This document shows, one piece after another, positions 1 through 64,000 of a stretch of 64,000 nucleotides of DNA. This stretch comes from Streptomyces sp. NBC_01591 (GTDB lineage Bacteria; Actinomycetota; Actinomycetes; Streptomycetales; Streptomycetaceae). The number at the start of each line of letters is the position of its first letter. Position 1 is the first letter of the stretch. Location: NCBI RefSeq assembly GCF_035918155.1, contig NZ_CP109327.1, forward strand, positions 1,240,001 through 1,304,000, written 5' to 3'. Under the pieces are notes generated by a model. The model saw only the letters and a program-made list of their open reading frames with translations, was not told the origin of the DNA and did not search any database. The position numbers and the translations under genes are program-made.

Positions 1-1820
1 TCGTAGCCGGCCAGCGCCGTTCCCTCCATGTGTCCCTGAAGGAGTACGAGCCTGCCGTTTGCGACGCCCATCGGCACGGCGGGGCCGTTGACCGCGATGG
101 GCCTGCCCAGTGTCCCCGAGGCGCGGTCGACCGTGTACAGGGTGGGGTGGCGCACCTCTGAGGCATCCACCTCCACATCCGTCGCACACATCGCGAAGAG
201 CTGCGGGCCCACCGGGACGGGACCGCACTGGGTGCCCGGGGGGAACGGCGTCTTCCACGCAACCCTACCGCTGTGCGCGTCCCGGGCCTCGAAGCGGGAG
301 TTGGAAGCGTCGACCGTCACAACGGCGGAGCCGACCACAATGGCGTCCTGAGTCCGACCCGTGACGGCCTTCGACTGGGCGCCGGACGGCACGGACCACA
401 GCTCCCGGCCATTGTTCGCGTCGATGGCCACCACCTCACTGGGAGGGTCCTGCGGGGCGTCCTGGGCTGCGAAGCGGTAACCGAGCACCGTGTCGTCGGT
501 GGCGCCCACCAGGTGCATGCCCTGGACGGGGACGCCCGGACTCTTCGCCGTCCACACCCGCGAGCCGTCCAAGGCCCTGATACGGGTCGCTACAACACCG
601 CCGCCCCCGCAGAACAGCGCGTCGCCGCGCGCGACGCAACGCAGCTCGTCGGGGATGTCCTCGCTACCGCCCAGCACAGTCTTGCGCCACGGTCCGAAGC
701 CGTCCGGAAGTGCGGCACCCGGCGCCGCAACGCTGGTGCCCTGGTCGCCGCCGCTGTTTCCCCCAAAGCCGCCCGTCTTCAGCGCGGTGACTCCCCCGCC
801 GATCGCTGCCACCGCGACCGCGGCCGCGAGCACGGGACGCCATCGGCCACGCAGACGGCGGCCGATGGGGGTGCCAGTGCTTCCTGTATCGGGACCGGCC
901 GGGGCGGTGGTCGGGGCAGTCGGCGCCGGGGTGGCCCGCATCGCGAAGTGATGCTGGGTGATCATGTCGCGGGTTCGGCCCGCGCCAGCCCCGTTCGCGT
1001 CGGTCCCGCCGAGGTCGGCAGGCAGGTCCCGCAGCAGCACGAGGAGTTCGTCCGCCGAGGGGCGCCCCTTGGGCTCCTTGTCCAGGCACGACTCGACGAC
1101 CGCGCGCAAAGCCACCGGCACGGCACCCAGCGACGGCTCCTCGTGCACCACCTGATACGCCGTCATGTATGGGCTGTCCGCGTCGAAGGGCCCGTGGCCC
1201 GTCGCTGCGTACACCAGCAGCGTTCCCAGGGAGAAGACATCGGACCGCGGCCCCACACCACGCGGCGCCTGCAACTGCTCCGGCGACATGAAGGGCGGCG
1301 TACCGATGACCCGTCCTGTCATCGTCAGCGTCTGCTGGTCCACGGCGCGCGAAATGCCGAAGTCGATGACGCGTGGGCCCTCGGGCGAGAGCACGACATT
1401 CGAGGGCTTCAGGTCACGGTGGACGACCCCCACCCGGTGGATGTCGCGCAGCGCCTCCGCCAGCCCGATGGCGAGCCTCCTCAGCTCCGCTCCGTTCAGC
1501 GGGCCCTTCGTCGCGATGTGCTGGGCGAGCGTGTGCCCCTCGATATAGGTCGTCGCCATCCACGGCTGCTCGGCCTCAGGAGCAGCGTCGACCACGGCGG
1601 CGGTGAACGCGCCGCTCACCCTCCTCGCCGCTGCCACCTCCTGCCGGAAACGGATGCGGAACTCGTCGTCCCCCGCGAACTGCTGGTGGATCAGTTTGAT
1701 CGCGACAGGTCGCCCCGAACTCGTACGGGCCAGAAAGACCGTGCCCATACCACCCGAGCCGAGCCGCGCCTCAAGCGGATAACCGCCGATCTCTGCTGGA
1801 TCACCTCCGCGCAGCGACAC
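1..1820 (-). CDS. Ser/Thr protein kinase with C-terminal PQQ-like beta-propeller (partial, runs off the window)
   Basis: Hanks-type kinase, predicted to phosphorylate Ser/Thr residues and to be anchored in the membrane. I translated it by hand on the minus strand from a GTG at 1818-1820, preceded by GGGAGG. The N-terminus reads MSLRGGDPAEIGGYPLEARL, then the glycine loop GSGGMGTVF, VAIKLI (catalytic Lys), HRDLKPSNVV (catalytic loop) and IDFGIS (DFG). A hydrophobic segment near 800-840 would be the single membrane span. The rest shows repeats such as ALDGSRVWTA, AIDANNGRELWSV and ARDAHSGRVAWKT, typical of PQQ/quinoprotein propeller blades, placed outside the membrane as a presumed sensor. The 3' end lies beyond position 1, so total length is unknown. 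Domain calls are firm; ligand and substrates are unknown. Confidence 0.9.
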   Translation of the reverse strand, partial: MSLRGGDPAEIGGYPLEARLGSGGMGTVFLARTSSGRPVAIKLIHQQFAGDDEFRIRFRQEVAAARRVSGAFTAAVVDAAPEAEQPWMATTYIEGHTLAQHIATKGPLNGAELRRLAIGLAEALRDIHRVGVVHRDLKPSNVVLSPEGPRVIDFGISRAVDQQTLTMTGRVIGTPPFMSPEQLQAPRGVGPRSDVFSLGTLLVYAATGHGPFDADSPYMTAYQVVHEEPSLGAVPVALRAVVESCLDKEPKGRPSADELLVLLRDLPADLGGTDANGAGAGRTRDMITQHHFAMRATPAPTAPTTAPAGPDTGSTGTPIGRRLRGRWRPVLAAAVAVAAIGGGVTALKTGGFGGNSGGDQGTSVAAPGAALPDGFGPWRKTVLGGSEDIPDELRCVARGDALFCGGGGVVATRIRALDGSRVWTAKSPGVPVQGMHLVGATDDTVLGYRFAAQDAPQDPPSEVVAIDANNGRELWSVPSGAQSKAVTGRTQDAIVVGSAVVTVDASNSRFEARDAHSGRVAWKTPFPPGTQCGPVPVGPQLFAMCATDVEVDASEVRHPTLYTVDRASGTLGRPIAVNGPAVPMGVANGRLVLLQGHMEGTALAGY

Positions 1821-1958
1821 TCTTCCCGACCTCCCGTCCCCCGTGCACCTCTGCCACCACGGGCCTGCGTACCTGTCCTGCACACAAACTAGCCGCAGGG
1901 CAGTACGGCAGAGCAAAGCGGGTGACGAACAAGGAGCCCAGGGCTGCTCCCGTGCCGC

Positions 1959-2005
1959 ACACGACGAAGCCCCGCCAAGAGGAGCATGGCGGGGCTTCGT
2001 CGTGT
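1959..2005. terminator. Strong perfect hairpin, likely terminator
   Basis: The left arm acacgacgaagccccgcca (1959-1977) is a perfect 19-bp inverted match to 1987-2005, with a 9-base loop. There is no T-tract, as is usual for Streptomyces terminators. It may act in both directions. Confidence 0.7.
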
Positions 2006-2024
2006 CGTGGAACACCGCATGCAG

Positions 2025-2053
2025 AACCCCGTCGGCACAAGCCGACGGGGGTT
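2025..2053. terminator. Second hairpin 20 bases downstream
   Basis: AACCCCGTCGGC (2025-2036) pairs with GCCGACGGGGGTT (2041-2053) around an acaa loop, with one bulged G. Together with 1959-2005 it forms a tandem hairpin, probably a double terminator, although a conserved RNA structure is also possible. Confidence 0.55.
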
Positions 2054-2477
2054 CGTGACCTCTCACACGCTTATCACCAGCCGCCCACACTGTGCAGGCA
2101 CCACGGACAGCACCCCAGCAGAAGGGCCGGCGGCCTCTTCGCCAGCGGATCAAGATCCGGGCCATTCCCGGACCATCGCCGCACAGCATGGCTCAGAAGC
2201 CGCCGTTCTGGCTGGCCATCAGGGCAATGCGCCGTGTACCACCAGCAGACGAAGAACCTGCTGGCCGCCTTCGCCCACCCTGCCGCAGCTACGCACGCTG
2301 CTCACTTGGTGCGGCCGGAGTCCCTCCCCCTGACGGCAAGGAGGGGACGAGAGGGGGACGACGCTTCAGCGGCCCGGAAACAGGTGCCGACCTGGGCGAA
2401 CGCGAGAACTCACCACCACTCGCACCAAAGCGGGAGGTCGCACTGCCCCCAGTCCCGGCTCACCTGCCGCGATCCTG

Positions 2478-4628
2478 TCATTCCCGGTCGAAGGAGAGCC
2501 ATGTACCGGCGAGGTCCTGCTGACCCGCCCCAGGCCTGGACCAGTCGCAGACACCGTACGGGAAGATCGCCTTCAGATCCTGGAACTGACCGTCGGTCAC
2601 CGGCACTCGGTAGTCGGAGCGGATCACGGGCCGCTTGCGGCACTTGACGATGTCGTTGGCCACATCGGCTCCGGCGACCATCCGCGGCGATGTCCACACC
2701 GGGTAGAGGGTGTTGCACTCGGTGTTGTCGATGCCCTCGACCTGGGGCTCCGCGATCTTCTTCGCACCGATGCCACGGGTCCAGCAGGCGTCCGTGAGAC
2801 CCTGCGGCCGGTGGCGGACGATCTTCTCGATAGGGGCGTCGTTGCCGGAGTCTCCCTTGATGCCGGTGAGCCACCGGTCCATGTCGGACAGCATCCCGGC
2901 GAGAGTGAATCCGTGCCCGTTGGCGCGGGTGAGCATGACCTGGTTGGCGTGGGTCCCGTTGGCCTTGTCCAAGCGCGCCCGGGTGGAGAAGGAGTGGAAC
3001 CGCATGTGCATGTCGCCGGCCGACGCGTCGTCCGTGTAGTCGCGGTAGTCGATGATCGGAACGTCGGCGAGGCCGCCACCGCCGTTCAGCATGCGGCCCG
3101 TGCGGTAGGCCGTCCGTACCGCCTTGAGATCGGCGACGGTGCGCTCCGCGGCGGGCTTGGCGTCGTCGTCGAGGCCACCGATGCGCCGGTTCAGGTCGAT
3201 GAACTGGTCCATGTCGATGGTCCCCTTGTTCAGGGCCTCAAGTCCGTACTGGATACCGGTGTTGTCGAGCGGCCTGCGCGCCTTTCCGGTCTCCGGTACC
3301 TCGCCGTAGACGTTCACGGTGTGGCTGTAGACGTCACAGCGGGCACCGTCCGGGTTGGTGTCGGGGTCGTAGCGCTGTCCCTCGGGCAGCTGGGGCGGGC
3401 AGAACACCGTGGGGTCGATACGGCCGCCTGCGCGGGCCAGGCTGCCGATGCTCTCCCACTTGCCGAACCCGGAGACCGCCCTCTGCTGCTCCTTGGTGAA
3501 CGCGTCCGGCGCGACATCCTTGAAGTAGTGGTTCAGGAGCTGGGCGTCGCTGAGCGTCTGAATCGTCCCGAAGCCGACGTCGGGGAAGCTGCAGCCGGAG
3601 AGGATGCCGTCCAGCAGGCCCGGGTAGTTGTCGGCGATCTGGTGGGTCTGGTACGAGCCGCCGGAGCAGCCGTTTCCGATGGTGAAGGCCGGGTCGCCGT
3701 ACGTCTCCACGAAGCGTTCCTTGACCATGCTCATGGTCTCGGCGGCCAGCAGGTCGTTGCAGTTGTTGCCGAAGACGTTCAGCGTGGACGATGCGACGCC
3801 GTAGCCCTTGCTCAGATACGTGTCGTTCATGATGCCGACGGTGTTGCGGCCCTGGACGTACCAGCCGCCGTTACAGCCCCCGCCGAAGCCGTACACGAGG
3901 CGCCCGTTCCAGCCCGGCCCACGCTGCAGCGGGTCGGGGGTGCCGGACATCGGGTCGTGCAGGATGGCCGTCTCGTAGATGCCGCGGTTGATGGTGCCGG
4001 TCTCGACGCGGACGATGTACGGCACCTTCGTGCCCGCGCTCGTCGTGGCGGTCGCCAGGTCGGCGGGACGGTCGTTCGTGTCGGGCAACGGAACGAACTT
4101 GCCGGCCGTGGTGCGATACATGTAATCGACGCGGGTCTTGACCGAGCAGTCCTTGTCGATCGGCTGCCCGAGGGTGCCGCCGGTGACCGTCTTGAACTCG
4201 GCGGTGTCACAGACGAACGGCTGCTCGTGCGGCCCGGCGAACACCGGCCCCGTGATGGGGTGGTTCTTCAGGGTCAGCTGTCCGGAGTCCGCGCCCTGAG
4301 CCCTGGCCGTGAGCCTGTTGTCGCCCTTGGACAGCTCCTTCACCACGCCCATCAGCGCGTTTTCACCGGAGGGCCGGAAGCTCGAGGTCACGTCCCGGCC
4401 GTCCACCTCGACCCGGACCGTGTCGGCCGCTATGGGGGCGGGCACCTCGACACGTATCAGGGCGTCGTCTCCCGACACCACGCCGGGCCGCGACGACACG
4501 GCCGTCACCTGCAGCTTCTCGCGTTCCTGGCTGCCGGCCGGCGTCGCTGACGCGCCTACCAGCACGCCCATGAACGCTACGCCGACAAGGCCCAGTTCGA
4601 CTGGTCTCGCGGCTCCTCTGAACGACAC
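2478..4628 (-). CDS. Secreted tannase/feruloyl-esterase-like alpha/beta hydrolase (DUF6351 family)
   Basis: Predicted secreted hydrolase of about 716 residues. The frame stays open up to 4808, but a GTG at 4628 begins a typical signal peptide (basic start, then LGLVGVAFMGVLVGASATPAG) and has AGGAAGTGAGG upstream, so I prefer that start. The stretch IGNGCSGGSYQTHQIADNYP carries a nucleophile-elbow Ser (G-C-S-G-G), followed by PGLLDGILSG, the arrangement seen in tannase-type hydrolases. A conserved Asp (DYRDYTDD) and a late His (RANGHGF) could complete the triad. Many Cys residues suggest disulphides. The name DUF6351 is from memory. Substrate is unknown: a plant ester or a polyester are both possible. 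It appears monocistronic. Confidence 0.75.
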   Translation of the reverse strand: MSFRGAARPVELGLVGVAFMGVLVGASATPAGSQEREKLQVTAVSSRPGVVSGDDALIRVEVPAPIAADTVRVEVDGRDVTSSFRPSGENALMGVVKELSKGDNRLTARAQGADSGQLTLKNHPITGPVFAGPHEQPFVCDTAEFKTVTGGTLGQPIDKDCSVKTRVDYMYRTTAGKFVPLPDTNDRPADLATATTSAGTKVPYIVRVETGTINRGIYETAILHDPMSGTPDPLQRGPGWNGRLVYGFGGGCNGGWYVQGRNTVGIMNDTYLSKGYGVASSTLNVFGNNCNDLLAAETMSMVKERFVETYGDPAFTIGNGCSGGSYQTHQIADNYPGLLDGILSGCSFPDVGFGTIQTLSDAQLLNHYFKDVAPDAFTKEQQRAVSGFGKWESIGSLARAGGRIDPTVFCPPQLPEGQRYDPDTNPDGARCDVYSHTVNVYGEVPETGKARRPLDNTGIQYGLEALNKGTIDMDQFIDLNRRIGGLDDDAKPAAERTVADLKAVRTAYRTGRMLNGGGGLADVPIIDYRDYTDDASAGDMHMRFHSFSTRARLDKANGTHANQVMLTRANGHGFTLAGMLSDMDRWLTGIKGDSGNDAPIEKIVRHRPQGLTDACWTRGIGAKKIAEPQVEGIDNTECNTLYPVWTSPRMVAGADVANDIVKCRKRPVIRSDYRVPVTDGQFQDLKAIFPYGVCDWSRPGAGQQDLAGTWLSFDRE

Positions 4629-4869
4629 GACGGAACTCGCCTCACTTCCTGGAGTCGGAAATTCGTGCTCAGTGTGCGGACGCGGGCCGTGGGCCCGCCG
4701 GGACGGTGATGCGCATGTCCCGTTGTCATGGTGTGCGGCTTCCCAGCCAAAAACCGGAAGGGGCCCGCTCCTTGTCCGGCGTCCTGTTCGGTACCGGATG
4801 GGACACAAGGGTTGTACGCGGCCCTCGATTCCGCGGGGGCGGGACCGATCGCCGACCGGCCCTGCGCGG

Positions 4870-6012
4870 CTACCAGTTGGTGAACGCCCCGTCCGCCGTG
4901 CGCAAGTGCGGGCGCTCGGCCGCCGCGGCCTGGTACCGGCGCGCCGCCTCCCGGTCGATGTCGACGCCGATGCCGGGGAGTTCGCTCAGCTCCACCCGAC
5001 CCGGCAGGATCGTCGGCCGCGCGGTGAAGAGGGCGGCGATGGCCGGATCGGGGTCGGTCTGGTGCTCCTGGATCGCCACATTGGGGCAGGCCAGGTTGAG
5101 TTGGAGCGAGGAGGCGGCAGTGACCGGGCCGAGCGGGTTGTGGGTGGCGAGTTTGATGTGGTGAGTCTCCGCCATCGCCGCGATCTTCTTCGCCTCGGTC
5201 AGGCCCGCGGCCACGCCGACATCCACGCGCGCGTAATCGATGAGGTCGTCCTCGATGAGTGTCCTGAACTCCCATTTGGAGCCGTACTGCTCACCTGCGG
5301 CCAGTGGTACGCCGGTGCGGGCCCGCAGCATGCGGTAGCTGTCCGGGTTCTCACAGCGCAGTGGGTCCTCGACGAAGTACGGGCGGGCCGCCTCGATCTC
5401 CCGGCACAGGGTCAGCGCCTCCGGCGGATCCAGGCGCGTATGGACGTCGAGGATCAGCTCCACCTCGTCGCCGACCGCATCCCGCACCTGGTGGAAGAGG
5501 TCGACCGAGTCGCGCAGGCAGCGGCGGGCGTCGAGCGTGCCGTCGGCGTCGTGCGGCGAGGCGAACCGCAGATGGCGCCAGCCCTCGGTGACCAGGTCGC
5601 GGCAGCGGTCCAGGAACCACGCGCGGTCGTGGTAGCCGTCGCCGACATGCACATAGGCGGGTACATGATCACGCACCCGGCCGCCGAGGAGCTCATGCAC
5701 CGGTACGCCGAGCGCCTTGCCGCGGATGTCCCAAAGGGCCACGTCCACCGCTGCGATGGCGGCGCCGAGTATGCGGTCGGCGGGGAAGAACCCGCGACGG
5801 AACATGACCTGCCAGAGGTGCTCGATCCGTCGCGGGTCCTCGCCGACGATCAGCTCAGCGAGGTGCTCGAGACCGCCCGCGACCGCCCGTTGGCGCGACC
5901 TGATGCCGACCTCGCCCAGGCCGTGGATGCCCTCGTCGGTGTCGACCACGACCAGCATCATGCTGTCGCCGTGGTCGGGGAGAGTCAGCACTTCCAGGCC
6001 GGTGATCTTCAT
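4870..6012 (-). CDS. Enolase-superfamily sugar-acid dehydratase (mandelate racemase / galactonate dehydratase type)
   Basis: A 380-residue protein of usual family length. After the capping domain, the barrel shows the three metal ligands in order: LDVHTR (Asp), FVEDPL (Glu) and AGEQYG (Glu). ATHNPLGP carries the catalytic His of the galactonate-dehydratase-like branch. These enzymes abstract the proton alpha to a carboxylate and eliminate water from an aldonic or uronic acid to give a 2-keto-3-deoxy acid. The gene is divergent from the LacI gene across a shared 235-base control region, so it probably handles the acid made by the importer/oxidase operon to the right. Exact substrate (galactonate, gluconate, fuconate and others) cannot be read by eye. 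Confidence 0.85.
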   Translation of the reverse strand: MKITGLEVLTLPDHGDSMMLVVVDTDEGIHGLGEVGIRSRQRAVAGGLEHLAELIVGEDPRRIEHLWQVMFRRGFFPADRILGAAIAAVDVALWDIRGKALGVPVHELLGGRVRDHVPAYVHVGDGYHDRAWFLDRCRDLVTEGWRHLRFASPHDADGTLDARRCLRDSVDLFHQVRDAVGDEVELILDVHTRLDPPEALTLCREIEAARPYFVEDPLRCENPDSYRMLRARTGVPLAAGEQYGSKWEFRTLIEDDLIDYARVDVGVAAGLTEAKKIAAMAETHHIKLATHNPLGPVTAASSLQLNLACPNVAIQEHQTDPDPAIAALFTARPTILPGRVELSELPGIGVDIDREAARRYQAAAAERPHLRTADGAFTNW

Positions 6013-6025
6013 TCCACTCCTCTAT

Positions 6026-6168
6026 GAAAACGTTCCCGCAATTTCAGTGCCGTTCTTGAGAACACATCATCGGCAGCAGTCGAGCCGAAGCGCAAGACCC
6101 GTGCATGCAGAAGGTTTCCCTCGATGAAATACTCCTGACACACGTCTTGACACGCCCTGGGAACGTTC
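6026..6168. promoter_or_regulatory. Divergent control region with two LacI-type operator candidates
   Basis: Between the dehydratase and the LacI gene, two copies of GGGAACGTT occur: inverted at 6028-6036 (read as aacgttccc) and direct at 6159-6167, the second inside the palindrome GAACGTTC (6161-6168). AACGTT-centred palindromes are typical LacI/GalR targets. A TTGACA at 6147-6152 could be a -35 box for the rightward gene. This placement would let the regulator control both directions and itself. Confidence 0.45.
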
Positions 6169-6247
6169 GCAAGCATCAACCGCATTCGCAGGGTCCAGAT
6201 GCGAGGCGACCGGGGTCCCCCGGCTCAAGACGACGAGGAGGCCGTTC

Positions 6248-7249
6248 GTGGCAGTAACGATCCGGGAGGTGGCGAGCGCCGCGGGCGTCTCGGTGTCGAC
6301 GGTGTCCCGTGCGTTCACCGCACCCGACCAGGTGCAGCCGACGACGCGGCAGCGCATCCTCGACGCCGCGGCCAAGCTCGGCTACTCCCCCAACCCGGCG
6401 GCCCGTTCACTGCGCGGCGGCGGCACCGGAACGCTCGGCCTGATCGTCCCGGACATCGCCAACCCGTTTTTCCCGCCGATCATCAAGGCGATGCAGGCCC
6501 GCGCCCGGCACCTGGGCTACACGGTCCTGGTCGCCGACAGCGACGAGCGCGAGGCGGACGAGCTGGCCGCCATCGCGGCCGTATCGAAGCGGGTCGACGG
6601 CCTGATCCTGTGGGCCTCCACCCTCACCGAGGACCGGCTCCATGAACTCGCGGGCCGGATGCCGCTGGTGGTGGTGAACCGTCATGTGCCGGGCATCCCC
6701 GAGGTCCGGATCTCACTGTCCGCCGGCATCGCGCAGGCCGCCGAGCAGTTGAAGGCGTACGGCCATCGGCGCTGCGTCTTCATCAACGCGTCCCGCGCCG
6801 AGCTGAGCCGCGGCAAGTCCATCCAGGAGTCCTTCGAAGCGCTCGACCTCTCCCTGTCCGAGCTCGGCCCGTACGAGCCGCGGTTCGAGACGGGTGTGCA
6901 CGCCGCCACCCTCGTCGCCGCCCACGAAGCGACGGCCGTGATCGCCCACAACGACCTGGTCGCCCTCGGCGTGCTGCACCAGATGGCCAACCTCGGCATG
7001 AGCGTGCCGCGCGACGTCAGCGTCATCGGCATCGACGACACGCTGCTCGCCTCCGTCTCCACCCCCAGCCTCACCACGATCAGGATCGACCCCGAAGAGA
7101 TCGCCACGCGCGCGGGGGACCTCTTGATCGAGACGATCGCGAGCACAACAGGCCGCACTGGAAAAGGACTTGAAGTCACTTCCCCGTTCGTGGAGATCGG
7201 CTCCCGCCTGATCCCCCGCGCCTCGACGGGCCCCGCACCCGCCCACTGA
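6248..7249 (+). CDS. LacI-family transcriptional regulator
   Basis: A 333-residue repressor. The N-terminal helix-turn-helix reads TIREVASAAGVSVSTVSRAF, with the hinge ARSLRGGGTGTLGLIVPD, followed by a periplasmic-binding-protein-like effector domain ending in the family signature DVSVIGIDDTLLA...PSLTTIRID. The GTG start at 6248 has GAGGAGG six bases upstream. It stands between the divergent dehydratase and the ABC importer operon, and is presumed to repress both until a sugar or sugar acid binds. Length and domain order are normal. Confidence 0.95.
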   Translation: MAVTIREVASAAGVSVSTVSRAFTAPDQVQPTTRQRILDAAAKLGYSPNPAARSLRGGGTGTLGLIVPDIANPFFPPIIKAMQARARHLGYTVLVADSDEREADELAAIAAVSKRVDGLILWASTLTEDRLHELAGRMPLVVVNRHVPGIPEVRISLSAGIAQAAEQLKAYGHRRCVFINASRAELSRGKSIQESFEALDLSLSELGPYEPRFETGVHAATLVAAHEATAVIAHNDLVALGVLHQMANLGMSVPRDVSVIGIDDTLLASVSTPSLTTIRIDPEEIATRAGDLLIETIASTTGRTGKGLEVTSPFVEIGSRLIPRASTGPAPAH

Positions 7250-7329
7250 TCCACGGCGCACACCACCACAACGAGCAAAGCACCGCACTACACCGCACCG
7301 AGACCACTCCTGCCCTTCTTGGAGCCGTT

Positions 7330-8709
7330 ATGCCCAGAAACTCCCGCTTTGCGGCCATACTTGGCTGCATGGCGCTGACCGCGACCCTCGCGGGCTGTTC
7401 CTCCCTCACCCCGAGCAGCGCCGGCGGGGACGGCGATCTCGTACTGCGGGTGCAGGGCATGCCGCCGGCCACCGACAAGCCGGGGCTCGCCCTGTTCAAG
7501 AAGCAGGTGGCCGACTTCGAGAAGGCCAACCCGGGCATCAAGGTCAAGGGTTCGACCACGGTCTTCGACCCGCTGACGTTCTCCGCGAAGCTGTCCGGCG
7601 GCAATGTCGAGGACGTCATCAAGGTGCCGCTGACCGAGCCGCAGCGGCTCATCCAGCAGAAGCAGGTGCAGCCGATCACCGGGCAGCTCAAGGAGTGGGA
7701 GCACTTCAAGGAGTTCAACCCTCAGGTCCTCCAGCCGCTGACCGACAGCGCCGGCGACGTGTACGGCGTACCGCAGAATCCTTACGCCCAGGGCCTGGTC
7801 TACAACCGCGAGCTCTTCGAGAAGGCCGGCCTCGACCCCGACAGGCCGCCGACCACCTGGGCGGAAGTCCGTACCGCCGCCAAGAAGATCAGCGACAGTA
7901 CCGGCAAGGCGGGCTTCGTCCACGAGTCCAAGGACAACCAGGGCGGCTGGCAGCTGACGATGCTGTCGTACGCCTTCGGTGGCGAACTGGAGAAGGAGCA
8001 GGGCGGCAAGTACACCGCCACGCTCACCGGGGAGCCGACGAAGAAGGGGTTGCGGCTGCTCAAGGACATGCGCTGGAAGGACGATTCGCTCGGCAAGACC
8101 CTGCTCAACAATCAGAACGACGTGATCAAGCAGTTCGCGGCCGGGCAGGTCGGCATGTTCATGGGCAGCCCGGGGACGTACCGACTGGCGAAGATGCAGT
8201 TCGGCATGGAGAACACCGACGCCTTCGGAGCGGCCCCGATGCCGCAGTCCGGCGGCGACGCGACACTCACCGGCGGCGACATCTACATGGTCCCGAAGTC
8301 CGCCGACAAGAAGCATGCGGCAGCCGCCGTCGAGTGGCTGACCTTCGCCTACGCCAAGCCGCAGTACAGCACCGACATGGCCGCCGAGCAGGCCAAGGCG
8401 CTCTCTGCCGACCCGAAGTCCGCGGTGGGCGTTCCGACGCTGCCGGTCTTCGACAAGAAGCGGCAGACCGAGATCGACGCCGCGATCAAGCCGTACGTCA
8501 ATGTGAAGCTGCAGAACTTCAAGCCGTACATCGACGGCCTCTCCACGCTGAAGCTGAAGCCGGAGCCGCCGTACCAGGCGCAGAAGCTGTACACCGCGCT
8601 CGACCCGGTGGTCCAGGCTGTGCTCACCAAGCGCGACGCAGACATCGACGCCCTGCTGGCCTCGGCCGAGAAGGACGTCAATGCCAAGCTCGCCGCGGAC
8701 CAGAAGTAG
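7330..8709 (+). CDS. ABC transporter sugar-binding lipoprotein
   Basis: A 459-residue extracellular solute-binding protein of family 1. The signal peptide ends in the lipobox LAGC (Cys near residue 23), so it should be lipid-anchored outside the membrane and deliver an oligosaccharide or sugar acid to the two downstream permeases. The body shows the usual landmarks, for example YNRELFEKAGLDPDRPPTTWAEV and the GDIYMVPKSADKKHAAAAVEWL region. It is the first gene of an operon of six running to 16066. Ligand unknown. Confidence 0.93.
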   Translation: MPRNSRFAAILGCMALTATLAGCSSLTPSSAGGDGDLVLRVQGMPPATDKPGLALFKKQVADFEKANPGIKVKGSTTVFDPLTFSAKLSGGNVEDVIKVPLTEPQRLIQQKQVQPITGQLKEWEHFKEFNPQVLQPLTDSAGDVYGVPQNPYAQGLVYNRELFEKAGLDPDRPPTTWAEVRTAAKKISDSTGKAGFVHESKDNQGGWQLTMLSYAFGGELEKEQGGKYTATLTGEPTKKGLRLLKDMRWKDDSLGKTLLNNQNDVIKQFAAGQVGMFMGSPGTYRLAKMQFGMENTDAFGAAPMPQSGGDATLTGGDIYMVPKSADKKHAAAAVEWLTFAYAKPQYSTDMAAEQAKALSADPKSAVGVPTLPVFDKKRQTEIDAAIKPYVNVKLQNFKPYIDGLSTLKLKPEPPYQAQKLYTALDPVVQAVLTKRDADIDALLASAEKDVNAKLAADQK

Positions 8710-8716
8710 CCGGCCC

Positions 8717-9667
8717 ATGGCCCTGCTCACTCCGTCCCGGCGCCCGGCCGCTGTGTCCAAGGAGCCCGTGCCGCGAACCCTGCCGCAGCGGCGGCGTGGC
8801 ACCGGCGCCCGCAAACAGTTCACGGCCTGGCTGTTCCTCGTCCCCGCGCTGCTGGTCTTCGGGCTCTTCGCCTGGTGGCCGATCGTGCGCAGCCTGCTGC
8901 TCAGCTTCCAGAAGACCAACCTCGTCGAGCCCGCGGTCTGGGTCGGCCTGGACAACTTCCGTACGCTCTTCGACGATCCGCTGCTCGGCACCGCCGTCGG
9001 GAACACTCTGTTCTTCGTGGTCCTCGGCCTGCTGATCGGCTTCCCGGCGCCACTGATCCTGGCCGCGATCATGTCGACGGTGCGGCGCGGCGCAGGCGTC
9101 TACCGCTTCCTGGTGTATCTGCCGGTGGTCATCCCGCCCGTCGTGGCGATCCTGCTCTGGAAGTGGTTCTACGATCCCGGGAGCGGGCTCTTCAACAACG
9201 TCCTCGGCAAAGTCGGGCTCGGCCCGTACTCGTGGCTGGAGTCCTCCGACAGCGCCATGCTCTCGCTGGTCCTGGAGGCCACCTGGGCGGGCATGGGCGG
9301 CGCCGTCCTGATCTACCTCGCGGCAATGGTCGGCATCCCCGGCGAACTCTATGAGGCCGCCGAGGTGGACGGCGCCGGTATCTGGCGACGGATCTGGCAT
9401 GTGATGCTGCCCCAACTCCGGTCTGTCATCGGCTTGTTGCTACTTGTTCAGCTGATCAACACGGTGCAGGTCTTCACCGAGCCGTACGTCTTCACCGGCG
9501 GCGGACCCGAGAACTCCACCCTCACGGTCCTGCTGTTGATCTTCCGGTACGCCTTCCAGGACGGCGAGTACGGCCAGGCCGCCGCGCTCTCCTTCCTGAT
9601 GGTGCTCGCCCTCGCCCTGCTCTCCGCGGTCTATCTGCGGGCCACCCGCAGCTGGAGCACGTCATGA
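8717..9667 (+). CDS. Sugar ABC transporter permease (MalF/UgpA type)
   Basis: Integral membrane protein of about 316 residues with six predicted spans, the first reading AWLFLVPALLVFGLFAWWPIV. The EAA-loop motif EAAEVDGAGIWRRIWHVMLPQL is present and would contact the ATPase. The frame is open from 8681, but the ATG at 8717, seven bases after the binding-protein stop, gives the normal N-terminus. It overlaps the next permease gene by four bases (ATGA). No ATPase gene is present; in Streptomyces such importers usually share the MsiK ATPase. Confidence 0.92.
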   Translation: MALLTPSRRPAAVSKEPVPRTLPQRRRGTGARKQFTAWLFLVPALLVFGLFAWWPIVRSLLLSFQKTNLVEPAVWVGLDNFRTLFDDPLLGTAVGNTLFFVVLGLLIGFPAPLILAAIMSTVRRGAGVYRFLVYLPVVIPPVVAILLWKWFYDPGSGLFNNVLGKVGLGPYSWLESSDSAMLSLVLEATWAGMGGAVLIYLAAMVGIPGELYEAAEVDGAGIWRRIWHVMLPQLRSVIGLLLLVQLINTVQVFTEPYVFTGGGPENSTLTVLLLIFRYAFQDGEYGQAAALSFLMVLALALLSAVYLRATRSWSTS

Positions 9668-10542
9668 CCACGCTCACCACCTTCGTCTCCACCAACGACC
9701 GCCAACGCCCCGGCGTACGCGCCGCAGTGCGCTCCGTCCAGGTGTTCACCCTGATCCTGCTGCTGCTCATCGGCATCGGACCGCTGTACTGGATGGTCAA
9801 GGGCGCGGTCTCGCCGCCCACCGAGCTCACGACTCAGCCCCTGGCCCTCTGGCCGGACCGGCCGGCCCTGGGCAACTTCTCGACGGCGTACACCGATCTG
9901 AGTGTCGGCCGCTATCTGATGAACACCGTCCTGGTGGTCGGCGGATCGTGGTTCGTGCAGCTCTTCGTCTCGGCCACGGCGGGCTTCGCCCTTTCGGTGC
10001 TCAGGCCGAGGTTCGGCAAGGTCGTCTACGGGGCGATCCTCGCCACGATGTTCGTGCCGTACACGGTGAACATGGTCAGCCTCTTCATGACCGTGATCGA
10101 TGTGCCGTTCCTCCACCTCAACCTGGGCGACACCTACTGGGCTATCTGGCTGCCGGCCGGCACGAACGCCTTCACGGTGCTGCTCGCCAAGCAGTTCTTC
10201 GACGCCCTGCCGAAGGAGCTGTTCGACGCGGCGCGGGTCGACGGGGCGAGTACCTGGCAGCTGCTCACCAAAATCGTCCTGCCCATGAGCAAGCCGGTGC
10301 TCGCCGTGATCAGTCTGCTCGCGGTGATGCACTCCTGGAAGGACTTCATCTGGCCACTGGTGGCCATCACCGACCCCGAGAAGCAGCCGATCAGCGTCGC
10401 TCTCGCCCAGCTCGCCACGCAGGCTCCGCAGGACCAGCTGATCGCCGCGATGGTGCTCGCCGTCGCCCCGCCGGTGCTCGTCTTCGTCGTCTGCCAGAAG
10501 TACATCGTCGCCGGGCTCGGCTTCACCGGAGTCAAGGGCTGA
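9664..10542 (+). CDS. Sugar ABC transporter permease (MalG/UgpE type)
   Basis: A 292-residue partner permease. Six membrane spans are predicted, beginning VFTLILLLLIGIGPLYWMV. The cytoplasmic EAA loop is represented by DAARVDGASTWQLLTKIVLPMSKP. The start overlaps the upstream stop (ATGA), implying translational coupling with the MalF-type permease. The short C-terminal tail ends YIVAGLGFTGVKG, typical of this family. Confidence 0.92.
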   Translation: MTTLTTFVSTNDRQRPGVRAAVRSVQVFTLILLLLIGIGPLYWMVKGAVSPPTELTTQPLALWPDRPALGNFSTAYTDLSVGRYLMNTVLVVGGSWFVQLFVSATAGFALSVLRPRFGKVVYGAILATMFVPYTVNMVSLFMTVIDVPFLHLNLGDTYWAIWLPAGTNAFTVLLAKQFFDALPKELFDAARVDGASTWQLLTKIVLPMSKPVLAVISLLAVMHSWKDFIWPLVAITDPEKQPISVALAQLATQAPQDQLIAAMVLAVAPPVLVFVVCQKYIVAGLGFTGVKG

Positions 10543-10646
10543 CTTCCACCGGAGCCGACGGCCGAGCCATCAACTGCCCCACCACACCCTCTGCTTCGGA
10601 ATCTTCGAAGCATCCGGAACACCCCGACCAAGAGAAGGGCACCTCC

Positions 10647-12938
10647 ATGTCAGTCGCCCGCCGCAGATTCATCCAGGGCACGGCCGTCGCCACCGGCGCC
10701 GCGCTGCTGCCGACCGTTCCCGCATACGCCGCGGACCCGGTCACCATCGAGGCCGACGGCATCACCCTGGTCGGCCGTAGCGACGGCAGCGTCCTCGTGC
10801 AGGACGGTGCGGGCGCCGACCGCATCCTGCTCAACCACTTCATGATCAAGGACACCGCGCTCGGCCAGCAGCGCACCTTCGGCGGTACGCCTGCCCGGAT
10901 CACGCTCCCCGACGGGCGGCCCGCGATTCAGGTCACGTACACGATGGCGAGCGGCGTGTCCGGAGTCACGGTGCGCGGCACCTTCGACGTCACCTCTCAC
11001 AAGGCACACATGAAGTGGGAGGTCGGCGGCTCCAGCACGCTCACACCGGCCGGCTTCATGTTCTCCCGCACGGTGTACGGGGCGAGCGCGGCGGAGTCGT
11101 ACGAAGCGCTGACCGTCTGGGAGCGGGACGCCCGGGGCGGCATTCCGTACGAGGTGAACGCGGGCGGCGCGTACGTGGAGACGTGGGCGGGATCGAAGGG
11201 CTTCATCTGCCTCCCGTCCACCAACCCCGCGAACACGAACGCCACATGGGTCCACGCCCCCGGCACCTCGACCGGCGCGGGCACCGCGGTCACCGAGGCC
11301 GATCTGGTCCTCGGTGATCTGCGGCCGCGCGGTGCGGGAGCGATCGCCGCCAAGAAGCCCCTCGGCGTGGAGGTGTGGACCGACCAGCCGTTCAACCTCT
11401 ACAAGGCGGCCGGGCAGACGATGACGCTCAAGGCACAGGTCGTCAACGGCTCCGCCGCGGCCAGGACGGTGACCCTCACCTGGTGGGCGCGGGACTTCGG
11501 CGGCAAGAAGATAGCCGGTGGAACTCTCTGCAGGAGCCTCGCGGCGGGCGCCGCCTGGAACGCCTCCTTTCCGCTCACCTCGCCCTCGCAGAACATCGTG
11601 TTCACCGAGGTGGAGGCGGTCAGCGGCAGTGACAAGGCGCTGGCCCGCACGAATCTGAGCGTGCTCCCGGAGTTCACGTACAGGGCGGGCAAGGAGTCGA
11701 TGTTCGGCCTCGCCAACTACCCCTGGTTGCTCAAGCCCGGCAAGGACGCCGTGCTCGGGCTGGTCAAGACGCTCGGCATCAAGTGGATCCGCATCGCCTA
11801 CGCGGGCGCCCCGGGCATCGACACCGCGACCCTGGACGCGAACGGCATCGGGCACAACGTGGAGCTGAGCGGCATCCCCGTGGGCGGTAGTCCGGAGCAG
11901 ATCGCGGCCTGGGCCGACACGAATGTCGCCAAGGCCCTGGACGCCGAGGCCACGTACTTCGAGGTGAGCAACGAGGTCAACCAGCCCTGGATGTCGGGCC
12001 GCGGCGCCGACGCCTACGTCCGGGACGGTCTGCGCCAGGTCACCACGCGCCTCGACGCGGCGGGCTCGCGGATGAAGGTCATGAACGCCGGCCTCGGCGG
12101 CATGGACTACGTATGGACCAAGAACTTCCATGACGCGGGCGGCTGGGACCTCATCGACGCCTTCGCCTTCCACCCCGGTCGCGGCAACTTCACGCCCGAC
12201 TTCGCCCCGCCGCCCGAGGAGTGGACGCTGGGGTCGTCCGGCTCGTACTGGAACTTCCTCGGCGCGCTGCGCAAGGCGAACCAGGTACTGGAGGAGTACG
12301 GCGGCGACAAGGAGCTGTGGCTCACCGAGGCGTACGCACCGACCCGGCCCAACGCGTGGTGGAGCGACACCTACCGGCACGCCGCCGAGAACACGCTGCT
12401 CACGCTCGCTCTCGCCAAGTCCGAGAAGGTACGCGCCGTCAACTGGTACCAGCTGCACGACTCGACGATCCACCACCCCCAGGAGGCCGACCCGGCCAAC
12501 CCCGAGTACCACTACGGCCTGATGAACCGCGACACCAGCGCCAAGCCCTCGCTCCTCGCCTTCGCGACCGCCGCCCGGGTCCTGGACGAGGCCGAGTTCG
12601 TCCGGCATCTCGCCTTCGCGGACCAGGACATCAAGGGGCTCCTCTTCACCACTCCCGGCGGACCGGTGTCGATCATCTGGAGCCGCAAGGACGGCTACAC
12701 ACTCAACTCCGATCACGGCGAGGATCCTTGGTACGCGTCGCCGGAGCCCTGGATCGACACCTGGACGACCAAGACCGCGGTCGTCGCCCACTCGGGGACG
12801 GTCAAGGGCACGGTGCGGGAGCTGAACTGCATCGGCCAGGAGCGCACCCTGAAAGCCTCCGGCGGCAAGGTCACCCTCACCCTCGACGGTGCCCCGCGCA
12901 TCTACTACGGTCTCGCCGCCAATCCCGACTGGAAGTAA
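10647..12938 (+). CDS. Tat-exported protein with clan GH-A-like glycoside hydrolase domain
   Basis: A 763-residue secreted protein. The ATG at 10647 (GAAGGG upstream) starts a twin-arginine signal, ARRRFIQGTAVATGAALLP, cleaved near AYAA. Residues about 30-340 form a beta-rich region without a clear family. A TIM-barrel region follows: MFGLANYPWLL, WIRIAYAG, then FEVSNEVNQPW near residue 443 (an NE acid/base motif) and LWLTEAYAP near 560 (candidate nucleophile Glu). That pattern is the GH-A catalytic pair. I cannot assign a GH family; GH39- or GH5-like is a guess. It sits in the importer operon, so it probably releases the sugar that is taken up. Confidence 0.72.
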   Translation: MSVARRRFIQGTAVATGAALLPTVPAYAADPVTIEADGITLVGRSDGSVLVQDGAGADRILLNHFMIKDTALGQQRTFGGTPARITLPDGRPAIQVTYTMASGVSGVTVRGTFDVTSHKAHMKWEVGGSSTLTPAGFMFSRTVYGASAAESYEALTVWERDARGGIPYEVNAGGAYVETWAGSKGFICLPSTNPANTNATWVHAPGTSTGAGTAVTEADLVLGDLRPRGAGAIAAKKPLGVEVWTDQPFNLYKAAGQTMTLKAQVVNGSAAARTVTLTWWARDFGGKKIAGGTLCRSLAAGAAWNASFPLTSPSQNIVFTEVEAVSGSDKALARTNLSVLPEFTYRAGKESMFGLANYPWLLKPGKDAVLGLVKTLGIKWIRIAYAGAPGIDTATLDANGIGHNVELSGIPVGGSPEQIAAWADTNVAKALDAEATYFEVSNEVNQPWMSGRGADAYVRDGLRQVTTRLDAAGSRMKVMNAGLGGMDYVWTKNFHDAGGWDLIDAFAFHPGRGNFTPDFAPPPEEWTLGSSGSYWNFLGALRKANQVLEEYGGDKELWLTEAYAPTRPNAWWSDTYRHAAENTLLTLALAKSEKVRAVNWYQLHDSTIHHPQEADPANPEYHYGLMNRDTSAKPSLLAFATAARVLDEAEFVRHLAFADQDIKGLLFTTPGGPVSIIWSRKDGYTLNSDHGEDPWYASPEPWIDTWTTKTAVVAHSGTVKGTVRELNCIGQERTLKASGGKVTLTLDGAPRIYYGLAANPDWK

Positions 12939-12950
12939 GTGACGTACGAC

Positions 12951-15173
12951 ATGAGGAATGAAACCGCACGGCACGACATCACCGTCGTCGGCGGCGGCCT
13001 GGCCGGGGTCTGCGCGGCGATCGCCGCGGCCCGGCTCGGCCGGAGCGTCGCGCTGATCAACAACAGGCCGGTGCTCGGTGGCAACGCGAGCAGCGAGGTC
13101 CGGGTATGGGTGTGCGGCGCGACCGGCCACGGCAAGAATCACCATGCCCGTGAGGGCGGCATCATGGGCGAGTTGCTCGTGGAGAACCAGTTCCGCAACC
13201 CGGACGGGAACCCCTACTACTGGGATGCCGTGGTCCTGGACGCCGTGCGCGCCGAGCCCGGCATCACGCTCTACCTCAACACCGACGTGCGCGAGGTCGA
13301 CGCCGAAGGTCCGGACGAGGCCCGGCGGATCACCTCGGTCACCGGCTGGATGATGGGCTCGGAGCGGCGGATACGTTTCGAGAGCTCCCTCTTCCTCGAC
13401 TGCACAGGAGACGGCCTGATCGGCCACCTGGCGGGCGCCCACCACCGCATCGGCCGGGAATCCCGCGCCGAGTACGACGAGGCATGGGCTCCGGAGACGG
13501 CCGACGACATCACCCTGGGCTCGACCCTGCTCTTCTATACGAAGGATGCCGGTCACCCCGTCAAGTTCGTGCCGCCGAACTTCGCCAAGGACATCACCCA
13601 GACCTCCATCCCGCAGCGCCGCATCATCAAGGCGGGCGACAACGGCTGCGCGTACTGGTGGATCGAGTTCGGCGGCGAGCTCGACACCGTCCACGACAAC
13701 GAACGCATCCGCGACGAGCTGTGGTCGGTGATCCACGGCATCTGGGACCACATCAAGAACTCCGGCGAGTTCGACGCGGCGAACATGACCCTGGAGTGGG
13801 TGGGCTCGGTCCCCGGCAAACGGGAGTACCGGCGCTTCCTCGGCGACTACGTCCTGCACCAGGGCGACATCCTCGGCCAGACCGAGTTCGCCGACCGGGT
13901 CGCCTTCGGCGGCTGGTCGATCGACCTGCATCCGCCGCAGGGCATGTTCGCCACCGAGGCAGGCGCCAGACAGCTCTACGCGGACGGCATTTACCACATC
14001 CCGTACCGCAGCCTCTACTCGGTGAACACCGAGAACCTGCTCTTCGCCGGGCGCAACATCTCCGCCAGCCATGTCGCCTTCGGCTCGACCCGGGTCATGG
14101 CGACCTGTGCCACGATCGGCCAGGCGGCCGGCACGGCGGCGGCACTCTGCGCCACCGGGGATGTCACCCCGCGCGAACTCCCCGTACCCGAGCTGCACAG
14201 GGCGCTGCTGCGCCAGGATGCCTCGCTCATCGGCCTCGCCTCGACGGACCCGGACGACCTGGCCCTGCGGGCGACGGCCACGGCCTCATCCACCTTGAAG
14301 GGCTTGGCAGTCGAGGAGCCCGACGAGCGATGGCCGCTCACGGCGGACGCCGGACTCGTCCTCCCCGCGGACCCGGACCTCTCCGGGGTGGAACTGCTCG
14401 TCGACGCCGACCGCGACACCGAGATCGTGATCGATCTGTACGACACCGAACTCGGCCAGAACTACGTCCCGCGCCGCCTCGTCAGCTCCACCACCCTTCC
14501 CGTCACCGCCGGTGCCCGTCAGTGGCTCAAGACGGGCCTGGACTGGTCTCCCGAAACCCCGCGCAACGCCTTCCTGGTCGTCCGCGCCAACGATGCCCTC
14601 GCCCTGCACCGCTCCGACCGACCGACTCCCGGCGTTCTGTGCTTCACTCACGTCCCGCCGCGTCCGTCGGACGAATCACCGCAGTTGCTGCGCGAGTGGA
14701 CGGACACGGGTCTGCTGCGCCGCACATTCTGCTTCCGCGCGGGAGAGACCGCGGCCTACTCCCCCGCCAAGGTCACCGACGGCTATGCCCGCCCGTACGC
14801 GGGACCGCACATGTGGGTCTCCGCACCACTGGCGGACGCCCCCTCCCCCTGGCTCGAGTTGACCTGGCCCGAACCGGTCGCCCTGAGCCGGATCGAGGTC
14901 ATAGCCGACGACGACGTCAACGAGGACCTGATCAACCTGCACCACCACCGCACGCCCTTCGACACCCTCCCCACCCTCCTTCGCGACTACCGCGTCGAGG
15001 CACTGGAGGCTGACGGCAACTGGCGCGTTATCGCCCGTGTGGCGCAGAATCGGCGGCGACGCGCGGCACACACGCCGGCGGAGCCGCTCACCACATCGGC
15101 GATCCGGGTCGTCGTCGAAGCCACCAACGGGGCGGCGTCGGCGCACGTCGTCGCCGTGCGCGCCTACGAGTAG
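12951..15173 (+). CDS. FAD-dependent oxidoreductase with C-terminal beta-rich domain
   Basis: About 740 residues. The N-terminus carries the dinucleotide-binding fingerprint VVGGGLAGVCAAIAAARLG, followed by RPVLGGNASSEVRVWV and the FAD-contact segment LLFAGRNISASHVAFGSTRVMATCATIGQAAG, which places it in the FAD_oxidored group (PF12831-like). Residues beyond about 460 form an extra beta-rich region without an obvious family. A GTG at 12939 also lies in frame; I prefer the ATG at 12951. It has no signal peptide, so it should act in the cytoplasm on the imported sugar or sugar acid. The reaction is unknown. Confidence 0.8.
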   Translation: MRNETARHDITVVGGGLAGVCAAIAAARLGRSVALINNRPVLGGNASSEVRVWVCGATGHGKNHHAREGGIMGELLVENQFRNPDGNPYYWDAVVLDAVRAEPGITLYLNTDVREVDAEGPDEARRITSVTGWMMGSERRIRFESSLFLDCTGDGLIGHLAGAHHRIGRESRAEYDEAWAPETADDITLGSTLLFYTKDAGHPVKFVPPNFAKDITQTSIPQRRIIKAGDNGCAYWWIEFGGELDTVHDNERIRDELWSVIHGIWDHIKNSGEFDAANMTLEWVGSVPGKREYRRFLGDYVLHQGDILGQTEFADRVAFGGWSIDLHPPQGMFATEAGARQLYADGIYHIPYRSLYSVNTENLLFAGRNISASHVAFGSTRVMATCATIGQAAGTAAALCATGDVTPRELPVPELHRALLRQDASLIGLASTDPDDLALRATATASSTLKGLAVEEPDERWPLTADAGLVLPADPDLSGVELLVDADRDTEIVIDLYDTELGQNYVPRRLVSSTTLPVTAGARQWLKTGLDWSPETPRNAFLVVRANDALALHRSDRPTPGVLCFTHVPPRPSDESPQLLREWTDTGLLRRTFCFRAGETAAYSPAKVTDGYARPYAGPHMWVSAPLADAPSPWLELTWPEPVALSRIEVIADDDVNEDLINLHHHRTPFDTLPTLLRDYRVEALEADGNWRVIARVAQNRRRRAAHTPAEPLTTSAIRVVVEATNGAASAHVVAVRAYE

Positions 15174-15199
15174 AAGAACCGACGCAGGGGAGTGACTGG

Positions 15200-16066
15200 A
15201 TGGTCGTCAGAGCGATGGTCACCGGGGCCGCCGGGCGGATCGGGCGAGCGGTCCTCGCGCTGCTCGCCGAGCGCGGGATCGAGGCGAACGCCCTGGTCCT
15301 CGATGATCCCGGCGATCTCGCGGCGCGCCTGGTCGTGACCGGTGACGCCGCCGATGCGAAGACCGTGCAGGCGGCTCTGGAGGGCGCCGACGCGGTCATC
15401 CATCTGGCGGCGATCCCGACTCCCGCGCGCAACACCGCGCTTGAGGTCTTCGCGGGCAACAGCCTCTCCACCTTCACCGTCCTGGAGGAGGCCGGCCGGG
15501 CCGGGATCCGGCATGCGGCGGTGGCGAGCTCCTGGGGTGTCACGGGCCTGCCCTGGACGGACGTTGAGGATCCGCATCCGCCGTACGCACCGGTCGATGA
15601 GGCGATGGCCTCCCAGGTGGCCGACCCTTATGGCCTCTCCAAACAGGTCGACGAGCTGACAGCGCAGATGATGGCGCGGCGGCACGGGATGAGCGTGGTG
15701 TGCCTGCGCTATCCGTACGTGGGCGGATTCGAGGAACGGCTGCACGCGCACGCCGCCCGGCTCACGGCCGACCCGGCCGCGGGGGCAAGGGACCTGTGGA
15801 CGTACCTCGAGGTCCACGACGCGGCGAGGGCAGCGCTGCTGGCCTTGGACGTACCCGGCCGTGCGGCGCACGCGGTACACCTCTGCGCCCCCGAGATCAT
15901 CGTGCCGTACCTGACGGAGGAACTGCTGCGCCGCTACCACCCCACCACCGTGCTGCGGCACCCGCTGCCGGGTCGCGCGGCGCCGGTCGACACCTCGGCC
16001 GCGCGCAGGCTGCTCGGATTCACGGCTCGGAATCTCCTCGGTCGCGGAGCGGCTGCCCCGAGTTGA
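15200..16066 (+). CDS. NAD(P)-dependent dehydrogenase/epimerase, uronate-dehydrogenase-like
   Basis: A 288-residue extended short-chain dehydrogenase. It shows VTGAAGRIGRAV (nucleotide-binding Gly motif), GADAVIHLAAIP, SSWGV (Ser) and YGLSKQ (the catalytic Tyr-x-x-x-Lys). The lack of a sugar-nucleotide signature and its place beside an aldonate-type dehydratase fit a hexuronate or sugar dehydrogenase that makes an aldarate or aldonolactone, but an epimerase is equally compatible. Last gene of the operon starting at 7330. GGGGAG upstream supports the ATG at 15200. Confidence 0.82.
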   Translation: MVVRAMVTGAAGRIGRAVLALLAERGIEANALVLDDPGDLAARLVVTGDAADAKTVQAALEGADAVIHLAAIPTPARNTALEVFAGNSLSTFTVLEEAGRAGIRHAAVASSWGVTGLPWTDVEDPHPPYAPVDEAMASQVADPYGLSKQVDELTAQMMARRHGMSVVCLRYPYVGGFEERLHAHAARLTADPAAGARDLWTYLEVHDAARAALLALDVPGRAAHAVHLCAPEIIVPYLTEELLRRYHPTTVLRHPLPGRAAPVDTSAARRLLGFTARNLLGRGAAAPS

Positions 16067-17300
16067 GATCACGACGGCCGTCGAGCCGCCGCAGAACGGG
16101 AGAGAACAGGACGTTCCCCGAGGCCGAGTGAGGTACCGAGTGGCATACGCGACGACTCCACCAGTCGTCGTAAGCCGGGACGGTCGGGGTGCGCGAATTC
16201 CGCGCCGATGACGTACGGAACCCCGGACACCATGGTGGCGAGCGTCGACGTCGTCCGCGCCGACGAACACGCCCGCCGCCCTGGGCCGGACAACCTCATC
16301 CCGCTGTCCTGCAACGAGATCCAGCGTCTGTTCATCGGCGTCGCTGTCCGACCCGTTCACGGCCTGGCCCACCGGCTCGCACGGTCCGCCTGGCGACGCC
16401 GCCACCAGGCTCGATCACGAGTCGGCCATTACCGCCGACAAGCCGCGTCCCAGACCTGGAGATCACGATCTACAGCTGGAGCACCGAGCCCTCATCGGTG
16501 GCCCCTGAAGGTCTCCCCCGCTGCCGCATGGCATCCCCGATCAGACGATTGGTGTGGTCCTGTGCTCCGGACAGGAACGTGGCGTAGTAGGGGAACGGGA
16601 CCTGGATGCTCTGCCCGGCGGTCCGGGCCGGTAGCAGGCCGGACAGTGGGTGCTTCGCCCACTGTCCGGGGGCCGTGATGACCAGGCGTCTGCAGTGTCC
16701 GCCCGCTCCGGGGCCGCTGAGCACGAAGTCAGCGGCGTGTGCGACGTGTACCGAGTCCGCCCTGCACGCTCGCTGCGTGATACGTCAGCCGCACTCTCAC
16801 ACCAGCGGGTGAATGATCTCGGAGCATGACCAGGATCACGCTGCGGGCGCGGGTGTACCTCGCTTGATCGAGTGACGTCAGATGGTTGCGGCCGCGCGTC
16901 CCACCGCGCCACCGCTGAGAAGCGCGCGGATGTCGCTCCGCCGCCTCACAGCTGCGATCCCCCGGATGTCGTCACCGCCCGCGACCCGGCGCGGCTCCTC
17001 CCGGATCAGGCACGCACCACTCGCATGCAGTACGTCGAGACGCATGTGCAGCTCATCGCCGTCCCACCGGGCAAAATCGTGGACAAGGGGTGAACCGGGG
17101 GAGCCACTGCCGCACCAATGCGACCGAGTTCGAGTGGCAGCACGACGGTGGGCAGCTAAGACTGAGGCAGCGGTTCGGGATCCGGACAACAGATCCCGTC
17201 CTCGCGATTTCCGGACCACTCGCTCCGGCCATCGAAAAGCGCGGGTACGGGGCGCCGGCCGTAATGGCGGCGACACTCGAAAGTTCCTCAAGGAGCTCGC
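16067..17300. other. Decayed, gene-poor spacer between the sugar operon and the Dap locus
   Basis: About 1.2 kb without an intact gene. Frames are short and disagree on strand. Minus-strand frames at 16069-16335 and 16470-16724 have protein-like composition (for example VPFPYYATFLSGAQDHTNRL) but I do not recognise them; they could be remnants of transferred genes. A clear TauD-like remnant near 17.1 kb is annotated separately. The promoter of the 17301 gene should lie in the last few hundred bases, but I cannot define it. Confidence 0.5.
17108..17200 (+). pseudogene. Remnant of a TauD/SyrP-like dioxygenase gene
   Basis: The plus frame reads CRTNATEFEWQHDGG, then QLRLRQR and DPV. The intact dioxygenase at 23171 reads CRANAITFEWQPDGG, then LRTRQR and HPV at the same spacing. 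Protein and DNA are both clearly alike, with a codon-sized insertion in the remnant. The flanking sequence shows no further similarity that I can see. It is best explained as the scar of a second copy deleted from the upstream edge of this locus. Confidence 0.7.
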
Positions 17301-19829
17301 ATGGAGGAGAAATCCTTCGACGTCTTGACGCCCGGGCCGAATGAATCCGCAATCGGCATACGCAAGAACACCAGCCCGGAGACCGGCATCGAGAAGAACC
17401 TCGCCGAGGTGCTGGCTGACGTCATGTGTGTCGAACGGGTGTCGATCGACGGCCATTTCTTTGATGACCTCGGCGCCAACTCATTGGTAATGGCCCATTT
17501 CTGCGCACGAGTCAGAAAGCGGGCGGACCTTCCCTCGGCGTCGATGAAGGACATCTACCGGCACCCGACGATCCGCAGCCTGGCGACGGGCCTCGCGAAT
17601 GCCGCGCCCGTCGAGCCGTCGGTCCCGGCGCCGACCGAGGTGGTGACCCCGGTCCGCACGGTGCGGTACGTCCTCTGCGGAACCCTGCAGTTCCTGCTTT
17701 TCCTGGGATACTCCTTCCTCGCCGGACTTGTTGCCGACCGAGGATATGCATGGGTCTCCGCCGGGTCGGGTGTGATCGATGTCTACCTGCGGTCGTTCGT
17801 CTTCGGAGGCGTCGGCTTCGTCGGTCTGTGCACCTTCCCCATCGCGGCCAAATGGCTCCTCATCGGCCGTTGGAAATCACGCGAGTTTCCGGTCTGGGGT
17901 CTGACCTATCTGCGCTTCTGGACCGTCAAGGTGCTGATCCACGCCAACCCGATGATCTTCTTCGTCGGCAATCCCTTGTACGTGCTGTACCTGCGGGCGC
18001 TGGGCGCACGGATCGGCAAAGGGGTCACGATCCTCTCCCGCAACGTTCCGGTCTGCCCCGACCTGCTCACGGTCGGCGCCGGCACGGTGATCCGCAAAGA
18101 CTCGTTCTTCCTCTGCTACCGGGCGCACGCCGGCCGTATCCAGACCGGCCGGGTCACCCTCGGCCGGGACGTGTTCATCGGCGAGAAGACCGTGCTCGAC
18201 ATCGGCACGTCGATGGGCGACGGGGCTCAACTCGGCCACACGTCCACGCTGTACAGCGGCCAGGCGGTCCCGGGCGGTCAGCGCTGGCACGGGTCCCCGG
18301 CACAGCTCACGCAGCACGACTACCTGCGGATCGGGCCGGCCACATGCGGCACCCTGCGCCGGGCCGGCTTCGGCCTCATCACCGTGCTTCAGTTGCTCTT
18401 CCTCTACGTGCCACTGGCTGTCGGGGGCGTGTACATGCTGGTGACCTTGGTCCCGGCGCTGCACAACCGGCTGGGTCCGGGCACGGTGGAGCTCGCATCG
18501 CCGTATCTCTACATCGACGCGCTGGTCCTTTCCCTGCTGCTGTTCTTCGGCTTCGTAGTCGTGGGCCTGGTCGTGATGTTCACCGTTCCGCGCCTGCTGA
18601 ACCTGGTCGTCAAGCCGGACAAGGTCTATCCGCTGTACGGGTTTCATTACTCGACGCACCGGGCGATCGGGCGCATGACCAACATCAAGTTCTTCACATG
18701 GCTGTTCGGTGACAGCTCCTACATCGTCCACTACCTGCGCGGCATCGGATACGACTTGTCCCGAGTCGAGCAGACCGGGTCGAACTTCGGCACGGAAGTG
18801 CAACACGAGACCCCGTTTCTGTGCTCAGTCGGGAGCGGGACAATGGTCGCCGACGGGCTCTCCATCATCAACGCCGACTATTCGAGCACGTCCTTCCGGG
18901 TGTCCCGGGCCTCGATCGGGTCATACAACTTCCTCGGGAACAACATCGCCTATCCCTCGGGGGCCAGGACAGGCGAGAACTGTCTCCTCGCGACGAAGGT
19001 GATGGTTCCGCTCGAAGGCGAGGTGCGCGAGGGGGTGGGCCTGCTCGGCTCGCCGTGCTTCGAGATTCCCCGGTCGGTCGAGCGCGATTCCCGGTTCGAC
19101 CATCTTCGCACCGGCGACGAGTTGCGCCGCAGCCTCGCTGCGAAGAACCGCTACAACATCCGCTCGATGGCCTTCTTCCTGCTCGTGCGGTGGCTGCACT
19201 TCTTCGTGCTCACGATGTTCGGCCTGGCGAATGCCGAGCTGTACGACAGCTACGGGAACGTACTGATCGCCGCGTTCCTGGTGTTCAGCCTCGGGTTCAC
19301 CGCTGTCTACTTCGTACTGGTGGAGCGCGGCATCGCGGCATTCCGCGCGCTGCAACCGAAGGTGTGCTCAATCTACGACCCCTACTTCTGGTGGCACGAG
19401 CGCCTCTGGAAGGTGCCCGATACCTACCTCAACATCTTCAACGGCACCCCTTTCAAGAACGTGATCTGGCGGATGCTGGGGGTTCGGATCGGCAGCAGGG
19501 TCTTCGATGACGGCTGCTATTTGACGGAGCGGACGCTCACCACCATCGGGAGCGACTGCACGCTCAATGCCGGAAGCAAGATCCAGTGCCACTCGCAGGA
19601 GGACGGCACCTTCAAGTCCGATCGCAGCACCATCGCCCCCGGCTGCACCCTCGGTGTGGGAGCCCACGTCCACTACGGCGTGACGATGGGCGACGGCGCG
19701 GTACTCGCCCCCGACTCCTTCCTCATGAAAGGCGAAGAAGTCCCCCAGCACGCACGCTGGGGAGGAAACCCCGCCGCGGAGATGCGAGACGCCCCCAATC
19801 AGCCCGAGGCGCTGACGCGGAAGGGATAG
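17301..19829 (+). CDS. Pls/PosA-type membrane protein: carrier domain plus three left-handed beta-helix domains
   Basis: An 842-residue protein matching the part of poly-epsilon-lysine synthetase that follows its adenylation domain. Residues about 30-100 are a carrier (T) domain; FFDDLGANSLV holds the phosphopantetheine Ser61. Then come three pairs of membrane spans (about 121-185, 356-430 and 619-678), each followed by a soluble domain with hexapeptide-repeat character (IGKGVTILSRN, VSRASIGSYNFLGNN and IAPGCTLGVGAHV among others). In Pls these tandem domains catalyse amide-bond formation during polymer growth. There is no A domain in this protein. The adenylating partner is presumably the next gene, 45 bases downstream. 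The ATG at 17301 follows AGGAGCTCGC. Confidence 0.85.
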   Translation: MEEKSFDVLTPGPNESAIGIRKNTSPETGIEKNLAEVLADVMCVERVSIDGHFFDDLGANSLVMAHFCARVRKRADLPSASMKDIYRHPTIRSLATGLANAAPVEPSVPAPTEVVTPVRTVRYVLCGTLQFLLFLGYSFLAGLVADRGYAWVSAGSGVIDVYLRSFVFGGVGFVGLCTFPIAAKWLLIGRWKSREFPVWGLTYLRFWTVKVLIHANPMIFFVGNPLYVLYLRALGARIGKGVTILSRNVPVCPDLLTVGAGTVIRKDSFFLCYRAHAGRIQTGRVTLGRDVFIGEKTVLDIGTSMGDGAQLGHTSTLYSGQAVPGGQRWHGSPAQLTQHDYLRIGPATCGTLRRAGFGLITVLQLLFLYVPLAVGGVYMLVTLVPALHNRLGPGTVELASPYLYIDALVLSLLLFFGFVVVGLVVMFTVPRLLNLVVKPDKVYPLYGFHYSTHRAIGRMTNIKFFTWLFGDSSYIVHYLRGIGYDLSRVEQTGSNFGTEVQHETPFLCSVGSGTMVADGLSIINADYSSTSFRVSRASIGSYNFLGNNIAYPSGARTGENCLLATKVMVPLEGEVREGVGLLGSPCFEIPRSVERDSRFDHLRTGDELRRSLAAKNRYNIRSMAFFLLVRWLHFFVLTMFGLANAELYDSYGNVLIAAFLVFSLGFTAVYFVLVERGIAAFRALQPKVCSIYDPYFWWHERLWKVPDTYLNIFNGTPFKNVIWRMLGVRIGSRVFDDGCYLTERTLTTIGSDCTLNAGSKIQCHSQEDGTFKSDRSTIAPGCTLGVGAHVHYGVTMGDGAVLAPDSFLMKGEEVPQHARWGGNPAAEMRDAPNQPEALTRKG

Positions 19830-19874
19830 CAGCTCCGCCCCTGTCAGCGCGGAACAGCACGGTATCGAAGGCTA

Positions 19875-22800
19875 ATGGAGAGAGACGGCCAGATGGGAAT
19901 GCAAGCGCAGGCCGACCGGGAATTCTGGCGCGATGTGCTCGTCGCCGGTGGATTCACCGAAACCCCGCGGTGGACGCTCGATCCGGTGAACGGCGTCGGG
20001 GAACACGAGGCGCCGGTCCCGGACGACGTCGTGGCGGCGTTGGGCCGGCTGGCCAAGGGCCTGGCGGTGCCGCTCGACTCGGTGCTGCTGGCAGCGCACG
20101 CCAAGGTGATCGCCGCGCTGTCCGGCGAGCACGAGGTCACGACCGGATATGTCAGTGCGGAGGGCGGCCGGCCGCTGCTCTGCCGGCTGACGACCGAGCC
20201 CGACTCGTGGCGGACGCTGCTGCTGGATGCCCATCGAGCCGCGTCGGATTTGCTGTCGCACGCGGACTTCCCGGTCGATGAGCTCAGGCGCGAACTGCGC
20301 CTGGCCGAGCCGTCGATCGAGGCCGTGTTCGATCCGCATGGAATAGGCGGCGAAGTCGCCGGTAACACCATGCTGTGGGTGGGGTTTTCGCAACGCGGCG
20401 ACCACCTTGTGTTGCGGCTGCGGTATCGGACCGACGCGCTCGACGAGGACTGCGCCGTCAGGATCGCCGGATACCACCTCACCGCACTCGCGCTGATCGC
20501 CACCGATCCGGACGCCGAGCACGGGCGACAGAGCCTGCTCTCCGCCGAGGAACTCCACTTCCAGCTCGAAGAACTCGCCGGTCCACACCGGGAACTGCCG
20601 GACCGCCGATTCCACGAACTGTTCGAGCAGCGGGTGGCGTCACACCCGGACGCCGTCGCCGCGGTGCATGGGGAGCTGCAACTGACGTACCGGGAACTCA
20701 ACGCGCGCGCCAACCGGGTGGGACGAGCACTGCTGGCGCGGGGGCTGCGCCCCGAGGGTGTCGTCGCGGTGGTGACCGAGCGCAACCTGGACTGGATGGT
20801 CGCCGTCCTCGCGGTCTTCAAGGCCGGCGGCGTGTACCTGCCCATCGAGCCACATTTCCCGGCCGACCGTCTCGCGACCATGCTCTCCCGTGCCGCATGC
20901 GGGCTCGTGCTGACCGAACCGGGCAGCACCTCCACGCTCGACCAGGCCCTCGACTCACTGCCCGGGGTCCGGAAGCTCTTCGTCGGCGCAGCCTACGAGG
21001 AAGACCATGCCGACGGTGATCTGGACCTCCACGTCGCACCGGACCAGCTCGCCTACATCTACTTCACCTCCGGCTCCACAGGTGAGCCCAAGGGCGCGAT
21101 GTGCGAGCACGCGGGCATGCTGAACCACCTGTACGCCAAGATCGACGACCTGGAGATCGGCGAGGGACAGGTGGTCGCCCAGACCGCACCCCAATGCTTC
21201 GACATCTCGCTGTGGCAGCTGGTGTCCGGGCTCCTGGTCGGGGGGCGGACCCTGCTGGTGGAGCAGGAGGTGATCCTGAACGTCCAGCGGTTCGTCGACA
21301 AGATCGTCGACGGCCGGGTCGCCGTCCTCCAGGTCGTACCCTCCTACCTGGACGTGGTCGTGTCCTGGCTGAAGCAGCACCCCCGCGAGCTGCCGGACCT
21401 GCGGTGCGTGTCGGTCACGGGCGAGGCGTTGAAGAAGGAGCTCGTGCAGCGCTGGTTCGCCGCCCAGCCCGGGATCAAGCTGGTCAACGCCTACGGGCTG
21501 ACCGAGACCTCGGACGACACCAACCACGAGGTCATGGACCGCGTGCCCGACGGAGACCGGGTGCTGCTGGGTCCCGCGGTCAACAACGTGCACGTCTACG
21601 TCGTCGACGAGCACCTGGTCCCGGTGCCGCTCGGAGCCCCCGGTCTGATCGTCTTCTCCGGCGTCTGCGTCGGCCGCGGATACGTCAACGACCCCGAGCG
21701 CACCCGGCAGGCCTACCTGGCCGATCCATACCGTGAGGGCGCCCGGCTCTACCGGGGCGGCGACTACGGCCGCTGGACGCCCGAGGGAAAGCTGGAGTTC
21801 CTCGGCCGCCGCGACACCCAGGTGAAGATCCGTGGCTTCCGGATCGAGATCGGCGAGATCGAGAACACCCTGTTGCAGGTGCCCGGCGTTCGCGACGGTG
21901 CGGTCGTGGTCGCCGAGCGGGCCGACCAGAGCAAGCACCTGGTGGCGTTCTACTCCGGTCGGCGGCCGCTCGAGGTCGACGTCATGCTGGACCGGCTGGG
22001 TGGGTCACTGCCCGCGTACATGGTCCCGTCGGCCTTTCACTGGCGGGAGACTCTGCCGCTGACGGCCAACAGCAAAATCGACAGAAGGACTCTGCAGGCA
22101 CTCGCCGGAGAACTCGATGTCGTCCGGGACGACTACCGCGCGCCGGATACGCCGACCGAACACCAGTTGGCGGCCGCATGGGCGAAGGTGCTCGGCATCC
22201 CGCAGAACCAGATCGGACGGCGGGACCACTTCTTCGACCGGGGCGGCACGTCGCTGTCGGCAGTAAAGCTGGCCATCGTCCTGGACCGTGCGGTGTCCCT
22301 CAAGGACGTCACCCGTCACCCGATCCTCGCCGATCTGGCCCGGCTGGTCGACGGCAGGTCCGAGCGGCGTGCCGGGCTGCTTCAGCCGCTGTCGGAATCG
22401 GACGGTGCGCAGACCGCAGCCCTGGTGTGCTTCCCCTACGCCGGCGGCAACGCGGTGAACTTCCAGCCGATGGCCAAGGCGCTGCCGGACGGTGGACCGG
22501 CGGTCTACGCCGTCGAGCTGCCCGGTCACGACATGGCCGCCGAGAGCGAGCCGCTCGCTCCGATGACACAGGTGGTCGAGCAGGTCGTCGACGAGATCAC
22601 CGGGCGTGGCCTGACCAGGGTCCTGCTGTGGGGCCACTCCTCGGGCACCGCGTTGGCCTTGGAGACGGCCAGAATGCTGCGGGAGCGCGGGGTGGACGTC
22701 CAACGGGTGTTCCTCGGCGCGCAACTGCTCGGTGACGCCGACGACCGGCGCGCCACCATCGCCGAGCTGACCGGGCGGAGCAACGCCGAGATCGCCGCGC

Positions 22801-23147
22801 ACCTGAGCACGGACGGCGGCTGCACCGCACTCGGTGAGCTGGGTGCGCAGCACGCCGAGCACGTCGGCGCCGCCTACCGGCACGACTGCGTGTCCGCTCA
22901 CCACTACTTCACCGACGCCCTGGAGCACCCGCCCGCGCAGAAGCTGTCCGCGCCGGTCACCGTGGTCGTTGCCGCGGACGACCCGAGCACGGCGGAGTAC
23001 CCGCGCCGGTACCGCGACTGGCAGCTTCTGGCCGGACAGGTAGACCTGCACGAGCTCGCCGACGGCGGCCACTACTTCCTGCGTACCCGTCCGGCCGAGG
23101 CAGCAAAGGCCGTGCTGCAGGCCACCGAATTGTTCGCTTCTTCCTGA
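19875..23147 (+). CDS. NRPS with partial C, A, T and TE domains; probable 2,3-diaminopropionate activation
   Basis: A 1090-residue single-module enzyme. Residues about 1-240 look like only the C-terminal half of a condensation domain (no HHxxxDG). The A domain spans about 245-755: YIYFTSGSTGEPKGAM (A3), FDISLWQ (A4), NAYGLTETSDD (A5), YRGGDYGRW (A7) and NSKIDRR with the A10 Lys. The T domain contains FFDRGGTSLSAVK, with Ser793. A type-II-like thioesterase covers about 860-1090: CFPYAGG, GHSSG (Ser922) and a late GGHYFL His. By eye the pocket residues read D-I-W-Q-S-T-A-D-D-K, acidic enough for a basic amino acid, but this alignment is tentative. Neighbouring SbnA/SbnB-like enzymes point to L-Dap as substrate. 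Confidence 0.88.
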   Translation: MERDGQMGMQAQADREFWRDVLVAGGFTETPRWTLDPVNGVGEHEAPVPDDVVAALGRLAKGLAVPLDSVLLAAHAKVIAALSGEHEVTTGYVSAEGGRPLLCRLTTEPDSWRTLLLDAHRAASDLLSHADFPVDELRRELRLAEPSIEAVFDPHGIGGEVAGNTMLWVGFSQRGDHLVLRLRYRTDALDEDCAVRIAGYHLTALALIATDPDAEHGRQSLLSAEELHFQLEELAGPHRELPDRRFHELFEQRVASHPDAVAAVHGELQLTYRELNARANRVGRALLARGLRPEGVVAVVTERNLDWMVAVLAVFKAGGVYLPIEPHFPADRLATMLSRAACGLVLTEPGSTSTLDQALDSLPGVRKLFVGAAYEEDHADGDLDLHVAPDQLAYIYFTSGSTGEPKGAMCEHAGMLNHLYAKIDDLEIGEGQVVAQTAPQCFDISLWQLVSGLLVGGRTLLVEQEVILNVQRFVDKIVDGRVAVLQVVPSYLDVVVSWLKQHPRELPDLRCVSVTGEALKKELVQRWFAAQPGIKLVNAYGLTETSDDTNHEVMDRVPDGDRVLLGPAVNNVHVYVVDEHLVPVPLGAPGLIVFSGVCVGRGYVNDPERTRQAYLADPYREGARLYRGGDYGRWTPEGKLEFLGRRDTQVKIRGFRIEIGEIENTLLQVPGVRDGAVVVAERADQSKHLVAFYSGRRPLEVDVMLDRLGGSLPAYMVPSAFHWRETLPLTANSKIDRRTLQALAGELDVVRDDYRAPDTPTEHQLAAAWAKVLGIPQNQIGRRDHFFDRGGTSLSAVKLAIVLDRAVSLKDVTRHPILADLARLVDGRSERRAGLLQPLSESDGAQTAALVCFPYAGGNAVNFQPMAKALPDGGPAVYAVELPGHDMAAESEPLAPMTQVVEQVVDEITGRGLTRVLLWGHSSGTALALETARMLRERGVDVQRVFLGAQLLGDADDRRATIAELTGRSNAEIAAHLSTDGGCTALGELGAQHAEHVGAAYRHDCVSAHHYFTDALEHPPAQKLSAPVTVVVAADDPSTAEYPRRYRDWQLLAGQVDLHELADGGHYFLRTRPAEAAKAVLQATELFASS

Positions 23148-23170
23148 GTGTCAGTTGAAAGGAGATCGAG

Positions 23171-24175
23171 ATGTCATCCACATCCACGACGTCGCTGGTC
23201 GACGTGGAACTGGAATCCGGCAAACCCCCACGGCTGCGGGCCGAGGTCACCGGCGACACGTCGGCGTGGGCGGCCGAGCACCGGGACGCCCTGCGCGCAG
23301 TCGTCGCCGAGCACGGTTCGGTCCTGGTCCGCGGCCTCGGGCTGCGTGACGCGGCCGAGACCGGAGCCGTCTTCTCGAAGCTGGCCTCCGGTCTGATGAC
23401 CGAGCGGGAGGCCTTCGCACCCCGGCAGGCCTACTCCGACGGGGTGTACTCCTCATCGAAGTGGCCGCCGAACCAGCCAATGTGCATGCACCACGAACTG
23501 AGCTACACGCTTGAGTTCCCCGGCCTGATGATGTTCGCCTGTCTCAGCGCTCCCACCGACGGCGGGGCGACTGCGGTGGCCGACTCACCGACCGTGCTCG
23601 CCGCGCTGCCCACCGAGTTGACCGAGCGGTTCGAGCGCGAGGGCTGGCTGCTGACCCGCAGCTACAACGACGAGATCGGCGCGTCCGTCGCCGAGGCCTT
23701 CGGAACCGAGGACCGGGGCGCCGTCGAGCGCTACTGCCGCGCCAACGCGATCACGTTCGAGTGGCAGCCCGACGGTGGACTGCGCACCAGACAGCGCCGC
23801 AGCGCCGTGGTGCGCCACCCGGTCACCGGCCGACGCTGCTGGTTCAACCAGATCGCGTTCCTCAACGAGTGGACGATGGCCCCCGAGGTGCACGAGTACC
23901 TGGTGGACGTCTACGGCGCCGACGGGCTGCCGTTCAACACCCGCTTCGGCAACGGCGACCCGATCGGCGAGGACGTCGTGCAGCTACTCAACAGCGTCTA
24001 CGAGGCGAACACCGCACGCGAACCGTGGCAGGCCGGCGACCTGATGCTCGTCGACAACGTCCGCACAGCGCACAGCAGAGAGCCCTTCGAGGGACCGCGC
24101 GAGGTGCTCGTCGCCATGGCCGAACCGGTGCGTCTGGACGACTGCTCGCCGACCGTAGAGGTGGCTACGCGATGA
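23171..24175 (+). CDS. TauD/SyrP-like Fe(II)/2-oxoglutarate oxygenase
   Basis: A 334-residue non-haem iron oxygenase. HHELSY near residue 107 supplies the His-x-Glu iron ligands, and DNVRTAHSREPF near residue 300 the distal His and the 2-oxoglutarate-binding Arg. HxE rather than HxD is common in the SyrP-type amino-acid hydroxylase branch. In such loci these enzymes usually hydroxylate an amino acid while it is bound to the carrier protein. Here the substrate would be carrier-bound Dap or the finished product. AGGAGATCGAG precedes the ATG at 23171. The 3' end overlaps the next start by four bases (ATGA). Confidence 0.88.
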   Translation: MSSTSTTSLVDVELESGKPPRLRAEVTGDTSAWAAEHRDALRAVVAEHGSVLVRGLGLRDAAETGAVFSKLASGLMTEREAFAPRQAYSDGVYSSSKWPPNQPMCMHHELSYTLEFPGLMMFACLSAPTDGGATAVADSPTVLAALPTELTERFEREGWLLTRSYNDEIGASVAEAFGTEDRGAVERYCRANAITFEWQPDGGLRTRQRRSAVVRHPVTGRRCWFNQIAFLNEWTMAPEVHEYLVDVYGADGLPFNTRFGNGDPIGEDVVQLLNSVYEANTAREPWQAGDLMLVDNVRTAHSREPFEGPREVLVAMAEPVRLDDCSPTVEVATR

Positions 24176-25242
24176 CCACTGTCGATTCCACCGCGAGAGA
24201 GCCCGCAAGGGTCGCACCGATCACCGTGCCACCGTTCGCGGTGATCTCCGGTGCCCAGGTCCAGCGCACGCTGCACGGATGCGAGAAGCGGATCACGGAG
24301 CTGGTCGAGGCCACCTACCGGGTGCACGGCGCCGGTGATTCGGTGAACCCGCCGTCGTACTTCCTGCGTTTCCCCGACCGCCCGTCCTCCCGGATCATCG
24401 CGCTGCCCGCCTCGATCGGCGGGAAGACACGGGTGGACGGCCTGAAGTGGATCTCCAGCTTCCCGGAGAACGTGACGGCCGGCATCCCAAGGGCATCGGC
24501 GGTGCTGATCCTCAACGACCACGACACCGGCTACCCGTTCGCCTGTCTGGAGAGTTCGATCATCAGCGCCACCCGGACGGCCGCGTCGGCGGCGTCGGCG
24601 GCCGACTGGCTCAGCCGTGACCGGACGCGACCGACGCGCGTCGGGTTCTTCGGGGTGGGCTTGATCGCCCGCTACATCCACACCTTCCTGGTCAGCACCG
24701 GCTGGTCGTTCGACGAGATCGGCGTACATGACCTGTCCCCCGACAGCGCGGCAGGCTTCCGGTGCTATCTGGAGCAGTCGGACACCGTCGGCCGGATCAC
24801 CGTGCACGACAGCGCCGAGCAGTTGATCCGAAACAGCGACATGGTCATCTTCGCCACGGTCGCCGGTCAACCGCACGTCAGTGACCTGTCATGGTTCGCA
24901 CACAATCCGCTGGTGCTGCATGTGTCGCTGCGCGACCTCGCGCCGGAGATCCTGCTCGCCTCGACCAACATCGTCGATGACGTCGAGCACTGCCTCAAGG
25001 CCGACACGTCGCCGCATCTGGCCGAGCAACTCACGGGCAACCGGGACTTCCTACACGGCACGTTGGACGACGTGATGGCCGGACGGGTGACGGTGCCGAC
25101 GGACCGGCCGGTGGTGTTCTCGCCCTTCGGCCTCGGGGTGCTCGACCTCGCGGTGGGCAAGTACGTGTACACCGAAGTGGCCCGCTGCGGAGAGTTGCAC
25201 GTCGTCGACGACTTCTTCCACGAACTGAGCCGGTACGGATGA
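24172..25242 (+). CDS. sbnB: SbnB-like dehydrogenase for L-2,3-diaminopropionate synthesis (ornithine cyclodeaminase family)
   Basis: A 356-residue member of the ornithine cyclodeaminase/mu-crystallin family, closest in my reading to SbnB of staphyloferrin B biosynthesis. Features include VDGLKWISSFPENV, ILNDHDTGYPFACLESSIISATRTAA and the nucleotide-binding GFFGVGLIARYI near residue 155. SbnB oxidatively hydrolyses N-(1-amino-1-carboxy-2-ethyl)glutamate with NAD+ to give L-Dap and 2-oxoglutarate. The released 2-oxoglutarate could feed the adjacent oxygenase. It is translationally coupled to the oxygenase gene. The call is strengthened by the SbnA-like gene that follows. Confidence 0.85.
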   Translation: MTTVDSTAREPARVAPITVPPFAVISGAQVQRTLHGCEKRITELVEATYRVHGAGDSVNPPSYFLRFPDRPSSRIIALPASIGGKTRVDGLKWISSFPENVTAGIPRASAVLILNDHDTGYPFACLESSIISATRTAASAASAADWLSRDRTRPTRVGFFGVGLIARYIHTFLVSTGWSFDEIGVHDLSPDSAAGFRCYLEQSDTVGRITVHDSAEQLIRNSDMVIFATVAGQPHVSDLSWFAHNPLVLHVSLRDLAPEILLASTNIVDDVEHCLKADTSPHLAEQLTGNRDFLHGTLDDVMAGRVTVPTDRPVVFSPFGLGVLDLAVGKYVYTEVARCGELHVVDDFFHELSRYG

Positions 25243-25348
25243 GCCGGCCGGGAGCGCAGGAGGCTCCTTCTTCGAGACTGATCCCAGGAGAGACCATCAG
25301 TCACGTCGCAGCAGGTCCTGACACACGAGACAGCGGCCGCTGACACAG

Positions 25349-25378
25349 GACCCCGTCCCGCCGGTTGGAGACGGGGTC
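25349..25378. terminator. Hairpin between the sbnB-like and sbnA-like genes
   Basis: GACCCCGTC (25349-25357) pairs with GACGGGGTC (25370-25378) around a 12-base loop, within the 209-base gap. It lies about 75 bases before the sbnA-like start, so it may be a partial terminator or an attenuator rather than the end of the operon. There is no T-tract. Confidence 0.4.
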
Positions 25379-25451
25379 TCGCCCGCACAAGCGAGGAGCC
25401 CGCCCACAGCCGGATGGTTCCGAGAGCGCTCTGCTCCAGACAGAGGAGACC

Positions 25452-26462
25452 ATGGTGCCCGTCATTTCCACTCCCTACGCCTTCAACGAAGAGGATCTCT
25501 ATGTCGACCTCCAGTCGATCTTCGGGCACTCGCTCTTCCTGAAGTGTGAGGGCTTCAACTTCGCCGGCTCGATCAAGTTGAAGGCCGCGACCGAGATGGT
25601 GGAGGCCGCTGAGCGGGATGGAATCCTGACGCCGGAATCGATCCTGGTCGAGTCCTCGTCCGGAAACCTCGGCGTGGCGCTGAGCGTGATCGCGGCGAGC
25701 AAGGGATACCGGTTCCTGTGTGTGACGGACTCCCGCGGCAATCTGTCGAACAGAATGATGATGGAGGCGTTGGGCAGCCAGGTGCATGTGATCGCCGAAC
25801 AGGAGGCCAACTCCGGCTTTCTCGGCGCGCGGCTCGATTACCTCCGCGCGCTGTGCGCCTCCGACGACCGGTATGTGTGGCTCAGTCAGTACACCAATCC
25901 GAGCAACTGGAAGGCGCACTACCGCACGACCGCGCCAGAGGTCGCCCGACAGTTCCCGCAGCTGGACGTGCTGTTCGTCGGAGCCGGCACCACCGGGACC
26001 CTGATGGGCTGTGCGCGCTACTTCCGGGGATGGCACCGGCCGGTGCGGATCATCGCGGTGGACAGCGTCGGCTCGGTGTCCTTCGGCGGTTCGCCGGGCC
26101 GCCGGATGATTCCCGGTCTGGGCATGAGCATGCGCCCGCCGCTGCTCGACGAGTCCTATGTCGACGAGGTGATTCGTGTCGAGGAGGCGGACACCATACG
26201 CGCCTGCCATCGTCTGGCCAGGCGCGGATTCCTGTTCGGCGGCTCCACCGGCACGGTAATCAGCGGCGCAACGGACTGGTTGGCCCGGCATGACGCGCGC
26301 GAACTCACCGCAGTGGCCGTCGGCCCGGACCTCGGCGAGCGCTACCTCGACACCATCTACCAGACCAACTGGCTGCAGGATCTCTACGGCGAGGACGTGC
26401 TCGACTCCGACAAGGAGGCCGCCGATTCCTGGGCAGCCGCCCCCCCGCCGACCATACGGTAG
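25452..26462 (+). CDS. sbnA: SbnA-like PLP enzyme (cysteine synthase family) for L-2,3-diaminopropionate synthesis
   Basis: A 336-residue fold-type II PLP enzyme. FNFAGSIKLKAA holds the PLP Lys (about residue 42), ESSSGNLGVALS is the substrate loop, and GAGTTGTLMGC binds the PLP phosphate. SbnA condenses O-phospho-L-serine with L-glutamate to form N-(1-amino-1-carboxy-2-ethyl)glutamate, the substrate of SbnB. The frame is open from 25365, but the ATG at 25452 is preceded by AGAGGAG and matches the family N-terminus. With the SbnB-like gene it forms a complete L-Dap pathway from primary metabolites. Confidence 0.85.
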   Translation: MVPVISTPYAFNEEDLYVDLQSIFGHSLFLKCEGFNFAGSIKLKAATEMVEAAERDGILTPESILVESSSGNLGVALSVIAASKGYRFLCVTDSRGNLSNRMMMEALGSQVHVIAEQEANSGFLGARLDYLRALCASDDRYVWLSQYTNPSNWKAHYRTTAPEVARQFPQLDVLFVGAGTTGTLMGCARYFRGWHRPVRIIAVDSVGSVSFGGSPGRRMIPGLGMSMRPPLLDESYVDEVIRVEEADTIRACHRLARRGFLFGGSTGTVISGATDWLARHDARELTAVAVGPDLGERYLDTIYQTNWLQDLYGEDVLDSDKEAADSWAAAPPPTIR

Positions 26463-26587
26463 GGCCGCCGGGGTCGTGCGCGACGCTCGGGATCCCTGTA
26501 TCGCCGACGCTTCCGAGGAGCGGTGTTGAGCCATTCGTGTTGTGATCGATGACGGAGGAGGCAACGCTGTCGGAACGGGAGGAAATC

Positions 26588-27046
26588 ATGGCTGAGAAAC
26601 TGCGAGCGCGAGACATCATGTCCGGCGGCGTGCAGTGCGTCGGTGCGCACCAGTCGCTGTTCGACGTGGCGAAGATGATGCGCGATCTGAACGTCGGTTG
26701 CCTACCCATCTGCGGCGACAACAACAAGCTCACAGGCTTGATCACCGACCGTGACATCGTCGTCAAATGCTGCGCCGAGGGCATCGACCCGGCAACCGTG
26801 CAGGCCGGATCGCTCAAGGCCAAGGTGCACTGGATCGATGCCGAAGCAGACGCCGGCGACGTCCTGACGACCATGGAGGAACACCAGATCAAGCGGCTGC
26901 CGGTGATCGACGTCTTGGGAGGCCACCGTCTGGTCGGCATGATCACGGAGGCAAATCTTGCGAAGAATCTGAGCGACGAACAGATCGCCGAGTTCGCGAG
27001 CCGCGTATACGCGAGTGCCGGGACGTCCAGCCAGTCCACGGACTGA
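26588..27046 (+). CDS. Two-CBS-domain protein
   Basis: A 152-residue protein made of two CBS domains: ARDIMSGGVQCVGAHQSLFDVAKMM...GLITDRDIVVKCC, then ADAGDVLTTMEEHQIKRLPVID...VGMITEANLAK. Such stand-alone pairs bind adenine nucleotides. An upstream in-frame ATG at 26549 exists, but GGGAGGAAATC lies directly before the ATG at 26588. It follows the sbnA-like gene in the same direction after 125 bases. Whether it belongs to the Dap locus is uncertain, since actinomycetes carry many such proteins. Confidence 0.85.
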   Translation: MAEKLRARDIMSGGVQCVGAHQSLFDVAKMMRDLNVGCLPICGDNNKLTGLITDRDIVVKCCAEGIDPATVQAGSLKAKVHWIDAEADAGDVLTTMEEHQIKRLPVIDVLGGHRLVGMITEANLAKNLSDEQIAEFASRVYASAGTSSQSTD

Positions 27047-27345
27047 GGTCTCGCCGAAACCCACAGGCCAGATTGTGATCTGTGCTGTCGGGATCGAGCC
27101 GATGTTCGGCGCCTGGAGGGGGGCGCTGGTCGTGACCGGCCTCGCCGAGGAGACCTGCACTCACGGCTGCGCGGGACGGTGCTCATGAGCCGGTCCAACC
27201 AGGAGGGCCACATCGTGCTCGCGCCCGGCATCACGAGCGAGTTGGCAGTGGATTGTCCACCCCGTACGGCGATTCGTGGAGCGCCCACGCGCCGATCAAG
27301 GACCCGGTGGTGGCCGCGAAACTCTTGGCCGGCCCGTGGCGAGCC

Positions 27346-27466
27346 GATCCGCTCGCCACGCTGACCGAGCGGGAACGCCCGGTTCTCGCGTCGATGACCA
27401 AGGGCCTTTCGAACGCGGCGATGGACGGCCGGCTGTTCCTCAGCGGGCACGCGGCCGTTCAGCCGT
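27346..27466 (+). pseudogene. Remnant of a LuxR-type helix-turn-helix domain
   Basis: One plus frame reads ADPLATLTERERPVLASMTK, then GLSNAAMDGRLFLSGHAAVQ, which closely follows the LuxR/NarL C-terminal HTH (LTxREREVL...GxSNxxIAxxLFLSxxTV). The expected last helix (VKTHxxxIxxKL) is missing; the frame runs into the 3' end of the convergent esterase. The receiver domain is absent too. It is therefore a truncated remnant, possibly of a former regulator of the neighbouring locus. Confidence 0.6.
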
Positions 27467-28487
27467 CGGCCCTCAGGGCCTGGAGCAGCATCGGTAGCGA
27501 GGAGTGCAGCTCACGCTGCCAGTACGGCCAGCCATGGGTCCCCGGTCCGTAGAAGTTGGTGGTCACATGCTTCGCGCCCTTGCGTTCGAGTTCGCTCGCA
27601 AGGGCTTGGTTCTGCCTGTTGAAGTCCGCCTCGAGCGCGCTCGTGCTGCCCGGCGGGTCCAAGGGGCCGGAGGTGCCGTCACCGCACGACAGGTAGACGG
27701 GGATCGGCGTGAGGCGCTTGGCCAGGTGGAACGGGTCGTGGGCCGCCCAGACGTCACGTTGCGCGACCGGGTCGCCCCAGACCCTCAGCGGGTCGTTGCC
27801 CTGGCCTGCGAAGAACCCCATGATGCGGTTCGTCGACTCGTCGTTGAGCAGCGGGTGCACGGAACCGGAGTACGCCGCGGCCGCCTTGAACATCCCGGGG
27901 TGCCGGGCGGCATACAGCAGGGCGCCCTGGCCACCCATCGAAAGTCCCGCCACGACGCGGTTCCTGCTCGCCCCCCAGCCGTGCTCCAGGAGCAGGCGCA
28001 GTTCCTTGGTGTGGAAGGTCTCCCACGCCGGGTCACCGCCCTGGCCGTAGTTCCACCAGTCGCTGTACCAGCCGTTCCAGCCGGCCTCCGGCATGACCAC
28101 GAGGACGTCACGCAGGCTGTCGGTCCGCGCGATGTCGGTACGAGCGGTCCACGACGTGTAGTCCCCGCAGCAGCCGTGCAGCAGCCAGAGCGTCGGCCAG
28201 TGCCGGCTCCGGTCGCCCAGGTCCCAGCCATCGGGCGTGAGCAGACGTACGTTCACCGTCCGGCCGCCGAGGGCCGGTGAACGCACCGACAAGTCGACCT
28301 GCCGGTCGGCGACCTGGGTGACCGCGACGACCTCGGCACCCCGGGACGGGACCCGCGACCCGCCCGCCTCCCAGGCAGGTGACATTGTCGACGCGGTAGC
28401 GAGCGCCGGCGGGGTCGATGCGACGGCGAGCAGCAGCGCGGCAAGGACGAGCAGGAGGCGGGATCGGTGGAGTGGGACGGCGGTCAT
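27459..28487 (-). CDS. Secreted esterase of the esterase D / antigen 85 type
   Basis: A 342-residue alpha/beta hydrolase with a signal peptide (RSRLLLVLAALLLAVASTPPALATA). WLLHGCCGDYTSW is the oxyanion region, GLSMGGQGALLYAA the nucleophile elbow with its Ser, and GTHGWPYW the catalytic His. The putative Asp lies in the SCGDGTSG region. It resembles the PF00756 family (mycolyltransferase-like and tributyrin-type esterases). The 3' end overlaps the LuxR remnant. It forms a same-strand pair with the following gene at 28543, 55 bases apart. Substrate unknown. Confidence 0.85.
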   Translation of the reverse strand: MTAVPLHRSRLLLVLAALLLAVASTPPALATASTMSPAWEAGGSRVPSRGAEVVAVTQVADRQVDLSVRSPALGGRTVNVRLLTPDGWDLGDRSRHWPTLWLLHGCCGDYTSWTARTDIARTDSLRDVLVVMPEAGWNGWYSDWWNYGQGGDPAWETFHTKELRLLLEHGWGASRNRVVAGLSMGGQGALLYAARHPGMFKAAAAYSGSVHPLLNDESTNRIMGFFAGQGNDPLRVWGDPVAQRDVWAAHDPFHLAKRLTPIPVYLSCGDGTSGPLDPPGSTSALEADFNRQNQALASELERKGAKHVTTNFYGPGTHGWPYWQRELHSSLPMLLQALRADG

Positions 28488-28542
28488 GGCGGCTCCCGGT
28501 GGTCGGTGGTCGCTGGCTCCGGTGTTCTCGGACCGGGCCGGG

Positions 28543-30159
28543 TCAGCCTCGGTCCGGCAGGATCAGCAGTGCATCCCCGACAGGGCGTTCACCGGCCGCG
28601 TCGGACGGGTTGTTGATCACTTCTCCGTCGACCACCATCGTGGTCGACCCGCCGCCGTCGAGATTGACCGCGTCGCGCAGGCCGAGTGTCCTTGCGACGG
28701 CGGCGCTCTCGGGGATGCTCAGCCCGAGCGCGTCCGTGCTGCGTCCGTCGGCGGTGACGAACACGGTCCTGCCGGCGGTGTCCACCCCGGCCAGCGTGCG
28801 TGGGTTGCGCTTGTGCACCCAGCCGTAGTAAAAGCTCGCGTTGCCGGGCTGCACCATTCCGTCGGTGGCAGGCGTAACGTGCATCCGCCCGTCGCGGACC
28901 AGTTCGGGGCCGCCATTGAGGATGCTGGTCGCCGGTGATGGGGAGACCTTGTGACCGCTGCCGTCCCGCAACATCCCCTCGATGCGTAGGGGTCGGCCGA
29001 CCTGCGCCAGGGTGGCCAGCTCGGCGACGCGCGTGCCGGTCGCCTGCACGGAGCTGCCGCCGGCCGGCAGCGATCCGCCGCGCGGTGAGCGGAGTTCGAG
29101 GACCCGCCCGCGGGCGTCCAGTACCGCTTCCACGCCGTCTCCCTGTGGCGTCCGCCGTCCGTAGTCCGGCGTGAACGCCACGAGTTCGTCGCGGTCGGTG
29201 CAGGTCACGTCGTGCAGGGGCAGCTGGGTCGGAGTGTCGTCGGCGGTGCCGCCGCAGTTCCTGATCAAGCCCGGTACGCGGTCGACGCCGTCCAGAGGTT
29301 GCGACGCGTCCCGGCCGACGGCCCGTCCCTCCCAGGTGAGCCGGGCGACCCCGCTGTGCCGGCCGGAGTCGCGCATCACCAGGCCTGGGCGCCCGTTCAC
29401 CGGCTCGCTCAGCAGCCGGCCGTCGTAGACACCGACGCCGGCCGGATCGCCCGGTGCTCCAGCGCTCGGGTCGAGGACGAAGAACCCGCCGTTGACCGCC
29501 GCGGTCGCGCCGGCGGCGGCTGCCAGCTCGCTGGTCTTCTCGCGGTTCTCCAGATCGGCCCCGTACGATGCCCTGAGCCCGCCGCGGAACCGGTCCGGGT
29601 CGATGGTGAGCACGTCGATCCGCCACGGGCCACGGTCCGCCGGGTTCCCGTCCCAGCCGGTGTACACGACGGACCCTGCATACCCGGACCCTCTCAGCCG
29701 GGTGCGCTCCGCCGTCCCGGCGGACTGCGAGTCGAACCGCCCGACCCGGACCCGCCATCCAAGCGTTCCACCGGCGTAGTCGGCGACCACCGGAGTCGTG
29801 ACCTCCTCGACCCGGGTGTCAAAGCCGTCCTCCTGCAAGTCGGCAGCCAGCTCGTCGGCGCTCGCCCGGTCCTTCAGCGCCGTCGGCGGCGCGTCGGGGT
29901 CCGGCGAGGTGGCGCCGCCGGGTATGGAGACCTCGACCGTCCACGCAAGCGCCGGGGCGTCGGCACCGCGCACGATCCGCGTGAGGGTGACACCGGGCTG
30001 CAACGTCCGCGTGCTACGGGTCTCGGTCAAGCCGACGGCGCCCAGCGGCAGGGCACGCGTCGGCCCCGGCCGCGGCTCGGAGGAGGCAGGCGCCGGCAAG
30101 GCGCCCACCACGGCGAAGAGGGCCAGACCCGTACACGCACCGAGCAACTTGCTGTTCAC
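28543..30159 (-). CDS. Secreted phosphodiester-glycosidase-like protein (NAGPA / DUF2233 domain)
   Basis: About 538 residues. A GTG at 30159 (AAGGGGGG upstream) starts a signal peptide, NSKLLGACTGLALFAVVGAL, so I reject the longer frame open to 30465. The C-terminal half carries the NAGPA-like signatures AAVNGGFFVLDP, VNLDGGGSTTMVVDG and TILNGGPELV-type motifs. The mid-region has an SPOR-like GWRVRVGRFDSQSAG segment, perhaps cell-wall binding. NAGPA removes N-acetylglucosamine from phosphodiesters. In bacteria the role is thought to be in trimming wall-polymer or exopolysaccharide phosphodiesters, which is inference here. Confidence 0.82.
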   Translation of the reverse strand: MNSKLLGACTGLALFAVVGALPAPASSEPRPGPTRALPLGAVGLTETRSTRTLQPGVTLTRIVRGADAPALAWTVEVSIPGGATSPDPDAPPTALKDRASADELAADLQEDGFDTRVEEVTTPVVADYAGGTLGWRVRVGRFDSQSAGTAERTRLRGSGYAGSVVYTGWDGNPADRGPWRIDVLTIDPDRFRGGLRASYGADLENREKTSELAAAAGATAAVNGGFFVLDPSAGAPGDPAGVGVYDGRLLSEPVNGRPGLVMRDSGRHSGVARLTWEGRAVGRDASQPLDGVDRVPGLIRNCGGTADDTPTQLPLHDVTCTDRDELVAFTPDYGRRTPQGDGVEAVLDARGRVLELRSPRGGSLPAGGSSVQATGTRVAELATLAQVGRPLRIEGMLRDGSGHKVSPSPATSILNGGPELVRDGRMHVTPATDGMVQPGNASFYYGWVHKRNPRTLAGVDTAGRTVFVTADGRSTDALGLSIPESAAVARTLGLRDAVNLDGGGSTTMVVDGEVINNPSDAAGERPVGDALLILPDRG

Positions 30160-30685
30160 GTACCCCCCTTGGAAAGAACGGCCCAGCAACGGTGCGTGCG
30201 GCAGCGACCACCAGTCAAGACGTGTGCACGTCCATCTCCTCGCCCGCTCGGAGCAGTTCGACAACACGGCCTGCCTCCCGGAAGTGGGCACTCCGGCACG
30301 CTGGGAATCCTTGTCCTTCCCGGGCTCGGAGGGCGCAGGGTAAGGCCGGCCGGGGAAGCCGGCGCGGTAGGTCCGTGGAGTGCGGAGTGCTCCCCTCCGC
30401 GGACCGCCGCGCCTACCCTGGCACGTGTGAGTGGGCCATCCTGGCCGGCAGGCGCCCGTGGCCACTCAGTGCAGATCAGTGTGGTGCGATGTCGCCCCCC
30501 GTCCCTCACCCGCTGCACCCGCTGGCAGTCGCTCGATGAGGATTGGGGACACCGGTGCGTCGGCTCCCCGTCCGTTCTGTGCGCTTCGAGTGAATTCCCG
30601 GCATGTTCCCGCCGAGTTGGTTCCGCTGAGCAGGAGTCCACGCTCACGCTCGATCAGGACGGACCGCAGCCACCGGGAGATCGCC
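30160..30685. other. Intergenic region between divergent genes; nothing coding recognised
   Basis: This 526-base stretch separates the leftward glycosidase-like gene from the rightward hypX. Frames through it are Arg/Ser/Pro-rich shadows. Both promoters must lie here, but I can assign no boxes or repeats with confidence. Confidence 0.4.
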
Positions 30686-32371
30686 GTGCACATCCTGCTT
30701 GTCGCAAGCGCCTTCAACAGCCTTACCCAACGTGTCCAGGCGGAGCTGAGGGACCACGGGCACTCCGTTGCCGTGCAGCTCGCGTACGAGGAAGACCCGG
30801 TCCGGGAAGCCGTCCGCCGGGAGTGCCCGGACCTCGTTGTGGCGCCGTACCTGAAGACCGCGATCCCGAGGGACGTCTGGTCGGTCCACACCTGTCTCGT
30901 CGTCCATCCGGGGCCGGTCGGCGACCGCGGGCCCTCCTCCCTGGACTGGGCCGTCCACGAGGGAGCGGACCGCTGGGGCGTCACCGTACTTCAGGCGAAC
31001 GCGGAGATGGACGCGGGCGATGTCTGGGCGTCCGTGGCCTGTCCACTGCCCCCGTTGGGCAAGAGCGACCTGTACCGTAACGAGATCTCGGACGCCGCCG
31101 TGGAGGCGGTGCTCCTGGCGGTCGGACGCTTCGCGTCGGGGACGTACACCCCTGCGCCACAGGCCTCCGGCGCCGGCGAAGGCTGCCGCCCCCTGTTCCG
31201 CCAGTCGCTGCGTCGCATCGACTGGCGGTCGGACTCCACCGCGACGGTGGTCCGCAAACTCAGGGCGGCGGACTCCCAGCCCGGGGTGCTAGACGAGTTG
31301 CTGGGCGGCGAGTGGTTCCTGCACGGCGGGTATCCCGAGTCCCGGCTGAGCGGGCGTCCGGGGGATGTGGTGGCCACCCGGGACGGCGCGATCTGCCGGG
31401 CGACCGCCGACGGCGCGGTGTGGATTCCCGAGCTGCGGCCACGGCGGGCGCCGGGCGGCCCGGCCGCCTTCAAGCTCCCCGCCACCTCGGCGCTGGCCGG
31501 GCGGCTGTCCGCCGTGCCCGAGCGGCCGGCTCCGCTGCACCGGACCGGGGACGACGACACCTGGTCCGAGATCGGCTACCGGGAGGAGGCCGGGACCGGC
31601 TTCCTGTCGTTCTCGTTCCGTAGCGGCGCGATGAGCACGGCGCAGTGCCAACGCCTGCTGCGCGCCTACCGGTTCGCCTGCTCCCGGCCCACATCGGTGC
31701 TGGTCGTCGGCGGCGGCCGGGATTTCTTCTCCAACGGCATCCACCTCAACGTGATCGAGGCAGCGGCCGATCCCGGCGCCGAGTCCTGGGCCAACATCAA
31801 TGCCATGGACGATCTGGTGGAGGCGGTGCTGACCACCACGGACCGGCTCGTCGTCGCCGCCCTGGCCGGGAACGCCGCGGCGGGTGGGGTGATGCTGGCC
31901 CTCGCCGCCGACGAGGTGTGGTGCAGGGCGGGCGCGGTATTCAATCCGCACTACCGCCGGATGGGGCTGTACGGATCGGAGTACTGGACGTACACGCTGC
32001 CGCGGCGGGTGGGTGCGGCAGCGGCCGACCGGCTCATGCGGGACGCCCTGCCGGTCAGCTCCACGGCGGCCCACCGGCTCGGGCTGATCGACAGGGTGAT
32101 CCCGTGCGCCCCTCAGTCGTTCGACTCGGAAGTCGGCGCCCTGGCGACCCGCCTGGCAGCCCTGCCCGCGACGCAGTCCCGGATCCACGCGAAGAAGGAG
32201 GAGCGGGACCGGGTCGACCTGGCCCCGTACCGGGAGGCCGAACTCGTCCGCATGCACCGCATCTTCGCGGACCCGCACCACCCGTACCACGGGCTGCGCC
32301 GGGCCTTCGTCCGCAAGGAGCGCCCAGCGTCCGGCACCGCGGTCCCGCAGCCCCCGTTCCCCCGGGGCTGA
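30686..32371 (+). CDS. hypX: HypX/HoxX, CO-forming hydrogenase maturation protein
   Basis: A 561-residue two-domain enzyme. The N-terminal formyltransferase-like half contains HPGPVGDRGPSSLDWAV, a hallmark of HypX. The C-terminal half is enoyl-CoA-hydratase-like (SVLVVGGGRDFFSNGIHLNVIE, NAAAGGVMLALAAD). Known HypX proteins convert a formyl group from formyl-tetrahydrofolate, via formyl-CoA, into the CO ligand of the [NiFe] site under aerobic conditions. The GTG at 30686 begins HILLVASAFNSLTQRV, the family N-terminus; the frame upstream is non-coding in character. It converges with hypBA and lies beside the structural genes, consistent with an oxygen-tolerant hydrogenase. Confidence 0.92.
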   Translation: MHILLVASAFNSLTQRVQAELRDHGHSVAVQLAYEEDPVREAVRRECPDLVVAPYLKTAIPRDVWSVHTCLVVHPGPVGDRGPSSLDWAVHEGADRWGVTVLQANAEMDAGDVWASVACPLPPLGKSDLYRNEISDAAVEAVLLAVGRFASGTYTPAPQASGAGEGCRPLFRQSLRRIDWRSDSTATVVRKLRAADSQPGVLDELLGGEWFLHGGYPESRLSGRPGDVVATRDGAICRATADGAVWIPELRPRRAPGGPAAFKLPATSALAGRLSAVPERPAPLHRTGDDDTWSEIGYREEAGTGFLSFSFRSGAMSTAQCQRLLRAYRFACSRPTSVLVVGGGRDFFSNGIHLNVIEAAADPGAESWANINAMDDLVEAVLTTTDRLVVAALAGNAAAGGVMLALAADEVWCRAGAVFNPHYRRMGLYGSEYWTYTLPRRVGAAAADRLMRDALPVSSTAAHRLGLIDRVIPCAPQSFDSEVGALATRLAALPATQSRIHAKKEERDRVDLAPYREAELVRMHRIFADPHHPYHGLRRAFVRKERPASGTAVPQPPFPRG

Positions 32372-32393
32372 CCGCGATGCGGCGGCGGAGCGG

Positions 32394-33179
32394 CTACCGC
32401 TGCTTCGCCAGCCAGTCGTACCAGTGGGCCAGGCCCTCGCCGGTGGTCGCGGAGACAGTCAGCACACACACGTCCGGGTTCACCGAGCGCGCGTGCCGCA
32501 CGCACTGCTCTACGTCGAAGTCGACATAGGGCAGCAGATCGGACTTGTTGATCAGGATCAGGTCGGCAGCGGCAAACATGTACGGGTACTTCAGCGGCTT
32601 GTCCGTGCCCTCGGTGACCGAGATGATCACGACCTTGCTGCGCTCCCCCAGGTCGAACAGGGCAGGGCACACCAGGTTTCCGACGTTCTCCACCATGAGC
32701 AGCGACCCCTCGGCCGGGGACAGCGCCGTGAGGGCGTCCCGCATCATCTCCGCGTCGAGGTGGCACCCCGCCCCCGTGTTCACCTGCACCACGGCGCAGC
32801 CCGTACGCCTGATCCGGTCGGCGTCGAGCCTCGTCTCCTGATCGCCCTCAACGACGGCCACCGGCCGGCGGCCGCCGAGGTCGGTGACGGCGCGTTCCAA
32901 CAGGGTTGTCTTGCCCGCGCCCGGCGAGCTCATCACATTCACCGCCACGACGCCGCGGTCGGCCATCCACGTCCGGTTGCGCTCCGCGAGCAGGTCGTTC
33001 TTGGCGAGTACCTTCTGCTCGATGGTGACGGTCTCACCGGCTCCACTCGGCTGACGACGCTCGTGCGGATGAGGGTGCGGGTCCGGATGCGGATGTCCGT
33101 GGTCCGGTGCACCATCCTCCCGCAGCATCACGATCCTGGTCCCGCCGGACTCCTCGGCACAGCCGCAGGTACCGCACAT
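32394..33179 (-). CDS. hypB: HypB, GTPase for nickel delivery to hydrogenase
   Basis: A 261-residue metallochaperone. The N-terminus MCGTCGC is the high-affinity nickel site, followed by a His-rich linker HGHPHPDPHPHPH that may store nickel. The G domain shows the P-loop SSPGAGKTTLL, EGDQET, NTGAGCHLD, ENVGNLVCP and NKSDLLP. It works with HypA to insert nickel into the large subunit. It is transcribed leftward together with hypA, which starts just upstream with a 3-base gap. Confidence 0.97.
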   Translation of the reverse strand: MCGTCGCAEESGGTRIVMLREDGAPDHGHPHPDPHPHPHERRQPSGAGETVTIEQKVLAKNDLLAERNRTWMADRGVVAVNVMSSPGAGKTTLLERAVTDLGGRRPVAVVEGDQETRLDADRIRRTGCAVVQVNTGAGCHLDAEMMRDALTALSPAEGSLLMVENVGNLVCPALFDLGERSKVVIISVTEGTDKPLKYPYMFAAADLILINKSDLLPYVDFDVEQCVRHARSVNPDVCVLTVSATTGEGLAHWYDWLAKQR

Positions 33180-33182
33180 GGT

Positions 33183-33512
33183 TCAGCCCACTTCCATGGA
33201 GACGATCTGCAGTTCCTGTCCCGATGTGATCTGCACATCCGCGCTGCCGCAGGGACACAGCAGAATCAGGTCGGTCAGGGTGAATTCGACGGCACAGGTG
33301 CGGCAGCGGCCGGCGCCGGGCGGCTGGTCGATCTCCAACTGCGCACCCTCGGCGGCCGTTCCCTCCGTGACCAGGCCGAAGCAGAACCGCATCGAGTCGG
33401 GCACCACGGCCGTGAGCACGCCGACGCGGACGCGGACCGATCGGACCGGACGCCCCTCGGCGCGTTCGCACACCGAGTCGACGACGCTCTGTGTGATGGC
33501 CAGCTCGTGCAC
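33183..33512 (-). CDS. hypA: HypA, nickel chaperone for hydrogenase
   Basis: A 109-residue protein. The GTG at 33512 gives MHELAITQSVVDSV, with the nickel-binding His2; the longer open frame up to 33617 lacks family similarity. The zinc site is RCRTC followed by CPCGS. It pairs with HypB (3-base gap) to deliver nickel. It is divergent from the hydrogenase structural genes over a 259-base region. Confidence 0.95.
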   Translation of the reverse strand: MHELAITQSVVDSVCERAEGRPVRSVRVRVGVLTAVVPDSMRFCFGLVTEGTAAEGAQLEIDQPPGAGRCRTCAVEFTLTDLILLCPCGSADVQITSGQELQIVSMEVG

Positions 33513-33771
33513 CGGTGCCTCGTCCTTCCGCGGGTGGCTCCGACCGTAGGGCCACGGGAGGACCGTGGCACCGTCCGACGGGACCGGTCCCCCGCCCGGA
33601 CCACCCGAGCGGCCCACCGTATGCCGTCATTCGGGCCCCGGTGACGCGGCGGGACGGCGAATTCCCCTGTTGCCGGTGCCCGTGAATCGAGGCGTGATGG
33701 TAGCAATGTGCGCATACCCACCCGTGGGGGCCGATGGCCGGTAGGCCGTCATCCTGAAAGGCGACACTGCC
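33513..33771. promoter_or_regulatory. Divergent control region between hypA and the hydrogenase subunit operon
   Basis: This 259-base region must contain the promoters for hypAB (left) and for the long hydrogenase operon (right). The final stretch before the small subunit has GAAAGG at a suitable ribosome-binding position. I found no convincing -35/-10 pair or operator by eye. Confidence 0.4.
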
Positions 33772-34827
33772 ATGCCGACAGAGGAAGCGGTAAAGGCGGA
33801 GGACACACTGATCCACGTGCTGTGGATCAACGCAGGACTGAGCTGTGACGGCGATTCCGTCTCCCTGACCGCCGCCACGCAGCCGAGCATCGAGGAGATC
33901 GCGCTCGGCGCCCTGCCGGGACTTCCGCAGGTCGCCGTCCACTGGCCGCTCATCGATTTCGAATGCGGTCCGAACGGCGGCGCCGATGATTTTCTCGAAT
34001 GGTTCTTCAAGGCCGATCGCGGAGAACTGGAACCGTTCGTTCTGGTGGTAGAGGGATCCATTCCGAACGAGCGGCTGCACGACGAGGGTTACTGGTGCGG
34101 ATTCGGCAACGATCCCGCCACCGGCCAGCCGATGACGACCAGCGAGTGGCTCGACCGGCTGGCTCCGAAGGCGACCGCGGTCGTCGCGGCCGGCACCTGC
34201 GCGACGTACGGCGGCATCCATGCCATGGCGGGCAACCCGACCGGCGCAATGGGGGTTCCCGACTACCTGGGCTGGGACTGGAAGTCCAAGGCCGGCATCC
34301 CGATCGTGTGCGTCCCCGGGTGCCCGATCCAGCCGGACAACCTCTCGGAGACGCTCACCTACCTGCTCTACATGGCCACCGACCAGGCCCCGATGATCCC
34401 GCTCGACGACGCGCTGCGGCCGACGTGGCTGTTCGGGTCGACGGTCCACGAGGGCTGCGACCGAGCCGGATACTACGAGCAGGCCGACTTCGCGACGGAG
34501 TACGGCTCGCCGAAGTGCATCGTCAAGCTGGGCTGCTGGGGCCCCGCGGTCAAGTGCAACGTGCCCAAGCGCGGCTGGATGAACGGCATCGGCGGCTGCC
34601 CCAACGTCGGTGGCATCTGCATCGGCTGCACCATGCCCGGGTTCCCGGACAAGTTCATGCCGTTCATGGACGAGCCCCCCGGAGGAAAGCTCTCGACCAA
34701 CGCGGTCGGGCTGTACGGGTCGACGATGCGGCGGCTGCGCCAGCTCACCACCCACACCCTGGACCGCGAACCGAAATGGCGTAAGCCCGGCAGGAAACTC
34801 ACGACCGGCGCCACACGCACCTGGTGA
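33772..34827 (+). CDS. hhyS: Group 1h (group 5) [NiFe] hydrogenase small subunit
   Basis: A 351-residue electron-transfer subunit. GLSCDGDS replaces the usual Cys-x-x-Cys of the proximal cluster by Cys-x-x-Asp, a hallmark of the actinobacterial high-affinity group. Further ligands lie in AAGTCATYGG, VCVPGCPI and the C-terminal CDRAGYYEQ...KCIVKLGCWGPAVKC and CPNVGGICIGCTMPGFPD stretches. No Tat signal is present, so the enzyme should face the cytoplasm. It would pass electrons from H2 oxidation at trace (atmospheric) levels toward the respiratory chain. First gene of the rightward operon. Confidence 0.95.
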   Translation: MPTEEAVKAEDTLIHVLWINAGLSCDGDSVSLTAATQPSIEEIALGALPGLPQVAVHWPLIDFECGPNGGADDFLEWFFKADRGELEPFVLVVEGSIPNERLHDEGYWCGFGNDPATGQPMTTSEWLDRLAPKATAVVAAGTCATYGGIHAMAGNPTGAMGVPDYLGWDWKSKAGIPIVCVPGCPIQPDNLSETLTYLLYMATDQAPMIPLDDALRPTWLFGSTVHEGCDRAGYYEQADFATEYGSPKCIVKLGCWGPAVKCNVPKRGWMNGIGGCPNVGGICIGCTMPGFPDKFMPFMDEPPGGKLSTNAVGLYGSTMRRLRQLTTHTLDREPKWRKPGRKLTTGATRTW

Positions 34828-34872
34828 GTGACCGCGTACACCACCGCAACGGACAGAAAGAAGAGGCGGCCA

Positions 34873-36666
34873 ATGACCGCGACGCAGCACAAAGGTGCCG
34901 GAGGCGGCCAGGGAAAGAACGACCTGGTCGAAATGGCGTGGGATCCCATCACCCGGATCGTCGGCAGCCTGGGTATCTACACGAAGATCGACTTCAAGCA
35001 GAAAGTGGTCGCCGAGTGTCACAGCACCAGCTCCATCTTCCGGGGCTATTCGGTCTTCATGAAGGGAAAGGACCCGCGGGACGCGCACTTCATCACGAGT
35101 CGCATCTGCGGAATCTGCGGTGACAACCACGCTACATGTTCCTGTTACACGCAGAACATGGCGTACGGGGTGAAGCCGCCGCACCTCGGCGAATGGATCG
35201 TGAATCTCGGCGAGGCCGCAGAGTACATGTTCGACCACAACATCTTCCAGGAGAACCTGGTCGGGGTCGACTACTGCGAGAAGATGGTCGCGGAGACCAA
35301 CCCCGGGGTGCTGGAACAGGCCAACCGCACCCCCTCCCCGCACGCCGACGCGCACGGATACAAGACGATCGGCGACATCATGCGATCGCTGAATCCGTTC
35401 ACCGGCGAGTTCTACCGCGAGGCGCTCCAGGTCAGCCGGATGACCCGGGAGATGTTCTGCCTGATGGAGGGCCGGCACGTCCACCCCTCCACGCTCTATC
35501 CCGGCGGGGTCGGCACCGTGGCGACCATCCAGCTGATGACGGACTACATCACCCGCCTCCAGCGGTACGTCGAGTTCATGAAGAAGGTCGTGCCGATGCA
35601 CGACGATCTCTTCGACTTCTTCTACGAAGCCCTGCCGGGGTACGAACAGGTCGGCAACCGGCGCATCCTGCTGGGCTGCTGGGGCTCCTTCCAGGACCCG
35701 GAGCACTGCAACTTCGAGTACAAGGACATGACCGACTGGGGCCGGAAGATGTACGTCACCCCCGGTGTCGTCGTCGACGGGAAGCTGGTCACCACCGACC
35801 TGGTGAAGATCAACCTCGGCATCCGGATCCTGCTCGGTTCGTCGTACTACAACGACTGGGACGAGCAGGAGACCTTCGTCTCCCACGACCCCCTCGGCAA
35901 TCCGGTGGACCGGCGCCACCCGTGGAACCAGCACACCAACCCGCAGCCGCAGAAGCGGGACCTGGACGACAAGTACAGCTGGGTCATGTCACCCCGGTGG
36001 TTCGACGGCAAGGACTACCTGGCGCTCGACACGGGCGGCGGGCCGCTCGCGCGGCTGTGGACCACCGCGCTGGCCGGTCTGATCGACATCGGCTACATCC
36101 AGGCCACCGGCCACAGCGTCAAGATCAACCTCCCCAAGACCGCCCTCAAGGGGCCGGTGGAGCTGGAGTGGCACGTCCCGAAGTGGAGCAACACCATCGA
36201 GCGCAACCGTGCGCGCAGCTACTTCCAGGCCTACGCGGCCGCCTGCGCGCTTCACTTCGCGGAGAAGGCGCTCGTGGAGATCCGCTCCGGGAACACCAAG
36301 ACCTGGGAGAAGTTCGAGGTGCCCGAGGAGAGCGTGGGCTGCGGGTTCAGCGAGGCGGTCCGCGGTGTCCTCTCCCACCACATGGTGATCCGGGACGGCA
36401 AGATCGCCAACTACCACCCGTACCCGCCGACTCCGTGGAATGCGAGCCCCCGCGACACGTACGGCACGCCCGGCCCCTACGAGGACGCCGTGCAGGGCCA
36501 GCCGATCTTCGAGGAGAACGACCGGGAGCACTTCAAGGGCATCGACATCATGCGCACGGTGCGCAGCTTCGACCCCTGTCTGCCCTGCGGTGTACACATG
36601 TATCTCGGCGAGGGCAAGAAGCTGGAACTTCTGCACTCCCCCACCCAGTCCGCGGGCAGTGAGTGA
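34873..36666 (+). CDS. hhyL: Group 1h (group 5) [NiFe] hydrogenase large subunit
   Basis: A 597-residue catalytic subunit. The nickel-binding motifs are RICGICGDNHATCS (L1) and DPCLPCGVH (L2) near the C-terminus. After that His a tail of about 22 residues (MYLGEGKKLELLH...) remains, to be removed by the maturation protease at 40670. A GTG at 34828 is also in frame, directly after the small-subunit stop; I prefer the ATG at 34873, which has GAGGCGG upstream. It oxidises H2 at the NiFe(CN)2CO site assembled by the Hyp proteins of this window. Confidence 0.95.
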   Translation: MTATQHKGAGGGQGKNDLVEMAWDPITRIVGSLGIYTKIDFKQKVVAECHSTSSIFRGYSVFMKGKDPRDAHFITSRICGICGDNHATCSCYTQNMAYGVKPPHLGEWIVNLGEAAEYMFDHNIFQENLVGVDYCEKMVAETNPGVLEQANRTPSPHADAHGYKTIGDIMRSLNPFTGEFYREALQVSRMTREMFCLMEGRHVHPSTLYPGGVGTVATIQLMTDYITRLQRYVEFMKKVVPMHDDLFDFFYEALPGYEQVGNRRILLGCWGSFQDPEHCNFEYKDMTDWGRKMYVTPGVVVDGKLVTTDLVKINLGIRILLGSSYYNDWDEQETFVSHDPLGNPVDRRHPWNQHTNPQPQKRDLDDKYSWVMSPRWFDGKDYLALDTGGGPLARLWTTALAGLIDIGYIQATGHSVKINLPKTALKGPVELEWHVPKWSNTIERNRARSYFQAYAAACALHFAEKALVEIRSGNTKTWEKFEVPEESVGCGFSEAVRGVLSHHMVIRDGKIANYHPYPPTPWNASPRDTYGTPGPYEDAVQGQPIFEENDREHFKGIDIMRTVRSFDPCLPCGVHMYLGEGKKLELLHSPTQSAGSE

Positions 36667-37610
36667 TGGCGCGGGAGGAGTCCCCGGCCACGCCCGACTG
36701 GCGGACGACCGGTGAACGCATCGACACCCTGATCGCCGCCAGCGGCTCGGGCGGCGCGGTCGCCCGCGAGCGCAGCGAGGAACTGGTCCGGCTCGTCACC
36801 GACTTCTACGGTGCCGGGCTGGAACGGCTGCTCGACCTTGTGCACGAGCAGGGGCGACTGGACGACGACGTCCTGGCCGCCCTGGCCGACGACGAGCTGG
36901 TGGCCGGCGTCCTGCTGGTGCACGGGCTGCATCCATACGGCGTGGAGACCCGGGTCGAGCGGGCGCTGGAGAGCGTACGACCGTATCTGGGGTCGCACGG
37001 CGGTGATGTGGAGCTGCTCGCCGTCACCGACGAGGGCACCGTCCGGTTGAGGCTGCTGGGCAGTTGTGACGGCTGCCCGTCGTCCTCGGTCACGCTCAAG
37101 CTGGCCGTGCAGGGTGCTGTGGAGGCGGCGGCGCCGGAGATCACCTCGATCGAGGTCGAGACCGCGGCCGACGAGGACGCCGGGGCAGCGGGGCCGCTGG
37201 TGCCGGTGGACTCGCTGTTCGCCCGGCTGCACGCGGAGTCCGGGACGGCCGGCGACGACGGCGCGTCGTGGAAGGTCGTGCCCGAGCTGTCGGGGCTGGA
37301 GTCCGGCGCAGTGACGCGGGTCGACGTCGGCAGGATGCCGGTGGTGGCGTGCCGCGCGGGTGCGGGTCTCTTCGCCTTCGAGGACCGGTGCGCACGCTGC
37401 GAGCGGCCGTTCGACGGCGCCACACTGGCACGGCGGCTGGGCGGGAGCTCCGGTGACGCGATCCTGCGCTGCGCCGGCTGCCATGCGCACTACGACGTGC
37501 GACGGGCCGGGGTCTGCCTCGACGAGGACGGCGGGCATCTGACGCCGCTGCCCCTGCTGTCGGACGGTGCCGCGGTCTCGGTGTCGGTCCCCGCGGCGGT
37601 GGCGCCGTGA
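36666..37610 (+). CDS. NifU-like / Rieske-like hybrid protein
   Basis: A 314-residue protein overlapping the large-subunit stop. Residues about 95-150 match the NifU C-terminal scaffold: SHGGDVELL and LLGSCDGCPSSSVTLK with its CxxC. Residues about 215-305 resemble a Rieske/non-haem ferredoxin fold: CRAGAGLFAFEDRCARCERPF and RCAGCHAHYDVRRAG. The first ligand pair is Cys-x-x-Cys rather than Cys-x-His, so it may bind zinc or a variant FeS cluster. It is a standard neighbour of this hydrogenase type, with a role in FeS assembly or electron transfer assumed but not shown. Confidence 0.8.
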   Translation: MAREESPATPDWRTTGERIDTLIAASGSGGAVARERSEELVRLVTDFYGAGLERLLDLVHEQGRLDDDVLAALADDELVAGVLLVHGLHPYGVETRVERALESVRPYLGSHGGDVELLAVTDEGTVRLRLLGSCDGCPSSSVTLKLAVQGAVEAAAPEITSIEVETAADEDAGAAGPLVPVDSLFARLHAESGTAGDDGASWKVVPELSGLESGAVTRVDVGRMPVVACRAGAGLFAFEDRCARCERPFDGATLARRLGGSSGDAILRCAGCHAHYDVRRAGVCLDEDGGHLTPLPLLSDGAAVSVSVPAAVAP

Positions 37611-38260
37611 TCGCCGCCGGCCGTTCCGCCTCGCCGGCCTCCACCCTGCTGCGGCTCAGGCGCAACCGGCCACGGCCGCCCGCCGGTGAGCGCTGCGAGA
37701 TGTGCGCGGAACCGATCGGCGAGAGCCACCCCCATGTGGTGAACCTCGATAGCCGCGCCCTGATGTGCGGCTGCCGGGCCTGCTATCTGCTGTTCACCGA
37801 CGAGAACGCGGAGCTGCGCTACCGGGCGGTCCCCGAGCGCTATCTGCACTTCGCCGGGCTGACCGTGGACGGGCGCGCCTGGGACGAGTTGCAGATTCCC
37901 GTGGGGCTCGCCTTCCTGTTCCGCAACTCCGTCCAGGACCGGATGGTTGCGTTCTACCCCGGGCCCGCCGGGGCCACCGAGTCGGAACTGCCGCTGGATG
38001 CCTGGGCGGCCGTCGTCGAGTCGAGCCCGGAGCTCGCCGTGCTGCGTCCGGACGTGGAGGCGCTGCTGATCCGGCGTACGGCGGAGAGCGATGGTTCGTG
38101 CCATCTGGTGCCGATCGACGCCTGTTACGAGCTGGTGGGGCAACTGCGCTCGCTGTGGCGCGGGTTCGACGGTGGCCCCGAGGCCCGTGCCGCGATGGAC
38201 GGCTTCTTCGCGCGGGTGGCGGACCACAGCCGGCCCGCCGCGGGGATCGGGGCACCGTGA
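37607..38260 (+). CDS. DUF5947-like hydrogenase-operon protein
   Basis: A 217-residue protein with a GTG start overlapping the previous stop (GTGA). A CEMC pair and CGCRAC suggest a metal site near residues 33-60. The remainder, including YLLFTDENAELRYRAVPERYLHF and LQIPVGLAFLFRNS, has no function that I know. Its invariant place next to group 1h hydrogenase genes suggests an accessory role. The family name is from memory. Confidence 0.72.
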   Translation: MIAAGRSASPASTLLRLRRNRPRPPAGERCEMCAEPIGESHPHVVNLDSRALMCGCRACYLLFTDENAELRYRAVPERYLHFAGLTVDGRAWDELQIPVGLAFLFRNSVQDRMVAFYPGPAGATESELPLDAWAAVVESSPELAVLRPDVEALLIRRTAESDGSCHLVPIDACYELVGQLRSLWRGFDGGPEARAAMDGFFARVADHSRPAAGIGAP

Positions 38261-38898
38261 ACGACTTCGCGTTCTCCGTGCTCGACGTCGTCGCCGAGCC
38301 GTACGCGGCCGCTCCGCAGCTGACCGCGCGGCTGCGGATCGAGGAACGGACGGGCCGGCGGATCCACGCCATCGCGCTGCACTGCCAGGTCCGCATCGAG
38401 CCACAGCGGCGCCATTACGACGAGGCCGAACAGAGCGGCCTGGTGGCGCTGTTCGGCGGCCGGGACCGCTGGACGGACACCCTCAAGCCGTTCCAGTGGA
38501 TGAGCTGCGACACCACCGTGCAGGGGTTCAGCGGTGCGACCGAGGTCGATCTCGCCCTGCCCTGCACATACGACTTCGACGTGATCGGTTCCCGCTATCT
38601 GCACGCCCTGGGCGAGGGTTCAGTGCCCCTCGCCCTGATGTTCTCCGGCACGGTCTTCACCCGCGGCAGCAAGGGGTTCGGGGTCGAGCAGGTGCCATGG
38701 GACTGCGAGGCCCGGCACCCGATGCCGGTCGAGGTGTGGCGACGCATGGTGGCGGCGCACTACCCGAACACCGGATGGATCCGGCTGGACCACGAGGTGC
38801 TGGCACGCTTCGCGGACTTCCGGGCCCGGCGCGGGCTGATCAGCTGGGACGAGACGGTCCAGGCCCTCCTGGCCGAGCACGACGAGGTGGTCCTGTGA
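38257..38898 (+). CDS. DUF6084-like hydrogenase-operon protein
   Basis: A 213-residue protein with a GTG start at 38257, overlapping the previous stop by four bases. The sequence is mostly predicted beta-strand (FSVLDVVAEPYAAAPQLTARL, HAIALHCQVRIE). It contains FQWMSCDTTVQGF and EVDLALPCTYDFDV but no catalytic motif that I recognise. It is translationally coupled on both sides, so it is an integral member of the hydrogenase operon. Function unknown. Confidence 0.72.
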   Translation: MNDFAFSVLDVVAEPYAAAPQLTARLRIEERTGRRIHAIALHCQVRIEPQRRHYDEAEQSGLVALFGGRDRWTDTLKPFQWMSCDTTVQGFSGATEVDLALPCTYDFDVIGSRYLHALGEGSVPLALMFSGTVFTRGSKGFGVEQVPWDCEARHPMPVEVWRRMVAAHYPNTGWIRLDHEVLARFADFRARRGLISWDETVQALLAEHDEVVL

Positions 38899-40298
38899 GT
38901 CTTGACCAGGTGCGTTCGATCGCCGATGCCGTCCTGTACGAGGGGTACCTCCTGTACCCGTACCGGGCGAGCTCGCACAAGAACCGGTCGCGCTGGCAGT
39001 TCGGGGTCCTCGGTCCGCCGCACGCCACGGCGGCGAGTTTTGGCGAGGAGCCGGAGATGGAAATGCAGTGCCTGCTGGCACCGCACGACGGGCCGGCGGC
39101 CGTCACCGTGCATCTGCGCTTCCTCCAGCTCCAGGTCCGCGAGGTGCGGAGCACGGGCGAGGACGGGGTGGACGTACCGGTCGAGCAGCTCACCGTCGAC
39201 GGGGTGTCGGTGATGTCCTGGGACGAGGCCGTCGAGCGTGAAGTCGTTCTGACCGCCCTGCCGTTGGGGGAGGTGGCGGACGCCGTCCACGAGGTCCCGG
39301 GCGGCGAGGACACCGAGCCGGTGACCGACGCGCGAGGCGTGGTGGTGGGCCGGATCGTGCGACGGCGGATGCCTCTGGCGGTCCGGGTCCGCACGCGGGC
39401 CGTCGTCGACGACGGATACGTGCGCCTCTCGGTGGCGGTGCGCAACGAGCATCCGGAGCCCGCGGCCACCAAGGACGCCGCGATCCGGTCCTCGCTGATC
39501 GGCGCGCATCTGCTGCTGCGGGCGCACGACACCGAGTTCGTCTCGCTGCTCGAACCGCCCGCCGGGGCGGCAGCGGCCGCCGGCCGTTGCCGGCAGCGCA
39601 GGTGCTGGCCCGTGCTGGCCGGACCGAAGGGGACGACGGATACCCTGCTCGGTGCGCCGATCATCCTGTACGACTACCCGGAGGTCGCCGAGCAGAGCCC
39701 CGGCGACCTGTTCGACTCGACCGAGATCGACGAGATCCTGACCCTCCGCGTGATGACCATGACGGAGGAGGAGAAGGCGGAGGCCAGGGCCACTGACCCC
39801 CGGGCCCGGGAGATCATCGACCGGTGCGACGGCATGTCGCCCGCCGACCTCCAGCAGCTGCACGGCCTGCTGCGCGACCCGCACCCGCCGCAGCCCACGG
39901 CTCCCGTTGGCCCGGCGGCCGACGTCCAGGATGTGGAGCCCGCCGCCTTCGACACCGCGGGCGCCCCCTGGTGGGACCCGGCGGCCGACGCCTCGATACG
40001 GCCCGGAAGCGACGCGGTCGTGATCGACGGGGTCCGGGTGGCCAATGGCAGCCTGGTCCGCGTCCACCCCTCCCGGCGGGCAGACGCGCAGGATCTGTTC
40101 TTCGCCGGCCAGGTGGCCCGGGTGACCGCGGTTCTCTCGGACGTGGACGGCGGTACGCACATCGCCCTGGTCCTCGTCGACGACCCCGCGTCGGACCTGC
40201 ACGACTGGTACGGCCGCTACTTCTACTTCGCGCCCGACGAGCTGACACCCCTGAGCGCCGAAGAGACGGCGCAGCACCGAGAGGAGAACCGATCATGA
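38895..40298 (+). CDS. Hydrogenase-operon protein of unknown function
   Basis: A 467-residue protein starting with a GTG that overlaps the preceding stop. The N-terminal 300 residues (VLYEGYLLYPYRASSHKNRSRWQFGVL, STEIDEILTLRVMTMTEEEK) are conserved in form. A Pro/Ala-rich linker follows, and a C-terminal small beta domain of about 90 residues reads VRVANGSLVRVHPSRRADAQDLFFAGQVARV...IALVLVDDPASDLHDWYGRYFYFAPDEL. I recognise no catalytic site. Such proteins accompany group 1h hydrogenases, and a role in assembly or localisation is inference only. Confidence 0.7.
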   Translation: MSLDQVRSIADAVLYEGYLLYPYRASSHKNRSRWQFGVLGPPHATAASFGEEPEMEMQCLLAPHDGPAAVTVHLRFLQLQVREVRSTGEDGVDVPVEQLTVDGVSVMSWDEAVEREVVLTALPLGEVADAVHEVPGGEDTEPVTDARGVVVGRIVRRRMPLAVRVRTRAVVDDGYVRLSVAVRNEHPEPAATKDAAIRSSLIGAHLLLRAHDTEFVSLLEPPAGAAAAAGRCRQRRCWPVLAGPKGTTDTLLGAPIILYDYPEVAEQSPGDLFDSTEIDEILTLRVMTMTEEEKAEARATDPRAREIIDRCDGMSPADLQQLHGLLRDPHPPQPTAPVGPAADVQDVEPAAFDTAGAPWWDPAADASIRPGSDAVVIDGVRVANGSLVRVHPSRRADAQDLFFAGQVARVTAVLSDVDGGTHIALVLVDDPASDLHDWYGRYFYFAPDELTPLSAEETAQHREENRS

Positions 40299-40414
40299 AG
40301 ACCCTGGGCATCATCGCCGCTGGAGCAACCACGGCCGTGGCGCTCGTCGCCGTGGCGGTCGGGATCAGGTCCATCCCCGACATCCGCCGCTACCTGCGCA
40401 TCCGTTCGATGTGA
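40295..40414 (+). CDS. Small single-span membrane protein (DUF6893-like)
   Basis: A 39-residue protein, MKTLGIIAAGATTAVALVAV and onward, with one transmembrane helix and a basic Arg-rich tail (RSIPDIRRYLRIRSM). The ATG overlaps the preceding stop (ATGA), with GAGGAG upstream. It may tether hydrogenase components to the membrane, which would matter because the enzyme subunits have no export signal. That role is inference. The family name is from memory. Confidence 0.75.
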   Translation: MKTLGIIAAGATTAVALVAVAVGIRSIPDIRRYLRIRSM

Positions 40415-40449
40415 ATCCCGATCCGAGTGAAGTGAGTGAGGAGCACCCC

Positions 40450-40662
40450 ATGGCGGACACACCGGAGAAGAACAGCGGCGTCAAGGAGGAGCCGCAGGAG
40501 GAACGGGGCCCGAAGGGGTCCCGCGGCACCGGCTCGGACCGGCCGTCGGGCGGCCCGGCCGACCGCCCCTCGGGCACCTCGGACGGACGCTCCGGCACCT
40601 CCGTACAGCCGGAGAAGACTCAGGACCCGGAATCGCCCGACCTCCAGTCCGGGGGCGGCTGA
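40450..40662 (+). CDS. Small low-complexity, probably disordered protein
   Basis: A 70-residue Gly/Pro/Ser/Glu-rich protein (MADTPEKNSGVKEEPQEERG and onward) with no predicted fold. The frame also opens at a GTG at 40411, but GTGAGGAGCACCCC before the ATG at 40450 supports the shorter form. It lies between the 39-residue membrane protein and the protease gene, within the same operon. Codon third positions are GC-rich like the neighbours, so it is probably translated. Function unknown. Confidence 0.55.
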   Translation: MADTPEKNSGVKEEPQEERGPKGSRGTGSDRPSGGPADRPSGTSDGRSGTSVQPEKTQDPESPDLQSGGG

Positions 40663-40669
40663 GCCGAGG

Positions 40670-41200
40670 ATGACGAAGGAACCTGACACGGCCGCCCGGG
40701 TGCTGGTCGCGGGCATCGGCAATCTGTTTCTCGGCGACGACGGCTTCGGCCCGGAGGTCGTGCGCCGGCTGGCCCGCGACGGCGGGATGCCCCCGCGGGT
40801 CCGGGTGGTGGACTACGGCATCCGCGGCATGCATCTCGCGTACGACCTGCTCGACGGGTACGACGCGCTGGTTCTGGTCGACGCGTACCCGGGGGGCGGT
40901 GCCCCCGGGGAGGTGACGGTGCTCCGCATCGGTATGGAGGACCTCGGTTCGGGTGAATTCGACGCCCACGGGATGAATCCGGTTGCTGTCCTGGCAAATC
41001 TGGATCAACTGGGCGGTACGCTTCCGCTCACCTACCTCGTCGGCTGCACACCCGCCGGAGTCGAGGAGGGCATCGGGCTCAGCGAAGCCGTCGACAGCGT
41101 GGTGCCCGAGGCGATGCAGGCAGTGCACACCCTGGTCCGGCAGCTCGTGCCGGCCGTACCGACCGCGTCCGTGAACAGCACCGAACCCCGGAGATCCTGA
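40670..41200 (+). CDS. hupD: Hydrogenase maturation protease (HupD/HyaD type)
   Basis: A 176-residue endopeptidase. VAGIGNLFLGDDGFGPEVV provides the first nickel-sensing acidic residue (GDDGFG), DYGIRGMHLAYDLL the second, and FDAHGMNP the His ligand. It would cut the large subunit after the His of DPCLPCGVH once nickel is inserted. The start is the ATG at 40670; the frame further upstream is a shadow of the disordered-protein gene. Confidence 0.93.
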   Translation: MTKEPDTAARVLVAGIGNLFLGDDGFGPEVVRRLARDGGMPPRVRVVDYGIRGMHLAYDLLDGYDALVLVDAYPGGGAPGEVTVLRIGMEDLGSGEFDAHGMNPVAVLANLDQLGGTLPLTYLVGCTPAGVEEGIGLSEAVDSVVPEAMQAVHTLVRQLVPAVPTASVNSTEPRRS

Positions 41201-41202
41201 TC

Positions 41203-43755
41203 ATGTGCCTAGGCATTCCTGGCCGTGTCGTGGAGATCGTGGACGGGTATGCGGGCCAGCTGGCTCTGGTGGACGTGGAGGGCGCCAGGCGCCGCGTCAA
41301 CATCGGCATGCTCGACGAGGCGCCCAGTCGCGACGACTGGGTGCTTCTCCATATGGGCTTCGCCGTCGAGCTCATCGACCGGGCGAAGGCCCGGGAGGCC
41401 CTGTCGGGACTGGAGATGATGGGCCGCGGCCGGGAGCAGCGGATCCGGCGCAGATTCGAGGTGCGCGGCGTCGTGCAGGGCGTGGGCTTCCGGCCCTTCG
41501 TCTATGTCACCGCCTCGGAGCTGCTGCTCACGGGCTCGGTGACGAACACCGGCGACGGAGTGCTCGCCGAGGTCGAGGGAACGGCCGGGGCCGTGGAGGA
41601 GTTCGGCAGCCGTCTCCGCGCCGACGCCCCACCGCTCGCGGTCGTCGAGGACGTGCGTACGAGCGACCAGCCGACCCTCGGCGGTACGGGCTTCACCATC
41701 GAGCGGTCCAGCGCGTCCGGCCGGGCCAGGACGCTGGTCTCGCCCGACATCGCCACCTGCCGGGACTGCCTCGATGAACTGGGTGATCCGTCGAACCGGC
41801 GCTACCGCCACCCGTTCATCACGTGCACGCACTGCGGCCCCCGGTTCACGATCGTCACCGGCCTTCCGTACGACCGCGCCGCCACCACGATGGCGAACTT
41901 CGAGATGTGCAGGGCCTGCCGGGCGGAGTACGAGGACCCGCGTGACCGGCGCTTCCACGCCCAGCCGATCGCCTGTCCCGACTGTGGGCCACGGCTCGAA
42001 CTCGTCGGCAAGGAGGGCGTGGTCCCGTCGCACGACGCGGACGCGCTGCGGACCGCACGGAAGCTTCTCGCCGAGGGCGGGATCATCGCGGTCAAGGGCC
42101 TCGGCGGCTACCACCTGGTGTGCGACGCCCGCGACGACGCCGCCGTGGCGGAGCTGCGCCGACGCAAGCAGCGCGGTGGCAAACCGTTCGCGGTGATGGT
42201 GCCGGGCCTCGACGTGGCGCGTGAGCTGGTGACCCTCACGGCGGACGAGGAGGAGCTCCTGAGCGGTGGGCGCCGGCCGATCGTCCTCCTCCCCCGTCAC
42301 GCCGCCCGGCCCGGGGCGGGGGTGTCCGACGCCGTGGCGCCCGGCAGCCCCCACCTCGGACTGCTGCTGCCGTACACCCCGTTGCACGTCCTGCTCTTCG
42401 GGATCGGTGACGACCGGCCGGGCCCGGACGCGCTCGTGATGACGTCGGCCAATCTGTCGGGCGAGCCGATCGTCACCGACGACGGCGACGCGCTGACCGT
42501 CCTGGCACCGCTGGTCGACGCCTGGCTACGGCACGACCGGCGCATCCATGTGCCGTGCGACGACTCGGTCAGCCGCTGGGCCGCCGGTGCCGAGCTGCCA
42601 CTGCGCCGCTCGCGCGGATACGCCCCGCTGCCGCTCGCGCTGCCCTTCGACGTGCCCCCGACGCTCGCCGTGGGCGCCGACCTGAAGAACACCTGTGCGC
42701 TGGCCGAGGGCCGCTACGCCTGGCTCAGCCAGCACATCGGCGACATGGACGACCTGTCCACGGTCGATGCTCTGACCCGGACCGAGAAGCATCTGGAGGA
42801 CCTCACCGGGGTGGCGCCCACCCGGCTGGTGGCCGACCGCCACCCCGGCTACCACTCCGGCGACTGGGCTCGCGCCCACGCGGCCGGGCGGCCGGTCCGC
42901 ACCGTGCAGCACCACCACGCGCACATCGCGTCCGTGATGGCGGAGCACGGCCTGGGCGCGGACGAGCGCGTGATCGGCATCGCCTTCGACGGCACCGGCC
43001 ACGGCGCCGACGGGGCGGCCTGGGGCGGCGAGGTCCTGGTAGCCGGCTACGCGTCGTTCAGCAGGGCCGCGCACCTGGGTTACGTACCGCTGGCCGGGGG
43101 CGACGCGAGTGTGCTGCGGCCGTACCGGATGGCCCTCGCACATCTGCACGCGGCCGGCATCCCCTGGGTCGACGACATGCCCGCAGTCCGTGCCTGCCCG
43201 CCCGCCGAACGCGACGTGCTGGCCCATCAGTTCGCAACCGGATTCGGCTGCGTGCCCACGTCGGGCATGGGCCGGCTCTTCGACGCGGTCGCGTCCCTGG
43301 CCGGCGTCCGGCACGTGGTGGCGTACGAGGCGGAGGCGGCCATGGAACTGGAAGGGCTGGCCCGTACCGCGGCAGCCGGCCCCGCGGCACCGGAGGGCGG
43401 CTACCGCTTCGGCATCCGGCCCGGAAAGGGGGACGAACCCGCCGTCGCGGATCCGGGCCCGGTCGTTCGGGCCGTGGTGTCCGACGTACGGGACGGCGTT
43501 CCGGCCGGGCTGATCGCCGCGCGTTTCCACGCCGCCGTCGCCGCTCTGGCCGCCCGCCTCGCGGACCTCTGCCGCACGCGCACCGGCCTCGGCACCGTGG
43601 CGCTGAGCGGCGGCGTCTTCCAGAACGCCGTACTGCTCGAGGCGACGCAACGCGGCCTGACCGAACGAGGCTTCACCGTCCTGCGGCCGCGCCTGCTCCC
43701 CCCGAACGACGGCGGGATCGCCCTCGGCCAGCTCGTGATCGCCGCATCGGGCTGA
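41203..43755 (+). CDS. hypF: HypC-HypF fusion, hydrogenase maturation protein
   Basis: An 850-residue protein. Residues 1-about 80 are a HypC domain (MCLGIPGRVVEIVDGYAGQL, with the essential Cys2), joined without a stop to HypF. The HypF part shows an acylphosphatase domain (VRGVVQGVGFRPFVYV), paired zinc fingers (CRDCLDEL...CTHCGPR and CRACRAEY...CPDCGPR), a YrdC-like domain (GGIIAVKGLGGYHLVCDA, KQRGGKPFAVM) and a Kae1-like domain (VQHHHAHIASVMAEHGL, AFDGTGHG). HypF makes the carbamoyl-adenylate that HypE turns into the cyanide ligands. A separate HypC follows at 43813, so the fused domain is an extra copy. Confidence 0.92.
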   Translation: MCLGIPGRVVEIVDGYAGQLALVDVEGARRRVNIGMLDEAPSRDDWVLLHMGFAVELIDRAKAREALSGLEMMGRGREQRIRRRFEVRGVVQGVGFRPFVYVTASELLLTGSVTNTGDGVLAEVEGTAGAVEEFGSRLRADAPPLAVVEDVRTSDQPTLGGTGFTIERSSASGRARTLVSPDIATCRDCLDELGDPSNRRYRHPFITCTHCGPRFTIVTGLPYDRAATTMANFEMCRACRAEYEDPRDRRFHAQPIACPDCGPRLELVGKEGVVPSHDADALRTARKLLAEGGIIAVKGLGGYHLVCDARDDAAVAELRRRKQRGGKPFAVMVPGLDVARELVTLTADEEELLSGGRRPIVLLPRHAARPGAGVSDAVAPGSPHLGLLLPYTPLHVLLFGIGDDRPGPDALVMTSANLSGEPIVTDDGDALTVLAPLVDAWLRHDRRIHVPCDDSVSRWAAGAELPLRRSRGYAPLPLALPFDVPPTLAVGADLKNTCALAEGRYAWLSQHIGDMDDLSTVDALTRTEKHLEDLTGVAPTRLVADRHPGYHSGDWARAHAAGRPVRTVQHHHAHIASVMAEHGLGADERVIGIAFDGTGHGADGAAWGGEVLVAGYASFSRAAHLGYVPLAGGDASVLRPYRMALAHLHAAGIPWVDDMPAVRACPPAERDVLAHQFATGFGCVPTSGMGRLFDAVASLAGVRHVVAYEAEAAMELEGLARTAAAGPAAPEGGYRFGIRPGKGDEPAVADPGPVVRAVVSDVRDGVPAGLIAARFHAAVAALAARLADLCRTRTGLGTVALSGGVFQNAVLLEATQRGLTERGFTVLRPRLLPPNDGGIALGQLVIAASG

Positions 43756-43812
43756 TGCTGCCGCACGACCGTACCGCCGTACCTCAAGAGGGATCCACAG
43801 AGGAGAGGGACC

Positions 43813-44105
43813 ATGTGTCTGGCTGTTCCGGGGCGTGTCCTCAGTACCGCCGAAGTCGACGGCACCGTGATGGCCGAGGTCGATTTCGGCGGGGTCCGCA
43901 AGGAGGTGTGCCTCCAGTACATCCCCGATGTGACCGTCGGTGAATACGTCATCGTGCACGTCGGGTTCGCCATCCAGCGCCTCGATGAACGGTCGGCCCT
44001 GGACACCCTTGCCGACTTCGAGCGGCTCGGCATCCTGGCCGAGGAGTTCGGAGACGGCTTCGAACGCGCAGCCCAGCAGGGTGCATCTCCCGAAGGAGTC
44101 GGCCG

Positions 44106-44109
<4 letters not shown>
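43813..44109 (+). CDS. hypC: HypC, Fe(CN)2CO chaperone
   Basis: A 98-residue stand-alone Hyp[21 protein letters not shown] carries the conserved Cys2, and [18 protein letters not shown] is the family core. With HypD it builds and carries the Fe(CN)2CO unit. GAGGAGAGGGACC precedes the ATG. The gene overlaps hypD by four bases (GTGA). Confidence 0.96.
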
Positions 44110-45205
<1,096 letters not shown>

Positions 45206-45209
<4 letters not shown>

Positions 45210-46306
45210 CTGACGCGATGCAAGACGTGACCGCCATGGTGAATGATGTGCCCGACCTCGACATCGAGGGGTGGGCCTGCCCGGTACCGCTGCGGGACAT
45301 CCCGTCCGTCGTCATGGGCCACGGGGGCGGCGGTGCGATGTCCGGTGAGCTGATCGAGCACCTGTTCCTGCCCGCGTACGGTGCCGCGGCCGCCGCCGAC
45401 CTCGGTGACTCGGCCGTCCTGACGATCGGTTCCGGCACCCGCCTCGCCTTCTCCACGGACTCGTTCGTGGTGAAGCCGATGTTCTTCCCCGGCGGGTCGA
45501 TCGGTGAGCTGGCGGTGAACGGCACGGTCAACGACCTGGCCATGTCGGGTGCGACGCCCCTGTTCCTGTCCACCGCCTTCATCCTCGCGGAGGGCACCGC
45601 GCTGAGCGACCTCGGCCGGATCGCGCAGGCCGTGGGCCGGGCCGCCGAAGACGCCGGCGTACGCCTGGTCACCGGGGACACGAAGGTCGTGGAGCACGGC
45701 AGTGGTGACGGCGTCTACCTCAACACCTCGGGCATCGGCGTGATTCCTCCCGGTGTCGACATCCACGCGCGCCGGGCGCTCCCCGGCGACGCCGTGCTCG
45801 TCAGCGGTGACATCGGCGTGCACGGTGTGGCCGTGATGAGCTGCCGGGAGGGCCTCGAGTTCGGCACGACGGTGGAGAGCGACACCGCCGCGCTGCACGG
45901 ACTGGTCGCCGCCATGCTCGCCACCGGTACCGACCTCCATGTGCTCCGGGACCCCACGCGCGGGGGCGTCTCGGCTTCACTGAACGAGATCGCCCGCGCC
46001 TCGGACGTGGGCATCGAACTGGTCGAGCGGCTGCTTCCCGTGCCGCCCACGGTGCGCGACGCGTGCAGCCTGCTCGGGCTCGACCCGCTCCAAGTGGCCA
46101 ACGAAGGCAAACTGATCGCGATCGTCCCGGCCGAGGACGCGGACCGGGTGCTGGCCGCCATGCAGGCCCATCCCCTGGGCCGGTCCGCCTGCCGGATCGG
46201 CAGCTGCGTTCCGGATCACGCCGGGATGGTCGTGGCGAAAACGGGGCTGGGCGGGAGCCGGGTGATCGGGCTGCCGATCGGCGAACAACTACCGAGGATC
46301 TGCTGA
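45206..46306 (+). CDS. hypE: HypE, cyanide-forming hydrogenase maturation protein
   Basis: A 366-residue PurM-like ATPase. [16 protein letters not shown] is the typical N-terminal motif, [23 protein letters not shown] the ATP-site region and [15 protein letters not shown] a further signature. The C-terminus ends PRIC, whose Cys accepts the carbamoyl group from HypF and is dehydrated to thiocyanate. A GTG at 45206 overlaps the hypD stop in the style of this operon; the ATG at 45218 is the alternative. Confidence 0.95.
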
Positions 46307-47056
46307 GTGAGTGCCGAGGGTGCCCTGCTGTTCGCGCGATACGCCTACCCGCCCAACGAGCTCGGCTACTGCGGGCCCGCCGACGCGGCGGCCCTCCTGC
46401 GCCGTGACGCGACCGCCGACATCGAGCGGCGCGCCCGGCAGTTCGAGGGGGCCTGGTGCTATCTCCAGTTCCTCGCGGAGACGGCCGGGCTGGCGGACCC
46501 GCTCGACGTGCGGGTGGTCGAGGCGTACTGGATCGGCAACGAGCTGCTGGACCGGGCCGATCCCGCCGCTCTGGTGGAGCGCATGACCGACCGGTTCCGG
46601 GGACAGCTCGGCGGCACCTGGCGCGACGCCGGGCGGCGCGCCCTGGCCCATCACAGCTTCCAGGTGTTCGAGGTGTATCCGTGGGCCCCGATGCTGCGGT
46701 CCATGGGCCATCCGACCGCCCTGTCCGTGCTCGACCAGTGCCGCGTCCGTACGGGAGTGGTCGTGGCCGCCGACAGAGACATCGCGACCGTGCGGTCACG
46801 CCCGCTGTGCTGGGACGGCGCGGGGCTGGCCGACGGCGCGTGGCGGGAGGAGACCGTACGCTGCTCGGCCGGTGGACTGACGCTGCTCGACGGGCTGTCC
46901 GCCGGCGACCGGGTGGCGCTCCACTGGGACTGGGTGTGCGATGTGATCACCGACGAACAGGCCCGGCGCATCGAATTCCTTGAGGACCGCCGACGCACCG
47001 ACTTGGGCCTCTCGCCCTCCGAACCGAGCATCGGCATCCACGGCGCTCCGGGCTGA
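46307..47056 (+). CDS. DUF6390-like hydrogenase-operon protein
   Basis: A 249-residue protein starting with a GTG immediately after hypE. Conserved-looking stretches are ALLFARYAYPPNELGYCGP, FEGAWCYLQFLAE, VVEAYWIGNELL and HHSFQVFEVYPWAPML. It has no membrane span or catalytic motif that I know. It is the last gene of the hydrogenase operon and is regularly associated with group 1h systems. Family name from memory; function unknown. Confidence 0.75.
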   Translation: MSAEGALLFARYAYPPNELGYCGPADAAALLRRDATADIERRARQFEGAWCYLQFLAETAGLADPLDVRVVEAYWIGNELLDRADPAALVERMTDRFRGQLGGTWRDAGRRALAHHSFQVFEVYPWAPMLRSMGHPTALSVLDQCRVRTGVVVAADRDIATVRSRPLCWDGAGLADGAWREETVRCSAGGLTLLDGLSAGDRVALHWDWVCDVITDEQARRIEFLEDRRRTDLGLSPSEPSIGIHGAPG

Positions 47057-47690
47057 TGGCCGACGGCTCCATCGAATTCTGACGCAGCTGGTCGGCGTGA
47101 CCGTACCGCCCCGCCTGCCCCTCCGCCACGTGCGCCAGAACCCACCGCCGCGAGACCGGCCCCGACCAGGGATCGGCGCCAGCGTGTGGAGCAGCACCAT
47201 GTCGACGCCGGCCGGCGCCGCGTCGCACAGTGGTGGCGCCGCGTCGCACAGTGGTGCTGCGCCTCTCTCATCTTGAAATCAGAGGAGCAGAGCCAGCGGA
47301 TTCAGCAAGCACAGGAACCGTCGGGTGTACTGGCCCAGCTTGTGGTACCTCTCGTGACCCATCGGCCTTCCGATCGAGAGCTGAGCTTGGGCGGATCGCT
47401 CCTGCAAGGTCTGCTCCCGTGAGCCCCCGTTATCTTCTTCGCGGTTCTGCAAGAGGGCCACTGGCCTCCGGGCTCGGCATGACTGTTGCCCCCTGTCGAA
47501 GTTGATGACCTGGGGGGTGGTGTCACCGGGCCCGAGGGGTGCCGTCGGAGACGCTGATCAGAGGCCCGACCGCCGCCCGGCCGGGCGCGATGCCCGGCAG
47601 TGTCCGGACGGCAGGTCTGCATAACGTGGATGCGCGCGGGCGGGCCCGCGCCCACTGAGGCCGGCACCGCATCGAACCATGTGGGGGCAC
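47057..47690. other. Gene-poor spacer with a 21-bp tandem repeat
   Basis: No intact gene is visible. A perfect two-copy tandem repeat of 21 bases (starting ggcgccgcgtcgcacag) occupies 47214-47234 and 47235-47255. A minus-strand frame at 47279-47461 has protein-like composition but I do not recognise it. The last 200 bases may be the former left end of the IS110-like element that follows. Confidence 0.45.
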
Positions 47691-47691
47691 G

Positions 47692-47990
47692 ATGATCGGC
47701 ATCAGCGGCTTGAGCGTCTTCCTCGGCCCGGACATCGGCAAGAGCCCACATCACAGCCCTGGACTGCCCCCGGCCGGCGAGCGACGCAACCTTCTACGAA
47801 GCCAAACCCCCACGCCTCGCTTGACGAAAGGCATAGGTGCGCCAACGGGCACGGCGAGTCCGTCTTCGCCTTCGATGACCAGATCTGCCACAGCTGCCGA
47901 CCGGGGTGGGTCGAACAGCCTTCCACCGACCTCCCAGGCCTGACCTGGTTCACCACCTCGGCCACGGAGCCCGACTGCTCAGCGCCCTGC
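47692..47990 (+). mobile_element. Decayed IS110-family transposase, N-terminal remnant
   Basis: From 47692 one frame reads FLGPDIGKSPHHSPGLPPAG, like the IS110 start (hydrophobic-G-x-D-x-G-K-x-x-H). A second frame continues with GHGESVFAFDDQICHSC and then DLPGLT, which follow IS110 HGxVLVVVDQPxxIGAL and YLPGLAM at about the right spacing. At least one frameshift separates the two pieces, and the catalytic C-terminal half is gone. It marks a past insertion at the hydrogenase-operon edge. Confidence 0.55.
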
Positions 47991-48175
47991 TGTCCCGGCC
48001 CGCGGCCTGGCGGTGCTGGACGGCCTGGTCACCGCCACCATGCTCACGATGGGCCGACTGCTGCCGGCCGGTGCCCGATCGCCCCGCGTTCCGCACCGCA
48101 TTGCGCTCGTCGAGCTCCATCGCCCCCCGGGGCGCGCATCATCGAAGGAGGGGAGACCATCGACGAGGAGTGGCG

Positions 48176-49273
48176 ATGAGGTTGTCGTTTCTTGAACCCC
48201 TCTACGCGGAGCCGGGTCCATTCGCCTCCGTGTACCTGGATACCTCCCGAGACGTCGAGCATCCCGAGCGGGTGATCGCGCTGCGCTGGCGGCGGCTGCG
48301 CGAGAGTCTGTCCCGTCAGGGCTCGGACCGGGCGCTGCTGAACGTACTGGATGAGGCGGTCGGTGCCGATACAGAGGTGCCGGGGGTGCATGGTCAGGCC
48401 ATCTTCGCCGCCCACGGCACACTCGTCCTGGGCGGGGAGCTGCCCAAGCCGCCCGAACGCGACTCCGCGCGCTACAGCGCCCTGCCGGACGCGATGCCCC
48501 TGGTCACCCAGCACGTTCCGGATATCCCCTACATGGCCGTAGTCGTCCACTACGGCGGCCTTCCGACCGCCGAGACCCACGGCTGGGTAACTCTGGAAGC
48601 GGAGACCGGCACCTGGCCCACGTCCACCGTCACCCCGGGTGAGCGGCTGCACCGCAGGGTAGCGGTGGCGACCTGGCACCGCACCTCCCTCCGGCTCGGC
48701 CACCGGCTGGACGAACGGGCGCGGCGCGCCCATGCCGACGCCGTCGTCGTGGGCGGGGACGAGTGGGCGTGCAACGTACTGATCCGCCGCCTGCCGCACG
48801 CCCTGCGGGACAAAGTCGTACGCGTGGGCGGCCGGACCCCCACCGACACCGGACGCGCCCTGTTGGAGCCGCAGCTCGACGGCGTCTTCCGCGGCTGCAT
48901 GGCCGCGCACGACCGGGAACTCGTGGACATCTTCATCGGCCGACGTGCCCTGGACGGACCCATGACGGAGGGGCTGGCCGCGACCGTCGCCGCCCTCCAG
49001 CGCGGCCAGGTCGCGGCACTGCTGCTGAACCGGCCGCCAGGGTCTTCGCTGCGGCTCTGGGCAGGCTCCCAGCCCACTCAGCTCGCCCTGACCGAGGCGG
49101 AACTGATGTCCTTCGGCATTCGGGCCCCGCGCGAGGAACGCGCCGACGAGGCCCTTGTCCGGGCCCTCGTCGGCACCAGCGCCGAGCTGGTCGTCGTACC
49201 GGAGAACGAGCTGAGGCTGTACGAGGGCGTGGGCGCGCTGCTGCGGTACACCGACCCGGGGACCCCGTCCTGA
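48176..49273 (+). CDS. baeRF-type release-factor-like protein (Rv2629 / Vms1-like)
   Basis: A 365-residue protein. It opens with MRLSFLEPLYAEPGPFASVYLDTSRDVEHPERVIALRWRRLRESL, the usual N-terminus of the bacterial archaeo-eukaryotic release factor group (Rv2629-like in mycobacteria). Later it has THGWVTLEAETG-type segments and a C-terminal L7Ae-like region (RGQVAALLLNRPPGSSLRLW, DEALVRALVGTSAELVVVPE). Members act on ribosomes, as hibernation or stalled-peptide-release factors. GAGGAG precedes the ATG at 48176. In mycobacteria a relative is induced in hypoxia/dormancy, which would fit a hydrogenase neighbour; that link is inference. Confidence 0.75.
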   Translation: MRLSFLEPLYAEPGPFASVYLDTSRDVEHPERVIALRWRRLRESLSRQGSDRALLNVLDEAVGADTEVPGVHGQAIFAAHGTLVLGGELPKPPERDSARYSALPDAMPLVTQHVPDIPYMAVVVHYGGLPTAETHGWVTLEAETGTWPTSTVTPGERLHRRVAVATWHRTSLRLGHRLDERARRAHADAVVVGGDEWACNVLIRRLPHALRDKVVRVGGRTPTDTGRALLEPQLDGVFRGCMAAHDRELVDIFIGRRALDGPMTEGLAATVAALQRGQVAALLLNRPPGSSLRLWAGSQPTQLALTEAELMSFGIRAPREERADEALVRALVGTSAELVVVPENELRLYEGVGALLRYTDPGTPS

Positions 49274-49632
49274 CGTCGGCGCGCTGCGCCTCCCGGTTCA
49301 CGGGTCGCCCCTTGCCCCCGACCGCCCCGGATCGTGCCGCGCGCGGAACGTGCCGACACTGGGCGGGAGCGGCAGCGCGGCGGATGAACGGCGGATGGGG
49401 CACCATGACAGGTGCAGGTGCGGCGCGGAGGAGACGGACGTCTTGATCACCCCGCCCAAGCCCTGGGCGGTAGCGTTACCGGCGTTGGCCAAGCGCTGGG
49501 GTACTCCCTGGAACAGACGACGGTCCGCCGCCCGGTAGCTCAACCAGCAGGGCCGGCTCACCGAGCCGATGGTCAAGCGGCCCGGCTCGGACCACTACGA
49601 ACCCATCGGCTGTGACGCGGCCCCGCGGTCCG
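49274..49632. other. Intergenic, nothing recognised
   Basis: These 359 bases follow the baeRF gene and precede the methyltransferase pseudogene. The short frames here carry no recognisable motif. A tRNA-like A-box near 49545 is not supported by the rest of the sequence. Confidence 0.4.
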
Positions 49633-50275
49633 ATGCCCCATGAAGGGACCCCCGAGGACCTGGTCCGCGCGGCCCACGCCGTGGCCGTGGGCGTGACCGA
49701 CGGCCGTCTCCGGGAGGCCGTACGGAGCATCCCCCCGGGCGGAATTCGTCCCCGCGGACGAGGTGGCACCCGCGTACCGGGGCACGCCCGTGCCACTCCC
49801 CCACTGGCAGGTGACCACCCAGCCCTCGCTGATCGCCATGATGGTCTCCGCTCTCGGCCTCACCGGAGACGAACAGGTCCTGGAGGCCGGGACCGGATAC
49901 GGCTGGCAGACCGCGCTGCTGGCCCGCTTGGCCGCGTACGTTGTGAGCGTCGAGCGCTGGCCCGACCTGGTCGACGAGGCCCGCTTGCGGCTGGCCGGGC
50001 AGGGCGTCGGCTATGCCGAAGTCGTACTCGGCGACGGGACCCTCGGGATGCCGGCCCGTGCCCCGTACGACGCCGTCATCGTCTGCGCGGCCTTCCCGCG
50101 AGTGCCTGAGCCGCTCGTGGATCAGCTCCGCTCCGGTGGTCGGCTCGTCCAGCCGATCGGGCATGGTGGGCAGGAGCACGTCCAGCTGTGCGAGCGGCGG
50201 GCCCGCGGCCTGGTGCACCGCAGGATGGTCACCACGGCCCGGTTCGTCCGGCTGTACGGCGCCCATGGGACCTAG
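49633..50275 (+). pseudogene. pcm: Protein-L-isoaspartate O-methyltransferase, frameshifted
   Basis: The ATG at 49633 starts PHEGTPEDLVRAAHAVAVGV, then TDGRLREAVRSIPP. The frame must then shift by one extra base in the ccccccggg run at about 49729-49737 to continue as AEFVPADEVAPAYRGTPVPL, PHWQVTTQPSLIAMM and the SAM-binding VLEAGTGYGWQTALLA. The restored protein would be about 213 residues, normal for PCMT, which repairs isoaspartyl damage. The C-terminal 178 residues are intact. The shift lies in a homopolymer, so a sequencing error is as likely as a real mutation. Confidence 0.8.
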
Positions 50276-50288
50276 CAGCGCTGACGCG

Positions 50289-50741
50289 TCAGCGCTGATA
50301 GGTCCCGACCAGGGTGCCGGAGGCCAGCTCCCTGCCCTTCAGGGCACGGTGCACGTCCTCGGCGCCCGGGTGGTCGTGCAGCGGCAGCGGCTCGGCCAGG
50401 GCGTACAGGCGGAAGAAGTAGCGGTGCGGCCCGTGCCCCGGTGGAGGCATCGGCCCTCCCCAGCCCACGCGGCCGAAGCCATTGGGCCACGGAAGGCCCC
50501 CCTGGGGCTTCTGGCCCTCCGCCGCCCCGGTGGTCCTCGGATCGATGCCGGTCACCAGCCAGTGCAGGAAGGTCGTCCCGGGCGCGTCCGGGTCCTCGCA
50601 CAGGAGTACCAGCTCCGTGGCCTCGTGGGGCACCCCCGACCAGGTCAGGGGCGGTGAGATGTTCTCACCCTCCCCGCTGTACCGGCGGGGGATCACCGTT
50701 CTGTCGTCGAACGCGGTGCTGCTGAGTTCAATTCCGCTCAT
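50289..50741 (-). CDS. YbhB/YbcL-family PEBP-like protein
   Basis: A 150-residue cytoplasmic protein of the phosphatidylethanolamine-binding protein (Raf kinase inhibitor-like) family. Signatures are YSGEGENISPPLTWSGVP, LLCEDPDAPG, FLHWLVTGIDP and the GPHRYFFRLYAL ligand-pocket motif. The function of bacterial members is unclear. The ATG at 50741 gives the family N-terminus (MSGIELSSTAF); an in-frame ATG at 50753 is possible. It is convergent with the methyltransferase pseudogene and divergent from the NTPase. Confidence 0.88.
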   Translation of the reverse strand: MSGIELSSTAFDDRTVIPRRYSGEGENISPPLTWSGVPHEATELVLLCEDPDAPGTTFLHWLVTGIDPRTTGAAEGQKPQGGLPWPNGFGRVGWGGPMPPPGHGPHRYFFRLYALAEPLPLHDHPGAEDVHRALKGRELASGTLVGTYQR

Positions 50742-50851
50742 GCGCGCCGCCATACCCGCAGCGGCGGCACCGGCACCGGTCCGCACCCCAAATCCCCCGT
50801 TCGGCCGAGCCCACCCGGGCCGCTTCCGGAAGCGGGAGTGAAGATGGCAGT

Positions 50852-51412
50852 GTGCCGACAAGGATCCTGCTCGAGGGCCGCCCTGGCTCGGGCAAGACGA
50901 CTGCCCTCCGCCGGCTGGCCGCGCTGCTGCCCACTCACGCGGCCACCGGCTTCACCACGGAGGAGATCCGGCAATCCGGCGCCCGCGTCGGTTTCGCCCT
51001 GGAGACCCTGGCAGGCTGGCGGGAGGTGCTCGCCCATGTGGACCTGCCCGGTCCGCCGCTGGTAGGGAAATACGGCGTCGACCTGGGCGTCATGGAACGA
51101 CTGGCGCTACCGTCGCTCCGGCCGGCAGCAACCGAGGAGGCAACGGGGCGGCTGGTGCTCATCGACGAGCTGGGGCGGATGGAACTGGCGTGCACGGCGT
51201 TCCGGCACGCGGTCGGCGCGCTGTTCGTCGCAGAGGTCGACGTCGTCGCCACGGTCCACACGCACCGCGATCCGTTCACCGACGCCCTAAAGCGGCGCGC
51301 CGACATCGAGGTCGTCCAGCTCACTCCGGCAAACCGGGATGTCCTGCCGGGGAAGCTCGCGGCCCGGCTGCAGCAACCCCGGACGCACGGGAGGCCTCCC
51401 TCTCACGGATGA
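50852..51412 (+). CDS. THEP1-like P-loop nucleoside triphosphatase
   Basis: A 186-residue NTPase with a GTG start. RILLEGRPGSGKTTALRRL is the Walker A P-loop, RLVLIDELGRMELA the Walker B (VLIDELGxME is diagnostic of the THEP1/NTPase_1 family), and TGFTTEEIRQSGARVGF the substrate loop. It hydrolyses NTPs in vitro in related proteins; the biological role is unknown. Its 3' end abuts the LutC remnant on the other strand. Confidence 0.88.
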   Translation: MPTRILLEGRPGSGKTTALRRLAALLPTHAATGFTTEEIRQSGARVGFALETLAGWREVLAHVDLPGPPLVGKYGVDLGVMERLALPSLRPAATEEATGRLVLIDELGRMELACTAFRHAVGALFVAEVDVVATVHTHRDPFTDALKRRADIEVVQLTPANRDVLPGKLAARLQQPRTHGRPPSHG

Positions 51413-51419
51413 GAGACCG

Positions 51420-51622
51420 GCCTCCGACACCCTCCGCGGTCGTGCGGATCACGGTGGCCTGGTACTCGGCGACGCGCTCGACGAAGAGGGCTGCAGGATC
51501 GTTTCCGGCGTGACTGCTCCTGTAGTCGCGGGGGACGGGGACGCTGTCGGGTATCTCGGTCGCGGGTACGTCGGCCGGTGCGACTGTGTGATCCGTGCAA
51601 GGAAGGTCTCCCGGGTGCCCAC
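51420..51622 (-). pseudogene. lutC: LutC/LUD-domain remnant (lactate utilisation)
   Basis: On the minus strand a GTG at 51622 begins GTRETFLARI, the LutC N-terminus. After a frameshift, DVPATEIPDSVPVPRDYR and ALFVERVAEYQATVIRT follow, matching the conserved start of LUD-domain proteins (VPVPRxYR...ELFxERVAEYRATV). The C-terminal two thirds are missing, and lutA and lutB are not adjacent. Only about 70 codons survive, abutting the NTPase gene. Confidence 0.65.
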
Positions 51623-51837
51623 TTCGCCGCTCCCTTCTCGGGTGCGTCGCCACCAGGCCCGGAAGGACTCGCGGGGCGGTACGGGTGTGTCACGGGTATC
51701 GGGCCAACGGCTCAGCGGGCCCGGCAGCCGGCCGCTGGTGCCGCCCGCGCCGGAACCGCAGACGGGCGGCGAGCGCGCCGGCCCGCTACACGAGGGCGAG
51801 GCGTCCAGGCAGGACGGACCTCCTCGTCCCAGCGGTA

Positions 51838-52240
51838 GCCCGCGCCAGCGAACAGCGCAGCACCGGCGCTCGCCCGCGCCACCACCCCTGACGAGAGCCT
51901 GCACTTCCTGCTGCGCTCGTACATCGAATTCGCCTTCCAGCACAGCCACTTGATCGATCTGCTCATCGGCGAGCCCGACCAGCTGCCAGGGAGGGAACGC
52001 AAGGCGTCGAAGCAGGCACAGCGCGACTGCCTCGCCCTCTGGCTCCGCGTCCTCGACGAGGTCAAGCCGGGCCTCGACACGGCCGAGGCCGAGATCACCC
52101 TGTGCGCGGCCCTCACCGTGGTCGACCACGCGTCCGCACAGGCCGCCCGGGCCGGCGCCCGGACCTCGCGGACTGGCTGGCGGAGATCGGCTCGGCACTG
52201 CTCCTGTCACGCCGACTGCCACTTGGTACGGCCGGATATC
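51838..52240 (+). pseudogene. TetR-family regulator remnant (C-terminal part)
   Basis: After an in-frame stop at 51836-51838, one plus frame reads SLHFLLRSYIEFAFQHSHLI, then DLLIGEPDQLPGRERKASKQ and ALWLRVLDEVKPGLDTAEAE, typical of the ligand-binding half of TetR/AcrR regulators. Near 52150 the frame shifts by one to continue RPDLADWLAEIGSALLLSRR, the expected C-terminal end. The DNA-binding N-terminus is gone or scrambled. Confidence 0.6.
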
Positions 52241-52256
52241 GCCCCTGCAGTGCCCC

Positions 52257-52679
52257 TTACCCGAGGAACGACAGCCGGACCTGACGCTCCGGATTATCCC
52301 TGTTCGTATCGACCAGGCACACCGACTGCCACGTCCCCAGCTCCAGCCGGCCCCCGATCACGGGAAGCGTCGCGTGCGGTGGGACGAGGGCGGGCAGTAC
52401 GTGGTCGCGGCCGTGGCCGGGGCTGCCGTGGCGGTGCTGCCAGCGGCCGTCGGCGGGCAGCAGGGTGTGGAGGGTGGCCAGCAGGTCGTCGTCGCTGCCG
52501 GATCCGGTCTCCAGGACGGCGATGCCGGCGGTCGCGTGCGGTACGAAGATGTTGAGGAGGCCGTCCCGGGAGGCGGCGTTCCGGGTGAGGAACTGCTCGC
52601 AGTCGGCGGTCAGGTCGGTGACGGTCTCCGTCGTGCCGGTGGTGATGTGCAGGACGCTGGTGGCGAAGGCGTGGGGCAT
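52257..52679 (-). CDS. YjbQ-family protein (secondary thiamine-phosphate synthase enzyme)
   Basis: A 140-residue member of UPF0047/YjbQ. LLNIFVPHATAGIAVLE and LGTWQSVCLVDTNRDNPERQV are the signature segments, with His and Glu lining the conserved pocket and GHGRDHVLPALVPPHATLPV between them. It belongs to the family shown to have weak thiamine-phosphate synthase activity, but its true role is unclear. The full family length is present. Confidence 0.92.
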   Translation of the reverse strand: MPHAFATSVLHITTGTTETVTDLTADCEQFLTRNAASRDGLLNIFVPHATAGIAVLETGSGSDDDLLATLHTLLPADGRWQHRHGSPGHGRDHVLPALVPPHATLPVIGGRLELGTWQSVCLVDTNRDNPERQVRLSFLG

Positions 52680-52771
52680 ACGTCCATCATCTCGCCCATG
52701 CCGCGAGATCGCGCGTCCACCTGCCGAGACACCATTGACCGCTTCGATCAGGGATCGCTACGTTCAGCGCC

Positions 52772-52855
52772 ATGTTCCGTTCAGCCCTGCTCACTTCGCG
52801 CGGTCACATCGACCTGCTGCGGGTGGCCTCCGCCGTGTGTCGTCACGGCTGCTGA
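52772..52855 (+). CDS. Cysteine-containing leader peptide (27 residues)
   Basis: A 27-codon ORF containing HIDLLRVASAVCRHGC just before its stop. This is the conserved Streptomyces leader-peptide type (xxHIDLLRVxSAxC) found upstream of sulfur-assimilation and sulfonate genes, thought to sense cysteine supply through translation of its Cys codons. It stands upstream of the decayed ssu genes, on the same strand. Too small for standard gene calling, but the motif is distinctive. The ribosome-binding site is weak. Confidence 0.8.
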   Translation: MFRSALLTSRGHIDLLRVASAVCRHGC

Positions 52856-53059
52856 CGTTCTTTCAGCGCTTTCTCCGCCGGTGACCGGGCGCTCCGGCCA
52901 CCCGTTCTCGCCGTCGTACGCGCCTGCCCGTTCGCGCCCCGGCGTACCTCGCCCCACCCATCGCGCCTCGTGATCCCTGTGCCGTAACGGCGGCAGTGGT
53001 TCGCGCACCCGTGGTCGCGGCGCGCCTTCCCCTGTCCGTGGACTGCTCGTGGAGCCCTC

Positions 53060-53711
53060 ATGACCATCGGCCATGCCCTCGCGCCACCGGACACATCCTC
53101 AGAATCCAGCAGAACTCCCATTTCTTCCGCTCGTCGGTCGCTCGATCTGGAGCCCATTGTTCCGGCCTCCGCGCGGGGTGCGCGTCTGCGCGCCGTGCCC
53201 CGCTGGCTCCGGCGCGCCGTCGGGCCGCTGCTGCTGCTCGCGCTGTGGCAGGTGCTCAGTGCCACCGGAGTCCCGCACGCTTACGCCGCCGGTCTTCGCG
53301 GCCGGTTCCGATTCCAGGATCGTCGTGGTGGGCGCCGGACACGGCTCGTCCGACGGCGAGGCCATCGTCGTCCCGGACGACTCGCCGCCGAAGTCCCCGA
53401 AGCAGCTCAAATCAGCTTCCAGGTGGCCTCGCCGGCCGCGCTGAAGGACGCCGAGAAGGCCGAGGCGATCGGCGATCTGCTGGTCCGTCTGCAGCGGGCC
53501 CAGTCCTGGGTGTTCAAGCATCCGGAGGCATGGGCGAAGGTCTGGGCGAAGGAGACCGGACTGCCGTACGAGGTGGCCCTGGACGCGGTCAAGCGCAGTT
53601 CCGGGACCCGCGTGTCCGTGGCGGTCGATCCTGCCGCGATCGCCTCCGAGCAGGCGATCGCCGACACCTTCGCCGATCTGAATCTCCCCGCTCCTACGGA
53701 AAGGCCTCGTC
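53060..53711 (+). pseudogene. Fused fragments of sulfonate ABC permease (ssuC) and binding protein (ssuA)
   Basis: The ATG at 53060 starts an SsuC-like N-terminus (RRAVGPLLLLALWQVLSATG), which stops after the first membrane span. From about 53280, in another frame, comes PPVFAAGSDSRIVV, then HGSSDGEAIVVPDDSPPKSP, the SsuA binding-protein middle. Near 53420 it returns to the first frame with FQVASPAALKDAEKAEAIGD and WAKVWAKETGLPYEVALDAV, the SsuA C-terminal part. At least two internal deletions and two frame changes are needed. The product cannot be a transporter. Confidence 0.8.
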
Positions 53712-54269
53712 ATGAATGTTCATCTGCACTGGTTCCTGCCCACCGGTGGTGACGGTCGTACGCTCGTCGACCGCCACGCGTACACCGACGGCGGGATCAG
53801 GCGGGACCGGATCACTCCGGTGAGCGGGGTGCGCGCTCCCGACATCGAGTATCTGGCGCAGATCGCCAAGGCCGCCGAGCAACTGGGCTTCGAAGCCGTA
53901 CTGACGCCCACCGGCACCTGGTGCGAGGATGCCTGGCTGACGACGGTTGCACTGGCCCAGCACACCGAGCGGCTGAAGTTCCTGGTGGCGTTCCGGCCGG
54001 GAGTGATCTCACCGGTGCTCGCCGCGCAGATGGCGGCGACCTATCAGCGGATCACCCGGGGGCGGCTGCTGCTCAATGTCGTCACGGGTGGCGACTCGAC
54101 GGAGCAGCGGCGGTTCGGTGACCATCTGGACCACGACCGGCGCTACGCGCGGACCGCGGAGTTCCTGTCCGTGGTGCGCAGCGCGTGGAGCGGGCGGCCC
54201 TTCGACTTCGAAGGCAGGCCGGCGTCCGCGCCGGGCGGGGCGCCGCTGCTGGTCGCCGGGGGCCGCTGA
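53712..54269 (+). pseudogene. Truncated alkanesulfonate monooxygenase (SsuD, luciferase-like)
   Basis: 185 residues of a flavin-dependent monooxygenase that is normally about 360-390 long. The N-terminal half is well preserved: NVHLHWFLPTGGDGR, IEYLAQIAKAAEQLGFEAVL, TPTGTWCEDAWL, FLVAFRPGVISP and LLLNVVTGGD. It ends abruptly after WSGRPFDFEGRPASA, with a short unrelated tail and a stop. The active site needs the missing half, so it is probably non-functional. GGAAAGG precedes the ATG. It is the third decayed member of the sulfonate operon. Confidence 0.82.
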
Positions 54270-54351
54270 CCGGCCTGCAACCGGCGACCAGCAGGAAGAA
54301 GCCCGGGGCCGGTCGGGGAAGATCCTCACCCCCGGCGTAGTTGGTAGAAGC

Positions 54352-55476
54352 GTGAACAACTTTGGGGTGGCCGCAGCACGCACGGTCGATGTCGTCGTGA
54401 TCGGCGCCGGACAGGCAGGACTGTCCGGCGCCTACCATCTGCGCCGCACCGGCCTGGAGCCCGATCGCGACTTCGTCGTGCTCGACCACGCCGCGCGCCC
54501 CGGCGGCGCCTGGCAGTTCCGCTGGCCCTCGCTGACCTACGGCAAGGTCCACGGCATGCATGCGCTGCCCGGCATGGAACTCACCGGAGCGGACGACAGC
54601 CGCCCCTCCTCCGAGGTGATCGGTGAGTACTTCGCCGAGTACGAGCGCACCTTCGACCTGCGGGTTCACCGCCCCGTCGAGGTGAGCGCGGTGCGCGAGG
54701 GCGCCGATGGGCGGCTGCTCGTCGAGACCTCCGAGGGTACGTACGCCACCCGTGCCCTGATCAACGCCACCGGCACCTGGGACCGGCCGTTCTGGCCGCG
54801 CTACCCGGGCCAGGAAAGCTTCCGGGGGCGGCAGCTGCACACCGCGAACTACCCGGGGCCGACGGAATTCTCCGGACAGCGCGTGGTGGTGGTCGGCGGC
54901 GGCGCCTCCGGTACGCAGCACCTGATGGAGATCGCCGAGGTGGCGGCCAAGACGTACTGGGTGACGCGTCGGCCGCCGGTCTTCCGGGACGGTCCCTTCG
55001 ACGCGGACCGGGGGCGGGCCGCGGTCGCGATGGTGGAGGAGCGGGTGCGGCGCGGGCTGCCGCCGCAGAGTGTGGTGAGCGTGACCGGGCTGCCGCTCAC
55101 GGATGCGGTGCGGCGCGCCCGCGAGACGGGGGTGCTGGACCGGCTGCCGATGTTCGACCGGATCACTCCGAGCGGGGTCGCCTGGGACGACGGCCGGACG
55201 GTCGAGGCGGATGTCATCCTCTGGGCCACCGGATTCCGGGCCGCCGTCGATCATCTCGCGCCGCTGAAACTGCGCGAGCCGGGCGGCGGCATCCGGGTCG
55301 ACGGCACCCAGGCGGTACGGGACGCGCGCATCCATCTCGTCGGGTACGGGCCGTCCGCCAGCACGATCGGCGCCAACCGGGCGGGTCGGGCGGCGGTGCG
55401 CGCGATCGGTCGACTGCTGGACGGGAAGGACACGACGGCGGAGGACGACGAGACGCCGGTGCCCGCCGCGGTGTGA
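54352..55476 (+). CDS. Flavin-dependent monooxygenase-like NAD(P)/FAD oxidoreductase
   Basis: A 374-residue cytoplasmic flavoprotein. VVVIGAGQAGLSGAYHL is the FAD fingerprint, VVVVGGGASGTQHLMEIAE the NADPH fingerprint, and DVILWATGFRAAVDHL the ATG motif near the C-terminus, as in class B-like flavin monooxygenases (YhdE/CzcO-type). The frame is open from 54076, but the GTG at 54352 gives the family N-terminus. Substrate unknown. It follows the truncated ssuD but probably has its own promoter. Confidence 0.85.
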   Translation: MNNFGVAAARTVDVVVIGAGQAGLSGAYHLRRTGLEPDRDFVVLDHAARPGGAWQFRWPSLTYGKVHGMHALPGMELTGADDSRPSSEVIGEYFAEYERTFDLRVHRPVEVSAVREGADGRLLVETSEGTYATRALINATGTWDRPFWPRYPGQESFRGRQLHTANYPGPTEFSGQRVVVVGGGASGTQHLMEIAEVAAKTYWVTRRPPVFRDGPFDADRGRAAVAMVEERVRRGLPPQSVVSVTGLPLTDAVRRARETGVLDRLPMFDRITPSGVAWDDGRTVEADVILWATGFRAAVDHLAPLKLREPGGGIRVDGTQAVRDARIHLVGYGPSASTIGANRAGRAAVRAIGRLLDGKDTTAEDDETPVPAAV

Positions 55477-55488
55477 CGGCGCGGGCGC

Positions 55489-56337
55489 TCAGCCGCCGGA
55501 CGCGCTGCGGCGGTTGCGGTTGAACTCCTCCACGTTTCTCTGCTGTTCCGTATAGCTGCTGGTGAAGCGGGTGTCGCCCGGTGCGACCGTGACGAAGTAG
55601 AGCCACGCTCCAGGAGTGGGGTTGATCGCCGCCGTCATCGCCTGCTCCCCCGGGTTCCCGATGGGTGTGGGCGGCAGCCCCTTGCGCCCATAGCTGTTGT
55701 ACGGGCTGTCGATCTTCGTGTCGCCCGTGGTGGTGTGCAGGGTGCTGCGGTTCAGCGCGTAGTTGAGCGTGGAGTCCATCTGGAGCGGCATGCCCCGGGC
55801 CAGCCGGTTGTAGACGACTCTGGCGACCTTGCCCATGTCGGCCACGGTGTCCGCCTCGGCCTGCACGATGCTCGCGATCGTCACCGTCTGGTACACCGAG
55901 ACGCCGTTGCGCCGTGCACCCTCGGCGATGTGGTCCGCACCGAATCGCTCGACCGCGGTGTCGACCATGTACCTGAGCAGGCCCTGCGGGGTCGTTTCGG
56001 AGGTGACGGGGTACGTCGCCGGGAAGAGGTAGCCCTCGGGGTTGCCCTTCGCCGCTGCCGGGAGCGGCAGGTCCGCCGCATCGGCGGCCTTCTCGGTGGT
56101 CCCGGGCTCGACAGCGAGGACCTTGTCGACGGCCTCGTACACCTGGGAGGCCCGCCACCCCTCGGGAATCACGAGCGGGCGAGCCCGCTCGACCTGCGGC
56201 CCTCTCGTCAGCAGCGGCACGAGCACGGCTGCTGCCACGACCAGGACGAGGACGACGCCGATGAACAGCACCAGACGGCCGCGCCGGGTCGGGCGGAGCG
56301 TGCGGCGAGGCGGGGTGTCCGGGGACTCGTTCACCAT
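55489..56337 (-). CDS. MltG-like endolytic transglycosylase (YceG family)
   Basis: A 282-residue protein with an N-terminal cytoplasmic tail, one membrane span (LVLFIGVVLVLVVAAAVLVPLL) and an extracellular YceG domain: GYLFPATYP, ASIVQAEA (catalytic Glu), VYNRLARGMPLQMDSTL and YNSYGRKGLPPTPIGNPG. MltG cleaves nascent peptidoglycan and helps terminate glycan strands. It is shorter than the main MltG of actinomycetes and is not beside its usual partners, so it is probably a second copy. Confidence 0.9.
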   Translation of the reverse strand: MVNESPDTPPRRTLRPTRRGRLVLFIGVVLVLVVAAAVLVPLLTRGPQVERARPLVIPEGWRASQVYEAVDKVLAVEPGTTEKAADAADLPLPAAAKGNPEGYLFPATYPVTSETTPQGLLRYMVDTAVERFGADHIAEGARRNGVSVYQTVTIASIVQAEADTVADMGKVARVVYNRLARGMPLQMDSTLNYALNRSTLHTTTGDTKIDSPYNSYGRKGLPPTPIGNPGEQAMTAAINPTPGAWLYFVTVAPGDTRFTSSYTEQQRNVEEFNRNRRSASGG

Positions 56338-56567
56338 GCGGGCACGCTATCCCGCCGTCCGGAACCACCGCCCGGACGACACGGGCCCCGCAGTTCATGA
56401 AGGGAACGCACGAACAGGGGATCGGATGTTCGCTCGAACGCGTGATCGTTCCGCTATTCGTTGCTCAACTCCCCTACGGCACGGGATGATTACAGGGCGC
56501 AAGCGACGGGCTGCAGACCGCGACTGCGCTGTCCCAGATTTGCACCACGCACAAGGAGAAACACCGA

Positions 56568-56627
56568 ATGAACGTCATCACCAACCTGCTCGCCGGCATC
56601 GTCCACTTCGTGGGTTGGCTCGTCTGA
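56568..56627 (+). CDS. 19-residue hydrophobic peptide
   Basis: The ORF encodes MNVITNLLAGIVHFVGWLV. AAGGAG lies eight bases upstream of the ATG, an excellent ribosome-binding site, and a hairpin follows 18 bases after the stop. The peptide is almost all apolar with an amphipathic His/Trp side, long enough for about one membrane-spanning or membrane-lying helix. It looks like a self-contained gene for a small membrane peptide; I do not know its function. It faces the ABC exporter gene convergently. Confidence 0.6.
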   Translation: MNVITNLLAGIVHFVGWLV

Positions 56628-56644
56628 CCATTGCTCCGCCCGGC

Positions 56645-56677
56645 GCCGTCGCTCCCCGTCCCACGGGAGCGGCGGCG
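56645..56677. terminator. Hairpin after the 19-residue peptide gene
   Basis: CGCCGTCGCTCCCCGT (56645-56660) pairs with ACGGGAGCGGCGGCG (56663-56677) with one bulge. It lies between the convergent small peptide gene and the ABC exporter gene, so it can end both transcripts. Confidence 0.55.
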
Positions 56678-56721
56678 TCGCCGCGTGTTCCGCCTCGGCG
56701 GGGCACGCCCGGCCCCGCTGA

Positions 56722-58527
56722 TCAGCTTGTCGCGGGGGCCAGTTCGGTATCCCGTCGGACCAGCGCGGCATAGCGGCCGTCCTGTTGGAGGAGTTCCTCG
56801 TGGCTGCCGCGCTCGGCGGTCCGGCCGCCGTCCAGGACGACGATCTGGTCGGCGTCGCGAACGGTGGAGAGCCGGTGCGCGATGGTGATGGTGGTGCGCC
56901 CCTCGGAGAGAGCGTCGATCGCTTCCTGCACGGCGAATTCCGTACGGGTGTCGAGGGCGCTCGTCGCCTCGTCGAGCACCAGGACGGGCGGATCGCGCAG
57001 AATCGTGCGGGCGATCGCGAGGCGTTGCTTCTCGCCGCCCGAGAAGCGGTAGCCGCGCTCGCCGACGAGGGTGTCGTAGCCGTCGGGCAGTGAGGCGATG
57101 TGGTCGTGGATCTGTGCCGCACGGGCCGCCGTCTCGATTTCGGCATCGGTCGCGTCCGGCTTGGCGAAGCGCAGATTGTCGGCGACCGAGGCATGGAAGA
57201 GGTAGGTCTCCTGGGAGACCACGCCCACGGCTCTTGCCAGGGTGTCGAAATCCAGATCGCGTACGTCGACCCCGTCGAGCGTGACCCGGCCGCCGGTGAC
57301 GTCGTAGAGCCTGGGCACCAGATAGCTGAGCGTGGACTTGCCGGATCCGGTCGGTCCGACGACCGCCAGACTGCCGCCGGCCGGGACGGTCACATCGATG
57401 CCGCTGAGGGTCGGGCCGCTCCTCTCGTCGTAGCTGAAATCGACATCCTCGAAGCGGATCTCGCCGCGGATCTTCTCCAGTCGGACCGGGTGCTCGGGCT
57501 CGGTGATGTCCACGTCGAGGTCGAGGTACTCGAAGATCCGCTGGAAGAGCGCGAGGGACGTCTGCATCTGCACCCCGGTGGAGAGCAGGCTCACGGCGGG
57601 CCGGAAGAGGCCCTGCTGGAGCGAGACGAAGGCGACGAGCGTGCCGATGGAGACGGCGGGTCCGCCGGACTGCAGGGCGAGGCCGGTTGCCCAGTAGATG
57701 ACTGCGGGCATGGCTGCCATGACGATGCCGATCGTGGACATCCGCCACCGCCCGGCCATGCTGGAGCGCACTTCGAGATCGACGAGCTTCTCGGACTCCT
57801 CGGCGAAGCCCTTGGTGAGGGAGTCCGCACGGCCCATCGTCCGGCCGAGCAGGATGCCGCTGACGGAGAGCGACTCGGTGACCGTGGCCGCCATGGCGGC
57901 CATCTGCTTCTGGCGCCGGGTGGTGATTTTCTTGCGCTCGCGGCCGACCCGGCGACTGATCCAGACGAAGACCGGCAGCAGCAGGAGCGAGACCAGGGTG
58001 AGCCGCCAGTCGAGCGCCAGCATGGCGACGACGGTGGCGATGACCGCGGTGAGATTGGAGACCAGCGACGTCGCGGTGGAGGTGACGGTCGCCTGCATGC
58101 CGCCGATGTCGTTGGCGATGCGGGACTGGACCTCGCCGGTACGGGTCCGGGTGAAGAAGGCGAGCGGCATCCGCTGCAGCTGGGCGTAGACGGCGGTGCG
58201 CAGGTCGTGCATGACCCGCTGGCCGACCGTGGTGGAGATCAGGGTCTGCAGGACGCCGAAGACGCTGTTCATCACGGCGGTGAGGATCATGCCGAGGGCG
58301 AGCAGCGACAGCAGTCCCGTACGCCCCTGGGGGATGGCCGTGTCCAGGATTTCGCGCAGCAGGAACGGCGAGGCGACCGACACCAGTGACGACGCGCCGA
58401 CGAGCAGCCCGACCAGCGCGAGCCGGCCTCGGTAGGGACGGAAGAGGCGCAGGATGCGGCGCACCTCGGCGGGCGGACGGCTCTCGCCCTTCGGCGGGGG
58501 TGTCCAGTTGATCTCGTCGGGTTTCAT
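56722..58527 (-). CDS. ABC exporter half-transporter (membrane domain plus ATPase)
   Basis: A 601-residue MsbA/LmrA-type exporter half. Six membrane spans occupy about residues 30-300. The ATPase follows with GPTGSGKSTL (Walker A), the Q-loop VSQETYLFHASV, FSGGEKQRLAIAR (signature) and VLVLDEATSALD (Walker B), then IAHRLS. The frame is open to an ATG at 58626, but the ATG at 58527 has GAAGGAG five bases upstream, so I choose it. It would export drugs or lipids as a dimer. It is divergent from a MarR gene with an inverted repeat between them, suggesting drug-responsive control. Confidence 0.92.
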   Translation of the reverse strand: MKPDEINWTPPPKGESRPPAEVRRILRLFRPYRGRLALVGLLVGASSLVSVASPFLLREILDTAIPQGRTGLLSLLALGMILTAVMNSVFGVLQTLISTTVGQRVMHDLRTAVYAQLQRMPLAFFTRTRTGEVQSRIANDIGGMQATVTSTATSLVSNLTAVIATVVAMLALDWRLTLVSLLLLPVFVWISRRVGRERKKITTRRQKQMAAMAATVTESLSVSGILLGRTMGRADSLTKGFAEESEKLVDLEVRSSMAGRWRMSTIGIVMAAMPAVIYWATGLALQSGGPAVSIGTLVAFVSLQQGLFRPAVSLLSTGVQMQTSLALFQRIFEYLDLDVDITEPEHPVRLEKIRGEIRFEDVDFSYDERSGPTLSGIDVTVPAGGSLAVVGPTGSGKSTLSYLVPRLYDVTGGRVTLDGVDVRDLDFDTLARAVGVVSQETYLFHASVADNLRFAKPDATDAEIETAARAAQIHDHIASLPDGYDTLVGERGYRFSGGEKQRLAIARTILRDPPVLVLDEATSALDTRTEFAVQEAIDALSEGRTTITIAHRLSTVRDADQIVVLDGGRTAERGSHEELLQQDGRYAALVRRDTELAPATS

Positions 58528-58622
58528 GGGCTCCTTCGTCGGGCGTGCGGCAGCTGCGACTCGGGCGGGGGCTCCAGGGACTTGAGCAGGGGCCCGGGCG
58601 AGCGCATTTTTGAGAGCATAGC

Positions 58623-58647
58623 TCATTGTTACCTATACTCACAATGA
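58623..58647. promoter_or_regulatory. Candidate MarR operator
   Basis: A perfect 7-bp inverted repeat, TCATTGT (58623-58629) and ACAATGA (58641-58647), is separated by 11 bases. It lies between the exporter and marR starts and is unusually AT-rich for this genome. The spacing of the half-sites suits a dimeric MarR protein. It would sit about 25 bases before the marR start and 96 bases before the chosen exporter start. Confidence 0.6.
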
Positions 58648-58672
58648 ACGAGGTCCTGATATTGTTCCCTTC

Positions 58673-59116
58673 ATGGACTCCTCCGACGCCGATGGCGTGC
58701 TCGCCGAACAGCTGCTGCGGGTGACCCGCAGGCTCCAGCGGATCCAGAGCCGCCAGCTGGAGCCGATCGGCATCACTCCCGCGCAGTTCCGGCTGCTCCG
58801 CACCGTCGCGCATTACGACGGCCCGCCCCGGATGGCCGATCTCGCGCAGCGCCTGGACGTCGTCCCGCGCGCCGTGACCACCCTGGTCGACGGCCTGGAG
58901 GCGAGCGGACGGGTGCGTCGCGCCCCCGATCCGGACAGCCGCCGGGTGGTCCGCATCGAGATCACCGAGGAGGGGCTCGCCACCCTCCGGTCGCTGCGCG
59001 ACGCGCGCCGGGCCGCCGCAGAGGAGATCCTGGCCCCACTGACCGCCGATCAGCGCGAGGTGCTCGGCGGGCTGCTGTCCGCTCTGGTCAACGGAATGCC
59101 GGAGCGTCGCTGTTAG
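58673..59116 (+). CDS. MarR-family regulator
   Basis: A 147-residue winged-helix regulator of usual length: LRTVAHYDGPPRMADLAQRLDVVPRAVTTLVDGLEASGRVRRAPDPDSRRVVRIEITEEGL shows the HTH and the DxRxxxI wing. It is divergent from the ABC exporter and presumably represses it and itself through the repeat at 58623-58647. The inducing ligand is unknown. Confidence 0.93.
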   Translation: MDSSDADGVLAEQLLRVTRRLQRIQSRQLEPIGITPAQFRLLRTVAHYDGPPRMADLAQRLDVVPRAVTTLVDGLEASGRVRRAPDPDSRRVVRIEITEEGLATLRSLRDARRAAAEEILAPLTADQREVLGGLLSALVNGMPERRC

Positions 59117-59200
59117 ACACGGCACGGACACGCCTGCGCCCGCCGGGTGACGCGTGTCCGCCGCCGTGGTACCGAACCGAACCGCCGAGGAGACCTCGAG

Positions 59201-62152
59201 ATGCCACTGCTGGAGCCGAATCCGGAAGCACTGCGCCCCGGCGCAGTGCGTACGCCGTCCATGGACCGGGTCCCCGCCCGGCAGGCTCCGGGAACGCCCG
59301 AACCGCTGCGCGGCGAGCTGATCGCCCTGCTCGGGCCGGAGAAGGTGCTCTGGAAGGTCTCCGACCTGGTGAAGTACGCCTCCGACGCCAGCCCTTACCG
59401 CTTCCTCCCCCAGGTCGTCGTGGTCCCGGAGGACATCGACGACGTCTCGGCGATCCTGTCGTACGCGCACGGCAGGGGCCGCGAGGTCGTCTTCCGGGCC
59501 GCCGGCACCAGTCTGAACGGCCAGGCCCAGGGCGAGGACATCCTGGTCGACGTCCGCCACCACTGGGCGGGCATCGAGGTCCTGGCCGACGGCGCGCAGG
59601 CCCGCATCCGGCCGGGTACGACGGTCGTGCGGGCCAACGCCGCCCTCGCCCGGCACGGCCGGCTGCTGGGGCCCGACCCGGCCAGCGCGATCGCCTGCAC
59701 GATCGGCGGAGTCGTCGCCAACAACGCCTCGGGGATGACGGCGGGCACGACCCGCAATTCGTACCGCACGGTCTCCTCCCTCACCTTCGTGCTGCCGAGC
59801 GGCACCGTCGTCGACACGGGTGACCCGGCCGCGGACGAGGACCTCGCCCACGCCGAGCCGCAGCTGTGCGAAGGGCTGCTGGCCCTGAAGGCGGAGATCG
59901 AGGCGGATGCCGGGCTCACGGCCCGGATCCGCGCCAAGTACGAGATCAAGAACACCAACGGCTACCGGCTCGACGCCTTCCTCGACGGCTCGACGCCGGT
60001 CGAGATCCTGCGCGGCCTGATGGTCGGCTCGGAGGGCACCTTCGGTTTCATCTCCGAGGTCGTCTTCGACACACTGCCGCTGGACCGCCGGATCTCCACG
60101 GCCCTGCTGTTCTTCCCGTCCCTCACCGCCGCGGCGGCCGCCGTGCCCCGTTTCAACGAGGCGGGGGCGATCGCCGTCGAGCTGATGGACGGCAACACGC
60201 TGCGCGCTTCGGTGAGTGTCCAGGGCGTGCCGGCGGACTGGGCCGAACTGCCCAGGGAGACCACGGCGCTGCTGGTGGAGTTCCGCGCTCCGGACGAACC
60301 CGGCCAGGGGGCGTACGAGCGGGCGGCGGCGGCCGTCGTCGAGGGGCTCGACCTGGTCGCGCCCGTCGCCTCGGTGACCAATGCGTTCACCCGCGAGGCC
60401 AAGGTCATCTCCGGCTACTGGAAGGCCCGCAAGGCCTTCGTCACCGCGGTCGGCGGATCCCGGCCCTCGGGTACGACGCTGATCACGGAGGACTTCGCGG
60501 TACCGCCCTCCCGGCTGGCCGAGGCCTGCGAGGCCCTGCTCGAACTCCAGGCCCAGCACGGCTTCGACGCCGCCGTCGCCGGCCACGCCGCGCACGGGAA
60601 CCTGCACTTCCTGCTCGCCTTCGACGCGGCGAAGCCGTCCGACGTCGACCGCTACGCCGCGTTCATGGACGACTTCTGCCGGCTGACGGTGGAGCGCTTC
60701 GACGGCTCGCTGAAGGCCGAGCACGCCACCGGCCGCAATATCGCCCCCTTCCTGGAGCTGGAGTGGGGCCCGAAGGCGACCGAGCTGATGTGGCGCACCA
60801 AGCAGATCATCGACCCCGACGGCGTCCTGGCGCCCCGGATCGTCCTCGACCGCGATCCGAAGGCCCATCTGCGCGGGCTGAAGACCATTCCCGAGGTCGA
60901 GGCGATCGCCGACCCCTGCATCGAGTGCGGCTTCTGCGAGCCCACCTGCCCCAGCCATGATCTGACCACGTCCCCGCGCCAGCGGATCGTGCTGCGCCGG
61001 GAGATGATGCGGCAGCCGGACGGCTCCCCGGTGGAGACGCAGTTGCTCGACGCGTACGGTTACGACGCCGTCGACACGTGTGCGGGCGACTCGACGTGCA
61101 AGCTGGCCTGCCCGGTGGGCATCGACACCGGCGCGATGATGAAGGACTTCCGCCACCGGCGGCACTCGCCGCGCGAGGAGCGGATCGCGGCGCTCACGGC
61201 GAAGAACTTCAAGGCGGTGGAGGCGGCGGCACGGCTCGCGGTGGCCGCGGCCGACCGGATCGGCGACCGGCTCGGCGACGGACCGCTGGAGACCATCACC
61301 GCTCTCGCCCGCAAGGCCGTGCGCCCCGATCTGGTGCCCGAGTGGCTGCCCGAGATTCCCGGCGCCGCCGCCCGGAAGCTGCCGCGTACCTCCCGTGTCG
61401 GGGCGAGCGCCGTCTACTACCCGGCGTGTGTGAACCGTATCTTCGGCGGCCCCGAGGGCCACCGGGGTCCGTCGCTGCCGCAGGCCGTGGTCGCCGTGTC
61501 CGCCCGCGCCGGGAAGCCGGTCTGGATCCCGGACGATGTCGCGGGGACCTGCTGCGCGACGATCTGGCACTCCAAGGGGTACGACGAGGGCAACGCCGTG
61601 ATGGCCAACCGCATCGTGGAAGCGGCCTGGGGCTGGACGGCCGGCGGAAAGCTGCCGCTGGTCGTCGACGCCTCGTCGTGCACCCTGGGCATCGCCCATG
61701 AAGTGGTGCCGTATCTCACCGATGACAACCGGGAGTTGCACCGGGAGCTGACCATTGTCGACTCCCTGGTCTGGGCGGCCGACGAGTTGCTTCCCGAGCT
61801 GACGGTCCTCCGGAAGACCGGTTCGGCGGTCCTGCATCCGACGTGCTCCATGCAGCATCTGGACGATGTGGAGCAGTTGCGTAGGGTCGCGGAGGCCTGC
61901 GCCGAGGAGGTCGTGATCCCCGACGACGCCGGGTGCTGCGCCTTCGCGGGCGACCGGGGCATGCTGCACAAGGAGTTGACGGCCTCGGCGACGGCGAAGG
62001 AGGCCGCCGAGGTGAATGCGCGCGAGTACGACGCGTACCTCTCGGCCAACCGCATGTGCGAGATCGGAATGGACCGGGCCACGGGGCATTCGTACTACTC
62101 GGTGCTGATGGAGTTGGAACGGGCCACCCGGCCGGGGGCTGTGGTGCGCTGA
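59201..62152 (+). CDS. FAD-linked / Fe-S D-lactate-type dehydrogenase
   Basis: A 983-residue fusion of a GlcD-like flavin domain and an FeS/CCG oxidoreductase. [34 protein letters not shown] and [14 protein letters not shown] are the FAD_binding_4 landmarks. A ferredoxin-like region follows near residues 570-640 ([14 protein letters not shown] and [10 protein letters not shown]), then two CCG-type motifs ([10 protein letters not shown] and [10 protein letters not shown]). Such enzymes oxidise D-lactate or another D-2-hydroxy acid and pass electrons to the membrane pool. The ATG at 59201 (GAGGAGACC) is preferred over the open frame to 59147. It ends before a clear terminator. Confidence 0.9.
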
Positions 62153-62191
62153 TCACCGGGGCCGTTCGGCCCCGCAGTCGCCCTGGATCGC

Positions 62192-62230
62192 CGGGCGGGC
62201 TCGACGTATTCGAGCCCGCCCGGCCTTTTT
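62192..62230 (+). terminator. Rho-independent terminator after the dehydrogenase gene
   Basis: CGGGCGGGCTCGA (62192-62204) and TCGAGCCCGCCCG (62210-62222) form a 13-bp perfect stem with a 5-base loop, followed by GCCTTTTT. This is the clearest classical terminator in the window. Confidence 0.9.
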
Positions 62231-62399
62231 GTGGGCACATCCCGGGCGCATTCCGGGTGCATCCCGGGTGCACGAAAGTCCATGGTTTCGGAACGGGAGT
62301 CCAATCGCTCCCCTTGCGCAACCGCAGACCCAACTACCAAGGTCCTTACCGAGGTTCATTCATCAGCCGCGCACGTCAGACCCCCTTTCTGGAGGATCG

Positions 62400-63851
62400 A
62401 TGAACGACGCAGCACAGCAGAACGACGGTACGCAGGGCGGCGACGAGGGTTCCATGAGCCGCCGCTCGGTGCTCTGGACGACCGCCGGAGTGGCCGGCGC
62501 CGGGCTGGGACTCGGCGCCCTCGGCAGTTCCTCCGCGGCAGCCGCCCCCGGCCAGGGCCCGGAGGCCACTGCCGCGGACGGGTCGGCCACGCCGAAGCGC
62601 CAGGGCAGGACCATGGTGGGGGTCCCCTTCGACCGGCGCTCCACGGTCCGGGTCGGCATCGTCGGCCTCGGCAATCGCGGTGGCAGCATGATCGATCTCT
62701 TCCTCGCCATCAGTGGTGTACAGGTCGTCGCCGTCTGCGATCCGGTCAAGGCCAAGGCGCAACGGGCCGCCGCGAAGGTGACCGCCGCGGGTCAGCCGGC
62801 GCCCGCCGTCTACACCAACGGCGAGGACGACTACGAGAACCTCTGCAAGCGCGGAGACATCGACTTCGTCTATGTGGCAACGCCTTGGGACTTCCACTTC
62901 CAGATGGCGAAGACCGCCATGCTGAACGGCAAGCATGTCGGCGTGGAGTGTCCGATCGCGCTCCAGCTCGACCAGCTCTGGGAGCTGGTCGACCTGTCCG
63001 AGCGCACCAGGCGCCACTGCATGCAGCTGGAGAACTGCTGCTACGGGAAGAACGAGATGCGGGTGCTGCGCATGGCGCATGCCGGTCTCTTCGGTGATCT
63101 GCTGCACGGCGCGGGCGCTTACAACCACGATCTGCGTGGCCTGATGTTCGACCCGGACTACTACGAGGGCCCCTGGCGCAGGCTGTGGCACACCCGGCTG
63201 CGTGGCGATCTCTACCCCAACCACGGGTTCGGCCCGGTCGCCAACTACATGGACATCAACCGCGGCGACCGTGCGGTGAGCATCACCAGTGTCGGTTCCC
63301 CGTCCCTCGGACTCGCCGAGTACCGCGAGAAGAACATGCCGGCCGGCGACCCGAGCTGGAAGGAGACCTATATCGAGTCCGACCGGACCATCAGTCTCGT
63401 CCAGACCGCCAAGGGACGGGTCATCCGGCTGGAGCACGATGTGTCCACTCCGCATCCGTACTCGCGGATCAACAGCCTCGGCGGCACGAAGGGCGTCTTC
63501 GAGGACTACCCCGCCCGTATCTACATCGAGCCCGACCACACCAACGACAGCTGGGGCGACTTCGCCAAGTACCAGGAGTGGGACCACTGGCTGTGGAAGG
63601 AACACGCCAACCCGCCCGGCGGCCACGGCGGTATGGACTACATGCTGGTGTTCCGGCTGATGCAGTGCATGCGGCTCGGCCTCGTCCCCGACTTCGATGT
63701 GTACGACGCGGCGACCTGGACGTCGCCCGTGCCGCTCAGCCACCTGTCCATCAAGGCGAAGGGCGCGCCGCAGCAGATCCCGGACTTCACCCGCGGTGAG
63801 TGGAAGAAGGCCCGCTCCGGCATGGACTCGGAGAACCCCGAGAAGGCCTGA
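62400..63851 (+). CDS. Tat-exported GH109-like NAD-dependent glycosidase (Gfo/Idh/MocA fold)
   Basis: A 483-residue protein. [20 protein letters not shown] is a twin-arginine signal. The NAD-binding fold follows: [22 protein letters not shown] and [13 protein letters not shown]. Downstream are [28 protein letters not shown], and the [15 protein letters not shown] and [15 protein letters not shown] segments typical of GH109 alpha-N-acetylgalactosaminidases, which carry a tightly bound NAD out of the cell. CTGGAGGATCG precedes the ATG at 62400. Substrate assignment (GalNAc glycosides) is from the family, not proven here. Confidence 0.85.
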
Positions 63852-63865
63852 CCGGCCGATGCGAC

Positions 63866-63911
63866 CGGGCAGGCCGGGTACGCGCCCTGCGGGGCCGGCC
63901 CGGCCTGCCCG
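63866..63911. terminator. Hairpin terminator downstream of the GH109-like gene
   Basis: CGGGCAGGCCGGG (63866-63878) pairs with CCCGGCCTGCCCG (63899-63911), and the flanks ATGCG and CGCAT extend the stem imperfectly. It lies 15 bases past the stop codon. Nothing coding is recognisable from there to position 64000. Confidence 0.65.
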
Positions 63912-64000
63912 TCCGCATCGCGACCATGGCGCGACAGTGCTGTTCGTGGAGAAAACCAATTGCTCCGACCGACGTCCCGGGGCGAACCTTGCACGGTTTG

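Follow-up and report, generated by a model that had tools for sequence, protein, structure and literature searches.

The window, a stretch of 64,000 nucleotides from Streptomyces sp. NBC_01591, harbors five consecutive forward-strand genes at positions 17301-26462, all of which were recovered by open reading frame and domain searches. Domain models confirmed the gene order given in an earlier note on this DNA: a membrane protein of the Pls/PosA type with a carrier domain (T-Pls), an adenylation-carrier-thioesterase (A-T-TE) protein, a TauD-like oxygenase, and SbnB- and SbnA-type enzymes of 2,3-diaminopropionate (Dap) synthesis.

The first gene (17301..19829) encodes the 842-residue T-Pls, in which a carrier domain (17400..17588; PF00550, residues 34-96, 30.6 bits) with Ser61 in the motif FFDDLGANSL precedes a terminal domain (17673..19775) that matches TIGR02353 over its full length (residues 125-825) at 867.6 bits against a cut-off of 423.1. 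Hydropathy analysis placed six hydrophobic segments in three pairs (124-142/165-188, 359-377/408-426 and 624-642/654-672); after each pair comes a region holding a histidine (H313, H502 and H764) that did not vary in the alignments of 26 and 21 rows, and the domain search revealed hexapeptide-repeat acyltransferase signatures. Pls and PosA proteins carry fused A and T domains before the terminal domain; T alone was found here. The domain search detected no AMP-binding domain in the 842-residue protein, and the A domain is encoded by the next gene, which bears out the view that the membrane half has its own carrier and that the A domain sits in another protein. The carrier serine is retained in 81/81 membrane-protein rows. 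T-Pls grouped with DFEC-type fused synthetases (ectB adjoins one of these, at L149) and also with an A-T-T-T-Pls protein from Pseudonocardia; PDAP/PDAB-type codes occur among the fused proteins most closely related to it. A poly-lysine-type reading was rejected because T-Pls lies far from the fused synthetases with the code DAESIGTVVK, which are of the poly-lysine type (best PDB match of the L089 protein, 7wew, 555.4 bits).

The second gene was originally delimited at 19875-23147, giving 1090 residues with AMP-binding (250-603), AMP-binding_C (661-734), PP-binding (764-824) and thioesterase (850-1071) domains; because the database copy has 1084 residues, we place its start at 19893 (19893..23147). 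Its N-terminal region (19893..20580) matches PF00668 weakly, at 18.8 bits and below the cut-off, over profile positions 397-451, while the same region of a relative (P0027) matches positions 190-279. The HHxxxDG motif is absent before residue 250, and with a weak match confined to later positions of the Condensation model, "half a C domain" was an apt description. The A domain (20622..22100; PF00501, PF13193) carries the code DIWQSTADDK, read at positions that we take from GrsA numbering, in 78 of 80 rows; the remaining two are truncated and agree where readable. Position 1 is thus Asp, and position 3 is Trp instead of Glu. Asp at position 1 and Glu at position 3 are described as conserved in Pls-type synthetases in the available text of PMC10522769; lacking this Glu, the A domain does not belong to the poly-lysine type, and its interpretation as a transplanted poly-amino-acid A domain is not supported. 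No matching published Dap code was found in the literature searched, including the accessible part of PMC12283262. Among the 11 A domains read near this genome's two other over-threshold SbnA genes, none has a DIWQ code, so Dap-linked A domains need not resemble DIWQ. The adjoining carrier domain (22164..22346) retains its serine in all 78 readable rows; both carriers also persist in a natural fusion, in support of the proposal of two carrier proteins. The thioesterase domain (22422..23087; PF00975, 60.8 bits) has a GHSSG motif, and its Ser, Asp and His are conserved in 61/61 rows reaching those columns. It is present here, as first reported, and yet dispensable, because a variant comprising 16 of the 80 loci lacks it; in one set of 15 block loci, the best match ended before the TE in 8.

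The third gene (23171..24175) encodes a TauD/At3g21360-type Fe(II)/2-oxoglutarate oxygenase (PF02668, 152.1 bits) with the fold of the TauD family and its facial triad, HxD/E...H, as H107-x-E109...H301; the structure model is of moderate confidence only (pLDDT 72.8). It is as conserved as the other block genes, both across the 80 loci and in 150 genomes, and comes after the A-T protein in almost every locus, including loci without T-Pls. At L184, a more distant relative is flanked by a TE on one side and an A-T protein with another code on the other. Hydroxylation of Dap, as suggested in the earlier note, is chemically awkward as stated: hydroxylation of free Dap at either carbon that bears an amine yields an unstable hemiaminal, and an acylated amine would be needed; otherwise, desaturation or loss of ammonia is expected.

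The last two genes would supply Dap. SbnA (25452..26462), a PLP enzyme for step 1, most likely starts at the ATG at 25452, which is preceded by GAGGAG, and not at 25365; it scores 381.2 bits against TIGR03945 (cut-off 349.95) and, among solved structures, matches SbnA (5d87, 201.8 bits) ahead of CmnB (177.1) and the best cysteine synthase (162.8). SbnB (24172..25242), the dehydrogenase for step 2, overlaps the TauD gene through ATGA and scores 418.3 bits against TIGR03944 (cut-off 326.9); its best PDB match, 4m54 (114.9 bits), is listed as a putative ornithine cyclodeaminase and is presumably the S. aureus SbnB entry, the next being an alanine dehydrogenase (88 bits). Both Dap equivalog models are thus exceeded. 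Kinship with non-Dap enzymes, raised earlier as a possible refutation, does not apply because both proteins are closest to Dap enzymes.

Conservation was assessed in a set of 80 loci, retained out of 146 relatives of T-Pls. All five genes occur in 74 of them and are colinear on one strand in 73; SbnA lies upstream of the rest of the block in one locus (L077), and at least one gene is missing within the fetched DNA in L010, L042, L052, L070, L079 and L080, several of which lie at contig ends. Flanking genes of the window are conserved in a few close loci only, and both the upstream FAD oxidoreductase and epimerase genes and the downstream CBS and esterase genes were rejected as cluster members, most of the 80 loci being without them. 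A comparison of selected flanks (703 ORFs within 7 kb, with queries drawn from 19 loci) yielded no further gene common to more than 10 main-form loci; the variant without the TE has a common chromosomal neighborhood around the block. The window contains no tRNA gene, PADLOC returned no match for the two proteins submitted, and no publication describing this block was recognized in literature searches, which mostly missed subscription papers; the available text of PMC8117764 and PMC12858407 had no bearing on the block.

A census of 116 TIGR02353 genes in 150 sampled genomes of the same genus (three fragments below 700 aa counted apart) revealed that TauD adjoins 48 of 56 short-frame genes versus 1 of 57 long-frame genes. 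The block is common in Streptomyces and not a single oddity. One of the eight short-frame genes without adjoining TauD turned out to be a fused DAES synthetase truncated close to the end of a contig (G014, L094). Two genomes, G102 and G034, have TauD-SbnB-SbnA on other contigs (L213, L214) that break off within the A-T or TauD gene, so these are probably whole blocks cut by assembly, and G012 has TauD-SbnB elsewhere in its genome (L205). No partner genes were found in the DNA fetched around T-Pls in G111:C6, G034:C12 and G086:C6, nor around the A-less T-Pls genes of L080, L128, L140 and L141.

Natural fusions join the same components. One genome (G105, L206) encodes T-Pls-A-T-TauD in a single open frame of 2327 aa, which retains both carriers, lacks a TE and is followed by SbnB and SbnA; it is the sole long-frame TIGR02353 case with TauD in the census. 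Another (G064) has A-T-TauD in a 1190-aa frame adjoining T-Pls, SbnB and SbnA. Both fusions are known as open frames alone. Together, the colinear block, the linkage of TauD to short-frame genes and these fusions indicate that the five genes act together.

The A-T, TauD, SbnB and SbnA genes were also found in 10 examined loci that lack the membrane protein and hence constitute a portable cassette; for the same reason, the cassette alone does not imply a polymer. The code DIWQSTADDK was found in 15 of 18 examined loci, down to approximately 56% A-domain identity, with DIWQATCDDK in one of the rest and no such A domain in two. SbnB was not found in five loci (L196-L198, L200 and L203) that keep the A domain and oxygenase and contain an SbnA-like enzyme together with a lyase (5/5), a kinase (4/5) and an ATP-grasp match (4/5). 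A Kitasatospora plasmid locus (L147) has all four of these genes, and it and the five loci occupy two separate places on the TauD tree. That two different supply routes go with a single type of A domain and a single oxygenase is consistent with a shared amino acid, and retention of the A domain and oxygenase in SbnB-less lyase loci argues for carrier-bound, oxidized Dap.

Tethered amino acid oxidation modules, as in nikkomycin or syringomycin biosynthesis, combine an A-T protein, an oxygenase and a TE. The present block resembles them in its A-T(-TE) protein with a dedicated oxygenase and differs in having its own Dap supply and a membrane condensing protein. Dapdiamide clusters include acyl ligase and ATP-grasp ligase genes beside those for Dap, A-T protein and oxygenase; neither an acyl ligase (AMP-binding) nor an ATP-grasp family was detected among 20 neighboring ORFs scanned, and membership in this class was rejected on that ground. 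A plasmid locus of Pseudonocardia autotrophica (L146) likewise has TauD directly downstream of a Pls/PosA protein, but there an A domain and three carriers are fused before the membrane domain, and the stretch searched contains no SbnA or SbnB match. Like our block, dapdiamide biosynthesis combines Dap with an A-T protein that bears a carrier and with an Fe(II)/2-oxoglutarate oxygenase; there, according to the available text of PMC12451424, DdaC acts on a Dap derivative tethered to the DdaD carrier, which favors the analogous carrier-bound step proposed here. The membrane Pls half sets our block apart.

Published TIGR02353-family synthetases are single A-T-membrane proteins in the accessible portions of PMC4668381 and PMC10522769, in agreement with what the earlier note stated of poly-lysine and poly-Dap synthetases. 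T-Pls is like Pls, PDAP, PDAB and PosA synthetases in its full-length terminal domain, with six membrane segments arranged as three pairs and with hexapeptide-repeat regions, and in the carrier directly preceding that domain; it is unlike them in that the A domain lies outside the protein, the partner code lacks Glu at position 3, and an extra carrier, a TE and an oxygenase are present. The S. albulus PD-1 PDAP system likewise has a Pls-type membrane domain and obtains Dap from the cysteine synthase and ornithine cyclodeaminase homologues NjxA and NjxB, but its synthetase is a single 4,338-bp A-T-membrane gene, its Dap genes do not lie nearby, and the portions of PMC4668381 available mention neither TauD nor a TE. 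As far as the text of PMC10522769 extends, poly-lysine was not formed by the A and carrier domains on their own, and the family survey applied a length filter of 1100-1800 residues, which places 842-residue members outside it.

With slightly better than even confidence, we interpret the block as a two-part, trans-fed synthetase that makes an oligomer or polymer from Dap oxidized on a carrier, a reading favored by the grouping of the membrane half with PDAP/PDAB-type synthetases. By homology, O-phosphoserine and glutamate would be the precursors from which SbnA and SbnB make L-Dap. This Dap, very likely the substrate of the free-standing A domain, would be adenylated by it and loaded on the neighboring carrier, where the TauD-type enzyme would oxidize the tethered amino acid; oxidation of Dap on a carrier is itself likely. 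The oxidized (or mixed) aminoacyl unit may then pass onto the T-Pls carrier, or the A domain that serves the first carrier may also load this one in trans. T-Pls, with three hexapeptide-repeat modules and six membrane segments, would form repeated amide, probably isopeptide, bonds and deliver the product, an oligomer or polymer, at the membrane; the TE, in loci that have it, would serve optionally in editing or release. Condensation by the membrane half is probable, and a product of more than two residues has roughly even chances. Points against this reading are the A code, unlike any published Dap code found, the non-DIWQ A domains near the other SbnA genes, the A-less T-Pls genes with no partners in the fetched DNA, the cassette loci devoid of T-Pls, the instability expected of directly hydroxylated Dap and the moderate confidence of the TauD model. 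The split synthetase and the Dap genes of the initial reading are supported, while its A-domain type, its step from cassette to polymer and plain hydroxylation are not supported as stated.

The cassette might instead deliver one oxidized Dap unit for which T-Pls forms one or two amide bonds, giving a dipeptide or aminoacyl conjugate. Such a small molecule is a less likely outcome, suggested by the loci with the cassette and no T-Pls, where it is plausibly a building-block supply, and by the TE, reached in 58 loci, which could release short products; it fits poorly with the full-length terminal domain, with the T-Pls-A-T-TauD fusion devoid of a TE, and with the PDAP/PDAB-type codes of fused T-Pls relatives, which belong to published polymer makers (PMC10522769, available text). 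Plain or branched poly-Dap, with TauD confined to a minor task (end-capping or occasional modification, for example), appears improbable. The Dap genes, two carriers and Pls-type membrane half would suit a backbone and side-chain scheme, and PMC10522769 and PMC9606270 both cite a Streptomyces that produces a comb-like Dap polymer, but PMC10522769 assigns that polymer to a protein that combines adenylation, carrier and membrane domains, and TauD is conserved like the other genes, forms a fusion with the A-T protein in two genomes and follows it even where T-Pls is lacking. The hexapeptide-repeat acyltransferase signatures and predicted membrane segments of T-Pls could also reflect a transferase role, with oxidized Dap attached to a lipid, the wall or another acceptor in the envelope and not condensed with itself. 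We regard this as very improbable, given that characterized family members polymerize amino acids and that no acceptor-making gene is common to the loci compared.

The fuller form of the trans-fed synthetase reading, in which a portable Dap-activating and -oxidizing cassette tailors monomers on one carrier, ahead of or during their polymerization on another, and feeds a membrane polymerase that has lost its A domain, yielding a tailored isopeptide polymer widespread in Streptomyces, is offered tentatively, at somewhat less than even confidence. In known TIGR02353-family members, the amino acid is activated and polymerized by the same protein. If the reading is true, the membrane half would be shown to work in trans, and split activation with an interposed oxygenase would represent a natural way to functionalized polyamides; the tailored (oxidized) isopeptide polymer would be of a kind absent from the family products in the portions of the literature examined. 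The block makes the question of how the terminal domain takes over its substrate from a carrier directly testable, and the cassette provides a genome-mining handle for oxidized Dap in ordinary NRPS clusters.

Domain and NCBIfam profile searches bore out the five-gene description of the block that the earlier note had drawn from the sequence alone. The first gene encodes T-Pls (17301-19829), in which a carrier domain precedes the Pls/PosA terminal domain in complete form (TIGR02353, 867.6 bits; cut-off, 423.1); domain profile searches found no adenylation (A) domain. Its hydropathy profile revealed six segments arranged as three pairs, with a soluble region after each pair; one histidine in each soluble region (H313, H502, H764) is invariant across 26 rows. 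Profile searches placed a C-domain remnant, an A domain, a carrier (T) and a thioesterase (TE) together in the next protein (19893-23147). The TauD-family oxygenase (23171-24175) retains H107, E109 and H301 without exception in 31 rows, and across all loci these residues are conserved in 78/78, 77/77 and 75/76 readable rows, respectively. SbnB (24172-25242) and SbnA (25452-26462) both score above their NCBIfam cut-offs. The source genome measures 10.25 Mb, and the nearest named locus is that of Streptomyces atratus OK807 (95% T-Pls identity). Downstream, 32394-37610 encodes NiFe hydrogenase subunits, HypA- and CobW/HypB-type accessory proteins and a NifU-like protein, a region seemingly unrelated to the block.

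Species-representative genome contigs were scanned for T-Pls relatives, and the best 80 of 146 were retained. All five genes occur in 74 of these 80 loci, which extend to Kutzneria, Prauserella and Pseudonocardia, and in 73 of the 80 they are colinear on a single strand; the window's flanking genes, in the same comparison, recur in only a few close loci. The block is thus a conserved unit. In a genus survey of 150 sampled genomes, TIGR02353 exceeded its cut-off in 81, giving 116 matches. Of these, 56 lie in short frames (700-1199 aa; 48 genomes) and 57 in longer ones (53 genomes), and three are fragments. A window-type TauD gene (E <= 1e-100 to the window TauD, within 10 kb, same strand) accompanies 48 of the 56 short-frame genes and just one of the 57 long-frame genes. 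Among the eight short-frame genes lacking TauD, one is a fused synthetase cut short and two are probably blocks severed by contig ends. In some genomes the block is present two or three times (e.g., G101, G130, G144). Around four A-less T-Pls genes (L080, L128, L140, L141), the DNA examined contains neither A-T nor TauD nor Sbn genes. In genome G012, T-Pls and TauD-SbnB are about 5 Mb apart; the latter locus (L205, G012:C1:1073000-1092000) contains TauD and SbnB with the other block genes absent, and we read this block as scattered or decaying.

Natural fusions tie the components together. In genome G105 (L206:8164-15144, minus strand), a single open frame of 2327 aa runs through T, Pls terminal domain, C remnant, A, T and TauD, with both carrier motifs present, no TE within the fusion, and SbnB and SbnA following; it is the one TauD-associated gene among the 57 long-frame genes of the 150 genomes. 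In genome G064 (L207:3066-6635, plus strand), the A-T protein and TauD form one frame of 1190 aa adjoining T-Pls, SbnB and SbnA. Six further loci were examined on account of a long TauD frame or a contig end; there, TauD and A-T either occupy separate frames or are cut. Such gene fusions are a classic sign that the parts act in one pathway, and these two link T-Pls directly to the A-T/TauD pair.

The A-T/TauD/SbnB/SbnA cassette is also portable. All 19 TauD matches without a nearby T-Pls in the 150 genomes were examined: two (L213, L214; G102, G034) reach contig ends, and the other 17 are L182, L183 and L191-L205. The A-domain code in these 17 loci is DIWQSTADDK in 14 and DIWQATCDDK in one (L200), with no such A domain in two (L204, L205). 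Ten loci combine A-T, TauD, SbnB and SbnA without T-Pls (L182, L183, L191-L195, L199, L201, L202); neighbour typing placed L182 and L183 beside other NRPS genes, and L193, L199 and L201 contain additional A domains within the stretch.

At the Stachelhaus positions (GrsA numbering), the block A domain reads DIWQSTADDK in 78 of the 80 rows compared, which are the window and 79 loci; two truncated rows agree as far as they can be read. Among 36 fused synthetases of the genus whose codes were read, 33 show a DAESIGT pattern, two DFECLSV and one DFEYFGT; the 14 DAESIGT-pattern synthetases with a complete code read DAESIGTVVK, and a DAES-type A domain best matches 7wew, a solved poly-lysine synthase. 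A Skermanella plasmid (L149:4924-10466) carries a fused Pls/PosA synthetase with code DFECLSV adjoining ectB, a diaminobutyrate transaminase gene; this alphaproteobacterial locus probably serves poly-diaminobutyrate synthesis. PMC10522769 states that code position 2 is Phe in synthetases of the poly-Dap (poly-L-2,3-diaminopropionate) and poly-diaminobutyrate type, and that all such synthetases conserve Glu at position 3. The block A domain instead has Ile at position 2 and Trp at position 3, and so fails the family's defining feature as given there. Our literature search found no match to DIWQSTADDK among the published codes it located. In the window's own genome, two other SbnA genes above the NCBIfam cut-off lie near large NRPS genes (G000:C1:534276, G000:C2:423517); none of the 11 A domains read near them has a DIWQ code, so A domains tied to Dap need not carry this code.

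Five cassette loci (L196-L198, L200, L203) yielded no SbnB match; they contain an SbnA-like gene (about 30% identity) and, by best match per query, an argininosuccinate-lyase-like lyase (5/5), a GHMP-type kinase (4/5) and an ATP-grasp match (4/5). The SbnA-like, lyase, kinase and ATP-grasp genes are all present on a Kitasatospora plasmid (L147:11543-16240), and in L147 and L200 the SbnA-like enzyme is fused to the ATP-grasp ligase. Neither lyase nor kinase was found in the ten SbnA/SbnB cassette loci (E 1e-10, best match per query). We infer a second Dap route in which phosphoserine and aspartate would be joined and then cleaved by the lyase. All six lyase loci share the same A-domain type and TauD, and they fall in two places in the TauD tree, where starred branches force two changes. 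A single amino acid, Dap, would best account for two supply routes that share one type of A domain and one oxygenase.

Phylogenetic analysis of the membrane half (61 rows, midpoint root) put block T-Pls in one group with two plasmid-borne Pseudonocardia proteins and the fused synthetases of DFEC type; branches with 100/100 support set this group well apart from the poly-lysine type. Among fused relatives accompanied by TauD, the nearest is encoded on a P. autotrophica plasmid (L146:7189-12452): a single protein in which an A domain and three carriers precede the Pls terminal domain, TauD lying directly downstream. Judging by this architecture, the T-Pls lineage seems to have gained TauD and several carriers before or around the split (relevant forks 92/60 and 85/76).

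The most likely mode of action is a stepwise route: SbnA and SbnB would make Dap, the A domain would place it on the first carrier, TauD would oxidise it there, the unit would be handed to, or trans-loaded on, the second carrier on T-Pls, and the membrane domain would form the amide bonds. Against this reading stand the T-Pls genes without partners, the separation of T-Pls from TauD-SbnB in G012, an A code unmatched among the published codes located, and the differing codes near the two other SbnA genes. Hydroxylating free Dap directly on carbon yields an unstable hemiaminal, so desaturation, ammonia loss, or hydroxylation after acylation of the side-chain amine is the more likely outcome. Published precedents, as set out in parts of the respective papers, are DdaD/DdaC for a tethered Dap derivative with an oxygenase (PMC12451424) and AmbB/AmbE for trans loading (PMC4357302). 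TE is absent from a 16-locus variant sharing a chromosomal neighbourhood, and from 8 of a set of 15 block loci by best match. Among the 79 loci that have an A-T gene, TE is reached in 58; the remaining 21 comprise the 16 variant loci and five (L010, L042, L044, L047, L079) that may be cut or frame-broken. Its absence from the variant, the eight loci and the triple fusion indicates that TE release is not essential.

Plasmid relatives of T-Pls are already annotated as 'Pls/PosA family non-ribosomal peptide synthetase', so the kinship of the membrane protein is not new. Our literature search found no description of an A-less polymerase combined with a trans-acting A-T-TE protein, a tethered oxygenase and its own Dap supply. 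Each domain of the block is explained by known families; what is new is the system-level arrangement.
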